DNA of 64,000 bases from Kozakia baliensis (lineage in GTDB: Bacteria > Pseudomonadota > Alphaproteobacteria > Acetobacterales > Acetobacteraceae). Below the pieces are notes generated by a model, which saw only the letters and a program-made list of their open reading frames with translations, was not told the origin of the DNA and did no database searches. Position 1 is the stretch's first letter. Each line of letters begins with the position of its first letter. Of this stretch, positions 1-64,000 are shown piece after piece. The DNA is taken from the NCBI RefSeq assembly GCF_001787335.1, contig NZ_CP014674.1, forward strand, positions 938,501 through 1,002,500, in the 5' to 3' direction. Position numbers and translations under genes: made by a program.

Positions 1-865
1 CTTAGGCATTTCGGGCGATACGCTTTATATCGTCGATGGCGTCGGACAGGCTATTGCGGTGGAAGCGGCAAGTGGCAAGGTGAAATGGCGCGCCGATACG
101 ACGGTGCCCGGCCGTTCCGCGCCGACCATCGTGGATGGACGCGTCTTTTTCGGCACGATCGATGAAAAGCTCTATGCGCTGAACGCCGAAACCGGCGAAC
201 AGATCTGGACCTATCAGGCGACGGATGCCGATACCGTCATTTTCGGGCAGGCCGCTCCGGCGGTCGTCAACGGCATCGTCGTGGCAGGCTTCGGCAGCGG
301 CGATTTGGTGGCGCTGCGTGCGACCTCCGGTGAGTTGGTTTGGAGCGATAGCCTTGGCGGCTCCAACGGTCGCGGCGCGATGCTCGATCTTTCCTGCGTG
401 CGCGGCGCTCCCATCATTCAGGATGGCACCGCCTACGCCATCAGCCTTTCCAAGGTTCTGGTGGCGATCGACATGCGCTCCGGCCGTCGCTTGTGGGAAC
501 GCGAGATCAGCGGCCAGAACACGCCGGTGATCGTCGGGGATTGGCTTTATGTGATTTCCTCCGATCAGCAACTTGCCTGCCTTGACCGGCTTTCGGGTCA
601 TGTACGCTGGATCAAGGATCTGCGTCGCTTCAAGCGCATTTCCTCGCAAAAAGACGCCGTCACCTGGAGTGGCCCGGTTCTGGCGGGAGGCAAGCTTGTG
701 TGCGTCTCGTCATTGCCGGAAGTCGGGATGCAGGTGATCGATGCTCAAACCGGCAAGGATCTCGGCGTTACGCCCACCAAACAGCCCTCTCTCGTAGAAC
801 CCATCATATGCGACGGAAAAGTGCTGGTCCTCTCCACTGATGGTTATCTTAGCGCTTACGGATAA
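1..865 (+). CDS. bamB: Outer membrane assembly lipoprotein BamB, PQQ-like beta-propeller (5' end outside window)
   Basis: The reading frame is open from base 2 to the stop at 863-865, so about 287 residues of the C-terminal part are present and the N-terminus with its lipoprotein signal lies outside. The protein repeats the PQQ-like propeller pattern of an Ala/Ser-x-x-Gly-x-x-x-Trp motif about every 40 residues, for example ASGKVKW, ETGEQIW, TSGELVW, RSGRRLW and LSGHVRW. BamB is the propeller subunit of the BAM complex that inserts beta-barrel proteins into the outer membrane. It sits directly upstream of der, an arrangement common in proteobacteria. The family assignment is from repeat pattern and context. 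Other PQQ-repeat proteins share the fold, but the der linkage favours BamB. Confidence 0.9.
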   Translation, partial: LGISGDTLYIVDGVGQAIAVEAASGKVKWRADTTVPGRSAPTIVDGRVFFGTIDEKLYALNAETGEQIWTYQATDADTVIFGQAAPAVVNGIVVAGFGSGDLVALRATSGELVWSDSLGGSNGRGAMLDLSCVRGAPIIQDGTAYAISLSKVLVAIDMRSGRRLWEREISGQNTPVIVGDWLYVISSDQQLACLDRLSGHVRWIKDLRRFKRISSQKDAVTWSGPVLAGGKLVCVSSLPEVGMQVIDAQTGKDLGVTPTKQPSLVEPIICDGKVLVLSTDGYLSAYG

Positions 866-868
866 AAC

Positions 869-2251
869 GTGACTTCCATGTCCAAACTTCCTGTCGTCGT
901 GATTGCGGGTCGTCCCAATGTCGGAAAATCGACCTTGTTCAACCGCCTGGTCGGGCGGCGGCAGGCGCTTGTCTCCGATATGCCGGGCGTCACCCGCGAT
1001 CGGAAGGAAGGCGAAGCCAAGCTGCGCGGACGTCAGGTCCGCATCATCGATACGGCGGGCTTGGAAGAAGCCGCGCCCGATACGCTGTTCGGGCGTATGC
1101 GCGCTTCTTCGGAATCCGCCGTCGGGCAGGCCGATCTCGTCTTGTTCTGTATCGATGCGCGCGCAGGCGTCACGCCGGCGGATGCTCATTTCGCTGCTTG
1201 GCTGCGCAAACAAAACAAGCCCGTTCTTCTGATTGCCAATAAAGCCGAAGGTGCCGCCGCGACGGCGGAGGCGCTTGAAGCTTATTCGTTGGGCCTCGGC
1301 ACGCCGCTTGCACTTTCCGCCGAGCATGGCGAAGGTATCGCGCATCTGATGGGCGAGATTGCGGATCGCCTTCCAGAGGAGGTGCGTGCGTCGAAAGCGA
1401 GAGTTCTCGAGGACGAAGAGGAAAACGAACGTCCAGCCGGACCGCTCCGTATGGCGATCGTCGGTCGCCCGAATGCCGGGAAATCGACATTGCTTAATCG
1501 CTTACTTGGCGAAGAGCGGATGATCACAGGGCCGGAACCCGGCCTGACGCGCGATTCCATCTCCGTCATGCTAGAAGACGAGCACGGCCCGATCCAGCTT
1601 GTCGATACGGCAGGGTTGCGTCGTAAGGCACGTATCGATCAGCCGCTTGAGAGAATGTCGGTCTCCGCTTCGATCGAAGCGCTCAAAATGGCGGAAGTCG
1701 TCGTGCTGACATTGGACGCCACATTGGGCGTGCATGAACAGGATCTGCAAATTGCCCGCTTGATCGAGCGGGAAGGGCGAGCTTGCGTTCTGGCGCTCAA
1801 TAAATGGGATGCCGTCGAGGATCGCACCGCGACGCGAAAAGCGATTTCGGATCGTCTTGAAATATCTTTGGCGCAGATGCGCGGCATTCCGGTCGTGACC
1901 TTTTCCGCTTTGACCGGCGCAGGGCTGCACAAGCTTCTGCCGACCGTGCGTCGCGCCTACGAGATTTGGAATAGCCGCGTCACAACCGGCGAACTCAACC
2001 GGTGGTTCGAGGAAATGCTTGAGCGTCACGCACCGCCTTTGGTGGACGGCAAGCGTTTGAAATTGCGTTACATGACGCAGGCCAAATCTCGCCCGCCGAC
2101 CTTCATCCTGTTCGGCACGCGTGCGGAGATGTTGCCGGACGCCTATAAGCGCTACTTGGTGAACGGCCTGCGCGAGACATTCCATCTCCCTGGAACGCCG
2201 ATCCGCCTCCAACTGCGTGGCACTAAAAATCCTTATGTAGAGAGCAAATAA
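869..2251 (+). CDS. der: Ribosome assembly GTPase Der (EngA)
   Basis: This is a double-GTPase protein of about 460 residues acting in late 50S subunit assembly. Two complete G domains are visible: the first P-loop GRPNVGKS at residues 14-21 with the DTAG switch after it, and the second P-loop GRPNAGKS near residue 200, again followed by DTAG and an NKWD base-recognition motif. A C-terminal KH-like region of about 90 residues follows. The length matches the family. The start is GTG at 869, or more likely ATG at 878 (three residues shorter). It begins three bases after the bamB stop and its TAA stop overlaps the ATG of the next gene, so all three are probably cotranscribed. Confidence 0.97.
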   Translation: MTSMSKLPVVVIAGRPNVGKSTLFNRLVGRRQALVSDMPGVTRDRKEGEAKLRGRQVRIIDTAGLEEAAPDTLFGRMRASSESAVGQADLVLFCIDARAGVTPADAHFAAWLRKQNKPVLLIANKAEGAAATAEALEAYSLGLGTPLALSAEHGEGIAHLMGEIADRLPEEVRASKARVLEDEEENERPAGPLRMAIVGRPNAGKSTLLNRLLGEERMITGPEPGLTRDSISVMLEDEHGPIQLVDTAGLRRKARIDQPLERMSVSASIEALKMAEVVVLTLDATLGVHEQDLQIARLIEREGRACVLALNKWDAVEDRTATRKAISDRLEISLAQMRGIPVVTFSALTGAGLHKLLPTVRRAYEIWNSRVTTGELNRWFEEMLERHAPPLVDGKRLKLRYMTQAKSRPPTFILFGTRAEMLPDAYKRYLVNGLRETFHLPGTPIRLQLRGTKNPYVESK

Positions 2252-2850
2252 TGGCTACCGATACCGCGCTCGTCTTGATCGAATATCAAAACGATTTCGC
2301 ATCACCGGGCGGTTCGTTGCACGATGCCGTTAAAGGCGAAATTGCACGCACCGGTATGCTCGCTCACACGGAAACGCTCGTAAAGCGCGCCCGTGCAGCG
2401 GGGGTAAAGATTATCTGGGCGCCGATTGAATTTGCGCCCGGCTATCCGGAATTGAGCGATAAGCCGTATGGCGTTCTTAGCAACGTCGTCGCCACGAAAT
2501 CTTTCATTAAAGGGCAGTGGGGAGCGGAGATTATCGATACGCTCAAACCTGCGCCGAAAGATCTAATCGTGTCCGGCAAGCGTGGGCTTTGCGCTTTCGC
2601 CAGCACCAATTTGGGCTTCATGCTGCGCCAGCATAACATTCGCCGCATTGCGTTGGGCGGTTTTCTCACCAATTGCTGCGTGGAATCCACCATGCGGACT
2701 GCCTACGAGCACGGTTATGATGTCGTGACCCTGACGGATTGCACGGCGACGTTCGATCAGGCGCAACAGAACGCCGCCGTGAATTTTACCTACCCAATGT
2801 TTTCACGCCCGATGAAGCATGACGCTTTCCTGGCCGAAATAGAGGCCTGA
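2251..2850 (+). CDS. Isochorismatase-like cysteine hydrolase
   Basis: The 199-residue product has the cysteine hydrolase (isochorismatase-like) fold. The expected triad is visible: Asp15 in EYQNDF, Lys near residue 110 in SGKRG, and the nucleophile Cys143 in the TNCCVEST motif. Enzymes of this family hydrolyse amides or vinyl ethers such as nicotinamide, N-carbamoyl compounds or isochorismate. Nothing here settles the substrate, and no siderophore or pyridine salvage genes adjoin it. The ATG overlaps the TAA of der (TAATG), which suggests translational coupling, although a functional link to Der is not known. It ends one base before the convergent SDR gene. Confidence 0.9.
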   Translation: MATDTALVLIEYQNDFASPGGSLHDAVKGEIARTGMLAHTETLVKRARAAGVKIIWAPIEFAPGYPELSDKPYGVLSNVVATKSFIKGQWGAEIIDTLKPAPKDLIVSGKRGLCAFASTNLGFMLRQHNIRRIALGGFLTNCCVESTMRTAYEHGYDVVTLTDCTATFDQAQQNAAVNFTYPMFSRPMKHDAFLAEIEA

Positions 2851-3633
2851 TCATTTCAGGAAAGGGGGCTGCCCGTTCCAGGCCGACAGCCCTCCATCGA
2901 CAAGCATGATATGCCCGGAAATGAAGCTGGCATCATCGCTTGCTAAAAAGAGAATTGCCGCCGCCATATCCTCGGCTTTGCCGTAACGGCCAAGCGGAAT
3001 GGCGCTGATGAGCGTTTTTACGTAATCCTCGTTTTTGAACATATCCTCCGTCATGCCCGTGCGCGTGACGGCGGGACAGATCGCATTGACGCGAATGCCG
3101 TTCGGTCCTTGTTCCACGGCAAGAGCGCGCGTCATTTGTACCACGGCACCTTTCGATACATCATAAAAGAACGTATTCTTATCGCCGCCGACACCGGAGA
3201 TAGAGGCGGTATAGACGATGTTGCCCCGTGTTTTCTTTAAATACGGTAAAGCGGCTTTCGTTGCGAAGATCGAGCCGTCCACATTGGTTCCGCAAATGCT
3301 GCGCCAATCATCGACGTCGGTTTCTTCCAAGGTGCCAACGGTGGAAACGCCGACATTGCTGATCAGAAGGTCCAACTGCCCGAAGCGCTCAACCGCTTTT
3401 GCGACGGCAGCTTCCACTTCGGAGCGTTTGGAGACATCGGCTTTTGCGATGTCGACTCGGTCCTGCGGGAGTTCCTCTAGAATTTTTTCCAATGCGGAAT
3501 CGGCGCGGTCGGTCAGGAGAACCTTTGCACCTTCGTCAATCAAGCGGCGCGCCGTTGCGGCGCCTATTCCGCTTGCCGCACCCATAACGATCGCAACTTT
3601 GCCATCGAAGCGCTGGTAGGTTTGCTTGTTCAT
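2851..3633 (-). CDS. SDR family NAD(P)-dependent oxidoreductase
   Basis: A classical short-chain dehydrogenase/reductase of about 260 residues. The cofactor motif GAASGIGA is near the N-terminus, NVGV follows strand 4, the catalytic Ser is in YTASISG and the Tyr/Lys pair is in YDVSKGA. The C-terminus has the usual ISGHIMLVDGG. The frame opens further upstream (to 3669), but ATG at 3633, giving MNKQTYQRFDGKVAIV, places the nucleotide motif at the standard distance. ATG at 3654 is an alternative. SDRs of acetic acid bacteria oxidise sugars, polyols or alcohols in the cytoplasm, but the substrate cannot be read from sequence. It lies downstream of the gluconate symporter on the same strand (70 bases apart), so a role in sugar-acid metabolism is possible. 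Confidence 0.9.
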   Translation of the reverse strand: MNKQTYQRFDGKVAIVMGAASGIGAATARRLIDEGAKVLLTDRADSALEKILEELPQDRVDIAKADVSKRSEVEAAVAKAVERFGQLDLLISNVGVSTVGTLEETDVDDWRSICGTNVDGSIFATKAALPYLKKTRGNIVYTASISGVGGDKNTFFYDVSKGAVVQMTRALAVEQGPNGIRVNAICPAVTRTGMTEDMFKNEDYVKTLISAIPLGRYGKAEDMAAAILFLASDDASFISGHIMLVDGGLSAWNGQPPFLK

Positions 3634-3703
3634 AATGCCTCGTACGTCTGCCATGGAGAGGCAACGCACGAAGCAAGAGAAGACGGTGCTTTATTAATAA
3701 GGA

Positions 3704-5047
3704 TTAATGGATAACGATCGAAGCCAAGAGGCAGAAAATCAGGCCGAACATAGCAATCAATGTTTCCACGACGGACCATGTTTCGAGCGTCTGCGGCACC
3801 GTGAGACCGAGATATTCCTTGATCTGCCAGAAGCCAGCATCGTTCATCGGACCGAACGCAACCGAACCTGCGCCCGTCACCAGTACCATCAATTCTGGAG
3901 AAACGCCGTGACTATGCGCCAGGATCGGCCCCGCAATGCTGGACGCCGTGCTCATCGCCACGGTAGCGGAACCACACGCCACGCGCACGATCACGGCAAG
4001 CAGCCAGGCCAGGATCAGCAACGGCACATGAGCGCCTAAAGCCGCATCGGTAATGGCTTTCGAAACGCCGCTATCCACCAATTCGCGTCCGAATCCGCCA
4101 CCCGCGCCGACCAAGAGCATAATGAGCGCGGTCGGACCAAGGCACTCATTGCTGAAACGCAGAATGGTCTCGCGCGAGAAGCCGCGCGCCAGGCCGAGAA
4201 CATAAAAGGAGAGGATGGTCGCCAAGACGAGGGCGATATCGGTGTTGCCGATGAAATGAAGGAATTTATTGGGGGAACTGCCTACCGCCGCAACGCTATC
4301 GGCCACCGAACCGATCAACATCAGAATGACGGGAGAGAGGATGGTGAAAACGGTGATCCCGAAGCCTGGGAGTTTTTCGGGAACGGCGCGATTGGTGAAC
4401 TGTTCGCCCAGAGCGTTCGGCTGCGTAATGTGAATGCGCGGCGCGATGAAGCGGGCGAATAGTGGGCCTGCGATGATGGCGATCGGCGTGCCGATGAGAA
4501 CGCCCCAAAAAATCGTGCGCCCCGTGTTGGCATGGTAGGCGGAGAGCGCCAGCAGCGTTGCCGGATGCGGCGGGATCATCGCGTGAGTGACCGAGAGCGC
4601 CGCACCCATGGGAAGCGCCACGCGTAAGAGCGGCGTGTCCGTGCGAGAGGCCAAGACGAAAGCGAGCGGGATCAGCAGAACGAACCCGACTTCGAAAAAC
4701 ACGGGCAAACCGACGAGAAGGCCGATGACCATCATCGCCCAGTCGATACGGGATCGACCGGCCACGCCTGAAATCGTTAGCGCTATTCGGTCTGCCCCGC
4801 CTGATTCGGCCAGCATTTTTCCGAGCATTGTGCCCAGTGCGATAACGGTGCCGACATGCCCGAGCACATGCCCGGCTCCCGCTTCGAAAGACGTTACGAC
4901 CTTATCGGCTGGCATGCCGGCCACGAGCGCCAAAACGAGCGATACAGTGAACAACACAATGAAAGGATTCAGCTTAAAATAAGCGATCAGAACAATGATG
5001 CCGATGATCGCGGCTGAGGCGAGGGCGATAGCGAATGTCGTGGTCAT
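3704..5047 (-). CDS. Gluconate:proton symporter, GntP family
   Basis: A hydrophobic protein of about 447 residues with roughly a dozen membrane segments and the GntP hallmarks, including the conserved GMLLGKMLAESGG-like stretch (here TMLGKMLAESGG), PPHPATLL, RVACGSATVAMSTA, and a C-terminal stretch GPMNDAGFWQIKEYLGL. GntP permeases take up gluconate or related sugar acids with protons. The start was set at ATG 5047 (MTTTFAIALASAA), where the first membrane helix begins. The frame upstream encodes a hydrophilic, His-rich stretch unlike the family. It is transcribed away from the sugar porter at 5244, and the shared 196-base interval holds an imperfect palindrome. Uptake of gluconate fits bacteria that oxidise glucose in the periplasm. 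Confidence 0.92.
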   Translation of the reverse strand: MTTTFAIALASAAIIGIIVLIAYFKLNPFIVLFTVSLVLALVAGMPADKVVTSFEAGAGHVLGHVGTVIALGTMLGKMLAESGGADRIALTISGVAGRSRIDWAMMVIGLLVGLPVFFEVGFVLLIPLAFVLASRTDTPLLRVALPMGAALSVTHAMIPPHPATLLALSAYHANTGRTIFWGVLIGTPIAIIAGPLFARFIAPRIHITQPNALGEQFTNRAVPEKLPGFGITVFTILSPVILMLIGSVADSVAAVGSSPNKFLHFIGNTDIALVLATILSFYVLGLARGFSRETILRFSNECLGPTALIMLLVGAGGGFGRELVDSGVSKAITDAALGAHVPLLILAWLLAVIVRVACGSATVAMSTASSIAGPILAHSHGVSPELMVLVTGAGSVAFGPMNDAGFWQIKEYLGLTVPQTLETWSVVETLIAMFGLIFCLLASIVIH

Positions 5048-5116
5048 GGGATGGCATGACGGCGGTTTAATAGGAGTTCTGTCAATCCCATGATGTTCCG
5101 TATGGCCATCACATCG

Positions 5117-5150
5117 ATGATATAATGGGTTTCGATCCATTATTTATCAT
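5117..5150. promoter_or_regulatory. Imperfect palindrome between divergent sugar transport genes
   Basis: Left arm ATGATATAATGG (5117-5128) and right arm CCATTATTTATCAT (5137-5150) are inverted copies with a two-base insertion in the right arm, separated by 8 bases. It lies between the gluconate symporter (minus strand) and the sugar porter (plus strand), where a shared operator would be expected. The AT-rich arms could also contain promoter -10 elements. No regulator gene is adjacent. This is inferred from sequence symmetry only. Confidence 0.3.
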
Positions 5151-5243
5151 GTGTGAATGGCCAAGGAAGTTCTTTGTCGTCATAACGAAAAATCAACATT
5201 TGGGCATGCTCCATGCGAAAGCGTGGAACAGGAAGGAAATTGA

Positions 5244-6656
5244 ATGGTTGGCGTCGCTACGAGCCGCTCGGAATCTGATCTTTCTCAAGATGCCTCCACA
5301 ACGACACGCGCAACGATCCTCGGGGTGGTCGCCGCTTTAGCGGGCTTGATGTTCGGGTTGGATACCGGCGTGGTTTCTGGCGCGTTGCCATTCATCGCGC
5401 AGGATTTTCACACTTCCGCGCGTATGCAGGAATGGATCGTCTCTTCCATGATGGCAGGGGCGGCCTTCGGTTCTTTGATCGCCGGAAGCATATCCACGCG
5501 ATTCGGCCGAACGGGCGCGATGATGGGCGCGGCCGCTCTTTTCTTGCTCGGCACGTTCGTCTGTACCTTCGCGCCGTCTCCTGCTTATCTGATCTGCGGG
5601 CGTGTGTTTCTTGGGCTGGCGGTTGGCGTCGCAGCGTTTGCCGCGCCGCTCTATATTTCCGAGATCACTGTGGAATCCGCTCGTGGCGCGATGATTTCGT
5701 TCTACCAGCTTATGGTGACGCTTGGCATTTTCCTTGCTTTCGTGTCGGACGGCTTTTTCTCCCACGGTGGGCATTGGCGGTGGATGCTGGGCGTAATGAC
5801 CGTTCCGGCCACGCTTTTTATGATCAGCGTTTTGTTTCTGCCGCATTCTCCTCGTTGGCTGGCCATGAAGCAGCGGGAGGGGCAAGCGCTCAAAGTGCTT
5901 CGTCTGTTGCGGTCGGATGAGGAAGTCGCCCAAGCGGAACTGGCGAGCATCGAAGCGCGCCTTAACCGCGATACCGGGGCTGGATGGAATCTTTTCCGCC
6001 GCGAACCCAATTTCCGCCGTTCCGTCATGCTGGGCATCATTCTTCAGGTGATGCAGCAGTTAACGGGCATCAATGTCCTGATGTATTACGCGCCGCGCGT
6101 GTTTCAGGCGGCTCATTTCGGCACGTCCGCCGCTGTTTGGGCGACGACGCTCGTCGGGTTGATCAATATGGCCGCTACCGGCGTTGCCATTGTCTTCGTC
6201 GATCGTTGGGGGCGGCGTCCTTTGCTGATGCTGAGTTGCGCCATCGCCGCCATCAGCATGGCGGGTGTCGGTATTCTGCTCGCCATTGGAGGCGATTCAC
6301 TCGGCATACAAATCGGCCTGGTCGGTTTCGTGCTGCTGTTCGTTGCCGGGTTCGCGATTGGTGAAGGGCCGCTTGTCTGGACGTTGTGCTCGGAAGTTCA
6401 GCCCACGCGTGGTCGCGACTTTGGAATTGGCTGCTCGACCGTTACCAACTGGGCTGCCAACTGGCTGATCAGCAATACCTTTCTGACATTGATGGCAACG
6501 CTTGGAAGCTCGGGCACGTTCCTGCTTTTTGCTGCATTTAACGCATTGTTCATCGTCATCACCCTAACGTTCGTGCCGGAAACGCGGGATGTTTCTCTCG
6601 AAGCGATTGAAACCAATTTGTTCGCAGGCAAGCGCTTGCGCGATTTGGGTAGATAA
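5244..6656 (+). CDS. Sugar porter, MFS superfamily (GalP/XylE-like)
   Basis: A 470-residue, 12-helix major facilitator of the sugar porter family. Family signatures are present: GLDTGVVSGALPFI in helix 1, the loop motif RFGRTGAMM after helix 2, PHSPRWL before the central loop, QQLTGINVLMYYAP in helix 7, DRWGRRPLLM after helix 8, and PETRDVSLEAIE after helix 12. These transporters move hexoses, pentoses or polyols across the inner membrane, usually with protons. AGGAAGG precedes the ATG by about 8 bases. It leads a tight run with the next two genes (gaps of 16 and 18 bases), so the three are probably one transcript. The specific sugar is not predictable. Confidence 0.95.
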   Translation: MVGVATSRSESDLSQDASTTTRATILGVVAALAGLMFGLDTGVVSGALPFIAQDFHTSARMQEWIVSSMMAGAAFGSLIAGSISTRFGRTGAMMGAAALFLLGTFVCTFAPSPAYLICGRVFLGLAVGVAAFAAPLYISEITVESARGAMISFYQLMVTLGIFLAFVSDGFFSHGGHWRWMLGVMTVPATLFMISVLFLPHSPRWLAMKQREGQALKVLRLLRSDEEVAQAELASIEARLNRDTGAGWNLFRREPNFRRSVMLGIILQVMQQLTGINVLMYYAPRVFQAAHFGTSAAVWATTLVGLINMAATGVAIVFVDRWGRRPLLMLSCAIAAISMAGVGILLAIGGDSLGIQIGLVGFVLLFVAGFAIGEGPLVWTLCSEVQPTRGRDFGIGCSTVTNWAANWLISNTFLTLMATLGSSGTFLLFAAFNALFIVITLTFVPETRDVSLEAIETNLFAGKRLRDLGR

Positions 6657-6672
6657 TTAAGGAGACATTTCC

Positions 6673-7422
6673 ATGCTGATCCGCACTGACGAAAAGGCTG
6701 ATATCGAAACGCCGACAGGCACGATGCGCGTGCATTTGTTTCGTCCGGTGCGGGAAGGGCGCTTTCCCGCCATCTTGCTCTTTTCCGAGATTTATCAGGT
6801 CACGGCCCCGATCGAGCGTCTGGCTGCGATGATCGCGGGGCAGGGATATGTCGTTGCGGTGCCTGAGGTTTATCACGAATATGAACCTCTCGGTCGCGTG
6901 CTTGCTTACGACAAGCCGGGCACCGATCGTGGGAATGAACTGAAATATACCAAGCCGGTCGCTCATTTCGATAGCGATAATCAGGCGCTGATCGCATGGC
7001 TTCTGCGTCACGAAGCTTGTTCGGGCCGCTTCGGTGCGTTCGGCGTTTGCTTGGGCGGGCATCTGGCGTATCGCGCGGCGCTTCTGCCGGAGGTCGAGGC
7101 GACGGCCTGTTTCTACGCGACCGATCTGCACACTGCTTCGCTCGGCGCCGGAAAGTCAGACGATTCGTTGGCGCGCGCTAAGGATATCCAAGGCGAATTG
7201 ATGATGGTCTGGGGGCGTTCGGACCCGCACGTGCCTTATGCGGGGCGACGGCAGATCCGCGACCGCTTGGAAGAAGCGGATGTGAAACTGGAATGGCATG
7301 AGGTGGATGGGCAGCACGCTTTTCTGCGCGATGGTGCGCCGCGTTTCGATGCCGCGTTGTTTCTACAAGCAATGTCGTGGACGAATGTGCTTTTTCAGCG
7401 TGCCTTCATCGCACAACGCTAA
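6673..7422 (+). CDS. Dienelactone hydrolase family protein
   Basis: An alpha/beta hydrolase of 249 residues with the dienelactone hydrolase triad: nucleophile Cys in the elbow FGVCLGGH (near residue 120), Asp in WGRSDPHVP and His in DGQHAFL. The Cys nucleophile and DGQHAF-type His motif are typical of this family rather than of serine esterases. The family hydrolyses dienelactone, but many bacterial members act on unknown esters or lactones. Between two transporters, a role in processing a sugar lactone or another ester could be imagined, but that is speculation. AAGGAG precedes the ATG. Confidence 0.9.
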   Translation: MLIRTDEKADIETPTGTMRVHLFRPVREGRFPAILLFSEIYQVTAPIERLAAMIAGQGYVVAVPEVYHEYEPLGRVLAYDKPGTDRGNELKYTKPVAHFDSDNQALIAWLLRHEACSGRFGAFGVCLGGHLAYRAALLPEVEATACFYATDLHTASLGAGKSDDSLARAKDIQGELMMVWGRSDPHVPYAGRRQIRDRLEEADVKLEWHEVDGQHAFLRDGAPRFDAALFLQAMSWTNVLFQRAFIAQR

Positions 7423-7440
7423 AAATTAAGGCAGAAACTT

Positions 7441-8802
7441 TTGGCAACGCTTGGTTCTACTGGGTTGTATGGCGCGAAACGAACACAGGCGATGCTGGCA
7501 GTGGCCTTGTCGGTTCTGCTTTCGGTGTTGGATTATGCCGTCGCCAATGTCGCATTGCCGACCATCGCGCGTGATCTGCATGCTTCGTCCTCGCAGTCGA
7601 TCTGGGTAATCAACGCTTATCAGTTGGCCTCGCTTTCCATGCTGTTGCCCTTGGCCTCCATCGGTGCGCGCATCGGCTTTGCGCGTATGTGCCGGATTGG
7701 GATTGGCGTTTTCCTCGTCGCCTCCATCTGCTGCGCGCTCTCGCATTCCTTGTTGCAGATCGCGCTGGCGCGCGCGTTGCAAGGTGTTGGTGGGGCGAGC
7801 ATCATGAGCGTCAATATTGCGCTCATCCGCTTTATCTATCCGCACAACGAACTCGGCAAAGGCATCGCGCTGAACGGTCTCGTTATCGGCACGGGTGTGG
7901 CACTTGGCCCGACAGTGGGTTCCATCGTGCTGTCTTTCGCGACATGGCCTTGGATTTTCTGGATCAATCTTCCGCTTGGTCTGGCCGCTCTCGGTCTGGC
8001 CAGCGCGGCTTTGCCCATTACGCCGCAATCCGAAAACAAGATCGATAAGGTCGGGGCCGTTCTGACGGCATTGGCCTTCAGCGTGACGGTTATCGGCGCG
8101 GACGATCTTGTTCATGGCGGTAGTTTCGGCGGCGCTGCTGCCGTTTTGTTCGGTGTCTGTTGCTGGGGCGTTTTGCTTCGTTATCAGAAAGGACGCGCCG
8201 AGCCGATCATGCCGGTCGATCTGCTCGGTCTGCCGGAATTTCTTGTGGCGTTTCTGGTGGGAACCATAGGGTTTATCGCCTCGAACTTCTTCATCATCGC
8301 CATGCCTTTTACGTTGGAGACGTTGTTCAATCGGCCTCCGACCGTTACGGGCTTTCTTATCACGCCCTGGGCTGTGGGCGTTGCAGTCATGTCGTTCACC
8401 ATCGGCAAATGGGCCGATCGCATTCCGGCTTCGGTTTTATCCAGTGCTGGTTTGCTTCTTACGTCATTCGGCTTTGTCATGCTTTGGTGGTTGCCGACCG
8501 ATGCTTCCAATTTCGACATTATCTGGCGTACCGGCCTTGCCGGTTGTGGGTTCGGCATGTTTCAGCCACCCAATAACCGCGCCATGATGATTTCCGCACC
8601 GCATGGGCGTGAGGGTGGGGCGAGCGGTTTGCTTTCGGTGGCGCGTCTTGGTGGGCAAACGCTCGGCGCGCTTTTTGTCGCCGCCGTATTCCGGTTCGCG
8701 ACGCATGCTTCCAGCCTGTGCTTGCTGTTGGCGGCCTGCATGGCGTTTTTGGGCGCGAGCTTAAGCGCAAGCCGCCTGCTTTATGCGGGTAAAATCCGAT
8801 AA
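7441..8802 (+). CDS. MFS efflux transporter, DHA2 (EmrB/QacA) type
   Basis: A 453-residue multi-helix membrane protein with features of the 14-helix drug:proton antiporter subfamily: LDYAVANVALPTIARDL in helix 1, WVINAYQLA in helix 2, ALQGVGGASIMSVNIALI and the WIFWINLPLG motif after helix 5-6. Such proteins export lipophilic drugs, dyes or metabolites. The TTG at 7441 has AAGG about 10 bases upstream. ATG at 7492 is a shorter alternative but would remove part of the segment before helix 1. Its last 22 bases overlap the convergent methyltransferase gene. The close spacing behind the hydrolase suggests a shared transcript. Confidence 0.9.
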   Translation: MATLGSTGLYGAKRTQAMLAVALSVLLSVLDYAVANVALPTIARDLHASSSQSIWVINAYQLASLSMLLPLASIGARIGFARMCRIGIGVFLVASICCALSHSLLQIALARALQGVGGASIMSVNIALIRFIYPHNELGKGIALNGLVIGTGVALGPTVGSIVLSFATWPWIFWINLPLGLAALGLASAALPITPQSENKIDKVGAVLTALAFSVTVIGADDLVHGGSFGGAAAVLFGVCCWGVLLRYQKGRAEPIMPVDLLGLPEFLVAFLVGTIGFIASNFFIIAMPFTLETLFNRPPTVTGFLITPWAVGVAVMSFTIGKWADRIPASVLSSAGLLLTSFGFVMLWWLPTDASNFDIIWRTGLAGCGFGMFQPPNNRAMMISAPHGREGGASGLLSVARLGGQTLGALFVAAVFRFATHASSLCLLLAACMAFLGASLSASRLLYAGKIR

Positions 8803-9425
8803 AGAGAGGTTTGGCGTTCGGTCCGGTCTTCCAATTCGCGAGAGGTCGGAACGGCGTATTGCGCCAGTCGTTCGATATCGGTTTTAGGCGCGTAAGGTCG
8901 TCCTGGATCGGCCATCCAAACTTCCATCGTGCTTGCGCAGCGGCGTAGCCAGGGCACGATACGATCAGCCATTTGCTGGTTGTAGCAAACGTCTCCACAA
9001 AACAGCAGATCGCAATCCGGTAGGCTCCCGATCAGATCGCCAGAGCGGGTTTCGACGCTCAATCCGTTGAGTTCCGCGTTCAGGCGCGTGGCGGCCAGCG
9101 CCATGTCGTCGATATCGTTGGCGACGACATGCTTCGCGCCCGCCCGACAGGCGGCTAGGGCCGCCAATCCGCCGCCGCAAGCGAAATCCAGCACGCGTCG
9201 GCCTTTGATCCTGTCGGGATGATCGAGCGCGAAACGCGCCAGTAATTGGCTTCCTGGCCATGCGAACGCCCAGAAGGGCGGCTCGATGTTCGCCTCGGCG
9301 AGATGTGCTTCGGTCGCTTGCCAAATCGGTGTGATTTCCGTGGCGAGATACAATGTGATTTCAGGCGTCAGGGGCGGCTGCGTTTTCACCGTCTGACTGG
9401 TGATGAAATGCACACAGTCTTTCAT
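8781..9425 (-). CDS. Class I SAM methyltransferase, ETFB lysine methyltransferase (METTL20)-like
   Basis: A 214-residue Rossmann methyltransferase. The SAM-binding glycine motif VLDFACGGGLAALAA lies near residue 100, preceded by PPFWAFAWPGSQLLAR, a segment characteristic of the METTL20/ETFBKMT group of protein-lysine methyltransferases. An acidic DLLFCGDVCYN motif follows. Bacterial relatives have been shown to methylate lysines of the electron transfer flavoprotein beta subunit and, in some cases, ribosomal proteins. Substrate identity here is an inference from family. The ATG overlaps the TGA of ubiA (ATGA), implying coupled translation. The 3' end overlaps the convergent MFS gene by 22 bases. 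Confidence 0.8.
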   Translation of the reverse strand: MKDCVHFITSQTVKTQPPLTPEITLYLATEITPIWQATEAHLAEANIEPPFWAFAWPGSQLLARFALDHPDRIKGRRVLDFACGGGLAALAACRAGAKHVVANDIDDMALAATRLNAELNGLSVETRSGDLIGSLPDCDLLFCGDVCYNQQMADRIVPWLRRCASTMEVWMADPGRPYAPKTDIERLAQYAVPTSRELEDRTERQTSLYRILPA

Positions 9426-10339
9426 GCCCAGTAACGACCCAGGGCGAAAGCGAGCGCCAGCATCATGGCGTAAGGCACATTGTTTTTAAAAAGCTTGAGG
9501 CACAAAGCGGGTCTGTCCGTGCGGAGCGAGACGATCTGCCTGCCCAGCATCAGGGTTGCGACGAAGGCGACGGGCCAGAAAGCCCAATTGAGGCGGGCGA
9601 TAAAGGCCGCAAGAAAGAAAAACGCCGTCGCAAATAGGTAGCAACACGCGATGAAGCCTCGGGCCTGTTGCGCCCATAGTCGGGAAGTGGAACGTACGCC
9701 GATCCGCGCATCGTCATCCATATCCTGAAATCCATAGATGGTATCGAAGCCGAGTTGCCAGAGGATCGTCCCGACATAAAGCAACAAGCAAGGCAGATCG
9801 ATCTTTTCGCCTGCCGCCGCATAACCCATCGGCGCGCCGAAACCGAAGGTGAAACCCATGACCAACTGCGGCCACCACGTCACTCGCTTCGCCGCCGGGT
9901 AAAGCGCGACCAGCACCAAGGCAAGGGGGGCCAGCCACCAGCAAAGGAAAGGCAAAGTCAGCAAGACGCAGGCGCCGATCAGCAACAGCCCTGCCAACAA
10001 AACCAAGGCATTGCCGAGGCTGACGCGCCCGCTTGCCAGGGGACGTCCCGCCGTTCGCGCCACCTGTGCATCGATATCCCGGTCCCAGATATCGTTGACC
10101 ACGCATCCGGCCGACCGCATGACCAGGGAGCCGATGGCGAAAAGCAGGATCAATTCCCATCGCTGCTCCTGGCTGCGCCCGGCGGCCAGTTCGATTCCCC
10201 AAACTCCCGGCAGCAACAGCAACCATGTGCCGACGGGGCGGTCGAGCCGGGCCAACAGCACGTAGGGCTGTACGCTCTCCGGCAGACGAGCGACCCAACC
10301 ATCGGTGCGGATATCGGTATGCGGCACGGCTTGCGGCAA
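9422..10339 (-). CDS. ubiA: 4-hydroxybenzoate polyprenyltransferase UbiA
   Basis: A 305-residue integral membrane prenyltransferase that attaches the polyprenyl tail to 4-hydroxybenzoate in ubiquinone synthesis. Both Mg-prenyl-diphosphate motifs are present: NDIWDRDID in the first half and YGFQDMDDD in the second, with about eight membrane segments. The length is typical. Acetic acid bacteria depend on ubiquinone for their periplasmic oxidases, and a polyprenyl diphosphate synthase that could supply the tail is encoded at 28976. The gene is divergent from rsmE and overlaps the downstream methyltransferase by four bases. Confidence 0.95.
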   Translation of the reverse strand: MPQAVPHTDIRTDGWVARLPESVQPYVLLARLDRPVGTWLLLLPGVWGIELAAGRSQEQRWELILLFAIGSLVMRSAGCVVNDIWDRDIDAQVARTAGRPLASGRVSLGNALVLLAGLLLIGACVLLTLPFLCWWLAPLALVLVALYPAAKRVTWWPQLVMGFTFGFGAPMGYAAAGEKIDLPCLLLYVGTILWQLGFDTIYGFQDMDDDARIGVRSTSRLWAQQARGFIACCYLFATAFFFLAAFIARLNWAFWPVAFVATLMLGRQIVSLRTDRPALCLKLFKNNVPYAMMLALAFALGRYWA

Positions 10340-10424
10340 GAAAAGGCTCCCCTTATCGCTGGAAGCGATGTGATGCGTCGCGAGAGCGCCGCCGTCAATC
10401 CGCCCTTATGCTATACGGAACACC

Positions 10425-11150
10425 ATGCAAGATAGTCCAAGGCTCTATATCGACCCGCAGGGATTCTCCAATTTCGTTGCGAACGCCGATTTGCCGCTGA
10501 GTCCGAACCATGCGCGGTATCTTGGCACGGTTCTACGTCTGGAAGCCGGAGCGGAAGTGCGGGTTTTCAACGCCCAGGCGGGAGAATGGCGCGCCGAGAT
10601 CGAAGCTATCCGTAAAGATCGCGGCAGTCTGAGACTTATCTCGCAAGATCGGCCTCCATCTCTTGAGCAAGGACCGACGCTCGTTTTCGCTCCATTGAAA
10701 AGAGACGCGACGGACACTGTCTTGCGCATGGGAACGGAATTGGGCGTGTCGCGCTTCGTGCCGGTCGTGACGGAACGCACCAACACGCATCGCCTCAACA
10801 TTGAACGCCTGCAAAGCACAGCCATTGAAGCCGCGGAACAATGCGAACGGCTGGATGTGCCGAAAATCGACGAATTGCGCGAGCTGTCCGTCGTTCTTTC
10901 CGAATGGAACGCAGACATGCCTCTTTACGCCGCCTTGGAGAGAGAAGGGCTTTCCGATTCGAAAAAGATCGAAAAACCGTATGGCGTGTTGATTGGTCCC
11001 GAAGGCGGATTTTCGGCCAATGCGCGGCAATTTTTGCTGCGTCAGCCTTTTGTGCGGGCCATTTCGCTCGGTTCTCTCATTCTGCGCGCCGACACGGCCG
11101 CATGTGCGGCGCTTGCACTATTGGCATTTCGTGGTCAAGAAAGCCTATAA
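10425..11150 (+). CDS. rsmE: 16S rRNA (uracil-1498-N3)-methyltransferase RsmE
   Basis: A 241-residue SPOUT-class methyltransferase. The N-terminal PUA-like region carries the H-x-x-R-Y-L pattern (NHARYLGTVLR), and the C-terminal trefoil-knot region shows VLIGPEGGFS and the SAM-binding LGSLILRADTA. It methylates U1498 of 16S rRNA in the assembled 30S subunit. The ATG at 10425 encodes MQDSPRLYID, a normal N-terminus for the family. It is divergent from ubiA and is followed by gshA after a 55-base gap on the same strand. Confidence 0.95.
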   Translation: MQDSPRLYIDPQGFSNFVANADLPLSPNHARYLGTVLRLEAGAEVRVFNAQAGEWRAEIEAIRKDRGSLRLISQDRPPSLEQGPTLVFAPLKRDATDTVLRMGTELGVSRFVPVVTERTNTHRLNIERLQSTAIEAAEQCERLDVPKIDELRELSVVLSEWNADMPLYAALEREGLSDSKKIEKPYGVLIGPEGGFSANARQFLLRQPFVRAISLGSLILRADTAACAALALLAFRGQESL

Positions 11151-11205
11151 CCAGAAACTAAACAGTTTCGTTTCCTTTCGCTTGTTGCAGGACCGCGCGC
11201 CGCTC

Positions 11206-12588
11206 ATGTCCAACCCCGGTGATCAAAACAGCACGCCTATTACCCAAACGGCACAACTCGTCTCTATCTTGGCTGAAGGGTGCAAGCCGCGGGAAAAATG
11301 GCGCATCGGCACGGAGCACGAAAAGTTCGGCTTCATTCGTCCCGAACTTGCCGATGGACGCCAGCCTTACGCGCCGCCGCCTTACGCCCCGAAAGGGATT
11401 GAAGCGCTCCTGACGGATTTGGCGAAAAAGAAGGGCGATTGGAGTCCTATTCTCGATAAGGACAAGCTCATCGGTCTCAAGGGGCAAGGTGAGTGCAAAT
11501 CGCAATCCATTTCGTTGGAGCCGGCTGGGCAATTCGAGCTTTCCGGCGCGCCCGTCGCTTCCTTGCACGATACCCAGGCCGAAATGCAGCGGCATTTCGA
11601 TGCCATCCGGGCACCGTCCGAAGCGTTGGGAATCGGTTTTGCGCCGCTTGGCTTCCAGCCGCTTTGGAAGCGGGACGCCATGCCCATCATGCCGAAAAGC
11701 CGTTACGCGATCATGCGCCGCTATATGCCGCATGTCGGTTCGCTCGGGCTGGATATGATGACGCGCACATGCACCGTGCAGGTCAATCTCGATTTCGCAT
11801 CCGAAGAAGATATGGTGCGCAAAATGCGCGTCTCGCTCGCCTTACAGCCTTTGGCGACGGCGCTTTTCGCGAATTCGCCGTTCTATGAAGGCGAGCATAA
11901 CGGGTTTCTCTCCAACCGTGCACGCATCTGGACCGATACGGACAATGCGCGCAGCGGCATGCCCGATTGCGTCTTCGAAGAAGGGTTCGGCTTCCGTGCT
12001 TATGTCGAGTGGCTTCTGGACGTGCCGATGTATTTCATCGTGCGCGACGGGGAAGTTCGCGACGTGGCCGGAGCTTCGTTCCGTCGGTGGCTCAGCGGCG
12101 AAGACCAGTCCAAGCTCAAAGGATTGACGCCGACGTTAGGGGATTTTGAAGACCATCTCACCACGGCCTTTCCCGACGTGCGCCTCAAACAATTCCTGGA
12201 AATGCGCGGCGCTGATGCGGGCCGTCCCGATATGATGGTCGCGCAATCCGCCCTTTGGGTCGGGCTGCTTTACGATGAAGACGCTCTCACGGCGGCTGAG
12301 GCGCTGGTGTACGAGCGGCCATGGTCCGATTACCGGACATTGCGCAATCAGGTTCCTCGCCATGCCATGAATGCGGAATTTCCGGGCGGGCTTCACGCAT
12401 TGAGCCAGAAGGTGCTGGCCATTGCCGAACAGGGATTGAAAGCGCGCGGTCTGGGTGAGGAAAAATACCTCGAACCACTGCATGAGATCGCTGCGGGCGG
12501 TCCGACCCAGGCGGAATACTGGCTTTCCCTTTACGAAACTAAATGGAACCGGAATGTTCGGCCCATTTTCGACGCTGCGGCAATCTGA
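11206..12588 (+). CDS. gshA: Glutamate-cysteine ligase, plant/alphaproteobacterial type
   Basis: The 460-residue product catalyses the first step of glutathione synthesis, ATP-dependent joining of glutamate and cysteine. It resembles the plant-type (GCS2-like) family of alphaproteobacteria: KWRIGTEHEKFGF near the N-terminus binds substrate, and GQFELSGAP, MTRTCTVQVNLDF and YVEWLLDVPMYFI follow in family order. The open frame extends upstream into rsmE, but ATG 11206 (MSNPGDQNSTPI) is the credible start. Glutathione made here would serve the glutathione-dependent formaldehyde pathway at 57058-59024. The TGA overlaps a possible ATG of the lolA frame. Confidence 0.93.
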   Translation: MSNPGDQNSTPITQTAQLVSILAEGCKPREKWRIGTEHEKFGFIRPELADGRQPYAPPPYAPKGIEALLTDLAKKKGDWSPILDKDKLIGLKGQGECKSQSISLEPAGQFELSGAPVASLHDTQAEMQRHFDAIRAPSEALGIGFAPLGFQPLWKRDAMPIMPKSRYAIMRRYMPHVGSLGLDMMTRTCTVQVNLDFASEEDMVRKMRVSLALQPLATALFANSPFYEGEHNGFLSNRARIWTDTDNARSGMPDCVFEEGFGFRAYVEWLLDVPMYFIVRDGEVRDVAGASFRRWLSGEDQSKLKGLTPTLGDFEDHLTTAFPDVRLKQFLEMRGADAGRPDMMVAQSALWVGLLYDEDALTAAEALVYERPWSDYRTLRNQVPRHAMNAEFPGGLHALSQKVLAIAEQGLKARGLGEEKYLEPLHEIAAGGPTQAEYWLSLYETKWNRNVRPIFDAAAI

Positions 12589-12605
12589 TGTCGTTGCGAG
12601 AGCCG

Positions 12606-13223
12606 ATGATGAAACGTTTCGCTTTCCTTCTCGCCTGCGTTTTGTCCGCAGCGCCGGTTGCTGCCGTCGCGCAGGCCGTTCCCGCTCAGCTTCGCCCTGC
12701 CGAGGCCGGATGGGTCTCGCGCGTTCAGGACAGTTTGAACGCCATCACCGTTTCGAAGTCGCGCTTTCAGCAAATCGCGCCGGATGGAAAACGCACCACG
12801 GGCACGGCTTGGCTCAGCCGTCCGGGCAAAATGCGCTTCGACTACGATAAGCCTAGCCCGCTGCTGCTCGTCGCCAATGACGGGAAGATCGTTTATCAGG
12901 ACCGGGATCTCGGTCAGGTAACGACCATTCCGCTCGATCGTACGCCGCTCGGCCTGCTTCTACGCCCTAATTTGCGTTTTTCAGGCGATGTGACCGTGAC
13001 CGGTTTTAAGCACGATAACGGTCTGGTTCAGATTACGCTCGTGCGCACCGCCAATCCGAGCGAGGGTAGCCTGACGCTCATTCTCAATGAGCAACCGCTC
13101 ACCTTGCGCTCTTGGGTCGTGCAAGACGCGCAGGGCAGGGAGACACAGATCGACTTGTTCGACACGCAGACGGGTATTTCCCTCGTGCCGCACCTGTTCG
13201 ATCTGCCGAAAGAGCAGAATTAG
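12606..13223 (+). CDS. lolA: Outer membrane lipoprotein carrier protein LolA
   Basis: A periplasmic protein of about 205 residues that shuttles lipoproteins from the LolCDE complex to the outer membrane. A clear signal peptide (MMKRFAFLLACVLSAAPVAAVAQA) precedes a LolA domain with the characteristic KSRFQQI, G-x-x-W-LSRPGKMRFDY and DTQTGISLVPHLFDL elements. ATG 12606 was preferred because GAGAG lies a few bases upstream and the signal peptide then starts correctly. ATG 12588, overlapping the gshA stop, would add six residues. It overlaps the convergent rsmI gene by four bases. Confidence 0.9.
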   Translation: MMKRFAFLLACVLSAAPVAAVAQAVPAQLRPAEAGWVSRVQDSLNAITVSKSRFQQIAPDGKRTTGTAWLSRPGKMRFDYDKPSPLLLVANDGKIVYQDRDLGQVTTIPLDRTPLGLLLRPNLRFSGDVTVTGFKHDNGLVQITLVRTANPSEGSLTLILNEQPLTLRSWVVQDAQGRETQIDLFDTQTGISLVPHLFDLPKEQN

Positions 13224-14164
13224 TCTTTCTTCGACAACTCAAGCGCACGGGCATAGATCGTGCGCTTGGGCAATTTGACGAATCCCGCCACGAGCGCCGC
13301 TGCGTCTTTGACCGAATGGGTTTGCAGCGCTTCCACAAGATGCTTGTCCAAGTCCGCCGCGCCATCGTCATCTTCGGCGGGTGGCCCGAGAAGCAGCGTG
13401 ATTTCGCCGCGCGGTGCGGTGGCGTCGAAATGTCGCCCGACTTCCGCCAGGCTGCCGCGCACCATTTCCTCGAAACGTTTGGTCAGTTCTCGTCCGACCG
13501 CTGCCGGGCGTTCCGGGCCGAAAATGACGGCCAGATCCGCCAGTGTTTCCACTAGCCTGTGTGGAGCTTCATACCAGATCAACGTCGCATGAAGTCCTGC
13601 CTGTTCCGCCGCGCGTAACGTGCCGAAGGCCGTGAGCCGCGCCTGGGAACGGGGCGGTGGGAAACCGAGAAACAGGAAGGGCAGAGGCGGCAGACCAGAG
13701 AGCGTGAGCGCAAGCGCTGCGGCATTAGCGCCTGGAATACCGGTGACATGAATATTCTGCGCCATGGCGGCGCGCGCCAGTCGATAGCCCGGATCGGAGA
13801 CCAAAGGCGTTCCGGCATCCGACACCAGAGCGATTTTTGCACCCGCATGTAGTTTTTCAAGAAAGAACGGTAAGCGTTCTTCCTCGTTATGGTCATGCAA
13901 AACTCGGGTTGGAGTCGAAATATTATAGGCTTGCAGCAATTTGGCGGTGACGCGCGTATCCTCGCACAGGATCAATTCGGCCTCGCGCAGGGTAGTTAGG
14001 GCGCGTTCGCTGATATCCGCCAAATTGCCGATCGGCGTTGCGACCAAAGTCAGGCATCCGCCTTGGCGGCTCGAAGGGCTAGCGGAGTTATCATAGGAAT
14101 GATCGGAATCTTTATGAGCCGAATCGACAACAGGAGTTTGAGCGGAAGATGACAGGTCGGACAT
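13220..14164 (-). CDS. rsmI: 16S rRNA 2'-O-ribose C1402 methyltransferase RsmI
   Basis: A 314-residue tetrapyrrole-methylase-fold enzyme that 2'-O-methylates C1402 in the ribosomal P site. The signature LVATPIGNLADISERAL is followed by CEDTRVTAKLL, VSDAGTPLVSDPGYRL, and GIPGANAAALALTLSGLP. The start at 14164 gives a roughly 38-residue Ser/Asp-rich leader before the core. A later start is possible, since this leader is not conserved in the family. It is divergent from the LpoA-like lipoprotein, a pairing seen widely in proteobacteria, and overlaps the convergent lolA end by four bases. Confidence 0.95.
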   Translation of the reverse strand: MSDLSSSAQTPVVDSAHKDSDHSYDNSASPSSRQGGCLTLVATPIGNLADISERALTTLREAELILCEDTRVTAKLLQAYNISTPTRVLHDHNEEERLPFFLEKLHAGAKIALVSDAGTPLVSDPGYRLARAAMAQNIHVTGIPGANAAALALTLSGLPPLPFLFLGFPPPRSQARLTAFGTLRAAEQAGLHATLIWYEAPHRLVETLADLAVIFGPERPAAVGRELTKRFEEMVRGSLAEVGRHFDATAPRGEITLLLGPPAEDDDGAADLDKHLVEALQTHSVKDAAALVAGFVKLPKRTIYARALELSKKD

Positions 14165-14202
14165 TCGGCCCCTCTCGATGTGGGAATGCCACCACTTGGC
14201 GC

Positions 14203-15513
14203 ATGTCGCCTCTTGGATGCAAGGGAATGGTGGTGGCGTTCGGTGCCACGCTTATGTTGAGCGCATGTAGCAATCATCAGACGCCGCCGCCCGGTGTCGG
14301 CGGCATTCCCGCAGCGGATCAAGCGGCAGAGCAGCACGGAACCCGAATCGGGATGTTGTTGCCTTTGAGCGGGCGCAATATGCGCCTCGGTCAGCAGATG
14401 GCGAACGCCGCGCATCTGGCGCTGCCGGAGGGGCATGGCGCGGAACTCGATTTGCGCGATAGCGATGCCGCGGAGGGAGCCGCCGGTGCGGCGCGCGCCG
14501 CGATCGGGAATGGCGACAAAATCGTGCTTGGCCCGCTCACTGCGGCTCAAACGGGGGAAGTGGCGCCATTGGCCCAGGCCGCCAATATCCCGGAGTTGGC
14601 TTTCACCAGCGATTCGACGCAGGCGCGTCCCGGCGTTTGGACGATGGGGCTGACGCCGGAGCAGCAAGTGCAGCGCTTGGTGGAAGCTGCTCGCGGGCAA
14701 GGTAAAAAGAAATTCGCGGCGTTCCTACCGGACAATCAATTCGGGCATGTCATGGCGCAAGCCTTGATCAAAGCCTGTGCGGCAAGTGCTCTCGATTCGC
14801 CTAACGTCATATTCCATAGTCATGACGCCGCCGATATCGCGCAGAGCCTCAAGACATTGTCGGATTTCGATGCGCGTCAGAGCCAGGTTGCCTCTGCAAC
14901 GCCAGCGGAACCCGATGCAGTTAACCCAACCTCTGATCAACCTGCCGCAAATCCGCCAGCGAATGGCGATTCGGCTAATGCCGGAGCGCAAAGCGCTGCC
15001 AATCCACCGCAGCCCGCTTCCGCGCCATTTCCTGCGCCGCCGTTCGATGCGCTTCTCCTTGCCGATACCGGCTTGGATTTGGCCAATGTCATCAATGGTT
15101 TGAAAGCGAACAAGATCGATTCGAACCAAGTGCGTATTCTAGGACCCGCGCTGTGGAACGCTTTTGCGCTCAAACTCGGGGCACTGCATGGCGCATGGTT
15201 CGCCGCGCCAGATCCGGCCGCGCGTCGTAGCTATGTTCAGCATTATCGGGCACGCTACGGATCTGCACCATCGGTCATCGCTGATGTCGCTTATGATACG
15301 GCTGCGATGGCGGGGGCGTTGAGCCGGCAGGAAAACGGCTTTGCGTCATCTTCGTTGACACGAGCGGATGGTTTTGCGGGTGTCGATGGCGTTTTCGCGC
15401 TTCGTCCGGATGGGAACGTATCGCGTGGCCTTGCGGTATTCGAGGTTCTACCTGGCGGGGGAACGAAAATTGCGCTTCCTGCGCCCAGGCGTCTCAGCCA
15501 GACGCCAAGTTAA
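14203..15513 (+). CDS. LpoA-like penicillin-binding protein activator lipoprotein
   Basis: The product is about 436 residues and has a periplasmic binding protein type 1 fold like LpoA/LppC. From ATG 14203 it has a lipoprotein signal ending in the lipobox LSAC. The binding-protein core starts at IGMLLPLSGRNMRLGQQM and includes FAAFLPDNQFGHVMAQAL and YVQHYRARYGSAPSVIADVAYD. LpoA activates the peptidoglycan synthase PBP1A from the outer membrane. An Asn/Pro/Ala-rich segment of about 54 residues (coded by 14881-15042) interrupts the domain. The frame opens at 14149, but that start would add residues before the signal and overlap rsmI. The divergent rsmI neighbour supports the call. It may not activate a PBP in this organism. 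Confidence 0.8.
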   Translation: MSPLGCKGMVVAFGATLMLSACSNHQTPPPGVGGIPAADQAAEQHGTRIGMLLPLSGRNMRLGQQMANAAHLALPEGHGAELDLRDSDAAEGAAGAARAAIGNGDKIVLGPLTAAQTGEVAPLAQAANIPELAFTSDSTQARPGVWTMGLTPEQQVQRLVEAARGQGKKKFAAFLPDNQFGHVMAQALIKACAASALDSPNVIFHSHDAADIAQSLKTLSDFDARQSQVASATPAEPDAVNPTSDQPAANPPANGDSANAGAQSAANPPQPASAPFPAPPFDALLLADTGLDLANVINGLKANKIDSNQVRILGPALWNAFALKLGALHGAWFAAPDPAARRSYVQHYRARYGSAPSVIADVAYDTAAMAGALSRQENGFASSSLTRADGFAGVDGVFALRPDGNVSRGLAVFEVLPGGGTKIALPAPRRLSQTPS

Positions 15514-15527
15514 TATAATAAGGTGGG

Positions 15528-15552
15528 GCGGCGGCTTGCTTTAGGCCGCCGC
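15528..15552. terminator. GC-rich hairpin between convergent genes
   Basis: GCGGCGGC (15528-15535) and GCCGCCGC (15545-15552) can form an 8-bp stem with a 9-base loop between the stops of the lipoprotein gene and the hypothetical gene. It lacks a clear T run on either side and overlaps the Ala codons ending the hypothetical protein, so a terminator role is tentative. Confidence 0.3.
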
Positions 15553-15912
15553 GATGGATTTAAGCGGCAGGACCGGACGAACCCGGTGTAGGGCGAGTTC
15601 AAAACTGGCGTATACACCGAGTTCATGCTCACGGATTTGGTCGATCAACACCCAACGCAAACCTTTGGGACGGATCATATAGGCCGGATCGGCGTTTTCG
15701 CGCACCCAGATCAGAACATGTGCGATCATGTCTTTCTGTCCGGCATGATTGTCGAGCGCGATATCTGCGTCACAAATTCCCATACACGAACCGGCATCAA
15801 GCCAGCGCGACAGGTACTCGCGATGGCGAGGAAGCACGCTAAAGCGCAGCGGAATCACATTTCCGTGAAATGACGAGGGTTCCTGGTCGAAAACCGGCAG
15901 TGCCTGGGGCAT
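15541..15912 (-). CDS. Conserved-looking hypothetical protein
   Basis: A 123-residue reading frame with codon use like its neighbours, ending 28 bases from the convergent lipoprotein gene. I do not recognise the family. It has no signal peptide or membrane helix. Two Cys residues lie in GSCMGICDADIALDN, and later there is a mixed hydrophobic/charged stretch (HVLIWVRENADPAYMIRP) suggesting a small globular cytoplasmic protein. GGACG lies a few bases before the start. A GC-rich hairpin overlaps its last codons (15528-15552). It could be a lineage-specific acetic acid bacterial protein. Confidence 0.65.
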   Translation of the reverse strand: MPQALPVFDQEPSSFHGNVIPLRFSVLPRHREYLSRWLDAGSCMGICDADIALDNHAGQKDMIAHVLIWVRENADPAYMIRPKGLRWVLIDQIREHELGVYASFELALHRVRPVLPLKSIAAA

Positions 15913-16026
15913 GCGTTGCGTCCTTTCGTATGGGTCTGACCATAGGCTAAACAGCGCCTCGCCGACTCCACAACGTCAAAAATGCACTCCACTCCCTATT
16001 TTGGAGAAAACGGGTCATATTGTTGC

Positions 16027-16055
16027 AAAAAAGCAATGCCAGTTATGGCATTGCT
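16027..16055 (-). terminator. Rho-independent terminator of the kdtA-lpxK-lpxL operon
   Basis: A perfect 10-bp inverted repeat, AGCAATGCCA (16032-16041) and TGGCATTGCT (16046-16055), has a 4-base loop. Read on the minus strand it is followed by six T residues (complement of the A run at 16027-16032). It lies 32 bases past the lpxL stop, the expected place for termination of that operon. Confidence 0.8.
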
Positions 16056-16086
16056 CCTATGACGTGTACGCAATGGTCGAAGGCGC

Positions 16087-17019
16087 TCAATGCATTTTCT
16101 CAACATGTGAGCGCATCAGTTCCTTGGGCCAGCGCCGATGGAGCCATAGCCAGCTTCCCGGCTTTGCCCGAACCCATGTTTCGATTTGATCGTTGAGGCG
16201 TTGGGTGAGGCGCAGGATGTCCGCCTGCCGATCACCGGTATTTTCCGGAATAATGGCAGGCTCGACGATCAGTTTGAGTCGCGCGGGGCCGATTCGTTCG
16301 ATGCGGCCAGCCACGATGGGGCAGTTATGCTTGAGCGCGAACGCTGCCGTGGCAGAGGCGCTCATTGCGGGATGGCCGAACAATTGCGCTTCGATGCCGT
16401 CATTCATTTTCTGATCGCCAAGCACGCCCAGATGGCCGCCTTGCGCGATATGGCGTAGCGCGCCGCGTGCTCCTTGCGCGCCTTTGGCGAACATCGGCAC
16501 ATCCACGCCAATGGCGCGTCGTCGTAAATCTCCAATGATTCGATCCACCAATGGATTTCCAGCGGCGCGATAGAAAGAAGCGAAAGCCATACCGTAGGAG
16601 GCGACGGCAGGCGGTAGCATCTCCCAATTGCCAATATGGCCGGAGAAGAAAATGACTGGGCCGCCTTTCGCCGCAAGTTCGCGTAGCGTTTCGTCGCCCT
16701 CGACAAGCCAGCCCGGTCCGGATGGCGTATTTTTCTGCAACGAGGGGATATGAGGAAATTCCGCGACAGTGCGGCCGAGATTTTCCCATACTTCCTGAAC
16801 GATCTGCTGCCGTTGCCTGTTTGTCAGTTTCGGCATGGCGAGCCTCAGGTTCATATCCGCCACGTGCGATACGGGAAGATATGGACCGATCGCCTTGGTT
16901 ATATTGCCGCCAAGGTTGGAGGCTGCGCGGGGCGGGAGCTTACGCAGAAAAGCTAAAAGCGCGCGTACGAGCATGGCTTCGGCACGATGTGCCCAACTCG
17001 CTTCGGATTGTTTTTTCAC
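16087..17019 (-). CDS. lpxL: Lipid A biosynthesis acyltransferase, LpxL/HtrB family
   Basis: About 310 residues of the LpxL/LpxM acyltransferase family, which adds secondary acyl chains to Kdo-lipid A precursor at the inner membrane. The catalytic H-x4-D/E motif appears as SGHIGNWE, and PLVDRIIGDLRR, GVLGDQKMNDG and WLWLHRRWP complete the family pattern. The start is taken as GTG 17019, overlapping the lpxK TGA (GTGA). The open frame runs upstream inside lpxK in another frame, giving an Arg/Gly-rich tail that is not credible. It is third in the kdtA fusion-lpxK-lpxL operon. Which acyl position it serves cannot be told. Confidence 0.88.
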   Translation of the reverse strand: MKKQSEASWAHRAEAMLVRALLAFLRKLPPRAASNLGGNITKAIGPYLPVSHVADMNLRLAMPKLTNRQRQQIVQEVWENLGRTVAEFPHIPSLQKNTPSGPGWLVEGDETLRELAAKGGPVIFFSGHIGNWEMLPPAVASYGMAFASFYRAAGNPLVDRIIGDLRRRAIGVDVPMFAKGAQGARGALRHIAQGGHLGVLGDQKMNDGIEAQLFGHPAMSASATAAFALKHNCPIVAGRIERIGPARLKLIVEPAIIPENTGDRQADILRLTQRLNDQIETWVRAKPGSWLWLHRRWPKELMRSHVEKMH

Positions 17020-18002
17020 GCCGTCGCCCAGAGCCGATCGAGCAGGCGTTCCGGCGCATCGGGATCGGACCAGCGAAGTTCCACGTTGATCACTTTGACT
17101 TCCGGCAACATCCGCTCCGGGAGCTTCACGGCATCCTTGGCGGTCGTGACGAGCTGCACGCCCTCTTGACGTCCCAATGCCAGCAGGCGCCGGCAATCTC
17201 GCTCGTTATAACGATGGTGATCCGCAAAAGGGATGCAGCGCAGCAGCGGTAGTCCCGCTTCCGTCAGCATATCGAAGAACTTATCCGGACGTGCGATGCC
17301 AGCGAAGGCAATCAGTCGCTTGCCTTGCAGCCGCCGAATTTCCGGACCTGGAATTAAACGGGCCTGCAATCGCCATAAATCGTTTGGAATATGCGGCAGA
17401 AGATCGGTTCGGTCCTCTCCGATCATGACCAGCCCATCGGCTTCGGCCAACCCTTTGGCCGCAGGCTCGCGTAAAGGCCCGGCTGGCATGACGCGACCAT
17501 TGCCGAAGCCCGTTGCGCCATCGACGGTGATGATACGCATGTTTTGGTGCAGCGTATGGTTCTGAAGCCCGTCATCCATGATGAGACAATCGGCACCCTC
17601 CGCACAGGCCATTCGTGCCGTCTCGCCGCGATTGGCGCCGATCCAAACCGGCGCGGTTTTGGCGAGCATGAAAGGCTCATCCCCGACATCGTTTGCCGTA
17701 TGCCGGGCGAGATCGACCCGTAACGGGCCTTTTTCCTGGCCACCATAACCACGGCTGAGAATATGCGGGTGACGCCCTCGCGCTTGTAAGCGCCGCGCGA
17801 AATCCAGCACCAGCGTCGTTTTTCCCGCGCCGCCGACCGTCAGATTTCCACAGCAGAGAACGGGTACGTCCACCATCACAGGCGCGGCGCGATAAGACCG
17901 TAAATGCCCAGCGCTTTGTAACAGCCAGGAAAGCGGTGTTAGCGCTTTCGCTTGCCAGGAAGGCTCGACTTGATTCCAAAATGACGGCGGCCCGAACTTC
18001 AT
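17016..18002 (-). CDS. lpxK: Tetraacyldisaccharide 4'-kinase LpxK
   Basis: A 328-residue membrane-associated kinase that phosphorylates the 4' position of tetraacyldisaccharide 1-phosphate, forming lipid IVA. It shows the P-loop-like GNLTVGGAGKTTLVL near residue 55, ILSRGYGG and the DD motif IMDDGLQNHTL, with IAFAGIARPDKFF in the C-terminal half. The length is normal. Its ATG overlaps the TAA of the upstream fusion gene (TAATG), and its stop overlaps the lpxL start, so the three genes are translationally coupled. Confidence 0.95.
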   Translation of the reverse strand: MKFGPPSFWNQVEPSWQAKALTPLSWLLQSAGHLRSYRAAPVMVDVPVLCCGNLTVGGAGKTTLVLDFARRLQARGRHPHILSRGYGGQEKGPLRVDLARHTANDVGDEPFMLAKTAPVWIGANRGETARMACAEGADCLIMDDGLQNHTLHQNMRIITVDGATGFGNGRVMPAGPLREPAAKGLAEADGLVMIGEDRTDLLPHIPNDLWRLQARLIPGPEIRRLQGKRLIAFAGIARPDKFFDMLTEAGLPLLRCIPFADHHRYNERDCRRLLALGRQEGVQLVTTAKDAVKLPERMLPEVKVINVELRWSDPDAPERLLDRLWATA

Positions 18003-19957
18003 TATAACAGCATATCGCTAATGCGTGTCAGCAGTGAGGCAGGAACGGCCTCGTTTTTCGAAATGCGTTTGCAGGCCGTTTCTGCCTGCTGCTGTGCTTT
18101 GTCGTTGTGCTGGAACGTGCCGATCATCCAGTCCGCCAGGTCGCGATCGTCTTTAACAATAGCAACGGTATCACCCAAACTTTCGAATGCGGGAGAAAAA
18201 TTGTCGGTTCGTGGGCCGGTAACAATCGGTGTTTTCAATCGCACCGGCTCGAAAGGATTATGGCCGCCACCAGGGGCGTTCATGGAATTGCCGATAAAGG
18301 CCCCTTGGGCCAGACGATAGAATAATCCCATCTCGCCCAAAGTGTCGGCAAGCCAAAATAAATCCTCGGCTTGAGGCGTTTCGTCCTTCGAGCGTCGGGG
18401 CGGGTGGTGGAGAATTTCCGCAACTGCATCGCTGCGGGCGGGATGCCGGGGCGCAACGATCATCAGCAGATCGGGGATTGCCTCACGCGCTAACGCTGCG
18501 GCGCGCGCCACGATTTCTTCCTCTCCTGGATGAGTGGAGGCGGCGAGGAAAATCGGTCTATTGCCGATCTGTTGGCGCAAGTATTCCACTTCCTGCGGAT
18601 CGGCGGCAGGCGGCGGGGCGATCTCTTTCAAATCGCCATATTCATGAACTTCCGAAACGCCTAATTCCGAGAAATGCTCGGCATCCCGGTGACCGCGTGC
18701 CGCGACGAAATCGAGGCGCGCAAAGAGCATGCGTAAGGAAGCCGGTAGGCGCTTCCAGCGCCGCCATGAGCGGGCGGAAAGCCGACCGTTGACGACGCCG
18801 ACTGGAATGGCTTGTCGGAAGCAGGCTCCGGTCAGGCCTGGCCACAATTCGCTATCGATCAAAACCAAAGCGTTCGGTTGCCAGTGGCGTAAGAAACGCT
18901 GATTCCAACGCGCTACGTCATAAGGAATGAATTGATGGCGCAGTTGGGCAGCCTGGGCGCTGGGTAGGGAAGTTCGATATGTGGCGATAATCTCCGCGCC
19001 GGTGACGGTGGCGGTGGTGACGAGGAAATTCAGCTTAGGGTGAATTTCCCTCAAAGCGTCGATTAATGGCAAAACGGATCGGCATTCGCCGACGCTCGCT
19101 GCATGAAGCCAGAGTAAATCGCCATAGGGTCGGTCGAGCGTCGTCCTGCCATAACGCTCGCTTATCCGTCCTTCGATTTCCCGTCCTTGTTCAAGGCGCT
19201 TTTGGAGAATGATTGGCAGCACCGGCGTGAGGAGAATCCCGACTAAATGCCAAACTCTGTCGGTGAAGGTGACGCGGCTTAATTTATAACGGCGCGCTGC
19301 CTCAGCGGATGTTTGATTGAGGGCCTGTGTGAGGTGATTGGTGCTCGTATGGGCGTCGAGCGGCGCGCCATAGACCAGTTCGCCGCGCCCGAAAGGCAGC
19401 GGAACCATCATTCGGTCCCAAGACGGCAAATGCAACGCCGTGCAAGCCGCGCCGATTGGGATGAGGGGGCGCTTGGCGAGGCGGGTCAGGCCCAAGGCAC
19501 CCGGTTGCACCACGCCTACCGGTCCGCGCGGCCCATCGGGCGTGATAGCGAGAATCGATCCATCGCGTAGAGCGGCGCAGGCCTCGTGTAAGGCACGCGC
19601 ACCTCCCTTATCCTTCCCCTTTTTCGCGCTGGAGCCTTCGATGCCGATAATACCCCAAGGCGCTACGGCGTCGTTGATTAAACGCCCGTCGCGATTGCGG
19701 CTGATCATCACCCTGAGGCGCAGACCGGTTTGCCGCTGTTGCGCCCATGTCCAGAGCGCTGGCAGGAGAAGCAACGAACGATGCCAAAAGGCGACGATCG
19801 CGCCTTTTGTCTCCAGCGGTTCGGCTTGAGTAAGAACGGGAACCGCCCGACGGTCGCCGGTGACGGTCCATTTCGTCGTGCGTAACGTAAAGCCGAGATA
19901 GGCACGCGCCATGACGCTCGGCCATGCCGCATGCCCGTCAGGCGGCGGCGTGTTCAT
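18002..19957 (-). CDS. Fusion of DUF374 acyltransferase and Kdo transferase (KdtA/WaaA)
   Basis: One uninterrupted 651-residue frame joins two proteins that are usually separate. Residues about 15-225 form a DUF374-type lysophospholipid acyltransferase domain with FWHR (57-60), SRNRDG and TPDGPRGP (139-146). From about 232, a hydrophobic anchor (VWHLVGILLTPVLPIIL) starts a complete 3-deoxy-D-manno-octulosonic acid transferase with LHAASVGE, whose Glu291 matches the catalytic base, and later IFLAASTHPGEEE and SMNAPGGGHNPFEP. KdtA adds Kdo to lipid IVA. In many alphaproteobacteria DUF374, kdtA and lpxK are neighbouring genes, so fusion of the first two is a natural explanation. No frame break is seen. 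The function of DUF374 is not established. Confidence 0.92.
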   Translation of the reverse strand: MNTPPPDGHAAWPSVMARAYLGFTLRTTKWTVTGDRRAVPVLTQAEPLETKGAIVAFWHRSLLLLPALWTWAQQRQTGLRLRVMISRNRDGRLINDAVAPWGIIGIEGSSAKKGKDKGGARALHEACAALRDGSILAITPDGPRGPVGVVQPGALGLTRLAKRPLIPIGAACTALHLPSWDRMMVPLPFGRGELVYGAPLDAHTSTNHLTQALNQTSAEAARRYKLSRVTFTDRVWHLVGILLTPVLPIILQKRLEQGREIEGRISERYGRTTLDRPYGDLLWLHAASVGECRSVLPLIDALREIHPKLNFLVTTATVTGAEIIATYRTSLPSAQAAQLRHQFIPYDVARWNQRFLRHWQPNALVLIDSELWPGLTGACFRQAIPVGVVNGRLSARSWRRWKRLPASLRMLFARLDFVAARGHRDAEHFSELGVSEVHEYGDLKEIAPPPAADPQEVEYLRQQIGNRPIFLAASTHPGEEEIVARAAALAREAIPDLLMIVAPRHPARSDAVAEILHHPPRRSKDETPQAEDLFWLADTLGEMGLFYRLAQGAFIGNSMNAPGGGHNPFEPVRLKTPIVTGPRTDNFSPAFESLGDTVAIVKDDRDLADWMIGTFQHNDKAQQQAETACKRISKNEAVPASLLTRISDMLL

Positions 19958-20028
19958 AGGGCCAGGCGGGAACAGTTCAACATTGATGCGGCGGTAGCAT
20001 GACGGGGACGGGAAGGCAAAAAAACGGA

Positions 20029-20916
20029 TCAGCGACTCATGAGAACGACCAGTTTTGCCTTTTCCAACACATGGCGCGTAACGCCACCGATAATCATCTG
20101 GCGCAAGCGAGAATGGGAATAAGCGCCCATCGCCAGCATGTCCGCTCCGAACTCTTGACAGGCTTCGAGCAGACCGACGCCGACATTGCGCTCCTTACTA
20201 CCGAACGGCGCGATGGTAGCCTGGATGCCATGCAACTGAAGGTAGTCTAGCACTTTCTCCGCTTCCGGCCCGCGGCGATGATATTCTGGGCTATAAAGTA
20301 CCTGAACCTCGTCGGCTTGGTGCGCCCAGGGCAAAACGGCGCGCAATGCCGCTGACGCTTCGGACGTACCGTTCCAGGCGATGCAGATACGCTTTCCAAA
20401 TGTTTTCGGCGGTTCCACCGGCGCAATGACAAGCGGCCGTCCGCTATCGAACAGCACCGCATGCAGCGTTTCGGAGGCGCGTACATTATCGGTCAGGGAA
20501 AGGTGAGGCATTAACGTCATGTCGGAGAGGCGCGCGCGCCATGTGACGGCTTCGTGCTCGGAACCGGTCAGAAGCTCCAAGGTGGCGCTGACACGATCGC
20601 CCTCCGGCAGGCGCTCAGGAACGAAGGTATGTTCTCTGACGATGCCATGCTCTTCGACGAAGCTGTCGAATTTCAGCCTGATCTGAAGCATGCGCCGCTG
20701 CGATTCGTGCTCGGCTGCCTCCATCATCTCATGGATCATGGCACCCGAAAGTCCTTCGCCCGCCAAAGCCGCGGCTTCGTTGGGATCGTCGCCGACAAGC
20801 ACGGTCGATAGATGCGCGTTGAAAAGCTTGGCGTAGGCGAAACCCGTTTTTAAGACGGAGTCGATGTTGCCGCCACCATTGAGCGGGATGAGGATGTTGC
20901 GGATTTCACTATACAT
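20029..20916 (-). CDS. Two-domain universal stress protein (UspA family)
   Basis: The 295-residue product contains two tandem Usp folds. The first begins NILIPLNGGGNIDSVLKTGFAYAKLF. The second begins RICIAWNGTSEASAALRAVLPWA and ends with the nucleotide-binding-like stretch MGAYSHSRLRQMIIGGVTRHVL. Tandem Usp proteins are cytoplasmic and respond to stress, often binding ATP through G-x2-G-x9-G-S/T in the C-terminal domain. Here the last motif is close to but not exactly canonical. It is downstream of pdxH on the same strand, with a 90-base gap. Confidence 0.88.
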   Translation of the reverse strand: MYSEIRNILIPLNGGGNIDSVLKTGFAYAKLFNAHLSTVLVGDDPNEAAALAGEGLSGAMIHEMMEAAEHESQRRMLQIRLKFDSFVEEHGIVREHTFVPERLPEGDRVSATLELLTGSEHEAVTWRARLSDMTLMPHLSLTDNVRASETLHAVLFDSGRPLVIAPVEPPKTFGKRICIAWNGTSEASAALRAVLPWAHQADEVQVLYSPEYHRRGPEAEKVLDYLQLHGIQATIAPFGSKERNVGVGLLEACQEFGADMLAMGAYSHSRLRQMIIGGVTRHVLEKAKLVVLMSR

Positions 20917-21006
20917 TTTGCTTCCTCAAGACGATGGCAGGCCTGCGTTCGATTTTGGTAACGCGTGAAAACTCGTTTCGTTGGCGTGGGGCTGCGGCGT
21001 TTTCGA

Positions 21007-21618
21007 TTAGGGATAGAGTCGCGTTACGTCCCAACCTTCGCCCTCACGCGTCCATGTGGCGCGATCATGCATGCGGTAGGGGCGATCCTGCCAAAATTCA
21101 ATTATTTGCGGGATAACGCGAAAGCCCGACCAGTTCGGCGGTCGCGGTGGCTCTTGGCCTTCGTAACGCGCTGTCGCTTCGGCGATGCGATGCTCGAAAA
21201 TCGCACGATCGGGGAGAGGACGCGATTGGTCGGAGGCGATGGCGCCCAGCCGGGAGTTACGGCTGCGACTGGCGAAATAACGATCGGCCTCTTCGTCCGA
21301 AACGCGCTCCACTGGCCCTTCGATGCGAATTTGCCGACGTAGCGATTTCCAATGAAACAGGAGCGCGGCCTGAGGGTTGGCTTCCAGCTCTTCGCCCTTG
21401 CGGCTTTCTAGGTTGGTATAAAAAACGAAGCCGCGGCGGTCCGCTCCTTTAAGAAGGATAGTGCGGACGGAAGGGCGGCCATCCGGCGTGGCGGTCGCCA
21501 ATGCCATGGCGTTGGGATCGTTCGGCTCATGGGCTTCCGCTTCCCGCATCCAGGTGGCGAAAAGATCGAAAGGATCCGCTTGCAGATCGAGCAGTGGCGG
21601 CGCGTTTTCGGCAGTCAC
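21007..21618 (-). CDS. pdxH: Pyridoxamine 5'-phosphate oxidase PdxH
   Basis: A 203-residue FMN-dependent oxidase converting pyridoxamine or pyridoxine phosphate to pyridoxal phosphate. Family motifs are clear: [54 protein letters not shown] and the C-terminal [21 protein letters not shown]. The C-terminal RLYP is normal for PdxH. It is divergent from fabI, with 137 bases between the starts. Confidence 0.97.
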
Positions 21619-21755
21619 GGTAGTCTCCTGATTTGTGTCGTTACTTTGCCTGGAAGTGTTGAACGTGTCATCTGCGCTCTTGTTTGCGTTGCGCGCTTGT
21701 GCAACGAAGCGGAACTCATACGTTTCTTAATTCTATCACGACCGGGAACCGCCTT

Positions 21756-22598
21756 ATGTCCACTGCTTCGTTCGATTTGCCGACAGGCACCTTGATGGCG
21801 GGCAAGCGTGGCCTGGTGATGGGCGTCGCCAATGATCGCTCCATCGCCTGGGCCATCGCTTCCGCTTGCGCCGCTCAGGGTGCCGAATTGGCTTTCACTT
21901 ATCAGGGCGAAGCGCTGGGCAAGCGCGTGAAACCGTTGGCGGAAAGCGTCGGTTCCAAGCTGGTTCTGCCGTGCGATGTCAGCGACGATGCGGCGATCGA
22001 CGCCACCTTTGCCGAAATCGAAAAAGAATGGGGCAAGATCGATTTCCTCGTTCATGCGATCGGCTGGGCGGATAAGCAATATCTGCGTGGGCGCTATGTC
22101 GATACGCCGCGCGACGCCTTTCTGAAGGCGATGGATATTTCCTGCTTCTCCTTCACCGCCGTCGCCAAGCGCGCCGCTGCTTTGATGAAGGATGGCGGTT
22201 CGCTGCTGACGCTCACCTATCTGGGCGCCGAGCGCGTCATGCCCCATTATAATGTCATGGGTGTCGCCAAAGCGGCGCTTGAGGCTTCGGTGCGCTACAT
22301 GGCGGCCGATCTTGGTAGCGACAACATCCGCGTCAACGCCATCTCGGCAGGTCCGATCATGACGCTGGCGGCGAATGGCATTGGCGATTTCCGCTATATT
22401 CTGCGCTGGAACCAGTTGAACGCACCGATGGAGCGCAATGTCACGTTGAAGGATGTCGGCGGGGCAGGTTTGTATTTCCTCTCCGATCTTTCCTCGGGCA
22501 CAACGGGTGAAATCCATCACGTCGATTGCGGATATCATCTGGTCGGCATGAAGAACCCTGCCGCACCGGATATCGCCGTCGCTTCTTCGTCGGACTGA
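21756..22598 (+). CDS. fabI: Enoyl-[acyl-carrier-protein] reductase (NADH) FabI
   Basis: A 280-residue SDR-like enzyme that reduces enoyl-ACP in fatty acid elongation. FabI features are present: [17 protein letters not shown] at the nucleotide site, [10 protein letters not shown], the Tyr-x6-Lys catalytic pair in YNVMGVAK, and [19 protein letters not shown]. This type is the target of triclosan and diazaborines in other bacteria. ATG 21756 was chosen because upstream sequence in the same frame does not resemble the family. It is followed by aroC after a single base, so the two are coupled. Confidence 0.96.
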
Positions 22599-22599
22599 C

Positions 22600-23700
22600 A
22601 TGTCGCATAACAGCTTCGGTCATTTATTCCGCGTTACCACTTGGGGCGAAAGCCACGGCCCGGCGATCGGCTGCGTTGTGGATGGCTGCCCTCCCGGGAT
22701 CGCGCTTTCCGAAGCGGATATTCAGCCCTGGTTGGATCGCCGCAAACCGGGGCAGTCGAAATTCACGACGCAACGTCGCGAAGCCGATGAGGTGCGTATT
22801 CTCTCCGGTGTGTTCGAGGGGCAAACCACCGGAACGCCGATTGCGCTGCAAATCGAGAATACCGATCAGCGTTCGAAAGATTATTCCGATATCGCGACGC
22901 GGTATCGTCCCGGCCATGCTGACGTCACGTACGATCTGAAATACGGGCATCGCGATTACCGTGGCGGTGGCCGTTCTTCGGCGCGCGAAACTGCCAGCCG
23001 TGTTGCTGCTGGTGGGGTCGCCCGGCAAGTCCTGACGGCGTTGTTGGGTGAGCAAGTGCGGATTCGCGCGGCGCTCGTCCAGATTGGCGCGATATCGATC
23101 GACCGTAGCCGCTGGGATTGGGCCGAGACCGAACGCAATCCGCTTTTCTCTCCCGATGCGGGCATCGTGTCGCAATGGGAAGAACTGTTGGGCGCTATCA
23201 GAAAAGACGGCTCTTCCATTGGAGCGGTCGTCGAGGTCGTCGCGGAAGGTCCGCCGCCAGGCTTGGGTGCACCGATCTACGGTAAGCTGGATTCCGATCT
23301 CGCTGCGGCGCTGATGAGCATCAATGGCGTTAAAGGCGTGGAAATCGGTGAAGGTTTTGCAGCCGCTCAACTTCAGGGCGAGCAAAATGCCGATCCTATG
23401 CGCATGAAGAATGGCAAGATCGTCTTTGAAAGCAATCATGCCGGCGGCATTTTGGGAGGAATTTCTACGGGGCAGCCAATCGTGGCGCGTTTCGCGATGA
23501 AGCCGACCAGTTCCATTCTCACGCCGGTTCCTTCCGTTAATCGGGAAGGGCAGGAAATCGACGTCATGACCAAGGGGCGGCACGATCCATGCATTGGAAT
23601 TCGCGCCGTGCCGGTTGGGGAGGCGATGATGGCCTGTGTGCTGGCCGATCATCTATTGAGGGATCATGCCCAGAATGGCTGGCCGACAACTTCCCGCTGA
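22600..23700 (+). CDS. aroC: Chorismate synthase AroC
   Basis: A 366-residue, FMN-dependent enzyme that converts EPSP to chorismate, the last common step to aromatic amino acids and 4-hydroxybenzoate. The signatures are [18 protein letters not shown] at the N-terminus, [29 protein letters not shown] in the middle (a conserved block running from about 22906 to 22995), and [19 protein letters not shown]. The length is typical. The coding start lies one base after fabI. Its product feeds the chorismate mutase encoded at 33945. Confidence 0.97.
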
Positions 23701-23735
23701 GAGATGATCGCCAACGCTGGATAAAAATCCGAAGC

Positions 23736-23757
23736 GCTGACGATGCTTTGCGTCAGC
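23736..23757. terminator. Hairpin between convergent aroC and OsmC genes
   Basis: GCTGACG (23736-23742) and CGTCAGC (23751-23757) form a 7-bp stem with an 8-base loop, just past the aroC stop and overlapping the OsmC stop codon. There is no T run, so its role as a bidirectional terminator is only suggested by position. Confidence 0.3.
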
Positions 23758-24187
23758 CGTTCAGCTTGGCGCTCAGCGTAATCTCGGCTTTGAAAAGTTG
23801 GGAGACCGGGCAGCCCGCCTTCGCTTTGTTGGCGATCTCTTCGAACTTCGCCTGATCGGCACCCGGCACGGTGCCGGTCAGATCGAGGTGGATCTTGCTG
23901 ATCTTGAAGCCGCCTTCGACCTGATCGAGAGAGACGGTGGCTTTGGTGTCCAACGCCGTGGCGGTCAGCTTCGCTTCGCCGAGCAACATGGAGAGCGCCA
24001 TGGTGAAGCACCCGGCATGCGCCGCACCGATCAGTTCTTCCGGATTCGTGCCCTGCTTGTCTTCGAAGCGGGTGTTGAAACCATAGGGTTGATTGGAAAG
24101 CGCGCCGCTTTGCGTGGAGATCGTGCCTTTGCCATCTTTCAGGCCCCCGCTCCAATGGGCGCTCGCAGTCTTGTTGATCGTCATCAT
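23753..24187 (-). CDS. OsmC family peroxiredoxin
   Basis: A 144-residue OsmC/Ohr superfamily protein. The two redox Cys residues are in [18 protein letters not shown] and [18 protein letters not shown], the pattern of OsmC-type organic hydroperoxide reductases. The N-terminal [18 protein letters not shown] is typical of the OsmC branch. These enzymes reduce organic and inorganic peroxides in the cytoplasm using dithiols. ATG 24187 has GGAA in good position, and a second ATG follows directly. The upstream frame is not conserved. It is divergent from nrdA across a 410-base region. Confidence 0.9.
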
Positions 24188-24597
24188 GGATTCCTTTCTC
24201 TCAATTTCGTGAACTGAGGCGGGCCTGTAATCGGGTCCGTCAGAAGTCCGAACGCATCGCATGGGAGATTGTTCAACCATGCCAATCGTTAGTGCCCGTT
24301 TCTTCCTCTCTTGCTTAAAACGGAGCCTGCCGGACGACTCTGTCGCTCTTATGGGTGCAACAAAAAACAGGTCAGTTTTGAAAAATATTTCTCGTGTGTT
24401 CGATTGATCTCATCGGTTAGCAGAGACGTTGCGAAATCAGGGCACGATGGCATTGATGGCTAGATATAGTGCGTCCGAGAAAATTCGGATCACTAAATGT
24501 GGGGCTGCACAAGACTTGTGTTTTAAAAAAATGCGCCGCAAAGCGTTGCTCATACGAGCATCTTAAAATGCATAAACAAGCTTTCGGGAGACGGGAT
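24188..24597. other. Long intergenic region between the OsmC gene and nrdA
   Basis: This is the only stretch above 300 bases without a supported gene, assuming the GTG start of nrdA. The nrdA frame is open from 24469, so part could be coding if an earlier start is used. It is more AT-rich than its surroundings between about 24350 and 24560, with A/T runs around 24360 and 24522. It contains two candidate NrdR boxes (24457-24472 and 24490-24505). I see no tRNA or riboswitch fold by eye. Confidence 0.7.
24457..24505. promoter_or_regulatory. Candidate pair of NrdR boxes upstream of nrdA
   Basis: The established NrdR box consensus is acaCwAtATaTwGtgt. The sequence at 24457-24472 (TGGCTAGATATAGTGC) matches 11 of 16 positions, including most of the core. 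The one at 24490-24505 (TCACTAAATGTGGGGC) matches about 10 of 16. Their equivalent positions are 33 bases apart, close to the three helical turns (about 31-32) usual for tandem NrdR sites. They lie about 100-140 bases before the nrdA start. NrdR, an ATP/dATP-sensing repressor of ribonucleotide reductase genes, is not encoded in the window. The match was scored by hand. Confidence 0.5.
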
Positions 24598-26556
24598 GTG
24601 AGCCTGTACGAAGACACGACCAAAGAGGCTGCGTCAGAGACGGCGAGCGACCTGCCCGAACCGACCGCGCGTTCGCCCAAGGCGATTGAAGCGGAACCGG
24701 ATATGTTCGATGATGTTGTGCAGCTTGAAGGCCATTATGCGGTGCGCGTCAATCGCTCTCGCGATGCGCTGCTGACCGATTTCGGCCGTGCGACGCTCGA
24801 TAACCGCTATTTGCTGCCCGGTGAGCATTATCAGGATCTGTTCGGTCGCGTCGCATCCTATTACGGGGCGGATGCCGAGCATGCCCAGCGCATCTACGAC
24901 TATATCTCGCGCCATTGGTTCATGCCCGCCACGCCGATTCTCTCGAACGGCGGCACGACTCGCGGTCTGCCGATTTCCTGCTTCCTTAACGAAGCCGATG
25001 ACAGCCTGCGCGGTATCGTCGATCTGTGGAACGAGAATGTCTGGCTGGCGTCCAAGGGCGGCGGCATCGGCTCCTATTGGGGCAACCTACGCTCCATCGG
25101 CGAGAATGTCGGGCGCAACGGCAAAACTTCTGGCGTCATCCCCTTCATCCGCGTGATGGACAGCCTAACGCTGGCGATCTCTCAAGGCTCGCTGCGTCGT
25201 GGTTCGGCGGCGGTCTATTTGCCGGTCTGGCATCCCGAGATCGAAGAATTCGTCGAGATGCGTCGCCCCACTGGCGGCGATCCGAATCGTAAAGCGCTGA
25301 ATCTGCATCACGGCGTGCTAGTGACGGACGATTTCATGCGTGCGGTCGAGCGCGACGAGGAATGGCCGCTGCGTTCCCCCAAGGACATGTCCATCATCCG
25401 AAGCGTTTCGGCGCGGATGCTATGGATTCGTATCCTGACGGCGCGCATGGAACAGGGCGAGCCTTACGTTATCTATTCCGACCATGTGAACAATGCTCGT
25501 CCAGAGCACCACAAGCTGGCGGGCTTGGAGGTGAAGACTTCCAATCTCTGCGCGGAAATCACGCTGCCGACCGGGCTGGATCATCACGGTAAGAATCGCA
25601 CGGCGGTGTGTTGCCTTTCATCGCTCAACCTGGAGACATGGGACGAGTGGAAGGACGAACCGCAGTTCGTGGAAGACGTGCTGCTGTTCCTCGACAATGT
25701 TTTGCAGGATTTCATCGACCGCGCGCCGGACGATATGGAACGCGCGAAATATGCCGCTATGCGCGAGCGTTCGGTAGGCTTGGGCGTGATGGGCTTCCAT
25801 TCCTTCCTGCAAGCACGCGACATTCCGTTCGAAAGTGTGATGGCGAAGGTTTGGAATAAGCGCATTTTCAAGCAGATTCGCGAGCAGGCCAACGCCGCGT
25901 CGCAGCATCTGGCCGAGTTGCGCGGCCCTTGCCCGGATGCCGCCGAATATAACGTGATGGAGCGTTTTTCCAACAAACTCGCCATTGCGCCGACGGCCTC
26001 GATCTCGATCATCGCGGGCAATGCCAGCCCGGGTATCGAGCCGATCGCCGCCAATGTGTTCTTGCAAAAGACCTTGTCAGGTTCCTTTACGGTGCGGAAT
26101 CGACATCTGCTGAGATTGTTGGAGAAGAAAGACCAAAATACCGATGCAGTGTGGTCGTCGATCACGCTGAACAAGGGGTCGGTCCAGCATCTGGATTTCC
26201 TGACGCAGGACGAGAAGGACGTGTTCAAAACCGCGTTTGAACTCGATCAGCGTTGGGTGGTCGAACATGCCGCTGATCGTGCGCCGTTCATCTGTCAGGC
26301 GCAGTCGGTCAATTTGTTCCTCCCGGCGGACGTGCATAAGCGTGACCTGCACCAAATTCATTGGCTGGCTTGGAAGCGTGGTCTGAAATCCCTTTATTAT
26401 TGCCGATCTCTTTCCATCCAGCGTGCGGATGCCGTCAGCACCATGGCGCTGAAGAGCAACATTCTGGAGGAAGAGAAATACGAGGCTACGCCAACCGTGC
26501 CGCCGAAAGGAAAGGCGGGAAGCGGGGATTACGAAGAATGTCTCGCCTGTCAGTAA
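24598..26556 (+). CDS. nrdA: Ribonucleoside-diphosphate reductase class I alpha subunit, without N-terminal ATP-cone
   Basis: The large subunit of aerobic ribonucleotide reductase, about 652 residues from GTG 24598. The catalytic Cys318 is in SNLCAEI with Asn and Glu in place. The redox pair is Cys128 in LPISCF and Cys338/339 in VCCLSSLN, and the mobile C-terminal tail ends in CLAC-Gln. The first redox Cys is at 128 rather than near 225 as in E. coli NrdA, so the roughly 95-residue ATP-cone is missing. GGGAG precedes GTG 24598. ATG 24568 and an open frame from 24469 are alternatives, neither long enough for a cone. The last codons overlap the start of the META gene, with nrdB following. Confidence 0.95.
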   Translation: MSLYEDTTKEAASETASDLPEPTARSPKAIEAEPDMFDDVVQLEGHYAVRVNRSRDALLTDFGRATLDNRYLLPGEHYQDLFGRVASYYGADAEHAQRIYDYISRHWFMPATPILSNGGTTRGLPISCFLNEADDSLRGIVDLWNENVWLASKGGGIGSYWGNLRSIGENVGRNGKTSGVIPFIRVMDSLTLAISQGSLRRGSAAVYLPVWHPEIEEFVEMRRPTGGDPNRKALNLHHGVLVTDDFMRAVERDEEWPLRSPKDMSIIRSVSARMLWIRILTARMEQGEPYVIYSDHVNNARPEHHKLAGLEVKTSNLCAEITLPTGLDHHGKNRTAVCCLSSLNLETWDEWKDEPQFVEDVLLFLDNVLQDFIDRAPDDMERAKYAAMRERSVGLGVMGFHSFLQARDIPFESVMAKVWNKRIFKQIREQANAASQHLAELRGPCPDAAEYNVMERFSNKLAIAPTASISIIAGNASPGIEPIAANVFLQKTLSGSFTVRNRHLLRLLEKKDQNTDAVWSSITLNKGSVQHLDFLTQDEKDVFKTAFELDQRWVVEHAADRAPFICQAQSVNLFLPADVHKRDLHQIHWLAWKRGLKSLYYCRSLSIQRADAVSTMALKSNILEEEKYEATPTVPPKGKAGSGDYEECLACQ

Positions 26557-26954
26557 CTATTACGCACGGCGTCGCGTTGTTGGGCCTGATGATTGCGCCG
26601 CTGATGGCCCATGCCGAACCGGCATCACCGGTCGGCTCGTGGCAGATCGTTCGTATAGGCGATCAGGATGCGGCCTCGCAGGTGAAATCCCGGTTGCGTT
26701 TTGCGGCGGATGGCACCGTAACGGGCACGGGCGGCTGCAACCGTTTGCGTGCTCACGCGACCATTGCCGATGAGCGATTGAGCTTCGGGCCGATCATTTC
26801 CACGCGCATGGCTTGCTTCGGGGCGGCCATGCAGCAGGAGAGCGCGGTTCTGACCAAGCTTGAAAAAGTAAAGAATTGGCATCGACAGGGCGATGTGTTG
26901 GTCCTGAGCGATGAAAACAAGAAAACCGTTTTGATTCTGACTCGGTCGGATTGA
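26538..26954 (+). CDS. META domain (HslJ-like) secreted protein between nrdA and nrdB
   Basis: A 138-residue protein with a signal peptide (cleavage likely after MAHA, about residue 26) and a META domain: GSWQIVRIG, RLRFAADGTVTGTGGCNRLRA and the conserved FGPIISTRMAC segment. HslJ-type META proteins are envelope proteins linked to heat or antibiotic response, with unclear molecular function. ATG 26538 lies inside the nrdA tail, so the genes overlap by 19 bases in different frames. The open frame further upstream inside nrdA is shadow sequence. Lying between nrdA and nrdB (16 bases before nrdB), it should be cotranscribed with ribonucleotide reductase, an unexpected place for an exported protein. 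Confidence 0.85.
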   Translation: MSRLSVTITHGVALLGLMIAPLMAHAEPASPVGSWQIVRIGDQDAASQVKSRLRFAADGTVTGTGGCNRLRAHATIADERLSFGPIISTRMACFGAAMQQESAVLTKLEKVKNWHRQGDVLVLSDENKKTVLILTRSD

Positions 26955-26970
26955 ACGAGGGAAGGCGGAT

Positions 26971-27990
26971 ATGAGCGAAAACCAAACTCCGTCCGGCGCT
27001 GCGCCGGAACAGCGTTACGATCTCATGACGGCGAATCCGGTCTATAAGCCGTTTCGCTATCCTTGGGCCTACGATGCGTGGCTGACGCAGCAGCGCGTCC
27101 ACTGGCTGCCGGAAGAAGTGCCGTTGGCGGATGACGTCAAGGATTGGCACCGTAACCTGACCGAAAGCGAGCGTCATTTGGTGACGCAGATTTTCCGCTT
27201 CTTCACCCAATCCGACGTCGAAGTGAATTCGGCGTATATGAAGTATTACAGTCAGGTCTTTAAGCCGACCGAAGTGCTGATGATGCTGTCGTCCTTCTCG
27301 AACATCGAGACGATTCATATCGCCGCTTATTCTCATCTGCTCGATACGATCGGGATGCCTGAAGCGGAGTATTCGGCGTTCCTGAAATATAAGGAGATGA
27401 AGGACAAGTATGATTTCATGCAGTCCTTCAACATCGACAATAAACGCGAGATCGCCAAGACTATGGCGGCTTTCGGCGCGTTCATGGAAGGGCTTCAACT
27501 TTTCGCCTCTTTTGCGATTCTGTTGAACTTCCCGCGCTTCAATAAGCTCAAGGGAATGGGCCAGATCGTTACTTGGTCGATTCGTGACGAGACGCTGCAT
27601 TGCCTCTCCATGATTCGCCTGTTCCGTACTTTCGTGCGTGAGAATAACGAAATCTGGACCGAAGATTTCCGTCAGGAACTCGCGGATATCTGCAGCACGA
27701 CGGTGGAGCATGAGGATGCGTTCATCGATCTGGCTTTCGAGATGGGGCCAGTCGAAGGACTGAATGCCGAGCAGGTGAAGCGTTATATTCGCTTTATTGC
27801 CGATCGCCGCATGACGCAGCTCGGTCTCGACCCGCTTTACCACGTCGAAGAAAACCCGCTGCCTTGGCTCGATGACATGTTGAATGCCGTCGAACATACG
27901 AATTTCTTCGAAAACCGCGCTACCGAATATTCCCGCGCCTCGACCGCCGGCACATGGGAAGAAGCTTTCGAAACCAGCGTTTTCGAGTAA
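26971..27990 (+). CDS. nrdB: Ribonucleoside-diphosphate reductase beta subunit NrdB
   Basis: A 339-residue ferritin-fold radical-generating subunit. Metal ligands and the radical Tyr are recognisable: Asp82 in TQSDVEV, Glu113, His116 and Tyr120 in IETIHIAAY (the E-x2-H-x3-Y spacing of E. coli Glu115/His118/Tyr122), Glu in AFMEGLQLF, and Glu and His in RDETLHCL. The tail ends in acidic TSVFE, expected to dock on the alpha subunit. No ATP-cone is present at its N-terminus either. GGAAGG precedes the ATG. It ends the nrdA-META-nrdB run, with a hairpin just after the stop. Confidence 0.96.
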   Translation: MSENQTPSGAAPEQRYDLMTANPVYKPFRYPWAYDAWLTQQRVHWLPEEVPLADDVKDWHRNLTESERHLVTQIFRFFTQSDVEVNSAYMKYYSQVFKPTEVLMMLSSFSNIETIHIAAYSHLLDTIGMPEAEYSAFLKYKEMKDKYDFMQSFNIDNKREIAKTMAAFGAFMEGLQLFASFAILLNFPRFNKLKGMGQIVTWSIRDETLHCLSMIRLFRTFVRENNEIWTEDFRQELADICSTTVEHEDAFIDLAFEMGPVEGLNAEQVKRYIRFIADRRMTQLGLDPLYHVEENPLPWLDDMLNAVEHTNFFENRATEYSRASTAGTWEEAFETSVFE

Positions 27991-27998
27991 AACCGAAC

Positions 27999-28031
27999 GG
28001 CTCTGACGGTCTTTTTTAGACGGCCAGAGCC
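27999..28031. terminator. Bidirectional terminator-like hairpin after nrdB
   Basis: GGCTCTGACGGTC (27999-28011) can pair with GACGGCCAGAGCC (28019-28031) at 11 of 13 positions around a T-rich loop. It lies 9 bases after the nrdB stop, and the stop of the convergent methyltransferase gene (28016) falls inside its loop. The T run is in the loop rather than after the stem, so efficiency is uncertain. Confidence 0.45.
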
Positions 28032-28816
28032 ATGCCATGGCGCAGGACCGCTTCCGCACTTGGCGTGAAGCGGCCATCTTCTTCATGAAGAACCAAACCG
28101 GCGGTCAATCTAAAGCCGCTGCGCCCGCCCAGAGTCGCACGCAATAGTGCGATTTTGGAGGAGCGCCCGGCCTTGGGCCAAAGCGGGGCGAGGATGATGC
28201 TGCCGCATCCCGCATGGCGCAAAGCGATGCAGGCTTCATCGATCGCGGTGGTTGGAAGCGCCAAATTCAGCGTGCCGCCTGGAAGTACCCAGCGTGCCAG
28301 CGCGCCGATCCAAGAATGCCAACCTTCTTCCGGCGCGGAAAGCGCCAGGCTGCGCCGTGAATCGGGGGAGCGGCTGCTGTTGTAGGGATGCCAGGGCGGA
28401 TTGGCGAGGGCATGGTGGAAGCGGCCGTTCGCTCCTGGCGCGAGATGGCGTAATTCCTTAGGGATTGCAGGCACGCGCGCGCAGATCATGCGAAGCTTAT
28501 CCCGACGGTTGGACAAAAAATTCTGAACGCCGATTTCCGCCATTTGCGTATCCGCTTCCAAGCCGATGCCTGAAATATCCGCGATACGCTGGCTCAAACA
28601 GAGCAATCCCGCGCCTGCGCCGCTTCCAGCCTCTAAAACGTGATCGCCTTTTTTGGCGGGCACGAACGCGGCGAGCAGAACAGGTTCGATTCCGGTACGA
28701 TAGCCTTTTGTGAATTGATGATAAACGATCCGACCGCCAAGAAGCGTGCCACTTGTCGTCTCCAAAAGCGTGGCTTCGGACACGCTTGGGTTGACCGGTG
28801 CCTCGCTGCCGCTCAT
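28016..28816 (-). CDS. TrmN6-like tRNA1(Val) (adenine37-N6)-methyltransferase homologue
   Basis: A 266-residue class I methyltransferase with VLEAGSGAGAGLLCLSQRI at the SAM site, a G-x-G-L-E-A-D acidic end of strand 2 (GIGLEADTQMAEIG), and the amino-methylase motif ANPPWHP. The early GGRIVYHQFTKGYRTGIEPVLLAAF is typical of the YfiC/TrmN6 group, where the Y/F-R-x-x-x-D element becomes RTGIE. NPPW/Y enzymes methylate exocyclic amines, here most likely A37 of tRNA1(Val). It is divergent from the polyprenyl synthase. Assignment to tRNA rather than another adenine substrate is inference. Confidence 0.82.
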   Translation of the reverse strand: MSGSEAPVNPSVSEATLLETTSGTLLGGRIVYHQFTKGYRTGIEPVLLAAFVPAKKGDHVLEAGSGAGAGLLCLSQRIADISGIGLEADTQMAEIGVQNFLSNRRDKLRMICARVPAIPKELRHLAPGANGRFHHALANPPWHPYNSSRSPDSRRSLALSAPEEGWHSWIGALARWVLPGGTLNLALPTTAIDEACIALRHAGCGSIILAPLWPKAGRSSKIALLRATLGGRSGFRLTAGLVLHEEDGRFTPSAEAVLRHGMALAV

Positions 28817-28975
28817 ATGGTCATGACCTGTTGGATGGCTGGGAGATCAGCCTGTCTGGGTCTTGCATAAAGGTCTGTTGTTCGCCTTCATTTTCGGATG
28901 TCGGCGATATGCCGATCCGTGCCTTATACCGCGCCTGGGTCATGATCGACCAGGGTGAGAAGTTGGAGAGTCGTC

Positions 28976-30025
28976 TTGGGTGTTGCTGCCAGTCTGACCG
29001 AAGCCAAGCCCGATGAGAAGGCGGTGCGCAAGGAGGAAAGCGCACTGCATGCCTTGTCGGCCTATCTCAAAGAAGACATGGAAGCCTGCAATCGCGCGAT
29101 CGTCGCACGGATGCAGAGCCCGGTGCCGCTCATCCCACAATTGGGCGCGCATCTTGTGGCGGCTGGAGGCAAGCGCCTGCGCCCGTTGCTGACGCTCGCT
29201 TCCGCAAGGCTTTGCGGCTATCAGCCGTCGCCGGAACATCAGCGGCATGTCGCACTCGCGGCCTGCGTGGAGTTCATCCATACTGCGACGCTCCTGCACG
29301 ATGATGTCGTGGATGAAAGCACGCTGCGTCGTGGCTTGGCTTCGGCCAACGCCGTGTTCGGCAACAAGGCCTCCGTGCTCGTGGGCGATTTCCTCTTCGC
29401 ACGTTCTTTCCAATTGATGACGGCGGATGGTTCGCTTCGCGTCATGGCCATTCTCTCCGCTGCTTCCGCCACCATCGCGGAAGGAGAGGTGCTGCAAATG
29501 GCCACGCAGAACGACCTTTCCACCCCTATCGAGAAATATCTCGAAGTTATTCATGGCAAAACAGCGGCGCTCTTTGCCGCAGCCTGCCGGGTAGGGGCTG
29601 TCGTAGCCGAACGTCCGGAAGCGGAAGAACAAGCGCTGGAAGATTACGGCACCAATCTGGGTATGGCTTTCCAGCTTGTCGATGACGCTTTGGATTATGC
29701 CGCCGATCAGCAGATATTAGGCAAGACGGTCGGCGATGACATGCGTGAGGGTAAGATCACCCTGCCGGTTCTGGCCGCCTGCCGTGCCGGAAACGAAGAA
29801 GATCGCGCGTTCTGGCAGCGGGTGATCGAGACGGGCGAGCAGACGGACGCCGACCTACCACACGCTCTGGAACTGATTGCCCGGACAGGCGCGATCCAGA
29901 CCACGCTGGAACGTGCGACGCAATATGCTGAGGCTGCGATTGCGGCGCTATCCATCTTCCCTGAGAGCGAGATTAAAACGCTCCTCGTCGAGACCGCATC
30001 CTATACGGTCAGCCGGGCACACTGA
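28976..30025 (+). CDS. ispB: Polyprenyl diphosphate synthase (octaprenyl/decaprenyl type)
   Basis: About 349 residues of a long-chain trans-prenyl synthase. The first Asp-rich motif DDVVD is in LLHDDVVDES, the second is DDALD in QLVDDALDY, and GGKRLRPLLTLAS binds the allylic substrate. It makes the ubiquinone side chain used by UbiA (9422). The start is taken as TTG 28976 because GGAGAG lies five bases before it. GTG 28955 in the same frame would add seven residues. Chain length is not decidable by eye. Its end overlaps the convergent murI by 25 bases. Confidence 0.92.
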   Translation: MGVAASLTEAKPDEKAVRKEESALHALSAYLKEDMEACNRAIVARMQSPVPLIPQLGAHLVAAGGKRLRPLLTLASARLCGYQPSPEHQRHVALAACVEFIHTATLLHDDVVDESTLRRGLASANAVFGNKASVLVGDFLFARSFQLMTADGSLRVMAILSAASATIAEGEVLQMATQNDLSTPIEKYLEVIHGKTAALFAAACRVGAVVAERPEAEEQALEDYGTNLGMAFQLVDDALDYAADQQILGKTVGDDMREGKITLPVLAACRAGNEEDRAFWQRVIETGEQTDADLPHALELIARTGAIQTTLERATQYAEAAIAALSIFPESEIKTLLVETASYTVSRAH

Positions 30026-30843
30026 GCAGGTTCGGCGGATAAGATTTCCAGGCCAACATAGCCGATCCGCCGCACAGCTTTCGTCAAAGCGAGGGCATTG
30101 GGCGGCGGGGCCGTGAGAAGCAGGTGCTCGTCTTCTTCGACAGGTCCGTTAAGGGGGCGTTCGACCAGCAGTCGTCCCGCTTGCCGTGCCACGGCCATCG
30201 CAGGATCAAGCCATGCGACGCCCGGCGGGGAAAGCCGCGTAAAAGCTTCCATAAGAAAAGTATAATGCGTGCATCCCAACCCGACCGCATCAATGCGGTC
30301 TCCCTCCGGTTGGTCGAATAGCTGCGTCAACTCTCGCAGAACCAGTGCGTCTTCCAGCGGTTCGTCAAGGAAGGCGCGCTCGGCCAGATCGGCCAAACCT
30401 CGCGCGCCATGGACGAGCATCGTGCAATCGGCTGCATAATCTTGCTGGAGCGTGCGTAGATAAGGCCGCCGGGCCGTGGCGGCTGTGGAGAGCAGGCCGA
30501 TTACGTGTGTTGTGCTGACGCGTGCCGCCCACCTAACGGGCGGCACGCAGCCGACGAAGGGCAGGGGGAAGCGCGCTCGCAGGGCAGGTAGGGCGAGTGT
30601 GCTCGCCGTGTTGCAGGCGATCACGACGAGATCGGGACGTCGCGCTTCGATTTGCGCACCCAGGAGGGAAAGCAAGCGTTCGATCAAAACATCGTCCGCT
30701 TGTTCCCCGTAAGGAAAGAGCGCGTTGTCGGCCAGATAATCGATCCGCGTCTCAGGCGGGAGCACTTCGCGCAAAGCACGCACGATACCGAGGCCTCCGA
30801 TTCCAGAATCGAAGGCCAGCACACGCCCAGGACGGTTCGGCAT
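30001..30843 (-). CDS. murI: Glutamate racemase MurI
   Basis: A 280-residue cofactor-independent racemase giving D-glutamate for peptidoglycan. Both catalytic cysteines are present, in VIACNTAS and GLGCTHY, with the N-terminal FDSGIGGLGIV motif. ATG 30843 (MPNRPGRVLAF) was chosen; the longer frame into pyrE is a shadow. It starts 8 bases after the pyrE stop, so the two are cotranscribed. It ends inside the convergent polyprenyl synthase gene (25-base overlap). Confidence 0.96.
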   Translation of the reverse strand: MPNRPGRVLAFDSGIGGLGIVRALREVLPPETRIDYLADNALFPYGEQADDVLIERLLSLLGAQIEARRPDLVVIACNTASTLALPALRARFPLPFVGCVPPVRWAARVSTTHVIGLLSTAATARRPYLRTLQQDYAADCTMLVHGARGLADLAERAFLDEPLEDALVLRELTQLFDQPEGDRIDAVGLGCTHYTFLMEAFTRLSPPGVAWLDPAMAVARQAGRLLVERPLNGPVEEDEHLLLTAPPPNALALTKAVRRIGYVGLEILSAEPAQCARLTV

Positions 30844-30851
30844 GAGAAAGA

Positions 30852-31607
30852 TCAGCCTTCCGCTTTCGCCTTGAGGGCCGCTGCTTCTTCGGCGCTGCCA
30901 ACGCCGCCATGACGCTTGGACCAGCCGCACGGATCTTCGAGGAAACGACGCACTTCGGCGCTGTCGGATTCCGAGAAGTAATTCTCTCCAGCGCAGGCTT
31001 CGAGAACATCCCACCAAGTGCAGAGAGAGTGTAGCGAGACGTTCATGTCCGCCAGCGTTCGATGCGCGCCGGGGAACACTCCGTAGAAGAAGACCACAAA
31101 TGTATGATCGACGATTGCGCCCGCTTGGCGCAGGGCTTGTGCGAAACGTACTTTGGAGGCGCCGTCCGTAGTCAGATCTTCAACCAGAAGCGTGCGCATG
31201 TTTTCCGGCACATCGCCTTCGATCTGAGCGTTGCGACCGAAGCCCTTCGGCTTCTTGCGAACATACGCCATGGGCGTGAGCATGCGATCGGCGATCCAAG
31301 CCGCGAACGGAATACCGGCGGTTTCGCCGCCTACGACGCAATCGATGCTTTCATAGCCGATATGCCGCCCGATTTTCTCGACGCCGAGTTCGACAATTTT
31401 GGCACGCGCACGCGGAAAGAAAATGATCTTTCGACAATCGATATAGACCGGCGATTTCCAGCCCGATGTCAGCGTATACGGCTCGTCAGGACGGAAATTG
31501 ATCGCTTTGATTTCTAGGAGGATACGCGCCGTCGTCAGCGCCGCGTCGCGGTCCCACTGCGTTTGCCGTCCTGTCGTCATGCCGTTTTGATCCGTATTGC
31601 CTGCCAT
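30852..31607 (-). CDS. pyrE: Orotate phosphoribosyltransferase PyrE
   Basis: A 251-residue type I phosphoribosyltransferase joining orotate and PRPP in pyrimidine synthesis. The PRPP loop LLVEDLTTDGASK, the substrate stretch LTSGWKSPVYIDCRK and GGETAGIPFAAWIAD are diagnostic. It has a C-terminal extension of about 30 residues compared with E. coli PyrE, ending in AALKAKAEG. GGAGATTT precedes the ATG. murI follows 8 bases downstream. Confidence 0.95.
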   Translation of the reverse strand: MAGNTDQNGMTTGRQTQWDRDAALTTARILLEIKAINFRPDEPYTLTSGWKSPVYIDCRKIIFFPRARAKIVELGVEKIGRHIGYESIDCVVGGETAGIPFAAWIADRMLTPMAYVRKKPKGFGRNAQIEGDVPENMRTLLVEDLTTDGASKVRFAQALRQAGAIVDHTFVVFFYGVFPGAHRTLADMNVSLHSLCTWWDVLEACAGENYFSESDSAEVRRFLEDPCGWSKRHGGVGSAEEAAALKAKAEG

Positions 31608-31709
31608 GAGAAATCTCCTGTCTTTATGACAGCAGCATTACCGAGCCTCACGCCTAAAAGTAAGAGGAGAAGCATCACGCCGAATTTTCGGACGGCTGAT
31701 CGGTAACGC

Positions 31710-31739
31710 TTGCGTTTTGCATCGGCGCGGCTTTAGAAT
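31710..31739 (+). promoter_or_regulatory. Candidate sigma-70 promoter for the small gene at 31778
   Basis: TTGCGT (31710-31715) and TAGAAT (31734-31739) resemble -35 and -10 hexamers with an 18-base spacer. They lie about 40 bases before the GTG start of the small downstream gene. Found by eye only. Confidence 0.35.
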
Positions 31740-31777
31740 GTCCCTACTTGCAAGTAATTATTAGTTAGGATTGTTAC

Positions 31778-32014
31778 GTGAGCATCGATACAAAACGCAT
31801 CGGCCGTAAGTGCGAGCGTGCTGTCATCACAGCTTATCATGAGCTGCGCGAGGTCGGACAACCTGACCTGCAAGCGTTTAGCGCCTGCACGACGCTTTAT
31901 CGCATCCATCATCCGGAAGCATCGCTGAACGAAGCACGGCGTCTTGTATCGGAATGGATCGACCATCACGTCGTCCGCCAGGATCAGGGCACGACGCGCG
32001 GCTGCGACTGCTAA
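31778..32014 (+). CDS. Small hypothetical protein (78 residues)
   Basis: A short frame starting at GTG 31778 with TTAGGA about 10 bases upstream. The product is charged, helical-looking and soluble, with IGRKCERAVITAYHELRE, ASLNEARRLVSEWIDHHV and a C-terminal GCDC. I do not recognise a family. It is divergent from pyrE, has its own candidate promoter and lies alone between pyrE and citrate synthase. Codon use resembles its neighbours, and a sensible RBS supports it as real. Confidence 0.6.
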   Translation: MSIDTKRIGRKCERAVITAYHELREVGQPDLQAFSACTTLYRIHHPEASLNEARRLVSEWIDHHVVRQDQGTTRGCDC

Positions 32015-32051
32015 AAACGAAAATGGGGCCTCGCTTCGAGAAGCAACGCCA

Positions 32052-33368
32052 CTATTTCCGATCTGCGAAGGGAACGAAGTCGCGCTGCTGCGCGCCGACA
32101 TAAAGCTGCCGGGGGCGGCCGATGCGCTGTCCCGGTTCCTCAATCATCTCACGCCATTGGCTGACCCAACCCACGGTGCGCGCTACGGCAAATAGTACTG
32201 TGAACATTGATGTTGGAATGCCAAGCGCTCTGAGGATTAGCCCCGAATAGAAATCTACGTTCGGATAGAGGCGGCGCTGGACGAAATATTCGTCATGAGA
32301 GGCGATCCGCTCCAGTTCCGTGGCGAGATCGAACATGGGATCGTGTGATAACCCAAGTTCGGCCACGACTTCATGATAGGTCTGCTGAAGAATCTTCGCG
32401 CGTGGATCGAAGCTTTTATAGACGCGGTGGCCAAAACCCATAAGTCGCACGCCGCTTTCGCGGGATTTCACCTTTTCGATAAAGCCAGGAATATTCTCAC
32501 GCGTGCCGATTTGCGTCAGCATATTGAGAACAGCCTCGTTGGCGCCGCCATGCGCAGGCCCCCACAGCGCAGCGATGCCCGCGGCAATGCAAGCGAATGG
32601 ATTCGAACCTGTCGAGCCGACCAGGCGAACGGTCGAGGTTGAAGCATTCTGCTCATGATCGGCATGCAGGATGAAAATCCGGTCCAGTGCGCGTGCCAGG
32701 ATTGGATTGACCTGATAGCGCGCACTCGGGCGCGCGAAGAGCATGGAGAGAAAGTTTTCGGGAAAAGAAAGCTCGTCATCCGGATAAACGAATGGTTCGC
32801 CCTGGGTATATTTATAAGCCCATGCCGCAATGGTCGGCACTTTGGCGATCAGGCGTCTGGCGGAGAGATCGCGCGAGGCGGCGTTCGAAATATCGACGCC
32901 GTCATGATAGAAAGCCGAAAGCGCCGCAACAGTCCCGCATAGAATGGCCATCGGGTGAGCGTCACGCCGAAACCCGTTGAAGAAGTTGCGGATTTGCTCA
33001 TGGAGCAGTGCGTGCTCTTTCAGGTCCCAGCGAAATTCCTGGTATTTTTGTTCTGTCGGCAATTCGCCATAGAGCAGCAGATAAGCGGTCTCGACGAAGC
33101 TGGCTTTCGAAGCGAGTTGTTCGATCGGATATCCGCGATGCAGCAGAATGCCCTTATCGCCGTCGATGAAAGTGATGGCGCTCCGGCATGAGGCCGTCTC
33201 CCCGTAGCTGGGATCGTAAGTGAAAACGCCCAGTTCCGTCGTCAGCTTTCTGATATCGACGACATCAGGACCCAAAGTGCCGGAAAGCAATGGAAGTTCA
33301 GCAGCATGTTCTCCTATGGAGAGATGCGAAACGGGAGAGCTTTTTTCATTTATATCTTGCGCGGCCAT
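32052..33368 (-). CDS. gltA: Citrate synthase GltA
   Basis: A 438-residue type II citrate synthase that condenses oxaloacetate and acetyl-CoA. The active-site His is in [15 protein letters not shown] and a second is in [15 protein letters not shown]. The catalytic Asp region lies in [10 protein letters not shown], and the N-terminal domain has the gram-negative type ([19 protein letters not shown]). In acetic acid bacteria citrate synthase can also contribute to acid resistance. The leader is short: only 42 bases separate the ATG from the stop of the phosphohistidine phosphatase gene. Confidence 0.97.
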
Positions 33369-33410
33369 AAGAACGCAATAAATGCAAAAAATACGTCAAG
33401 CAATCACGAA

Positions 33411-33923
33411 TTACACAATTTTTAGATAAACAAGTTCCGCCGTGTCCGTTTTCAAGCCGGTCCAATCGGATTCTATATGGTAGCCAGTGGCCGTGGCAGG
33501 AGGATAACCCTGCGTCAGGGAAGAAAATTGGGGCGCATCCAGATTGTCCCCAGCAAGTTCATGGCACGTTTCGGCAATCGTCGGGTTATGGCCGACGATT
33601 ACTAACGTTTTCGTCGTATCCGGCGTTTCTCGCAGCATTTCGAGTAAGCCCGACATGTCGATGTCGTAGAGTGCATCGACATATTGGATAGTGGCTTGCG
33701 GGAATTTGCCGAGAGCGAGTTCCGCCGTCTGGCGCGTCCGTTGCGCGGAACTGCACCAGACCAACGCATTCTCAAGGTTCAGTCCGGCTTCAATCAATGC
33801 CTGACCGGCTGCCGCGGCCTGCTCTTTGCCTAACGCTGTGAGGGGACGATCGAAGTCTCTTGCCATAGTGCCGTGGGGCACGGCTTCAGCATGACGAAGC
33901 AAAATAAGAGAATGCGTTTTCAT
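33411..33923 (-). CDS. SixA-type histidine phosphatase
   Basis: A 170-residue phosphoglycerate mutase-like phosphatase of the short SixA type. The nucleophile His is in LLRHAEAVP (RHA in place of RHG) and the second His is in VIVGHNPTI, with GKEQAAAAG and WCSSAQRTRQTAEL in between. SixA proteins remove phosphate from protein histidines, including phosphotransferase components. Substrate here is unknown. It follows the chorismate mutase gene by 21 bases and probably shares its transcript. Confidence 0.88.
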   Translation of the reverse strand: MKTHSLILLRHAEAVPHGTMARDFDRPLTALGKEQAAAAGQALIEAGLNLENALVWCSSAQRTRQTAELALGKFPQATIQYVDALYDIDMSGLLEMLRETPDTTKTLVIVGHNPTIAETCHELAGDNLDAPQFSSLTQGYPPATATGYHIESDWTGLKTDTAELVYLKIV

Positions 33924-33944
33924 AATGAAAACCTCGTAACGGCG

Positions 33945-34364
33945 TTAGCGTGGCGTGCGGCCCGCAATAGAATCGTGGTGACGAATCACCTCCCGGATGA
34001 TGAATGCAAGAAACTTTTCGGCGAAGTCGGGGTCGAGTTTGGCGGATAATGCCAATTCGCGCAGGCGGGTGATTTGCCGCGCTTCCCGGTTCGGGTCGGC
34101 GGCGGGCATGCCGGAACGTGCCTTGAGTTCGCCGACGGCCTGCGTCTGGCGGAAACGTTCCGCCAGCATATGAATCAAAGCAGCGTCGATATTATCGATG
34201 CTCTGGCGGTGCTGTTCCAACTCCAGCCGGGCGGAAGCCTCAGAGATCGAGGTCGATCCAGGCGAGGTGCCCGCCTTTGCCTGCGCCGAGGTCTGTGAAA
34301 ACTGCGCGCCCTCCGTTGCGTCCGTCGCGAATCCAGGGGCGTCCATCTGTCGATCGTCTGTCAT
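33945..34364 (-). CDS. Chorismate mutase, AroQ type
   Basis: An AroQ-fold chorismate mutase converting chorismate to prephenate. The core lies in the C-terminal 90 residues: HRQSIDNIDAALIHMLAERF, QAVGELKARSGMPAADPNREARQI and a final helical part ending REVIRHHDSIAG. The start is uncertain. ATG 34364 gives a Ser/Ala/Thr-rich leader of about 50 residues that overlaps the metallophosphatase gene by 125 bases. TTG 34220 would avoid the overlap but lacks a good ribosome site. It is in the run metallophosphatase, chorismate mutase, SixA phosphatase. Confidence 0.85.
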   Translation of the reverse strand: MTDDRQMDAPGFATDATEGAQFSQTSAQAKAGTSPGSTSISEASARLELEQHRQSIDNIDAALIHMLAERFRQTQAVGELKARSGMPAADPNREARQITRLRELALSAKLDPDFAEKFLAFIIREVIRHHDSIAGRTPR

Positions 34365-34917
34365 GGCCACAGTAAACCACATGTCCGGGTGGAATGTGAT
34401 CGATCCATCGTAATTTTCGTTCAGGATAGCCGTCTGGCTGCATCCGGCCCGTCGTTTCTCCGAAAAGCGCCCGCGAGAGCAGAGCGTTCATTTCGCCCAA
34501 ACCCGGCGGCGGCGGTTCCAAGAGCATACCGGTGTGAAAGCCGCCATGCACGAAAATCATCGTTCCGAGCACAAGCCATGCCGGAGCGGTGGCGATGGCC
34601 TCCAGGGCGCGTTCCCGCAATCCTGCCTGCATCGGGCCGGAAAGTTGACGCAGGGTTTCTTCAAGCGGCGGATCGCGGCGCAGGCGACGCCCTTCGAGCG
34701 CGCGTCCTAATTTACGATCGTGATTGCCGAGAATGAACAGTCCGCGGCCATCATCCATCAGATCTAGCATCAATCGCAGCGTGCCGGCGCTATCGGGGCC
34801 GTGATCGACTAGATCGCCGAGTTGGATAACGAAACGATCTGTCGCGACGGCATGTTCGAAAGCCCGCAAATCCCCATGCACGTCTCCCACAATTCGTAAT
34901 CCGCGCTTGCCGGCCAA
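34240..34917 (-). CDS. Calcineurin-like metallophosphatase
   Basis: A 225-residue metallophosphoesterase of the ApaH/PrpE type. The metal motifs appear in order: GDVHGD near residue 12, GDLVDHG, GNHD, then VHGG and GH-D (YCGHDRRS). Such enzymes cleave phosphoproteins, diadenosine polyphosphates or nucleotides. No residues fix the substrate. The stop lies inside the chorismate mutase frame, so the two overlap if that gene uses ATG 34364. Confidence 0.88.
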   Translation of the reverse strand: MAGKRGLRIVGDVHGDLRAFEHAVATDRFVIQLGDLVDHGPDSAGTLRLMLDLMDDGRGLFILGNHDRKLGRALEGRRLRRDPPLEETLRQLSGPMQAGLRERALEAIATAPAWLVLGTMIFVHGGFHTGMLLEPPPPGLGEMNALLSRALFGETTGRMQPDGYPERKLRWIDHIPPGHVVYCGHDRRSTDGRPWIRDGRNGGRAVFTDLGAGKGGHLAWIDLDL

Positions 34918-35001
34918 CGCCGAGAAAGCGGGAGGGAGAGGAGGAGAGGGCGAAATTGCGAAAACCTTTCGTCATGTGAGCCACGTAACAATAAGAGTAT
35001 G

Positions 35002-35017
35002 TTCCCACAGGTGGGAA
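35002..35017. repeat. 16-base near-perfect palindrome between smc and the metallophosphatase
   Basis: TTCCCACAGGTGGGAA (35002-35017) is self-complementary apart from the central two bases. It is 36 bases past the smc stop and 85 bases upstream of the metallophosphatase start. It could be a weak terminator stem for smc or a protein-binding site for the downstream operon. No T run follows. Confidence 0.3.
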
Positions 35018-35052
35018 TCTCACAATGAAGACATGGTCATTTGTCTAAACGA

Positions 35053-38000
35053 TTACGAGACCTGAACGGAATTTTCTCCATCGATAAAGGCAGTTGCGCG
35101 TGACAGATCGACGGAAAGCACTTGGCTGACGCCACGTTCCTGCATCGTGACGCCGAACAGCCGATCCATATGCGCCATCGTCAATTGATGGTGGGTAACG
35201 ACGATAAATCGCGTGTCCGCCTCCTGTGTCATATCTCGGATCAGCCCGCAAAGCCGCTCGACATTGGCGTCATCCAACGGTGCATCGACCTCATCGAGCA
35301 CGCAGATCGGCGCGGGCTGGCAGCGGAAGGTGGCGAAGATAAGCGAAAGCGCCGTCAGCGCCTGCTCGCCGCCGGAGAGAAGCGAGAGCGTGGAAAGTTT
35401 CTTGCCGGGAGGCTGAGCGAAAATTTCCAACCCTGCTTCGAGCGGATCGTCGCTGCCCACCATGCCCAGATGCGCCCGACCGCCGCCGAACATGCGCGCG
35501 AACAACGACTGGAAATGTTGGTCCACTTCCGCGAATACGGCTTGTAGGCGCGTGCGACCCTCGCGATTGAGATTGCCGATGGAACCGCGCAGGCGATTGA
35601 TGGCCGATTGCAAGTCGGCGTGCTCGCGTGCCAGCGTTTCCGCTTGTGTAGAGGCTTCGTCATGCTCCTGCTCGGCGCGCAGATTGACGGGGCCAAGCGC
35701 GTCCCGCTCCCGCAGGGCGCGGGCTAGCCTTCGGCGTAGAGCTGCTTCCGCCTGTTCGGAAAGGTCGTCCGGCGGCGACATCTCCGGCGGCGGTCCGGCG
35801 GCGAGAAGCGCTTCTTGTGCCGCTTTGGCCTGCTCCAGACGCTCCAGCAGGCGGATTTCCGCCTCGCGCGCCGTTGTGGCGCGCTTTTCTTCAGCTTGAA
35901 GGCTTCCGCGGATTTCCTCCAACCGCGTTTCCGCGGCATAGAGCGCGCGTTCGGCTTCTTCCCATTCTAACTGGGCCTTAGCGAGCGTCTCCTGCTGCGC
36001 GGCATTGGCGCTCAGCAATTGCTCGGGCAGAGCGGCGGCTTCGAGATGCGCCGATTGCAATTCGCCCAAACGTTGCCGGAGCGTGGCGTGGTCCCGGCGG
36101 AGAGTTTCGAGCCGGCGCGAACCTTCGGCGATTCTGGCCTGACCGGCCTCCCAACGCTCATCGATGCGCACGGTCTCTGCTGCCAACGCCGCGAGAGAAG
36201 CGCGTGCTTCGTCCGATTGAGCTCGGGCGTCCCGCAAGGCGTCTTGCGCTTCTCGTGCGGCTTGCTCGATTGGCGCAAGAGCAGGCGGAACGGGCAATGC
36301 TTCGGCTTGGGCCTGGGCTGTCTGCAACGATTGGCTTTGGTTCTCCAGCCGTGGCGTCAGAGCATCGATGCGGCCTTTCAAAGCAATGCGGCGTTCGCTC
36401 AATTCCCGATGGCGCTGTGTAAGATCGGCGACGTGTCGCGCGTTTTGCGCCAGTGCGTTCTTTGCCGCTTCGATCCGCTGTTCTGCTTCTTGCCGAACGT
36501 TACGGCAGCGCTGAGCTTCTTCGCGCACCTTGGTCGGGTCGAGCGTGGCGTTTTTTGCTTCATTTATTTGCAAGGCAGATTGCGCTTGCGCCAAATCCTC
36601 TTGCGTGTTGGCCAGGGCAGGGGTCAGCGTTTCGATACGATCGCTTGCCGATTGATGACGCAGCAGAGCCTGCCGCAACGCTTCGCGCGCATCTTGCTCG
36701 TGCTTTTGTGCTGAAGCGCGTTGACGAGACGCGGCTTCCGATGCGGCGCGAGCGTTTTTCGCTTCTTGCTGCGTTGTGCTTTCGGCCGCCTGAAGAGCCC
36801 GCACATCCGGCAACGCCTTCGCCGCTTCTTGCGCCGAGACAAGGCGAGATTGGGCTTCCTCGAAATTAGTTTTTGCTTCTTCCACGTGGCGCGTCGCCGC
36901 TTCCAAGCGAAGGGCAGCATTGTCTTGACGAGAGGAAAGTTCGGTTTCTTTCGCGCGGTTCTGGCTTAACGCGCGTTCCAGGGGCGGACGTTCCGCCCGC
37001 GCGGCGTTGAGTTGTGTATCGATTTCGGAGAACGATTTCCGTGTTTCGTCCAGATTGGCCCGAAATGCGGGAAGCTCTTTTTCATAGCTTGCAATCTGTT
37101 GGGTCAATTCCGCGAATTGTCGCCGCCGCACCAAAATTTGCGCGGTGCGGCTCGGGCGGTTACCTGCTTCCCGATAGCCGTCCCAACGCCATAACGCGCC
37201 ATCGCATGTGACGAGAGATTGCCCCGGTTGCAGTTGTTTTTGCAGAGCCGCTCCGTTCTCGGCCTCAATGAGGCCGATCGCATCGAAGCATCGTTTCAGG
37301 GCCTCGGGCGGTACGAGAAGTTGGCTGAGCGGCGTCGCCCCGGCGGGCAGGGAGAGCGGTGCGATGTCGGAGAGATGGTGCCAGGAGCGCGGAGAATCGT
37401 CTCGTTCCAGTGAGGCTTCCAACGCTTCGGACAGCGCGGCGGCTATCGCTGCCGTTAATTCTTCCGGCACGTCAAGGCGTTCGATCAAAGGCGAAGGGAT
37501 CGCTTCGTCATCCGTTGTCGCGTCCAACCCATCGCGTTGCGCTGTCAGGCGGAGAAGTTCAGCCTCCACATGGGTAACTTGCGTCTCGCGTTCCGCCCGC
37601 TGCTGCCGCAAAAGGCCGATGCGTTCTTCCAGTTCGGCAAGTCGCTCCTGTAGGACAGTGAGGCGTTTCGCGGCTTCCTCGGAATCGTGCCGGGCCTTTT
37701 CCAGCGTGCCTGCGGGAAGCTGCAACGCTATCGCCGCTTCGTGTGCTTTCCTTGCTTGTTCGTACTGGTGGTTTGCGCGTGCCGCCGCGCTCTCGGCGCT
37801 TTGTTTTTCTTGTTCGACAAGCGCGGCGCGCTGGGCGCCGTTCTGACGCTCGGATACCGCCTTGAGATGGTGGCTTTCCGCCTCCGCCGCCAGAAGGCGT
37901 GCGCGTTCTTCCTCGGAATGAGCGGTTTTCGCGGCGGCTTCCGCTTGTTCTTGATTTTGCGTGAGAGTAGCGCGTGCATCGTCTGCAAGAATATGCCGAG

Positions 38001-39564
38001 CGGATTCGTCTTTCTGCCGGCGGAGCTTGGCGGCCTGTTCGGTCAGAGCGGCAATTCGCGATGAAAGCCGATTTTGTTCCGCCTGATTATCCTGCGCCGA
38101 TTGCTCTGCTTTCTGAGCCGCTTGTTCAGCCAGTTCGGCGGCGAGGCGTGCTTCTTGGTGCTCAGCTTGGGCTGTTTCCACAGCTTCCTGCGCGGCCTGG
38201 AGGTTTTGCTCGGCGGCGGCGCGTTCTTCTTCCAGCCGAGCGGTATCGTCGTCACTCGGCAGATCGGCCTGCAAACGCGCCAAATCCTGTTCGAGCGTCT
38301 GAATCTCGTTTGTCAGTGCGACGATATGTCGTTGGGAAGCTTCTTGCGCTTTTTGTCGTGAATCGGCTTCCAGGCGCGTTTTCAGCAATGTTTCATCGCA
38401 GATTTTGACGGCGTTTTCCGCTTCGATGAGTTTTTGTCGTGTCGTTTCTATCGCGGCTTCCGCTTGCACCCGTTTTTCAGGCAACATCTTGCGCTCGGCC
38501 GATAGCGTATCGGCTTCCACGATATCGCGCTTCAATGCAGCCTCTGCTTCTTCGAGGCGTTCCGCTGCGCCTTGGGCATCTTGTTGCCCTTGCTCAAGAC
38601 GACCTAAAGCCGCCTCAAGCGCGGTTTGGGCTTGCTCTGCCGCTTGAACTGCGCCTTCGCATTGTACGCGCAAACGTTCCAGACGAGTGCGGGCGGAATC
38701 CGTGACCGTGCGTGCCGGTCCAAGCGCGGCAGCGTGGCGCGCTTCTGCTTCCTTGGCGGTATGCGCCAAAATTGTGGCTTCTTCCAGTTGCGCGCGTGCC
38801 GCCGCCAGATCCTGAGCCGTCTGGTGGACCGCATGTTCCGCACGCGCATGGAGCAATGCCTGAAGTTTTTCTTCATCATCGCGCAGGCTGGCCGCCAAAG
38901 TGCGGTAACGCTTGGCCTGTGTGGATTGCTCGCCCAAGCTGCTCAGCCTCGCTTCGAGCTGAACACGCAAATCCTCCGCTCGCGCCATATTGTTTTCTGT
39001 CTGGCGCAGTTTGAGCTCCGCATCGTGGCGACGCACATGCAGGCCGGTAATACCTGCGGCCTCCTCCAGCAAGGCGCGCCGTTCTTCCGGCTTGGCAATG
39101 ATGAGCGCGCCCACGCGGTTTTGGCTGACGATCGAAGAACTGCGCGCGCCGGAAGATAGATCGGCAAAAAGCGTCGTAACGTCGCGCGCGCGAAAGCTCT
39201 TGCCGTTGATACGAAAATCGCTGCCCGCGCCACGTTCGGCGCGCCGGGAAATTTCCAGTTCCGCTGTCTCGGCGAAAGGTGCGGGAGCTAGCCTCGTGGC
39301 GCTTTCGAGCCAAAGGGAAACCTCGGCCAGATTACGCGCCGGGCGCGCGCTCGTGCCCGCGAAGATCAGATCGTCCAACTCTCCGCCACGCAAAGCACGA
39401 GCCGAACTTTCGCCCATGGCCCAGCGCAGCGCTTCGACAACGTTGGATTTACCGCATCCATTCGGGCCGACGATGCCCGTCAGTCCCGGTAATATCTCAA
39501 CCGTGGCGGGATCGGCGAAACTTTTAAAGCCTGCAATCCGCAGGCGAGTGATTTTAGCGGTCAT
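35053..39564 (-). CDS. smc: Chromosome segregation protein SMC (long form)
   Basis: A 1503-residue SMC ATPase that organises and segregates chromosomes with ScpA/ScpB. The N-terminal head has Walker A GPNGCGKSN at residues 33-41 and a Q-loop in VSQNRVG. Near residues 1395-1425 the C-terminal head has the signature LSGGEQALTALSL and Walker B ICVLDEVDAPLDD. The two coiled-coil arms, rich in Ala, Glu and Gln, flank a hinge at about 690-800 with CDGALWRWDGY. Bacterial SMC is usually about 1150-1200 residues, so this one has about 300 extra, mostly in the coils. It follows dsbA by 26 bases. Confidence 0.97.
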   Translation of the reverse strand: MTAKITRLRIAGFKSFADPATVEILPGLTGIVGPNGCGKSNVVEALRWAMGESSARALRGGELDDLIFAGTSARPARNLAEVSLWLESATRLAPAPFAETAELEISRRAERGAGSDFRINGKSFRARDVTTLFADLSSGARSSSIVSQNRVGALIIAKPEERRALLEEAAGITGLHVRRHDAELKLRQTENNMARAEDLRVQLEARLSSLGEQSTQAKRYRTLAASLRDDEEKLQALLHARAEHAVHQTAQDLAAARAQLEEATILAHTAKEAEARHAAALGPARTVTDSARTRLERLRVQCEGAVQAAEQAQTALEAALGRLEQGQQDAQGAAERLEEAEAALKRDIVEADTLSAERKMLPEKRVQAEAAIETTRQKLIEAENAVKICDETLLKTRLEADSRQKAQEASQRHIVALTNEIQTLEQDLARLQADLPSDDDTARLEEERAAAEQNLQAAQEAVETAQAEHQEARLAAELAEQAAQKAEQSAQDNQAEQNRLSSRIAALTEQAAKLRRQKDESARHILADDARATLTQNQEQAEAAAKTAHSEEERARLLAAEAESHHLKAVSERQNGAQRAALVEQEKQSAESAAARANHQYEQARKAHEAAIALQLPAGTLEKARHDSEEAAKRLTVLQERLAELEERIGLLRQQRAERETQVTHVEAELLRLTAQRDGLDATTDDEAIPSPLIERLDVPEELTAAIAAALSEALEASLERDDSPRSWHHLSDIAPLSLPAGATPLSQLLVPPEALKRCFDAIGLIEAENGAALQKQLQPGQSLVTCDGALWRWDGYREAGNRPSRTAQILVRRRQFAELTQQIASYEKELPAFRANLDETRKSFSEIDTQLNAARAERPPLERALSQNRAKETELSSRQDNAALRLEAATRHVEEAKTNFEEAQSRLVSAQEAAKALPDVRALQAAESTTQQEAKNARAASEAASRQRASAQKHEQDAREALRQALLRHQSASDRIETLTPALANTQEDLAQAQSALQINEAKNATLDPTKVREEAQRCRNVRQEAEQRIEAAKNALAQNARHVADLTQRHRELSERRIALKGRIDALTPRLENQSQSLQTAQAQAEALPVPPALAPIEQAAREAQDALRDARAQSDEARASLAALAAETVRIDERWEAGQARIAEGSRRLETLRRDHATLRQRLGELQSAHLEAAALPEQLLSANAAQQETLAKAQLEWEEAERALYAAETRLEEIRGSLQAEEKRATTAREAEIRLLERLEQAKAAQEALLAAGPPPEMSPPDDLSEQAEAALRRRLARALRERDALGPVNLRAEQEHDEASTQAETLAREHADLQSAINRLRGSIGNLNREGRTRLQAVFAEVDQHFQSLFARMFGGGRAHLGMVGSDDPLEAGLEIFAQPPGKKLSTLSLLSGGEQALTALSLIFATFRCQPAPICVLDEVDAPLDDANVERLCGLIRDMTQEADTRFIVVTHHQLTMAHMDRLFGVTMQERGVSQVLSVDLSRATAFIDGENSVQVS

Positions 39565-39590
39565 ACGCCTACGGAAATATTAGAAAGAAA

Positions 39591-40193
39591 TTAGCCGGCT
39601 GCTTTTTCGACCTGCTTGGCGAAAGCGTCGTACGTCAGCAACTCTTCCGTATAGGGTGTCTCGTTAAAGCGGAAGTAAGGCGTGCCGCCGATATTGTATT
39701 TCGCCTGATCCGCGTCCTGCATGTTGACGATCGCCTGGCGGAACGCATCGTCTTGATCGATTTTCTGGAACTGCTCGGCGGAAAGGCCAGCCAGCGCCGC
39801 CATGCGCTGAAGCTGCTGCTTGGGGTCGATATCGCGCGCGAAGGCCCAACGATCCTGACTGGAGAGGAGCGATTCGACGAACGGCTCGTAACGATCGATT
39901 GGCAAGGATCGCGCCAGCATGGCCGCGAGCAACGCAACCTGATCCAGCGGGAAATCATGATAGACGTAACAGACCTTCCCGGTGTCGATCAGCTTTTGCT
40001 TCACTTCGGGGAAAACCGTCATTTGGAAATGCGCGCAATGCGTGCAGGTGAGCGAGAACCATTCGCCTACTTTCACCTTCGCGTTCGGATTGCCGATCAT
40101 ACGAGGCGTCAGGCGGGCATCTTCCGCGCGCGCACGCGGCATGAGCGCAAGAGCGGGGAGAGCGGCGAGCAGGCTGCGGCGTCGCAGGGACAT
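39591..40193 (-). CDS. DsbA-family thiol-disulfide oxidoreductase
   Basis: A 200-residue exported thioredoxin-fold protein with a signal sequence starting MSLRRRSLLAALPALAL and cleavage likely after RARA. The active site is CTHC in SLTCTHCAHF, followed by VYHDFPLDQVALLAAMLAR, and the cis-Pro is in GGTPYFRF. It probably introduces or shuffles disulfides in the periplasm. ATG 40193 has GGAG eight bases before it. Linkage of a DsbA homologue to smc is common in alphaproteobacteria, and the 26-base gap suggests one transcript. Confidence 0.92.
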   Translation of the reverse strand: MSLRRRSLLAALPALALMPRARAEDARLTPRMIGNPNAKVKVGEWFSLTCTHCAHFQMTVFPEVKQKLIDTGKVCYVYHDFPLDQVALLAAMLARSLPIDRYEPFVESLLSSQDRWAFARDIDPKQQLQRMAALAGLSAEQFQKIDQDDAFRQAIVNMQDADQAKYNIGGTPYFRFNETPYTEELLTYDAFAKQVEKAAG

Positions 40194-40232
40194 GACTGAA
40201 AACTCCAAAGGACGGACTGATTTTAAAACGAG

Positions 40233-40272
40233 AAAAACCCGCGCGCTCCGCTCAGGTCAAGAGCGCGGCGGG
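40233..40272 (-). terminator. Rho-independent terminator of the miaB-phoH-ybeY-corC operon
   Basis: Read on the minus strand, CCCGCCGCGCTC pairs with GAGCGCGCGGG (one bulge) around a loop of about 13 bases and is followed by TTTTT (complement of 40233-40237). It begins about 10 bases after the corC stop, as expected for the operon end, and insulates dsbA-smc. Confidence 0.7.
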
Positions 40273-40281
40273 AAGGAGAAT

Positions 40282-41205
40282 TTAGCGATCGGCGTCGCTT
40301 TCATGATCGGCGCTGCGCTCGCGCTTCACCCAATCGGCAGGAACGCGCATGCGCAAGGCGCGGATATGGCGTGCGTCCGCATCCGTGATCCGAAAGACCA
40401 GCCCGCTCTCATGTGTGAAAACTTCGCCGCGAATAGGCACATGCCCCGCAAGCCGGAAGACGAGACCGCCCACGGTTTCGATTTCGGCCTCGCGTTCGGC
40501 ATCCGTTAGGACCGCCCCCATCTTCGCTTCGAGTTCTTCGACGGGGAGGCGCGCATCGAGGTCGAACGAACCATCCGGACGTTCCGTCAACATGGCCGAG
40601 ACCGGCTCGTCATGCTCGTCCGAAATATCGCCGACGATGGTTTCCACCAGATCCTCGATCGTCACTAACCCGTCGATGCCGCCATATTCGTCGATCACCA
40701 ATGCCAGATGCATCCGGCGCTGGCGCATTTGCAGCAGAAGATCGAGAACAGGGATTTGCGGCGCGACCATCAGGGGCTGGCGTAAAAGCGCCTCGATATT
40801 GAACGCTTCTGATGTGCCGACATAGGCGATTAGATCTTTGACGTGGATCATGCCGACGATGTTGTCGAGCTGCTCACGATAGACCGGCACCCGCGAATGA
40901 TTCTCGCGCCGCATGAAGTCCAACGCTTCATCGAGCGTCAGATCGGCGGACATCGCCACGATATCCGCGCGCGGCACCATAACGTCGTCTGCCGTCGTCT
41001 CCCGGAGATGAAGCACGTTGGTGATGAGCGCGCGTTCCTGCCGGTCCAATTCCGGGCGCGAGCCTGGCTCGGCATTGGGAGCCGCCGCTTCTTCCACCAG
41101 CGCTGCGATCGAATGACGCAGGCCGTGTTCGCGATTCTTGCGGTTGAACAGGCCGAACAGGCTTTTTCCGTTACGTCGGCTCTGACTGTCGTCCGCTTCA
41201 CTCAT
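40282..41205 (-). CDS. corC: CBS-pair hemolysin-like protein, CorC/HlyC family
   Basis: A soluble 307-residue protein with two CBS domains (starting near TADDVMVPRADIVAMS and LMVAPQIPVLDLLLQM) and a C-terminal CorC_HlyC domain (LPVEELEAKMGAVLTD, VGGLVFRLAGHVPIRGEV). CorC-like proteins are associated with Mg/Co efflux. The gene commonly follows ybeY, as here, and the link to ribosome or metal homeostasis is not resolved. ATG 41205 overlaps the ybeY TGA (ATGA). The start upstream at 41232 lies inside ybeY and is unlikely. Confidence 0.9.
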   Translation of the reverse strand: MSEADDSQSRRNGKSLFGLFNRKNREHGLRHSIAALVEEAAAPNAEPGSRPELDRQERALITNVLHLRETTADDVMVPRADIVAMSADLTLDEALDFMRRENHSRVPVYREQLDNIVGMIHVKDLIAYVGTSEAFNIEALLRQPLMVAPQIPVLDLLLQMRQRRMHLALVIDEYGGIDGLVTIEDLVETIVGDISDEHDEPVSAMLTERPDGSFDLDARLPVEELEAKMGAVLTDAEREAEIETVGGLVFRLAGHVPIRGEVFTHESGLVFRITDADARHIRALRMRVPADWVKRERSADHESDADR

Positions 41206-41729
41206 GACATCGCCCTTCCGCCCATGCGCCATGGATTGGCCACGCCAAGCGTGGAAAGAATCCGCGTCTCCAACGCTTCCATCATGCGGGCTTCACCCGC
41301 TGCATGATGGTCATGCCCGGCGAGATGTAAAAGCCCATGCACGATAAGATGCGTCAGATGCGCGCCGACGCTGCGGTGCGCCGCCCTGGCTTCTCGTTGC
41401 ACGGTTTCGAAACCAAGCACGATATCGCCATCCCCGAATCCTTCCGGGGCTTCAAACGTCAGCACGTTGGTCGGCTTGTTGCGCCCACGAAAATCGTGAT
41501 TGAGGCGACGGACGGCACGGTCCGCCTCCAGGAGAATATTGGGCGCGCGTGGACGATCCAGATAATGCGCCGCCGCTTGAACGGCGCGCGAAATGCGCCG
41601 CTCCAGGTGGGGCACCGCCGAACGCCATCTGCGATCGGCGACGATCACGTCTGGAGGGGAGAGAACCTCGCGGTGAAGGGAAACAGCCGCGAGGCGAGGG
41701 GTCTGGGTATGACTACTTCGAGGTTCCAT
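41202..41729 (-). CDS. ybeY: Endoribonuclease YbeY
   Basis: A 175-residue zinc-dependent rRNA maturation RNase. The metal site is LTHLIVHGLLHLAGHDH, matching H-G-x-L-H-L-x-G-y-D-H, preceded by LNHDFRGRNKPTNVLTF and DIVLGFETVQREA. It processes the 3' end of 16S rRNA and takes part in ribosome quality control. The start at 41729 overlaps the phoH end by 17 bases. A later start is possible because the first 20 residues are not conserved. Downstream coupling to corC is by ATGA. Confidence 0.95.
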   Translation of the reverse strand: MEPRSSHTQTPRLAAVSLHREVLSPPDVIVADRRWRSAVPHLERRISRAVQAAAHYLDRPRAPNILLEADRAVRRLNHDFRGRNKPTNVLTFEAPEGFGDGDIVLGFETVQREARAAHRSVGAHLTHLIVHGLLHLAGHDHHAAGEARMMEALETRILSTLGVANPWRMGGRAMS

Positions 41730-42855
41730 CGTATTCCCGGCGCGATCTACCTCGGGAGAAGTCCCGTGCCGCTACCGCACGTTGATCATAAGCATCCACG
41801 ATGCGCGCGACCAGGGGATGTCGCACGACGTCGTGAGAATCGAACCGGGTAATTCCGATTCCTGGAAGGCCTTCCAGTGTTTCCACCGCTTCACGCAAGC
41901 CGGATTGCACACCGTTCGGAAGGTCGATCTGGCTCAAATCCCCTGTAATCGCCATGCGCGTGCCCTGGCCCATACGGGTGAGGAACATTTTCATCTGCGC
42001 AGGCGTGGTGTTTTGCGCCTCGTCGAGAATCACATAGGCATGCGCCAAGGTGCGGCCACGCATGAAGGCGAGGGGAGCCACTTCGATCTCGCCATTGGCC
42101 ATGCGGCGCATGACCTGATCACCCGGCATCATGTCGTTTAGCGCATCGTAGAGAGGGCGCAGATAGGGGTCGATCTTCTCGCGCATGTCTCCCGGCAGGA
42201 AACCGAGCCGCTCTCCCGCTTCCACCGCAGGGCGGGAGAGGATAATTCGGTCCACCTGTCCGGCTTGCAACATGGCAACGGCCTGCGCCACGGCCAGATA
42301 GGTCTTGCCCGTTCCCGCCGGGCCGATACCGAATGTCAGTTCCGTGCGGGCCAGCATTTCCATATAGGCCGCTTGCCCACGCGAACGTGGCGCGATTGCG
42401 CCTCGTTTGGTGCGGATGGCCGGCAGATCGAGCAGCGGCAATCGTGGATCGGCGGCAGGTGCTTCCGATGTGCGAGCCGCACGGTGCGGTTTGGGAGGGG
42501 CGGTAAGGCGGATCACGCTATCAACCTCCGAACTGTCGATCTTGCCGCCATGTTCGAGCTGGTTGTAGAGCGCGGTAATGGCGGCCTGAGCGCGGGAAAC
42601 CTGCGCGGCTTCACCGGCAATGGCGATTTTATTGCCCCGGCAAGACAACCGCACGTCGAAACCTTGCTCCAATCTGAGCAAATGTCGATCGTGATCGCCA
42701 AGGAGTTGCTGGAGGAGGATGTTATCCCCGAAGCGCAGCGCGACCGTGCGCTGCCCTTGTTCGGAAGCTGTTTCATGAACGCCGGGGCTTTGCCGGTCGT
42801 CATGCAGCGAAGTCCCGCGTGCGGGATGCGATTGGATTGCCGAGGTTTGGCTCAA
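41713..42855 (-). CDS. PhoH family ATPase (YbeZ)
   Basis: A 380-residue PhoH-like P-loop ATPase. Walker A is [11 protein letters not shown], Walker B is [14 protein letters not shown], and [18 protein letters not shown] and [13 protein letters not shown] are family hallmarks. An N-terminal KH-like part precedes it ([16 protein letters not shown]). YbeZ partners with YbeY in RNA metabolism. The start is TTG 42855, which overlaps the miaB TGA (TTGA). No better start was seen. The third quarter of the operon order miaB-phoH-ybeY-corC is the classical one. Confidence 0.93.
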
Positions 42856-44267
42856 GCGCAGGCTCTCTCCCGTATGAGTGTACCGGCCAGCGAATTGGTG
42901 AGACGCTGGGTTATCGCCACCTGCGCGATCTGGCCGATCAATTCATCCGGGCCTTCGACATGCACAGGTTGCAGATAGGGGGAACGTCCGGACAGTTGGC
43001 CGGGTTTGCGGCCACGCCCAGTAAACAACACAGGCAAGGTGCGGCCGACCATATCGGCGTTGAACGCATCCTGTTGCTCGCGCAGCAGAGCTTGAAGCTT
43101 CTGAAGGCGCTCATCCTTCACCGCTTCGTCAACCTGGAAAGGTTGCCCGGCGGCCGGCGTGCCCGGGCGGGGCGAATATTTGAAGGAGAATGCCTGCGCG
43201 AAGCCGATATCGCGGATCAACTGCATCGTCGCTTCGAAATCTTCCTCTGTCTCGCCGGGATGGCCTACGATGAAATCCGAGGAAAGCGCTAAATCCGGAC
43301 GCGCTTCACGCAGCCGACGTACGACCTCTCGATATTCCTGCGCCGTATGGCCCCGGTTCATCGCTTTCAGGATTTTGTCGGACCCCGATTGCACCGGCAG
43401 GTGGAGGAACGGCATCAGCGCGGCATTATCCCGGTGTGCATCGATCAGGGATTGATCGACGTCGCGCGGGTGCGAGGTGGTGTAGCGAATACGCTCCAAC
43501 CCCGGAATGAGCGCCAGGTTTCCCGCCAATCCCGCCAGGGTGGCGCTTCCACCTTCGCCGTCATCTCCATGATAGGCGTTGACGTTCTGGCCCAGAAGCG
43601 TGATTTCCCGCACGCCGCTTGCGGCCATCCGCTGAGCTTCCGCTATGACGGAAGCCACGGAACGGCTGGTTTCCGCACCGCGCGTGTAGGGCACGACGCA
43701 GAAGGAGCAGAACTTATCGCAGCCTTCCTGAATGGTAAGGAAGGCGGTGAGATTGCCTTCCGTTTGAGGAGCGGCGGCATTGGGCAGGAAATCGAATTTC
43801 GTTTCGACCGGAAAATCCGTATCGATCACAGCGCCGCCAGCGCGTGCGGCGCGCGCCACCATCTCCGGTAGACGATGATAGGTTTGTGGCCCGAGCACGA
43901 TATCGACATAAGGCGCGCGGGCGAGAATTTCCTCCCCTTCCGCCTGCGCCACGCAACCGGCAACGGCGATAACCGTCTTGCCCAGACCCGCGGCTTTGCG
44001 TTCCTCGCCGATTTTTCGCAGGCGCCCGAGTTCGGAAAAGACCTTCTCCGCCGCGCGTTCGCGAATGTGGCAGGTATTGAGGATGACCATATCCGCCGCT
44101 TCGGGCGCATCGACGGGCGCGTAACCGAGGGGGCGCAGAACATCCGTCATGCGGGCGCTGTCATAAACGTTCATCTGGCAGCCCCAGGTAATGACATGCA
44201 GACCCCGCGTGTCCGTATTCTGCACCTGAAGTGTTTCGTCCTGTCGAGAGAGCGTCTGAGACGTCAC
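42852..44267 (-). CDS. miaB: tRNA-2-methylthio-N6-dimethylallyladenosine synthase MiaB
   Basis: A radical-SAM methylthiotransferase of about 471 residues that modifies A37 of tRNAs reading U-initial codons. The UPF0004 domain starts [15 protein letters not shown] with Cys in ILNTCHIRE and [10 protein letters not shown]. The radical SAM cluster is C-x3-C-x2-C in [12 protein letters not shown], and the TRAM domain lies near the C-terminus. I chose GTG 44267 because AAGGAAAG sits six bases upstream. ATG 44291 adds eight residues and has a poor site. The open frame continues to 44495, but that part lacks family resemblance and includes a terminator-like hairpin. Confidence 0.93.
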
Positions 44268-44309
44268 GCCGATCTTTCCTTGCCAGCCCATATTAATATC
44301 ATGCGGGCG

Positions 44310-44328
44310 AAAAACGCCCTCTTGGGCG
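44310..44328 (-). terminator. Terminator-like hairpin between plsC and miaB
   Basis: Read on the minus strand, CGCCC and GGGCG pair around AAGA and are followed directly by TTTTT (complement of 44310-44314). It lies about 180 bases after the plsC stop and just before the miaB start. It may end plsC transcription, or act as an attenuator if the miaB promoter lies upstream. The stem is only five base pairs. Confidence 0.45.
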
Positions 44329-44508
44329 CAGACATCGTGCGGATCGCTTGCGCAATCAAGCCTGAAAATGCTCGAAGCCGCACCGCGAACGCACCAAAGA
44401 GATGTCGCAAGGCTGAATGATTGGATTCGTCTCCAACATGCCGCGTTCAGTAACCGTTCGAACTTTGAAGAAGATGCAAGGGCGAAGTCAAGCACGCGAA
44501 GGTCATGC

Positions 44509-45444
44509 CTACCGGTCCATCTCGGGGTTTTGATGTAGATCCGCTACGCCTTTGGAAATGACCTGATGCACCAGGGCGGAAAGATCCTTACGCGTGCGGC
44601 AAGATTCCGGCGCGATCGGCGGATGAAGAATGATGCTGGCGCGCATGGAGCGCCATTGCGTGACTTTCCAGATATGGGGAGCGAGTTCCATGTCCCCATA
44701 CCAAGCGAAAGCCGTGCGCCGTGCGCGCCCGACGGGTAGTCCCTCAAGCCGATCATAGACGATGGAGATCGGCTGGATCAGAACGGGAGGTGGGGGAGGA
44801 ACGCCGTCTGGGTCCTGCCGGCTCGGTTTGGCGATGGCGAAAAAGGATGAGAGGAACGGCAAAACGCGCGAACCATCCGTCGATGTGCCTTCCGGGAAGA
44901 GGATCAGATTATCGCCATTGGCTAGTCGTTCCGTCATGGCGCGCAACTCACGCCCGGTATTGTTGCGTTGTCGACTGACGAAAATCGTTCGTCCCAACCG
45001 TGCCAATGTGCCGATGATCGGCCAATCGGCGATCTGCTGCTTGGCGACGAAGACGGTAGGCAGAATGCCACCCACCACGGCGATATCCAGCCAGGATGAG
45101 TGATTGGCGACGAAAATGACTGGTTTTTGTCCAAGCGTGACGGCTTGCGCATCGCGGATCGTGCCGGCGACAGTGCCGACGACGCGCACGCGTAAGCCGA
45201 GGATACGGCACACGCTGGCCCAATAATACCGCGCGAAACGGATTTTGCTTTTGCCTGTGCTGCGAATCAGAATGGTCTGCGGCACGCTGGCCACCAACGT
45301 CCAGACACAAGTCAACGCGATGCGCCGGATAGCACGCAAGCGACGAAGACCGCCGCGTATGGCCGAGTAGGATGCTGGAGCGTAGTGTTCATCCAGGCTG
45401 GCCACGTCCCAAATCGGAGGACGGTGCATTCTTGCATCATTCAT
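44509..45444 (-). CDS. 1-acyl-sn-glycerol-3-phosphate acyltransferase-like (PlsC family)
   Basis: A 311-residue membrane acyltransferase with the PlsC motifs in order: NHSSWLDI (H-x4-D), FVSRQRNN, and [10 protein letters not shown] hydrophobic helix lies in the N-terminal part ([18 protein letters not shown]). It probably makes phosphatidic acid from lysophosphatidate, although related enzymes act on other lysolipids such as ornithine lipids. ATG 45444 was preferred; the frame opens to 45498, but the added stretch is not family-like. It is divergent from tamA with 67 bases between the starts, grouping with other envelope genes. Confidence 0.88.
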
Positions 45445-45511
45445 TGTCAGGAAGTTAACGCAAAAGTAAGCTGGGCGACAACTCGATTTAATTGGCAAAC
45501 GGTTCTTTATC

Positions 45512-47782
45512 TTGACAGAGAGTGACAGGTTGCGGCCTCTGCTAACGGCAAGCGTTCAGGATCGGAACGCTGAATGCCATAAAGATTTCGTACCTTTGCT
45601 CGGAGAGACGGTCAGGTTGAACCGTACACCAGACACGCCCCCCGCACCTTATTCGCGCTTCAGACGTTTATTTGTCCTTTTGCTGCCACGCTCGTCTCCG
45701 TCCGCCCGTGTGAGCCTGTTGCTTTCGGCAAGCGCATTTTGCGGTGCATCCTTGTTCTGGGGCGAGTTCTTGGCTTCCGCTCAGGCGGCGGACCCGCAGC
45801 CTTATAGCGTCAAGATCGTGCCGACCGGGCAAGCGGACCTCGATTCGATGATGCAGGCCTCTTCCATGCTGGCGTCGTTGCAGAAAACGGCGGCGGTCGG
45901 CCCTTATGCGCTGGCTGGTCGTATTCGCAGCGATTACGACCGCATCAGCAACGCCTTGGAGAGCCAGGGCTATTACGCTGGAACCGTTACAATCCGCGTT
46001 TCCTTGCCCGGCGGAAGCGTCGAGGGGCGCGATCCCGCGTTGCCGGATCGGCTCTCCGCCGTGCCCGCGAAGAAAAGCGTTTCCATCACCATTTCCGCAT
46101 CCAAAGGCCCGCTTTTTCATTTGGGCCATATCAGCTTGGTCAGCGGACCGCTCTCCGGCGAAACGGACAAGCCCAAGAGCACGGCAGACGCTCCGCAGGC
46201 TTCGCCCAGTTCTGCGCCGCCTCAAAATGGCGCAAAGCAAAGCGGCGCAGCATCCGGCAAGGCTGGCGATACGGCTTCGCCAAAGCCTACGCCCGCAGCA
46301 CCTCCTCCGGCTCCGATCGTTCTCAACACCGAGCAAAATACTTCTTTTGGTTTGGAAGCGGGGCAGCCTGCCATCGCCTCCGATGTGTTGGCCGCGCAGA
46401 GCCGGTTGCTGAGCACGCTTCAGGAAGAAGGGCATGCTTTGGCGAATGTGAGCACGCCGGTAGCTTATCTGCGCCCTCAAACGCACACGCTGGACATCGA
46501 ATTTCATATCGGGATAGGGCCGGTGGTGGATATCGGCCCAGTTTCCTTCACGGGGCAGAAACGAACGCGGCTTAGCTATCTGCGTCGCCGGGTCATGGTT
46601 CATGAGGGTGAGCTTTATCAACCATCGAAAATCGAATCTGCGCGGCAGGATCTCGCTTCGGTCGGCGTGTTCTCATCGGTGGGTGTCAACGATGCGCCGC
46701 CTCTGGTGCAAATGGCGCAGGGGCAGGGCACGCCGGGCGTTACCCAGGCCATGCCGCTCAATTTCACTTTCAAGGAAGCCAAACGCCGCACCGTTTCGGC
46801 GCAGATCGGCTATTCGACCGACCTTGGCGGACGTGTCGGTGCAAGCTGGACGCATCACAATCTGTTGGGCGGTGCGGAGCAGTTGAGGCTAACCGCTCTG
46901 ATTACAGGCTTGGGTGGATCGGCTCAGCAAGGTTTGGGCTATGATGTCTATGCCGATTTCTTGAAGCCGGATTTCCTCCGCCGTAATCAAAACCTCAGCC
47001 TACGCGTCGAAGGCATCCGCCAGTTGCTTTATTCCTATCACCAAACGGCATTGTTGGTGCGGGGTGGTATCATTCGCCGCTTGGACCGGCATTGGAGCAT
47101 CGCGGGCAGTCTTTCCGTCGAGCAGGAAGCCATCCGGCAGTTTGGCGATACGCGTAACTATTTTATCGCCTCTATTCCGCTGAGCGCGACCTTCGACAAC
47201 ACCGATCTTTCCAACCCGATCGACCCGGCAACGCATGGCATGCGCGCGAACGTCAATATCACGCCATCTGAATCGCTTGAGAATGGCAGTTCGTTCTTCA
47301 CCGTCATGAGTGGCAGCGTTTCGACCTATTTCGATCTGCATCGAATCGGATTGTCGCGTCCTGGTCGTAGCGTGATCGCCGTGCGTGGTTTGGTCGGTTC
47401 CGTTCAAGGCGCTTCGACCTATCAGATTCCGCCCGATCAGCGTCTCTATGCTGGTGGCCCGGCGACAGTGCGCGGTTTCCGCTATCAGGGTGTCGGCCCG
47501 CAATACGGAAAATACGGAATTGGCGGCACCTCGCTCGATGCTGGGTCGGTCGAATATCGCCAGCGGATTCTCAAAAGTTTCGGTGCGGCGGCATTCGTCG
47601 ATGCCGGGCAGGTCGGGGCGGGGAGCCGCCCGTTCCAAGGCACTTTGCGCGTCGGCTATGGCGCGGGTGTGCGGTATTATACTCCGATCGGCCCTGTACG
47701 GCTGGATGTGGCGCTGCCAGTCAATCGCCCGCCGCATGGCGATCGTTGGGAACTCTATATCGGATTGGGGGAAACGTTCTGA
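45512..47782 (+). CDS. tamA: TamA-like outer membrane protein (BamA/TamA family)
   Basis: An Omp85-family protein of up to 756 residues. POTRA-like domains occupy the N-terminal half, and a 16-strand barrel is predicted in the C-terminal part, with YAGGPATVRGFRYQ as lid-loop motif and GPVRLDVALPVNR near the end. The tail ends in YIGLGETF with a terminal Phe. TamA works with TamB in outer membrane assembly or phospholipid transport. The start is uncertain: TTG 45512 gives a long pre-signal region, while GTG 45710 would start directly at the signal-like stretch SLLLSASAFCGASLF. A Pro/Ala/Ser-rich insert of about 55 residues (46155-46320) separates two POTRA regions. Confidence 0.88.
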   Translation: MTESDRLRPLLTASVQDRNAECHKDFVPLLGETVRLNRTPDTPPAPYSRFRRLFVLLLPRSSPSARVSLLLSASAFCGASLFWGEFLASAQAADPQPYSVKIVPTGQADLDSMMQASSMLASLQKTAAVGPYALAGRIRSDYDRISNALESQGYYAGTVTIRVSLPGGSVEGRDPALPDRLSAVPAKKSVSITISASKGPLFHLGHISLVSGPLSGETDKPKSTADAPQASPSSAPPQNGAKQSGAASGKAGDTASPKPTPAAPPPAPIVLNTEQNTSFGLEAGQPAIASDVLAAQSRLLSTLQEEGHALANVSTPVAYLRPQTHTLDIEFHIGIGPVVDIGPVSFTGQKRTRLSYLRRRVMVHEGELYQPSKIESARQDLASVGVFSSVGVNDAPPLVQMAQGQGTPGVTQAMPLNFTFKEAKRRTVSAQIGYSTDLGGRVGASWTHHNLLGGAEQLRLTALITGLGGSAQQGLGYDVYADFLKPDFLRRNQNLSLRVEGIRQLLYSYHQTALLVRGGIIRRLDRHWSIAGSLSVEQEAIRQFGDTRNYFIASIPLSATFDNTDLSNPIDPATHGMRANVNITPSESLENGSSFFTVMSGSVSTYFDLHRIGLSRPGRSVIAVRGLVGSVQGASTYQIPPDQRLYAGGPATVRGFRYQGVGPQYGKYGIGGTSLDAGSVEYRQRILKSFGAAAFVDAGQVGAGSRPFQGTLRVGYGAGVRYYTPIGPVRLDVALPVNRPPHGDRWELYIGLGETF

Positions 47783-50700
47783 TGACCGCCGACGCCCCCA
47801 AAAAACCGCATCGCCGTCGCCGCATCATCGCCTGGGTTGCCGGGCTGGCATTGGGCGTTCCTGTCGGGTTGTTGACCGTTACGGTCGCGACAGTGTTGGT
47901 GGCGGCCAACACAGCGCCAGGGCAGCGTTATATCGCTCATGAAACGAGCGCGCTCACCGGCGGTATGGTGCAGATCGACGGGTTCAGCGGCACATTCCCC
48001 ACTTCGCTGCGCATCCGGCATCTGGCGGTGAACGATGCCAAGGGAAGCTGGCTTACCGTTGACGATCTGGCTTTAGGGTGGTCGCCGCTCGCCTTGATTC
48101 ATATGGATGTCTCGGCGCAATATCTTACGGCGAGCAAATTGGCGGTCATTCGCCTTCCGGAATCGAGCAGTCAAACCGAGCCGCAGAAAACGGCCTCTAC
48201 AGGCAAATCCTCGCTCCATTTCCGTATCGATCTGGCCAAAATCCAGGTGGATCGGATCGAAGTCGGCGCGCCATTGGCGGGCGTTCCCGCCGCCTTTGCT
48301 CTGAACGGCCATGTAAAGCTGCAAGATTTGGCCCCGGTATTGGACGGGCTGGCGCTCGATCACCTGCCGCGTAGCGACATCGGTATCGATCTGAAGCGTC
48401 TCGACGGGCCGGGGCATCTGGCGCTGGATTTCTCCTCGCCGCGCGGGGCGATCGGTATCCATCTCGTGGCGCAGGACGGCGCGGGCGGCTTCATTACGAG
48501 CGTCGCGAAGATGGAGCAGTTCGATCCGGCGGATCTGCGGTTGGATTTGCATGGGCCGCTCCAACAGGCTCGTCTGGATTTCGGGGCAAAGGCCGGGCCG
48601 GTCACGGCGTCCATCGCAGGGCCGCTTGACCTGTTGAAAAACAGAGGCGATCTGACCATCCACGCGCAAGCGCCGGCGATGTCGCCGCAGCCCAGCATTG
48701 CCTGGAACGCGATGAATCTCGCCGCCCATGTGAAAGGGGATTTGAAAGCTCCGGCGGGCGATGGCGCTTTGGATATCGATCAGTTGGCGGCCAATGGCGC
48801 GGCGATCGGCCATCTGCGCGCCACGTTCGACGGCGATGACAGCGCGGATGAGACCGCATCGCGCGTGCATTTGCATATGACCGCCGATGGGCTGCGCGTT
48901 CCGGGCGCACCGCCAGCTTTGTTAGCGTCCGCGCCGCTCGTGGCCGATTTGGTCTTGCATCCCAAGGCTCAAGGCATGCCCGTGACCTTGAACGTCACGC
49001 ATCCTCTGGTGCAACTCGGCGCGCAGGCGATGCTGAAGCCCGCCGCCCATGGCGCTCTGGACCTGACTCTGCCGAACCTCACGCCTTTGGGGCAGATCGG
49101 TAAGGTCGATCTGGCTGGACATGACGTCACGCATGCTGATTTCGCGTTGCCCGAGACAGTGCAACAGGCTTTGACGCTGAATGTCATCAGCGCGTTAGCG
49201 ATCACCGGGGGTATGAAACCGGCGGTGGGCCTTGTGGGGCCGGATGGAAAACTGGCGTTGAATCTCGCCATGACCACTCAGGGCGAGGGGAAAGCTCAAT
49301 CTCGGCATATCGATATCAAGCATCTGACATTCGACGGGCGCGCCGTTCATCTTAAGGATGAGGGGCAGGTCGATCTCGCGGATAAGACGACGCTCGCCAC
49401 GCAAGCGCATTTGACGCTGACCGATCTTACCCGGATCGATCCGAGTTTGCGCGGCCATACGGATATCGACCTCGAAGCCCAGGGTGCGACGGACGACCTG
49501 GCCGCCAAGACGCATATTGCGGCGCTATTCGGCACGAAGACCGTGCCGCAAGGCCCGATCACACTGGATGCGGCTTTTACGCATCTGCCTAAAGCGCCGG
49601 AAGGGACGATTACGGCATCTGGCACGCTGGATCGGGCGAATTTGCTGTTGGATACGGCTCTATCGCGCGATGAACAGGGCAATAGCCATATCGACCTACA
49701 CAAACTCGATTGGAATAGCTTAACGGGCCGTGGCAAGTTGATGCTTCCCAATGGGGCGAAAGTGCCTTTGGGCGACATGGATATTCAAGCGCGCAATCTG
49801 GCCGACTTCAGCGCGTTGGTGGGCCAAAAGCTGGCCGGGCATCTGGGCCTGACGGTGCATACGACGCAACCGGATACGCATAAGCCGCCGCGTGTCGCGT
49901 TGAGTTTGGGCGGCATGGTTCGTTCTGACGCGGCGAGTGTCGGCAAGCTCGATTTGGGCGGGACGGTCGTGGATCCGGCAGGAGATCCCGATCTCGACAT
50001 GAAGCTGGCGGTGAATGGCCTGAGCGCACAGGGCATTACCGGTCAGGCCAACGCTACTGCGCTTGGAAAGCAATCCGCGCTGGCGATAACGGCGAAAGCC
50101 AATCTTCAGAACGTCATGGACGCGCCCGCCAATCTGGATACCGCGCTCTTATTGAATCTGCCTAAGAAGCAGGTGCGCCTGGACAGATTGACGGGCGTGG
50201 TGAAGGGCGAGGCCTTGCGTCTGGCCAGCCCGGCCTTGGTATCGTTCGGGGAAAAGATGGGCGTGGACCGGCTCCGCCTCAGCGTTGCGCCGCCCGGCGT
50301 GGCGCCTGCGAGCCTGGACGTGGCGGGAACGATCAAACCGGCGCTGAATATGCAGGCGCGCGTGGACCATCTGACGCCTGCACTGGCGAAACCATTTGCG
50401 CCATCTCTGGACGCGGTGGGAACGCTCTCCGCCCAGGCGAAGCTCGGTGGAACGTTGGAAAAGCCGACCGGTAACGCAAGCCTGACGGCGCGAGGCGTGC
50501 GGATGCGTACAGGTCCGGCAGCCTCCTTGCCGCCTGCATCCATGGATGCGACGGTCGCCTTGCTCGGCACCAGCGCGCGTATCGATACGGCGCTCAATGC
50601 GGGCAGTAAGATTGCGCTGACCGTGCGCGGCACGGCGCCGACGGGCAAGACCGGACCGTTAGCACTGAACGCAAACGGGCACGTCGATCTCTCCGTCGCC

Positions 50701-51969
50701 AATGCGGTTGCCGGTGCTCAGGGCATGGCGCTCGGCGGGCAGGTCGCGGTCAATATGGGCGTGGCCGGGACCATGGCGGCGCCGCGTGCTACGGGGCAGA
50801 TCGGCCTTCAGCAGGTGAGTTTCAACGATTACGCTCAGGGCGTGCGGCTTTCCGACATCAATGGCGCGCTTGTTGCCAGTGGCGATAGTCTTGCCCTGCA
50901 GAACATCGTGGCTAAAGCGGGCAGCGGCACGATCGGCTTGAACGGCACGGTGGGCGTGCTGCGCGCCGGTATGCCGCTCGATTTGCATATCGTGGCGCAG
51001 AAGGCTCAGCCGATCACCAGCGACTTGCTGACGATGATGCTCGATAGCGATCTGCATATCTATGGCCAGGCGACGACGCGGCTCGACGTGGACGGCAAAT
51101 TACGCATTCCAACGGCGACGGTGAACATTCCCAACTCCATGCCGGCCTCGGTGCCGCAGCTTGAGGTGATCCGCCCGGGGCAGAAAGCGCCGACGCGCGA
51201 ATCCAGCCTTCTGATCGGGTTGAATATCGATGTGATTTCGCCAGGTTCGTTCTTCGTCCGTGGGCATGGTCTGGACGCTGAAATGATGGGCAAGCTGCAT
51301 GTCGGGGGATTGAGCAGCGCGCCGCAGGTGAGCGGCGGCTTCGATCTACGGCGCGGCAATTTCAATCTGGCGGGAATCAACCTTAATTTCACGCATGGGC
51401 GTGTGGGTTTCAACGGCAGCGGCGTGACGCATAAGCTAGATCCGACCTTGGATTTCCGCGCCGACCGTAACGTGCAAGGCACATTGGCCAGCTTGCTCGT
51501 CACGGGATATGCGAGCGAGCCGAAGATCGATTTCACGTCGTCGCCATCCTTGCCGCGCGATCAGGTGCTGGCAATGCTGCTTTTCGGCACGACGACGGCT
51601 TCGCTCTCCACCACGCAGATGGCGGAATTGGGTGCGGCCGTGGCGCAGATCGCCGGGGGTTCGAGCTTCGATCCGCTCGGAAAAATCCGCAATACGTTAG
51701 GGCTCGATCGCTTCGCCGTAGGCGGCGGCAATGGCGTGGATAATGGCGGAGCCAGCTTGGAAGCCGGCAAATATGTGATGAAGGGCGTGTATGTCGGCGC
51801 CAAGCAAGCGACGTCTGGTTCGGGGACGCAGGCGCAGGTTCAGGTCGATCTCACCAAAAGGCTCAAACTTAACACGACGGTCGGCACCGGCGGGCAGGTC
51901 AACGGCTTTACCACGCCGGAGAACGACCCTGGGTCCAGCGTCGGGTTAAGTTATGGCTTCGATTACTGA
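47782..51969 (+). CDS. tamB: TamB-like translocation and assembly module protein
   Basis: A 1395-residue inner-membrane-anchored periplasmic protein. An N-terminal helix (RIIAWVAGLALGVPVGLLTV) is followed by long beta-repeat AsmA/TamB-like sequence and a C-terminal DUF490/TamB domain with GGFDLRRGNFNLAGINLNFTHGRVGF in the 51331-51410 stretch and PSLPRDQVLAMLLFG. It forms a hydrophobic groove across the periplasm, probably carrying lipids, and pairs with TamA. The ATG overlaps the tamA TGA (TGATG). The last bases overlap the convergent kinase gene by seven. Length is within the family range. Confidence 0.93.
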   Translation: MTADAPKKPHRRRRIIAWVAGLALGVPVGLLTVTVATVLVAANTAPGQRYIAHETSALTGGMVQIDGFSGTFPTSLRIRHLAVNDAKGSWLTVDDLALGWSPLALIHMDVSAQYLTASKLAVIRLPESSSQTEPQKTASTGKSSLHFRIDLAKIQVDRIEVGAPLAGVPAAFALNGHVKLQDLAPVLDGLALDHLPRSDIGIDLKRLDGPGHLALDFSSPRGAIGIHLVAQDGAGGFITSVAKMEQFDPADLRLDLHGPLQQARLDFGAKAGPVTASIAGPLDLLKNRGDLTIHAQAPAMSPQPSIAWNAMNLAAHVKGDLKAPAGDGALDIDQLAANGAAIGHLRATFDGDDSADETASRVHLHMTADGLRVPGAPPALLASAPLVADLVLHPKAQGMPVTLNVTHPLVQLGAQAMLKPAAHGALDLTLPNLTPLGQIGKVDLAGHDVTHADFALPETVQQALTLNVISALAITGGMKPAVGLVGPDGKLALNLAMTTQGEGKAQSRHIDIKHLTFDGRAVHLKDEGQVDLADKTTLATQAHLTLTDLTRIDPSLRGHTDIDLEAQGATDDLAAKTHIAALFGTKTVPQGPITLDAAFTHLPKAPEGTITASGTLDRANLLLDTALSRDEQGNSHIDLHKLDWNSLTGRGKLMLPNGAKVPLGDMDIQARNLADFSALVGQKLAGHLGLTVHTTQPDTHKPPRVALSLGGMVRSDAASVGKLDLGGTVVDPAGDPDLDMKLAVNGLSAQGITGQANATALGKQSALAITAKANLQNVMDAPANLDTALLLNLPKKQVRLDRLTGVVKGEALRLASPALVSFGEKMGVDRLRLSVAPPGVAPASLDVAGTIKPALNMQARVDHLTPALAKPFAPSLDAVGTLSAQAKLGGTLEKPTGNASLTARGVRMRTGPAASLPPASMDATVALLGTSARIDTALNAGSKIALTVRGTAPTGKTGPLALNANGHVDLSVANAVAGAQGMALGGQVAVNMGVAGTMAAPRATGQIGLQQVSFNDYAQGVRLSDINGALVASGDSLALQNIVAKAGSGTIGLNGTVGVLRAGMPLDLHIVAQKAQPITSDLLTMMLDSDLHIYGQATTRLDVDGKLRIPTATVNIPNSMPASVPQLEVIRPGQKAPTRESSLLIGLNIDVISPGSFFVRGHGLDAEMMGKLHVGGLSSAPQVSGGFDLRRGNFNLAGINLNFTHGRVGFNGSGVTHKLDPTLDFRADRNVQGTLASLLVTGYASEPKIDFTSSPSLPRDQVLAMLLFGTTTASLSTTQMAELGAAVAQIAGGSSFDPLGKIRNTLGLDRFAVGGGNGVDNGGASLEAGKYVMKGVYVGAKQATSGSGTQAQVQVDLTKRLKLNTTVGTGGQVNGFTTPENDPGSSVGLSYGFDY

Positions 51970-52592
51970 GCCAACGCTACGTTTTGGTAAATCCAATTGG
52001 CACGGGCGCGCGTGGGTTCGATGAGCGCTGCGTTCGGTGCGTCCGTTTTGGCGATCCATGCTTGCGCTTCCGTTTGCGTGCGCCCAAACACCATATGGCG
52101 CGCCGCAAGCCAGGATTCCCGGTCGTGCTTATCCGTATCGACGAACCAAGCCTCATCGAGCAAGGTGCGGATCGGCGCCCAGGCATCGTCGCAAAGAAGG
52201 TAGTTTCCTTCAACGATGATCAGGCGCGCCTCCGTTGGAATTGGGATAGCCCCTGCGATCGGCTCTTCGATCTCGCGCTGAAAAAGCGGGGCGTAGATGA
52301 TACCGCTTTCGCCCGCGCGTAGACGGTGCAAAAGAGCGACGAAACCGCTCGCATCGAAAGTATCGGGCGCGCCTTTACGGCCCGCGCGGCCAAGGCGTTC
52401 CAACTCAATATTGGCGAGATGGAACCCGTCCATCGGCACGACGACGGAACAATCCTGATAGGTCATGCCCAAACGCGCCGCCAGGGTCGATTTCCCGCTG
52501 CCCGGCGGCCCGGCCAGGCCGAGAATGCGGCGGCCCGGTTTCGATAGGAGAGCGTCCACGCGCTGGGTTGCGTCTTCGTAAGGGGAAGTCAT
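51963..52592 (-). CDS. P-loop nucleoside/sugar kinase-like protein (uridine kinase superfamily)
   Basis: A 209-residue P-loop kinase resembling the phosphoribulokinase/uridine kinase superfamily and the YggC/FrcK-like nucleoside triphosphate hydrolases. Walker A is GLAGPPGSGKST near residue 30. VPMDGFHLANIELERLGR, GAPDTFDASGFVALLHRL, and IIVEGNYLLC are typical. Some relatives phosphorylate fructose or pantothenate, but the substrate here is open. ATG 52592 overlaps the TGA of the TPR protein (ATGA). The 3' end overlaps tamB by seven bases on the opposite strand. Confidence 0.85.
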   Translation of the reverse strand: MTSPYEDATQRVDALLSKPGRRILGLAGPPGSGKSTLAARLGMTYQDCSVVVPMDGFHLANIELERLGRAGRKGAPDTFDASGFVALLHRLRAGESGIIYAPLFQREIEEPIAGAIPIPTEARLIIVEGNYLLCDDAWAPIRTLLDEAWFVDTDKHDRESWLAARHMVFGRTQTEAQAWIAKTDAPNAALIEPTRARANWIYQNVALAQ

Positions 52593-54067
52593 CGGCGTTC
52601 CTCTACGCGTCTTTGCAATTCTCGCGCCACATTTTTCACGACATCGCTCCATTCCCAGGCGCGGGTTTGGCGGATGATGCGCAGGTTCGGATACCAGGGA
52701 CTATCATGACGCGCTTGCATCCATCGCCAGCAAGGGTTGATTCGATCCATAAGCAGAACGGGTTTCCCCATACCTCCGGCAAGATGTGCGACGGAGGTAT
52801 CGACGGAAACGACGACATCCAAATTATCGATCAACGCAGCCGTATCACCCATATCGTGGATATCATTCATCACATTCACGATGTCATAAGGCGCTTCGTT
52901 CAATTGCTGCGCCGCCTCGCCGAGTTGGAGGCTGTAAAGCCGAATGTTTTCGATTTTCGTGAGTGCCGCCAGGCAGGCAAGCGGCATTGAGCGGCGCTGG
53001 TCGATCATATAGGCGTCGGTATTTTCAGGGCGCGGCGCGCCTGCCCAGACGATGCCGATACGCAGAGCATGATCGTCCCTGAGGCGGGCAGCCCATTGCG
53101 CCGATAGGGTTGGATCGGCGCTGAGATAGGGGACGGGTGCGCCCATTGGCGTTGCAGTCGCGGCGAAGGCGCGTGGCAGACTGATGAACGGGCAGTGATA
53201 ATCGTAATAAGGTGTATTGCCGCCGACCTGAACCGTGCTGACACCTTCTACTCTTGCGGTGAGCGACGCCATGATATCCGCGCCCCAAACGCGCACGATC
53301 GCCCCCCTGGCGGCAAGGCAAGGAATATAACGCAGGTACATCAGCGTATCGCCCAAGCCTTCTTCCTGGGTGACCAGAATATGTTTGCCGTTTAGGTCGA
53401 GATTGGCTGTGAGGTTAGGGAGGAGCCGATCTTGAGGCAGGCTCGTATGGCCCGGCAGTCCGAAACGCCATTCATGTTCGGCCCAACCTTGTTGGAATTG
53501 GCCTGCCTTGAGAAGGGCAATCGAATAATTAAGGCGGATGCGTGGATTATCGGGGTGCGTCACGATGGCCTGCCGATAAAGCGTAAGCGCTTCCTGCACG
53601 TCGCCCGCGGCCATTTTCATGTAGGCGAGGTTGGAACGGGTAGCGGGATTGTTGGGAAATTCTTCGTCGAGTGCGCGAAGAATTTCAAACGCTTCTGAGA
53701 ATCGACACGCCTGCGCGAGAATGGCCGCCAGTAGATTGCGGGAAGCGTTATGCGCCGGGCGTCGTCTCAACGCTTCCCGGATCGCGTTTTCAGCTTCCTC
53801 CAACCGACCGATTTGCAGAAGGATATCGGCCCGTAATTCCAAAAGCCGTGGATCATTGGGGGCGAGTGCCTCGGCTCTCTGCGCGGTTTCCAGCAGATCT
53901 TCCCGACAATTACGAGAAGCCGCCCAAGCTAACAGATCCTGAAGCGGGTGTGGGGCGAGGGGGGATGTCTCCCCAAGCGCCACGGCGGCACGCGCGGCAT
54001 CCTCAAAAGAACGGGCTTCAATCTGTCTGCGGATTGCGTCCTGATTCGGTGAATGCGCGCTGCTCAT
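52589..54067 (-). CDS. TPR protein with glycosyltransferase-like C-terminal domain
   Basis: A 492-residue cytoplasmic protein. Tetratricopeptide-like repeats (for example DPRLLELRADILLQIGRLEEAENA and ATRSNLAYMKMAAGDVQEALTLY) fill about residues 15-200. From about 225 there is a GT-B-like glycosyltransferase region with LVTQEEGLGDTLMYLRY, RIGIVWAGAP, and DNLDVVVSVDTSVAHLAGGMGKPVLLM, which resembles the nucleotide-sugar site of GT9/GT41-type enzymes. Such proteins modify flagellin or other glycans, or handle LPS sugars. Acceptor and donor are unknown. It lies 4 bases after the response regulator gene and overlaps the kinase gene by 4 bases. Confidence 0.8.
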   Translation of the reverse strand: MSSAHSPNQDAIRRQIEARSFEDAARAAVALGETSPLAPHPLQDLLAWAASRNCREDLLETAQRAEALAPNDPRLLELRADILLQIGRLEEAENAIREALRRRPAHNASRNLLAAILAQACRFSEAFEILRALDEEFPNNPATRSNLAYMKMAAGDVQEALTLYRQAIVTHPDNPRIRLNYSIALLKAGQFQQGWAEHEWRFGLPGHTSLPQDRLLPNLTANLDLNGKHILVTQEEGLGDTLMYLRYIPCLAARGAIVRVWGADIMASLTARVEGVSTVQVGGNTPYYDYHCPFISLPRAFAATATPMGAPVPYLSADPTLSAQWAARLRDDHALRIGIVWAGAPRPENTDAYMIDQRRSMPLACLAALTKIENIRLYSLQLGEAAQQLNEAPYDIVNVMNDIHDMGDTAALIDNLDVVVSVDTSVAHLAGGMGKPVLLMDRINPCWRWMQARHDSPWYPNLRIIRQTRAWEWSDVVKNVARELQRRVEERR

Positions 54068-54071
54068 TGCG

Positions 54072-54458
54072 TCAGGCGGAATGTCTCGTCAGCTTTCCAA
54101 GTTCCGTAACGGTTTGGCAGACGGCATCCAGAGCGTAGGGCTTGGAGATGACGCGGTCGATTTCCGGGTTGAGTTGCACACGTTCCCCAATTCTCGCGCC
54201 ATGCCCTGTGGTATAGATAACTGGAAGGGCGGGCCTGGCAGCGCGGATTTCCGAAATTAAAGCCGCGCCGTCCCCATCGGGTAGGGAGAGATCGGCGATC
54301 AGCACATCCACGTGACGGTCGTTTTGCAGATGCTGGCGTGCTTCTGCGCAGCTTTCCGCTTCGAGAACCTGCATATCGCTATCTTCCAGAAACTCCGTCA
54401 GACAGGTGCGAATGAGGAAGTCATCTTCAATGATGAGTATCGTCGTGGGCGCAGACAT
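54072..54458 (-). CDS. Single-domain response regulator
   Basis: A 128-residue receiver without output domain. Acidic residues IIEDDF, the phosphoacceptor Asp in LIADLSLPDGDG, the switch Thr in VIYTTGHG and Lys in VISKPYAL are all present. The P-D-G-D-G loop resembles receivers of the hybrid kinase/CheY type. ATG 54458 gives MSAPTTILIIEDD; the frame opens 18 bases earlier. No histidine kinase is encoded nearby. It immediately precedes the TPR glycosyltransferase gene, so it may regulate or be coexpressed with it. Confidence 0.9.
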   Translation of the reverse strand: MSAPTTILIIEDDFLIRTCLTEFLEDSDMQVLEAESCAEARQHLQNDRHVDVLIADLSLPDGDGAALISEIRAARPALPVIYTTGHGARIGERVQLNPEIDRVISKPYALDAVCQTVTELGKLTRHSA

Positions 54459-54482
54459 AGGATCGCCTAATCTCAATAGATG

Positions 54483-55283
54483 TTACGAGGACCAGTTATT
54501 CTCGAAATCGGCATAGAGCGTCAGGCCGCCATCGGCGAAGATCGTCTGCCCGGTGATGTAGGAAGCTTCGTCCGAAGCGAGAAAGCCCATAACGGTGGAA
54601 ATCTCGCGGCTCTCGCCAGGGCGCTGCATGGGGATATGGCTAGAGACGGCTTTATATTGCTTGGGGTCTTTCACCCACGAATCGTTGATCGGCGTCACGA
54701 TTGCGCCGGGGGCGACGGCGTTCACGCGGATACCGTGACGCGCATATTCAAGCGCGAGAGTGCGCACTATGTTGCCGACCGCGCCTTTGCTGGCCGAATA
54801 GCCGAGATAATGGGGTTTTGGTATCTGCTGATGGACGGAACTATTGACGATGATGTTCCCCTTCAGATTTTTCTCCCGCCAGTATTTCAAGGCCGCGCGA
54901 GCGCAGAGAACGACGCCCGTGACATTGACGGCCATGACGGCCTGAAAATCCTTGAGGGAGATATCCTCCGAGGGGCAACTGATCTGAAAGCCCGCATTGC
55001 AGATCAGAACGTCCAACCCATCCATCTTCTGGATCGTGTCGCGCATGACGCGGTCTACGTCTTGCTCGACGGACATGTCGCCTGCGACGATGAGGTGTTC
55101 GCCGCCGGATATTTTCGGTAGTTTCTCGGCTACGGCGCGTAGCTTATCTTCCTTGCGGCCGTTGAGCGCAACGCGCGCGCCTTGCTCGGCGAAGTAAATG
55201 GCGGCGTCTTCTCCGATTCCTTGCGAAGCCCCGGTTATGAGAACTTTCTTGCCGGAAAAACGGTTCTTATCGAGCGTTGCCAT
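54483..55283 (-). CDS. SDR oxidoreductase, glucose 1-dehydrogenase-like
   Basis: A 266-residue classical SDR. The cofactor motif ITGASQGIGED is near the N-terminus, NAGF follows strand 4, the catalytic Ser is in VNSSVHQ and Tyr/Lys in YSASKGA. The C-terminus carries ITGQTIFADGGLTLY. The HQQIP segment after the catalytic Ser resembles Bacillus-type glucose 1-dehydrogenases (SSVHEKIPWP), so a sugar or polyol substrate is plausible. ATG 55283 has GGAGAAAG before it. The gene lies 24 bases upstream of the response regulator on the same strand. Confidence 0.88.
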   Translation of the reverse strand: MATLDKNRFSGKKVLITGASQGIGEDAAIYFAEQGARVALNGRKEDKLRAVAEKLPKISGGEHLIVAGDMSVEQDVDRVMRDTIQKMDGLDVLICNAGFQISCPSEDISLKDFQAVMAVNVTGVVLCARAALKYWREKNLKGNIIVNSSVHQQIPKPHYLGYSASKGAVGNIVRTLALEYARHGIRVNAVAPGAIVTPINDSWVKDPKQYKAVSSHIPMQRPGESREISTVMGFLASDEASYITGQTIFADGGLTLYADFENNWSS

Positions 55284-55405
55284 TGTCACTTTCTCCTCGC
55301 AACAACGCCGCATTCGACAAACTGACGGAAAATGAAGTCAGTCTGCATAATGCGGCGTCAGTTAAGAGGGCCAAACGCGCTGGCGTTTAAAAAGATGCGT
55401 TTCGT

Positions 55406-55996
55406 TTAGGCGGATTTCATCACTTCCGTCAGCGATTGCAGAACCGCGGTGGGTTCCTTGTTCTCCAACACGGCAACTTCCGTCACGAAACGCTCTTGCG
55501 CGGCTTCGAACAATTTACGCTCGCTGAAGCTGCCATCGAGGCTATCGACGTTGCGACGCAGATCGCGCAGTACTTCCGCAATCTGGATCAGATCGCCGGA
55601 GTTGATCTTTTCCTGATATGCCACGGCCCGGCGCGCCCACATGCCTTTGCTGACATGCGGCTTGCCTTTGATGATGGTCATGGCTTTTTCAACGATATCG
55701 CGGGTGACGATCTTGCGAAGGCCGGACTTACGGGCCTTCGAGAGCGGAATACGCAGCGTCATCTGATTGCCGGGGAACGAAATCTGGATGATTTCGAGTT
55801 TGGTTCCAGCAATCTCGTCCACGCCGATGCGATCGACGCGGCCAACCCCGTGCGCGGCGTAGACGATGGCGTCGCCTTCCTGGAACGGATCGTCGTCGCC
55901 GCCATGAGTTCCGGCTTGGGTCGCGGTAAGCGCGGCGGCGCTACGCGCCATCGCGTCGGTCATGCCCCCCTTGGGAGGCGTCTTGAACGTGTTCAT
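55406..55996 (-). CDS. CarD family transcriptional regulator
   Basis: A 196-residue RNA-polymerase-interacting protein. The RNAP-interaction (Tudor-like) domain is marked by DAIVYAAHGVGRVDRIGVDEIAGT and FPGNQMTLRIPLSKA, and a helical DNA-binding domain follows (WARRAVAYQEKINSGDLIQIAEVLRDL). CarD stabilises open promoter complexes, typically at rRNA promoters. The first 35 residues are polar and Gly/Thr-rich. The gene stands alone on the minus strand downstream of the bestrophin gene. Confidence 0.92.
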   Translation of the reverse strand: MNTFKTPPKGGMTDAMARSAAALTATQAGTHGGDDDPFQEGDAIVYAAHGVGRVDRIGVDEIAGTKLEIIQISFPGNQMTLRIPLSKARKSGLRKIVTRDIVEKAMTIIKGKPHVSKGMWARRAVAYQEKINSGDLIQIAEVLRDLRRNVDSLDGSFSERKLFEAAQERFVTEVAVLENKEPTAVLQSLTEVMKSA

Positions 55997-56047
55997 GCTT
56001 TGATGAATAACACAAAATCCAAACTTTGTCTCTTGGCCTTTTCGCCC

Positions 56048-56977
56048 TCAGGGCTGAATGCCGTGCGACGCCGTAATGGGCGGGCCGACTTCATCGCCTA
56101 AAGGTTGCAGTAGGTCGATCTCGATATTGCGCGACATCGCCAGCATGGGCAGCGCATGCTTGCTGGGCTTGAAAGGCTCTTGCAAATCGCGGCCGCTTTT
56201 ATCCAGCGCCTGGAAAAGGAACCCGACTAAGCTGGAGCCGAGCGGCGTGATCCAACCGAGTGTCTGCACCGTGGAGAGCGGCAGGACGATACAGAACACA
56301 TGCACCACCATCAGCGGCAGTACGGAATATTGCACCGGCAAAGGCGTATTGCGAATGCGTTCCAGCCCGCCTTGCGCGTTTGCCAGATCGGACAGGATAC
56401 GATCGACCGTGCCGTGTACCGCACCATCGATGTTCTTTTTCGTCACTTCGTCCGCCACGCCAAGGCCGATCTCGTAAAGCAGCGCGTTGGGTTTGTTGTT
56501 GCGCGACATGACCCGTGCATACATTTCCGGCGGAATGAGGCGCTTGGCATCCGGCCCTTGCTCCAAACCGGAGAGGGCTGTGCGTAGCAGATAGGGATAC
56601 GCGGCCATGGCGCGCGCGAGGTCGGGGCGTCCGCCCAACAGCGAAGCGGTCTCACGCCCGAAAGAGCGCGTATTGTTGGTGATGGCCCCCCAAAGAGTGC
56701 GCCCCTCCCACCAGCGGGCATAGGCGGCATTGTTGCGAACGCTCAAAAAGAGGGCCAGAGCGGAGCCCATAAGTGAAATCGGGAGAGCGGGCTGCTCCAT
56801 CCATTCTTGGTGGTAATTCTGGAACAAAATCACAACCACCAGGTCCCACATTGCGAGAATGATGAGCGGCGTTGCCGTTTCCCGCAGCAGAATCCATAGG
56901 CCGTGGCGCTTATCGACGATCAATGCGGTTGAGTCCTTCTTTGGTGGCGTCCTATCGTGGCGCGAATATTGCGCCAA
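56048..56977 (-). CDS. Bestrophin-like ion channel (UPF0187)
   Basis: A 309-residue membrane protein of the bacterial bestrophin family. The recognised features are LALFLSVRNNAAYARWWEGRTLWG after the second hydrophobic stretch, VLPLMVVHVFCIVLPLSTV, and NDI-type residues replaced here by RNIEIDLLQPLGD. Bacterial members are pentameric channels, chiefly for anions or sodium. The gene is divergent from the formaldehyde dehydrogenase with 80 bases between the starts. Confidence 0.85.
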   Translation of the reverse strand: MAQYSRHDRTPPKKDSTALIVDKRHGLWILLRETATPLIILAMWDLVVVILFQNYHQEWMEQPALPISLMGSALALFLSVRNNAAYARWWEGRTLWGAITNNTRSFGRETASLLGGRPDLARAMAAYPYLLRTALSGLEQGPDAKRLIPPEMYARVMSRNNKPNALLYEIGLGVADEVTKKNIDGAVHGTVDRILSDLANAQGGLERIRNTPLPVQYSVLPLMVVHVFCIVLPLSTVQTLGWITPLGSSLVGFLFQALDKSGRDLQEPFKPSKHALPMLAMSRNIEIDLLQPLGDEVGPPITASHGIQP

Positions 56978-57057
56978 CGGTAGCGGTGGAACTCAACAAG
57001 TCTGGTTTTGTTCTGTGACGTATCGTGTATGTGCTGAGACCAGGAAAGGGGCTGTTT

Positions 57058-58179
57058 ATGGATGTAACTGCTGCGATTGCTTTCGAAGCTGGCGCGCCAC
57101 TGGAGATCGATACCGTTCAACTCGAAGGCCCGAAGGCCGGTGAAGTCCTGGTTGAGATCAAGGCGACAGGGCTTTGCCATACGGATAAGTTCACGCTCTC
57201 CGGCGCCGATCCTGAAGGATTATTTCCCGCCATTCTCGGTCATGAGGGCGCGGGAATCGTGCGGGAAGTGGGTGCGGGGGTAAAGCACCTGAAGCCTGGC
57301 GATCATGTGATTCCGCTCTACACGCCCGAATGTCGGGAATGTAAGTCCTGCCTGTCTCAAAAGACCAATCTCTGCACGTCCATCCGTGCGACGCAGGGGA
57401 AGGGACTCATGCCCGATGGCACATCGCGCTTTTCCTATAAGGGAAAGCCCGTCCATCATTATATGGGCTGCTCGACTTTTGCGAATTACACCGTCCTGCC
57501 CGAGATCGCGCTGGCGAAAATCCGCGAGGACGCGCCGTTCGACAAGGTTTGCTATATCGGTTGCGGTGTGACGACCGGCGTCGGCGCCGTGCTGTTCACG
57601 GCCAAGGTGGAGCCGAATTCCACGGTTGTCGTGTTCGGCCTGGGCGGCATTGGATTGAATGTGATCCAGGGCGCGAAGATGGTCGGCGCGCGTCAGATCA
57701 TTGGAGTGGACATCAATCCGGCGCGGGAAGATATCGGCCGGAGATTCGGCATGACCGATTTCGTCAATCCGAACGAATTGGGGCCGAATGGCGATGTCGT
57801 CGGGCATTTGATCGAACTGACGGGCGGTGGTGCGGATTACACTTTCGAGTGTATTGGCAACGTCAGGCTCATGCGCCAGGCACTGGAATGCGCGCATCGT
57901 GGCTGGGGCGTGTCTTGCGTGATCGGTGTTGCGGGAGCGGGGCAGGAGATCAGCACGCGCCCGTTCCAACTCGTGACGGGGCGGCGCTGGATCGGCTCGG
58001 CCTTCGGTGGCGCACGCGGGCGGACCGACGTGCCGAAGATTGTCGATATGTATATGGAAGGTCGCATCAATATCGACGATCTGATTACGCAGCATTTGTC
58101 CCTGTCGGAAATCAATCATGGCTTCGAATTGATGGCGCAGGGCAAAAGCATCCGCTCTGTCGTGGAGTATGACCGATGA
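57058..58179 (+). CDS. S-(hydroxymethyl)glutathione dehydrogenase, class III alcohol dehydrogenase
   Basis: A 373-residue zinc-dependent medium-chain dehydrogenase. It oxidises the formaldehyde-glutathione adduct to S-formylglutathione. Catalytic zinc ligands are Cys in GLCHTD and His in GHEGAG. The structural zinc has four Cys in the C-x2-C-x2-C-x7-C pattern ([15 protein letters not shown]). [17 protein letters not shown] binds NAD. The start is ATG 57058 with AGGAAAGGGG before it. It is coupled to the fghA gene by an ATGA overlap. The pair forms the glutathione-dependent formaldehyde detoxification route, fed by gshA at 11206. Confidence 0.96.
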
Positions 58180-59024
58180 GCGTCGAGAAAATAACCGAAC
58201 AGAAATGCTGCGGCGGGCACGTCGCCACCTACAAGCACCGTTCGGAAGTATTGGGGCTGGACGCAAAATTCGCCGTGTTTCTTCCGGAAGCCGCATTGCA
58301 AGGCGCCAAAGTGCCGGTGCTGTATGCTCTAGCGGGACTGACCTGCCATCAGGAGACGTTCCTGACCAAAGCCAATGCCGTGCGTTTCGCCGCCCGGCAT
58401 GGGATTGCTCTGTTGACGCCCGATACCTCTCCACGTGGCGCTCAGGTTCCGGGCGAAAACGATTCATGCGATCTCGGCACGGGAGCTGGGTTCTATCTGG
58501 ACGCCACGCAATCGCCATGGGCCGAGCATTACCGGATGGGGACGTATATCTCCGAAGAACTGCCGGCACTGACGGAAGCGCTCTTGCCGCTCGATGGCGT
58601 GCGCCGTGGGATTACAGGCCATTCGATGGGCGGTCATGGCGCACTTGTGCATGCGTTGCGTGCGCCGGAACGTTGGAAGTCGGTTTCCGCTTTCGCGCCG
58701 ATTTCCAATCCAAGCGTGGTGCCGTGGGGTCAGAAGGCATTCTCGGCCTATTTGGGAACCGATCGGGCACGCTGGGCTGCGTGGGATGCGACGGAGCTTC
58801 TAAAAGCTGGACACAAACATCCTTCCACGATTTTGATCGATCAGGGGGATGCCGATGAGTTTCTGACCCGTGAACTCCAACCGGAGCATTTCGAAGCCGC
58901 CGCCAGTCAAGTCGGGCAGGCTTTGAGTATGCGTCGCCATGCTGGCTACGATCACTCTTACTGGTTTATCCAGACCATCATCGAAGATCATCTCGCGCAT
59001 CACGCGCAAATTTTGAAAGCGTAG
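58176..59024 (+). CDS. fghA: S-formylglutathione hydrolase
   Basis: A 282-residue esterase of the esterase D family that hydrolyses S-formylglutathione to formate and glutathione. The nucleophile Ser is in [10 protein letters not shown], with Asp in [11 protein letters not shown] and His in [23 protein letters not shown] and DTSPRG near the start are typical. The ATG overlaps the dehydrogenase TGA, coupling the two enzymes. The RNase T2-like gene follows 6 bases downstream. Confidence 0.96.
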
Positions 59025-59030
59025 AACCTG

Positions 59031-59765
59031 ATGCGCCTTGCATTCGCCGTCATTCTCTTGGGTTTTGCCGGATGCACGACGGTAACGCCAACCGGCCCAG
59101 CGCTTCAGCCAGCGGCACATGGCGATTTTCATCACGATACTCTGGCGTTGACCTGGCAGCCAGGGTTCTGCTCCGCTGGCTCGGGCTGTCTGCCCGATCA
59201 ACCCCGCACCCCCCTGATCGGGTTGCATGGGCTATGGGCCTCCGAGCCGCGATCGCTGGAGGCTCAGAATGTGCCGGTTCAGGAATGGTGGAAACGTGGA
59301 TGCGATATCTATGGCGTCAACGACGCGCCGCCCGTCCTGGATGGTGCGATGCAGCAATCGTTATCGACTGTCGTGCCGCATCTGCCGCATTCCCTGGTCA
59401 CGCATGAATATAATAAACATGCTCGTTGCTTTGGGTATCAAGCGGGACCGTTCTTCGCCGCAGCTAATGATTTGCGTCTGAAGTTCGCGCAGTCCGCCAT
59501 GGGGCAATGGTTGGCCGAGCGCGCTGGCTTGGTGGTGACGCATGTCGATCTGTTAGCGTTTTTCGACAAGGTGACGAGCAACACTACGCCTCGCGCGCTA
59601 CAGCTTCAGTGTGGCAAGGACCAGGAGGGGCGCGTCGTGCTGACACAGATGTGGTTTACGTTGCGGCATGATCGGTTGAACGATTTCCCTGGCGCTTCGT
59701 CCTACATCACCGCGCCTGAAAACCAGGATAATTGCCCGGCTCGGTTCCTGCTGAGGAGGTGGTGA
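59031..59765 (+). CDS. Ribonuclease T2-like lipoprotein
   Basis: A 244-residue exported protein with a lipoprotein signal ending FAGC (Cys15). Both RNase T2 active-site segments are seen: CAS I as LIGLHGLWAS and CAS II as HEYNKHARCF. The catalytic His, Lys and Cys residues appear conserved, though CAS II has Tyr for Trp and Ala-Arg for Gly-Thr. Several cysteines could form disulfides. T2 enzymes cleave single-stranded RNA without strict specificity, and bacterial RNase I is periplasmic. It is 6 bases from fghA but functionally unrelated. Confidence 0.85.
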   Translation: MRLAFAVILLGFAGCTTVTPTGPALQPAAHGDFHHDTLALTWQPGFCSAGSGCLPDQPRTPLIGLHGLWASEPRSLEAQNVPVQEWWKRGCDIYGVNDAPPVLDGAMQQSLSTVVPHLPHSLVTHEYNKHARCFGYQAGPFFAAANDLRLKFAQSAMGQWLAERAGLVVTHVDLLAFFDKVTSNTTPRALQLQCGKDQEGRVVLTQMWFTLRHDRLNDFPGASSYITAPENQDNCPARFLLRRW

Positions 59766-59766
59766 C

Positions 59767-60183
59767 CTACTCACCCAACAGGTGGAACACGATCTCCCGG
59801 CGATGAGGAGTGCGACGGTGTTCGAACAGATAAATACCCTGCCACGTTCCTAGAACGGGGCTGCCGTTCATAACCGGGATCGTCAACTGAATGTCGGTCA
59901 ACATGCTTCGCAGATGCGCGGGCATGTCGTCCGGCCCTTCATCGTCGTGGATGTAGGAACGCGATTCCGGCACGAGATCGTCGAAAAACTCGGCGATGTC
60001 CCGCCGCACTGTTGGGTCCGCGTTTTCCTGAACGGTAAGAGACGCGGAGGTATGTCGGCACCATAGTGTCAGTAAGCCGTTCTGGATGCCCGTTTCCTGC
60101 ACCCAGGTGCAAACGTGGCGCGTGATCATGTTCAGGCCTTTGCCGTGCGTTTCCACGATCAGGCGGTGAAATTCTTGTCTCAT
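59767..60183 (-). CDS. YjbQ family protein (UPF0047)
   Basis: A 138-residue small protein of the UPF0047/YjbQ family. LLTLWCRHTSASLTVQENADPTVRRDI and the late GTWQGIYLFEHRRTPHRREIVFHLLG are the family signature, the latter including a Trp-Gln and His/Arg cluster. Members have been reported with weak thiamine phosphate synthase activity, but the physiological role is uncertain. It follows trpS by 21 bases on the minus strand. Its stop is one base from that of the convergent RNase T2-like gene. Confidence 0.9.
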   Translation of the reverse strand: MRQEFHRLIVETHGKGLNMITRHVCTWVQETGIQNGLLTLWCRHTSASLTVQENADPTVRRDIAEFFDDLVPESRSYIHDDEGPDDMPAHLRSMLTDIQLTIPVMNGSPVLGTWQGIYLFEHRRTPHRREIVFHLLGE

Positions 60184-60204
60184 GTCTTTGGCTCCCTGCC
60201 GCTA

Positions 60205-61200
60205 TTAGCGCAGGAAACCGACCAGACGTTCCGCCTCGACGACGATAGGTTCGCTGATCGCGCTCGCCCGTTCCGCGCCATCACGCAAAACCTGCTGAAG
60301 ATAAGGCTTATCTTGCAGAAGATGGCGTGTTTCGGTGGCGACGGGGCCGAGCGTGCTGACCAGCAATTCCACCAGCGCGTTTTTGAACGGGCCGAAACCG
60401 CTCCCGCCGAAAGTTTCGAGAACTTGCCCGATCGTCTCGTTGGAGAGGACGCTATAGATCGACACCAGATTGCGTGCTTCCGGACGATTTTCCAGGCCAG
60501 CTTCCTCGGAAGGAAGCGGCTCCGGATCGGTTTTCGCACGCCGGATTTTCAGGGCGATGTCTTCGGGTGTGTCGGTCAGTTCGATCCGCGATTGCGCCGA
60601 CGGGTCGGATTTGGACATTTTCTTGGTGCCGTCGCGCAGGCTCATGACACGGGCGGCGTTCGGCGGAATGAGCGGCTCGATCAACGGAAAGAAGTCGACG
60701 CCATAATCATGATTGAATTTCTGCGCGATATCGTTGGCGAGTTCGAGATGTTGGCGTTGGTCGTCACCGACCGGCACGCGGGTAGCATGGAAGGAATGAA
60801 TATCGGCAGCCATAAGGCTCGGATAAACATAAAGCCCAGCGGAATGATTTTCGCGGTCTTTCCCGGCTTTGTCCTTGAATTGCGTCATGCGGTTCAACCA
60901 GCCCAGACGGACGACGCAATTGAACAGCCAGCCGAGGCGCGCATGGGCCGAAACGGCGGATTGATTGTAGAGGATATGGTTTTTCGGATCGATCCCCGCC
61001 GCCAATAAAACGGCGGCTTGCCCTAATGTCTGCTCACGCAACGCAGTTGGATCTTGCCAAACGGTGAGCGCATGCATGTCCACGAGACAGAAAACGCAGT
61101 CATGATCCTTCTGCAGCCCGACCCAATTGCGGATCGCGCCCAGGTAGTTGCCAAGCTGCGGAACACCAGTCGGCTGAATGCCGGAAAACACACGTTGCAT
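60205..61200 (-). CDS. trpS: Tryptophanyl-tRNA synthetase TrpS
   Basis: A 331-residue class I aminoacyl-tRNA synthetase charging tRNA(Trp). The HIGH-equivalent segment is SGIQPTGVPQLGNYLGAI at the N-terminus, KMSKS is intact in KKMSKSDPS, and VPVGDDQRQHLELANDIA lies between. ATG 61200 (MQRVFSGIQPTG) is the family start; the frame opens 57 bases earlier. It is divergent from transaldolase with 190 bases between the starts. Confidence 0.97.
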   Translation of the reverse strand: MQRVFSGIQPTGVPQLGNYLGAIRNWVGLQKDHDCVFCLVDMHALTVWQDPTALREQTLGQAAVLLAAGIDPKNHILYNQSAVSAHARLGWLFNCVVRLGWLNRMTQFKDKAGKDRENHSAGLYVYPSLMAADIHSFHATRVPVGDDQRQHLELANDIAQKFNHDYGVDFFPLIEPLIPPNAARVMSLRDGTKKMSKSDPSAQSRIELTDTPEDIALKIRRAKTDPEPLPSEEAGLENRPEARNLVSIYSVLSNETIGQVLETFGGSGFGPFKNALVELLVSTLGPVATETRHLLQDKPYLQQVLRDGAERASAISEPIVVEAERLVGFLR

Positions 61201-61390
61201 GAATGGTGTTGTCGTGCGTAGCCGCCTGCGGGTCAATGGGTTGCATGGCGATATCACACGCTGAACTCACGTTTTGCGGAACTATCTTAAGGTGTGGTCA
61301 TGCATGTCACATGGTCGGGAGATGGGGTTCCGGGCGCTGGAAAGGAGGCTCTAGGGTCGCGTCGGTTCATATCAGCAAAGGAAAGACACG

Positions 61391-62542
61391 ATGCTACAGA
61401 AAGCGCCGACGCATGCGGGCAATCCGCTCAAGACGCTTCTCAAGATGGGACAGTCGCCTTGGCTGGATTTTATCAATCGCACCCATACGGAAGACGGTAG
61501 TCTCAAGAAAATGGTGGAGCAGGACGGTCTTCATGGCATGACCTCCAATCCCAGCATTTTCGAGCAAAGCATGGGCTACGGTCATGCCTATGACGCGCAG
61601 ATCAAGAAAATCATTTCCCAGAAAAAAGTAACGGCCGGTCAGCTTTACGAAGAACTGGCGGTGACAGACATCAAAGCCGCAGCCGATACGCTGAAGCCGG
61701 TTTTCGAAAAGACGAAAGGGTTGGACGGGCACGTCAGCATCGAAGTTTCACCGCATCTTGCCCATGATGAGAAAGGCACGGTCGAAGAGGCCCACCGGCT
61801 TTGGAAGGCAGTTTCCAAGCCCAATCTCATGATCAAGATCCCCGGCACCGTCGAAGGCGCGAAGGCGATCGAAGATGTGACGGCGGACGGCATGAGTGTG
61901 AACGTCACGCTGCTGTTCTCGCAGAAGGCCTATCACAGCGTGCTGGAAGCCTATATCGCGGGGCTGGAACGCCGTGTTGCGAAAGGCGAGGATATTTCGC
62001 GCATTTCAAGCGTGGCCTCTTTCTATATCGGGCGCGTCGATCTGTTGATCGATCAGGAGATTGACCAACGTGTGGCGCAGAAAGACCCTCGCAGCTCGGA
62101 ACTTCAGGCGCTTCGCGGCAAGATCGCCATTGCAAACGCGACTTTGGCTTATGCACATTGGCAGCAGGTGCGGAACAGTGAGCGCTGGAAGAAGCTCGAA
62201 GCCAAAGGCGGGAATGTCCAGCGGTTGCTTTGGGCCAGCACGAGCAGCAAGGACAAAAGCTATAGCGATGTCATGTATGTGGACGAACTGATCGCGCCCG
62301 AGACGGTCAACACGATGCCTCTGTCGACATTCGAAGCTTTCCGAGATCATGGTCATCCAGAGAAGATCATGGATATCAATGTCGCGACGGCGAAATCCAG
62401 GCTGAATGCATTGGCGCAATGCGGCATCGACCTAAACAAGGTAACGGACTGCTTGCTGCGCGAAGGCTTGCAGGGTTTCGATAAGGCTTTCGATAAGCTT
62501 CACGACACGCTTGCAAACAAGATGAAAGCGCTGGCCGCCTGA
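61391..62542 (+). CDS. tal: Transaldolase
   Basis: A 383-residue class I aldolase-fold enzyme of the pentose phosphate pathway. The Schiff-base Lys is in LMIKIPGTVEG. GMTSNPSIFEQ near residue 50, VSIEVSPHLAHDE, and SVASFYIGRVDLLID with LWASTSSKDKSYSDVMYVDEL are conserved in the longer (type with glucose-6-phosphate isomerase partner) transaldolases. AAAGGAAAG precedes the ATG. No glucose-6-phosphate isomerase part is fused, since the frame stops at 62542. This pathway is central in acetic acid bacteria, which lack full glycolysis. Confidence 0.96.
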   Translation: MLQKAPTHAGNPLKTLLKMGQSPWLDFINRTHTEDGSLKKMVEQDGLHGMTSNPSIFEQSMGYGHAYDAQIKKIISQKKVTAGQLYEELAVTDIKAAADTLKPVFEKTKGLDGHVSIEVSPHLAHDEKGTVEEAHRLWKAVSKPNLMIKIPGTVEGAKAIEDVTADGMSVNVTLLFSQKAYHSVLEAYIAGLERRVAKGEDISRISSVASFYIGRVDLLIDQEIDQRVAQKDPRSSELQALRGKIAIANATLAYAHWQQVRNSERWKKLEAKGGNVQRLLWASTSSKDKSYSDVMYVDELIAPETVNTMPLSTFEAFRDHGHPEKIMDINVATAKSRLNALAQCGIDLNKVTDCLLREGLQGFDKAFDKLHDTLANKMKALAA

Positions 62543-62546
62543 TGGG

Positions 62547-63041
62547 TTAGGGGAGAGGTTGTCGGCGGTCTAACCGTTCGCGCTCTTCCCGTACCGCTTC
62601 GCTGGAGAGATGGTGGCTTCGTTCGGCGGCGATATCTTCCGCCGTGAAATGGGGAGGCGAGGCGGTCTGCCCTTGTTGGGCTACCCATGTTAAAATTCGG
62701 GCGATTTTCTTATCGCTCAAGTTTCGAAAATTCGGCATGGACCAGGAAAATTCCTGATCGTGCACGTTAATCGGGCCGCTGAGGCCATTCAGCAAAACAT
62801 GCATGACATAACGCTTACCCTCGGGCGTCTGCGCGATTTGGTCGATACGACCGAAGAGCGGGGGCGTTTCGTTGGCTTGACCACGTCCGCCGTGATGGCA
62901 GATGCCACATTCGTCATTATAATCTCGCCAGCCTAAATCGGTTCGGTTGGCGTGCCAGCGATTCAGAACGAAACCGCCGACCATGAGCAGTGCCAGAGTA
63001 AGAGGAAGGCGCAGCGAACGGTCGAGCATGGGGAGTGGCAT
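62547..63041 (-). CDS. Small membrane-anchored cytochrome c
   Basis: A protein of about 164 residues with an N-terminal hydrophobic segment (LPLTLALLMVGGFVLN) and a single haem c site CGICH in YNDECGICHHGG. A Met ligand is likely in WSMPNF. It resembles class I cytochromes and the cytochrome c subunits of periplasmic dehydrogenases. The Arg/Glu-rich C-terminus (SHHLSSEAVREERERLD) is probably helical. ATG 63041 was chosen; a longer frame goes on into the tdk leader. A partner dehydrogenase is not encoded next to it. Confidence 0.85.
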   Translation of the reverse strand: MPLPMLDRSLRLPLTLALLMVGGFVLNRWHANRTDLGWRDYNDECGICHHGGRGQANETPPLFGRIDQIAQTPEGKRYVMHVLLNGLSGPINVHDQEFSWSMPNFRNLSDKKIARILTWVAQQGQTASPPHFTAEDIAAERSHHLSSEAVREERERLDRRQPLP

Positions 63042-63144
63042 GTTTTGTAAAAAACACCTCCGGCGTTCGGACTGCAAGCTTTTAGCATATCGCATATCAT
63101 CCGGGTTCGTGCTTTTGTCGCCGACTTTGTGCGAGGGAGAATGC

Positions 63145-63678
63145 ATGTCACGCGGGTTTTTGACTGTTTATGCCGGTCCGATGTTTGCCGGGAAATCCGC
63201 TTATCTGATTGAAGCCGCCGCTCATGCCGACAACGTGCTTTGCCTTGCGCCGGCTTTCGATGTGCGTTCCGGCCAGCGATTACATAGCCGGACCGGTGTT
63301 TCGCGCCCCGCTCGCTCAATCGAAGAATGGCCGCAGGACGCGCGTGATTTCTCCGATATCGTGATTGATGAAAGCCATTTTCTTGTCTCGCCTTATTATC
63401 GTGGCGATGTGGTTGCCGATATCTTATCGGCGCGTGACGGGGGATTGAACATCGTAGCGGGCGGGCTCGACACCGACTACCATCAGGAGGCTTTCCCCGT
63501 CATGACGCGCCTTATGGCGGCGGCGGATCGGACTGTTATGCTGCAAGCACGTTGTCATGCTTGTGGCGCGCCAGCACGGTGGACAGCGAAAAAACGTGAA
63601 ACCGGGCATGTTTTGGAAACGGGCGACGCCGATCTTTACGAAGCGCGATGCGACGCCCATTGGACGCTGCCGGAATAA
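63145..63678 (+). CDS. tdk: Thymidine kinase
   Basis: A 177-residue type II thymidine kinase for thymidine salvage. The P-loop is YAGPMFAGKSAYL, the DE-x-x-F lasso region is IVIDESHFL, and zinc ligands appear as CHACG and CDAH. It is a little shorter than the E. coli enzyme. ATG 63145 follows GAGGGAGA. The longer upstream frame covers the divergent cytochrome gene and is not credible. A hairpin overlaps its stop. Confidence 0.9.
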   Translation: MSRGFLTVYAGPMFAGKSAYLIEAAAHADNVLCLAPAFDVRSGQRLHSRTGVSRPARSIEEWPQDARDFSDIVIDESHFLVSPYYRGDVVADILSARDGGLNIVAGGLDTDYHQEAFPVMTRLMAAADRTVMLQARCHACGAPARWTAKKRETGHVLETGDADLYEARCDAHWTLPE

Positions 63679-63685
63679 CCGGCAG
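63667..63685 (+). terminator. Hairpin at the end of tdk
   Basis: CTGCCGG (63667-63673) and CCGGCAG (63679-63685) form a 7-bp stem with AATAA as loop. The loop includes the tdk stop codon. No T run follows, so this is only a possible terminator for tdk and the convergent FKBP gene. Confidence 0.35.
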
Positions 63686-63751
63686 AACCTTGCGGCCCGC
63701 TACCTAACATAAGGTCAAAACGCAGCCGCAGGTTTGGAGGACGAGATGCGA

Positions 63752-64000
63752 TTACTGTTCTTGCCCGCCAACGCCCAGAAGCTGGATGCGGAAGACGAGT
63801 GGGGAGTTCGGCGGGATGATACCCATCGAACGTTTGCCGTAACCGAGTTGAGGCGGCACATAGAGCATCCAGCTATCGCCGACATGCATCATGGGTAGCG
63901 CTTCCATCCAGCCCTGCACCAATCCATCAAGCGGCATTTGCATGTAAGCGCCGTTGCCATGCTGATCGGAGCTATCGAAGATGCCGCCATCGGGCAGGCG
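63752..64000 (-). CDS. FKBP-type peptidyl-prolyl isomerase, C-terminal part (5' end outside window)
   Basis: The frame is open to the right edge, giving the last 82 residues. The FKBP core is recognisable: LPDGGIFDSS, VQGWMEALPMMHVGDSWMLYVPPQLGYG, and PPNSPLVFRIQLLGV. Such enzymes speed prolyl isomerisation and, in gram-negatives, FkpA/Mip-type forms fold proteins in the periplasm. Whether a signal sequence or dimerisation domain is present cannot be seen. Confidence 0.9.
   Translation of the reverse strand, partial: RLPDGGIFDSSDQHGNGAYMQMPLDGLVQGWMEALPMMHVGDSWMLYVPPQLGYGKRSMGIIPPNSPLVFRIQLLGVGGQEQ

Follow-up and report, generated by a model that had tools for sequence, protein, structure and literature searches.

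In Kozakia baliensis, one gene encodes an LpxJ-type lipid A acyltransferase joined in frame to the Kdo transferase KdtA (WaaA). Its sequence and predicted structure indicate that the product is probably a bifunctional enzyme, uniting two late steps of lipid A synthesis in one protein. The N-terminal half belongs to Pfam family DUF374, or LpxJ, whose members are secondary acyltransferases: in lipid A, LpxJ puts a secondary acyl chain onto the 3' primary chain (PMC6148475; PMC6286764). An earlier, sequence-only reading of this DNA took the function of DUF374 as not established, and saw in the fusion a hint of a role in lipid A synthesis. The role is right; the premise is out of date, as the family has been characterised as LpxJ (PMC6148475; PMC6286764), so the fusion is not the first clue to function. 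What is apparently new is the DUF374-KdtA fusion itself, rather than the acyltransferase family: a literature search found no prior description of it in print.

The window (the whole 64,000-nucleotide stretch analysed) carries the following features:

15541..15912, minus strand: conserved 123-residue ORF closing this gene order (no Pfam match)
16087..17019, minus strand: lpxL-type late acyltransferase gene (Pfam Lip_A_acyltrans, E 9.2e-45), with a proposed GTG start at 17019
17016..18002, minus strand: lpxK, lipid A 4'-kinase (Pfam LpxK, E 3.2e-87; TIGR00682 above cut-off)
18002..19957, minus strand: fused lpxJ-kdtA gene, 651 residues, a single frame from ATG to stop (Pfam, NCBIfam)
18005..19252, minus strand: KdtA/WaaA Kdo transferase, residues 236-651, including N-terminal anchor helices (Pfam, NCBIfam, structures)
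18626-19168, minus strand: Pfam Glycos_transf_N, within the KdtA part
19253..19357, minus strand: linker, residues 201-235, retaining the C-terminal helix of the LpxJ part
19358..19918, minus strand: LpxJ-like acyltransferase domain, residues 14-200 (supported by Pfam and by a fold search with its model)
19520-19729, minus strand: Pfam DUF374 proper, residues 77-146 (Pfam)
19415..19420, minus strand: W180-D181, matching R. typhi LpxJ W172-D173 by motif
19535..19537, minus strand: D141 of TPDGPRGP, matching R. typhi LpxJ D132 by motif
19688..19690, minus strand: D90, matching R. typhi LpxJ D86 by motif
19781..19786, minus strand: W58-H59, matching R. typhi LpxJ W60-H61 by motif (proposed catalytic base)
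20029..20916, minus strand: universal stress protein gene, co-directional and directly upstream (Pfam Usp, E 7.4e-12)

Several elements of the sequence-only reading hold as they stood: the uninterrupted frame; the motifs FWHR (residues 57-60) and TPDGPRGP (residues 139-146); and a complete KdtA/WaaA following DUF374, at about residues 235-650. The Pfam search it suggested does find DUF374 in the N-terminal part (71.4 bits against a cut-off of 26.8, E 4.7e-20), disposing of one way in which the reading might have failed, and places Glycos_transf_N at residues 264-444 (173.9 bits against 23.9, E 3.1e-51). A whole-genome search finds DUF374 just once, in the fused gene, and BLAST of the fused protein finds no second matching place in the genome. 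An internal start yielding a separate KdtA was rejected, as residues 195-245 of the window gene contain no in-frame ATG, GTG, or TTG. Among 40 fusions, the matching stretch lacks any start in six, and in five it holds a start preceded by a Shine-Dalgarno-like word.

The C-terminal half matches five NCBIfam KdtA models from residues 235-241 onward, each below its own equivalog cut-off (the best PRK05749-type score is 306.5 bits, against 438). Its assignment therefore rests on Pfam and structures. The half is related in sequence to WaaA structures 2xci and 4bfc over both of their halves, and a Foldseek search with the predicted model (mean pLDDT 93.0, pTM 0.89) returns 2xci at E 1.8e-17 and 4bfc at E 3.1e-12. 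With these WaaA/KdtA (GT30) enzymes, from Aquifex aeolicus and Acinetobacter baumannii respectively, it has in common the Glycos_transf_N and CMP-Kdo binding halves, the HAASVGE motif, and helices ahead of the first Rossmann domain. The fused protein differs in its additional N-terminal residues, about 235 of them, which constitute a second enzyme domain.

Mutation of W60, H61, D86, D132, W172, or D173 abolished activity of R. typhi LpxJ (PMC6148475). Their counterparts in the window protein, equated by motif only, are W58, H59, D90, D141, W180, and D181. All six are unchanged throughout the 40 aligned fusions and present in 62 of 64 fused frames (some genomes being reached twice; the exceptions are G842 and L145), and the W58-H59 pair is present in 63 of the 64. 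The HX4D/E motif is absent at the catalytic His, where the window protein reads H59-RSLL-L64; none of the 63 fused frames with a letter at that position has D or E there. The domain resembles the characterised LpxJ proteins of R. typhi, H. pylori, and C. jejuni in its DUF374 family, its W-H, D, TPDGPRGP D, and W-D motifs, its want of HX4D/E, its LPLAT-type fold, and its lipid A context. It differs in being fused to KdtA, whereas those proteins stand alone in the literature examined, in a Lys-rich insert, and in the replacement of the non-essential His84 by Asn. The insert was considered as a hallmark of the fusion and rejected, because a similar one occurs in G085 and G055, which are unfused relatives.

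The predicted fold of the N-terminal domain is GPAT/PlsC/PatA/LpxM-like. A fold search with the model of this domain matches plant GPAT (E 2.2e-6), and VIA gives Z scores of 13.5 for GPAT, 12.3 for PatA, 12.2 for PlsC, and 10.1 for LpxM. (Among the acyltransferases, VIA also lists 7zkq_T, a complex I assembly chain, with Z 10.1.) LpxM/MsbB has the part proposed here for the domain, providing lipid A with its second secondary acyl chain, but it is a distant fold relative (the Z of 10.1 is to 5kn7), belongs to PF03279, has a His-Glu motif, stands alone, and acts after LpxL in E. coli.

Both halves of the fusion are under purifying selection, as judged from 12 pairs of related fusions: dN/dS is 0.01-0.10 in the LpxJ part and 0.06-0.17 in KdtA. 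The LpxJ value is equal to or lower than the KdtA value in 11 of the 12 pairs; the exception is L117-L124 (0.07 versus 0.06). This low dN/dS and the six retained residues tell against the idea that the N-terminal domain is a non-enzymatic membrane tether or a regulator of KdtA. That idea, which we consider unlikely, draws some support from Komagataeibacter, Bombella, and others, which keep kdtA without the LpxJ domain, and from the outlying fusion G842, in which Ser replaces the Asp after Trp. The reading of the domain as an acyltransferase is preferred.

A survey of Acetobacteraceae, as the sequence-only reading had proposed, shows the fusion recurring in tens of species. The one-frame fusion is present in 42 of 80 named loci, including Gluconobacter, Asaia, Neokomagataea, and 10 of 12 Acetobacter. 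Every sampled Gluconobacter and Asaia is fused save A. astilbis (L145), in which the frame breaks inside the LpxJ part. In-frame fusions arose more than once, apparently at least three times. Long frames in G176, G262, G888, and G767 were rejected as fusions, since kdtA either lies in a different frame or was not found at that place. Two further genomes have long frames: G640, of 641 residues, with a DUF374 match under the cut-off; and G904, of 589 residues.

Could a missed stop or an indel in the sequence have joined two adjacent genes? Such errors do seem to occur in this gene pair. G610 is fused merely through a one-base gap in a run of G, relative to a 94.6% identical relative, and its linker is frame-shifted; this fusion is apparently an error and was left out of the count. 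Conversely, in G565 a single additional base splits the gene, as comparison with a fused gene of 99% identity shows. As a general cause, however, sequencing error is rejected for the clade and is very improbable for the window gene. The single frame recurs across those 42 loci, the linker of the window gene retains the LpxJ domain's C-terminal helix in frame, and selection has acted on both halves in related fusions.

Elsewhere in the Acetobacteraceae and Alphaproteobacteria the same genes occur in the same order, often overlapping, as an unfused DUF374-kdtA-lpxK cluster that encodes two polypeptides instead of one. DUF374 and kdtA had indeed been named as neighbours: the order holds in 16 of 17 examined loci with unfused DUF374 (L085, the one exception, lacks kdtA on its stretch), and lpxL lies on the same stretch in eight of the 16. 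DUF374 is absent from eight sampled genomes of Komagataeibacter, Novacetimonas, Bombella, and Saccharibacter, and from genome G013 (one contig). A tblastn search of all 42 loci without the LpxJ domain found no convincing remnant of it (best E 0.058).

In the window, the fused gene's stop and the lpxK start share one base at 18002 (TAATG), and lpxK and lpxL overlap by GTGA, provided that lpxL starts at 17019 (the mechanical ORF starts at 17196). The 123-residue ORF occupies the same place in many relatives, and is absent there in Acetobacter loci. The sequence-only reading had the fused gene heading a lipid A operon. It does lie in such an operon, with lpxK and lpxL; its first place there is likely rather than demonstrated, because the co-directional universal stress gene ends only 71 bases upstream. 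Asaia and Swaminathania also have that gene in this position. A search of 15300-21200 revealed no sigma-70-like promoter.

We infer both activities, the position acylated, and any benefit of joining them in the following scheme. The bifunctional protein would presumably sit at the cytoplasmic face of the inner membrane. In its LpxJ domain, His59 and Asp141 would serve to acylate the 3-hydroxyl carried by one of the primary acyl chains of lipid A, most likely the 3' chain; acyl-ACP is the presumed donor. The KdtA domain would attach Kdo, taken from CMP-Kdo, at the 6' position of that precursor, and the separate LpxL, encoded two places downstream, would add the other secondary chain.

Lipid A chemistry bears on the acceptor. 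Lipid A of acetic acid bacteria is unusual, with GlcN3N, Ko, and mannose plus glucuronic acid replacing phosphate (PMC8036547), and substrate and chain length vary among LpxJ enzymes (PMC6148475; PMC6286764). An active N-terminal domain might therefore serve another acceptor or position: the 2' chain, the proximal sugar, or a different lipid. We give this a small chance, since characterised LpxJ enzymes place the chain on the 3' primary acyl, among them the C. jejuni enzyme, whose substrate has the same hybrid GlcN3N-GlcN backbone (PMC7956469), and the domain shares its gene order with lpxK and lpxL. The 3' primary chain remains our preferred acceptor.

A published model of A. pasteurianus 386B identified just one late acyltransferase ortholog (PMC6915089), and A. 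pasteurianus lipid A is reported to be hexa-acylated (PMC8036547). In A. pasteurianus LMG 1262, the LpxL family and DUF374 are each matched once, in the latter case by the fusion. The fused LpxJ domain may be the second late acyltransferase lacking in the model, in a comparison that combines different strains and covers the hexa-acyl side only. A second LpxL-family match, present in 7 of 18 fused genomes of the family sample, could likewise supply a chain. (For the window, the second match to this family is weak, at 32.2 bits.) The literature yielded no lipid A structures for Komagataeibacter or Gluconobacter; we predict penta-acyl lipid A in the sampled Komagataeibacter, Novacetimonas, Bombella, and Saccharibacter that lack DUF374.

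Together, these results may close a gap in lipid A synthesis in a food-relevant group, with a second late acyltransferase hidden within a Kdo transferase. Acyl number would then be predictable from genotype (hexa-acyl with the fused domain, penta-acyl without it), and this number bears on the immune response to acetic acid bacteria in vinegar, kombucha, and insect guts. More tentatively, the fusion could have been selected for coupling Kdo transfer and 3' acylation, with the precursor passing between sites without release. Such coupling on one membrane-bound protein, if true, would explain both the repeated fusion and why most acetic acid bacteria stay fused; and loss of the LpxJ half in Komagataeibacter/Novacetimonas, Saccharibacter/Bombella, and an Acetobacter lineage would represent repeated switches from hexa- to penta-acyl lipid A. 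The fusion also offers a ready-made bifunctional enzyme for asking about channelling of late lipid A steps.

The 651-residue product of the gene that probably heads the lipid A operon of Kozakia baliensis contains two enzyme domains in one frame, as the sequence-only reading had claimed: Pfam places both domains in it. The relevant features are:

18002-19957, minus strand: fused DUF374-KdtA gene, one frame, 651 residues
Residues 77-146 of the fused protein: DUF374 (Pfam, 71.4 bits against a cut-off of 26.8)
Residues 264-444 of the fused protein: Glycos_transf_N (Pfam, 173.9 bits)
15541-15912: conserved open reading frame with no Pfam match, following lpxL in gene order

NCBIfam KdtA models match from about residue 235 on, all below cut-off (best 306.5; equivalog cut-off 438). 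The genome contains one DUF374 match, and BLAST with the fused protein matches a single place. Upstream of the fused gene, which shares one base with lpxK, lies a universal stress protein gene; lpxK and lpxL overlap by four bases, provided that lpxL starts with the GTG at 17019.

Could a sequencing error have joined two genes? To survey recurrence, an LpxK alignment of the group was used to scan named bacterial genomes; the best 80 of 319 relatives were kept, so this set leans to acetic acid bacteria. Script sorting gave 43 fused loci, 27 with kdtA but no DUF374 at the locus, nine with separate genes, and one without kdtA on the stretch. Both domains are whole in one frame at 42 of the 80 loci; the remaining locus called fused, from Asaia astilbis, has a frame break within the DUF374 part. 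The fusion is real. Within this set it occurs in every sampled Gluconobacter, Neokomagataea, Tanticharoenia, and Swaminathania; in Asaia, including the broken locus; in Gluconacetobacter diazotrophicus and Gluconacetobacter sacchari; and in 10 of 12 Acetobacter loci, that of A. pasteurianus encoding 676 residues. The domain is absent from the locus in Komagataeibacter, Novacetimonas, Gluconacetobacter entanii, Saccharibacter, Bombella, some uncultured relatives, and the other two Acetobacter loci: one uncultured (L126), and one from A. okinawensis, where kdtA itself is split over two frames. At two loci lacking the domain (L141 and L135) the universal stress gene lies directly upstream of kdtA, as if the domain had been cleanly excised.

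Broader sampling found DUF374 in 123 of 150 evenly sampled Acetobacteraceae genomes, 240 of 385 from the class, and 129 of 299 from the phylum. At least 18 of the family genomes, K. baliensis included, carry DUF374 and KdtA in one frame (a lower bound, as genomes with the two genes at contig ends were incompletely checked). Another 18 have a KdtA match without DUF374; three of these (G134, G135, and G141) were so assigned by elimination, the others being among the misses listed. Outside the family, five frames of at least 600 residues among the matches listed were examined (G176, G262, G767, G842, and G888), and only G842 is fused; further fusions may exist elsewhere in the class, beyond the matches listed. 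Searches of the open-licence literature in full text for DUF374 or LpxJ and for Kdo transferase, kdtA, or waaA fusions found, among the papers listed, no description of this fusion.

The function of DUF374, held by the sequence-only reading not to be established, is in fact reported: DUF374 proteins are LpxJ (PMC6148475). In Escherichia coli, LpxJ from Rickettsia typhi acylates the 3' primary chain of lipid A with C14 or C16, and it requires W60, H61, D86, D132, W172, and D173, H84 being dispensable (PMC6148475). Three epsilonproteobacterial LpxJ enzymes are also described, none of them requiring Kdo; for the Helicobacter pylori enzyme, acylation of the 3' chain was demonstrated (PMC6286764). 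The six counterparts in K. baliensis (W58, H59, D90, D141, W180, and D181) are invariant in 40 of 40 aligned fused proteins, namely its own and 39 of the 42 whole fusions, three near-duplicates being left out. The position of the non-essential histidine is asparagine in all 40. All six residues occur in 62 of 64 fused frames (43 from the 80-locus set, 20 from the other samples, and that of K. baliensis; some genomes appear twice, and the doubtful G610 is among them). One exception is the A. astilbis frame, in which this stretch is truncated; the other is G842, which has serine for D181. Nine aligned unfused domains also keep all six, and the unfused G039 protein has glutamate for D90.

A lysine-rich insert, KKGKDKGG (residues 111-119; 19601-19627), modeled with low confidence, separates a strand from a helix in the acyltransferase domain. 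All 40 aligned fusions have G114, K115, K117, G118, and G119, and over the 64 frames K115 is present in 57 and K117 in 61. Most unfused relatives have GSS-[ST]-RGG in the same place, and two near unfused relatives have a similar insert. The insert possibly docks ACP or an unusual sugar.

Selection keeps both halves of the fusion. Across 12 pairs of fused genes, some near synonymous saturation, dN/dS is 0.01-0.10 for the acyltransferase core and 0.06-0.17 for KdtA; for the linker it ranges from 0 to 0.51 (computable in 10 of the 12 pairs). The AlphaFold2 model of the whole protein, built on a 70-row alignment, has a mean pLDDT of 93.0 and a pTM of 0.89. Its carboxyl-terminal half matches WaaA by Foldseek (2xci, E 1.8e-17; 4bfc, E 3.1e-12). 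The amino-terminal domain modeled alone (pLDDT 88.6) matches plant GPAT (E 2.2e-6); VIA ranks GPAT first (Z 13.5), then PatA (12.3), PlsC (12.2), and LpxM (10.1), with a complex I assembly chain also at 10.1 and the next rows beginning at 6.7.

How often did the fusion arise? A tree of KdtA, LpxK, and LpxL with 58 rows, made by a quick method with one very long branch to an outgroup that is not clean, requires seven state changes for fusion and six for domain absence. On the simplest reading, the crown acetic acid bacteria were ancestrally fused, with losses in Komagataeibacter/Novacetimonas, in Saccharibacter/Bombella, and in the L126 lineage. No convincing remnant of the domain was found in any of the 42 loci without it. 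For the acyltransferase-domain tree, a clade is rejected for all 27 fused rows together (p-AU 0.002) and for the crown rows with G070, which adjoins the crown (0.003), but not for the crown rows by themselves (25 rows, 0.088). These clades were named after the first tree was seen, and the unfused G039 falls within the crown. The fusion in G042 is therefore most likely a separate event. That of G842, the sole sampled genome of another family of the class, is apparently a further, independent one:

L187:2932-4974: in-frame DUF374-KdtA fusion of G842

In its DUF374 part, TADVPPGP replaces TPDGPRGP and W-S replaces W-D, and its activity is doubtful.

Single-base differences in the linker can feign either a fusion or a split, so locus annotation from one genome alone is unreliable. 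The frame of G610 owes its continuity to a one-base gap within a run of Gs and was not counted; in its genus, the open frames span only 213-309 residues in 17 of the 19 genomes that have DUF374. In G565, one inserted base splits the gene relative to the fused G. diazotrophicus gene. Where two sequences of a single G. diazotrophicus strain are compared, DUF374 is listed as differing in annotation (PMC3035290), which fits a frame difference in the fused gene but does not prove it. The two genes of G039 are unfused and overlap (TAATG), yet its DUF374 groups among the fused ones; in its genus, of small-genome relatives, DUF374 frames are short, at about 230-240 residues. This arrangement is possibly a gene fission.

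In the proposed mechanism, the KdtA half would add Kdo at 6', the LpxJ domain the 3' secondary chain, and LpxL, encoded by the next-but-one gene, the 2' chain. Either order of steps within the fusion is possible, because described LpxJ enzymes can work on either side of the Kdo transfer step. The K. baliensis genome encodes, elsewhere, a weak second member of the LpxL family (L205, C1:490702-491379), beside what by eye are adenylation-enzyme-like and LolA-like frames; this protein may be an acyltransferase belonging to a different pathway.

For the two late acyl transfers, a model published for A. pasteurianus 386B found one ortholog (PMC6915089), and lipid A is reported to be hexa-acylated in A. 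pasteurianus versus penta-acylated in Granulibacter (PMC8036547). The genome of A. pasteurianus LMG 1262 contains a single LpxL-family match and a single DUF374 match, the latter in a 679-residue open frame. Across these different strains (model, genome, and lipid A), the obvious candidate for the second late acyltransferase of A. pasteurianus is the fused domain. Among 20 named genomes chosen from the 80 loci, DUF374 occurs once in each of 12 fused genomes and in none of the other eight (Komagataeibacter, three; Novacetimonas, one; Bombella, two; Saccharibacter, two); of these eight, six match the LpxL family once and two have an additional, partial match. In the family sample, 15 of the genomes without DUF374 were fetched (three assemblies, 77-87% complete, being left out); 13 of them have a single LpxL-family match, versus 11 of 18 fused genomes. 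We therefore predict at most penta-acyl lipid A in the sampled bacteria that lack DUF374.
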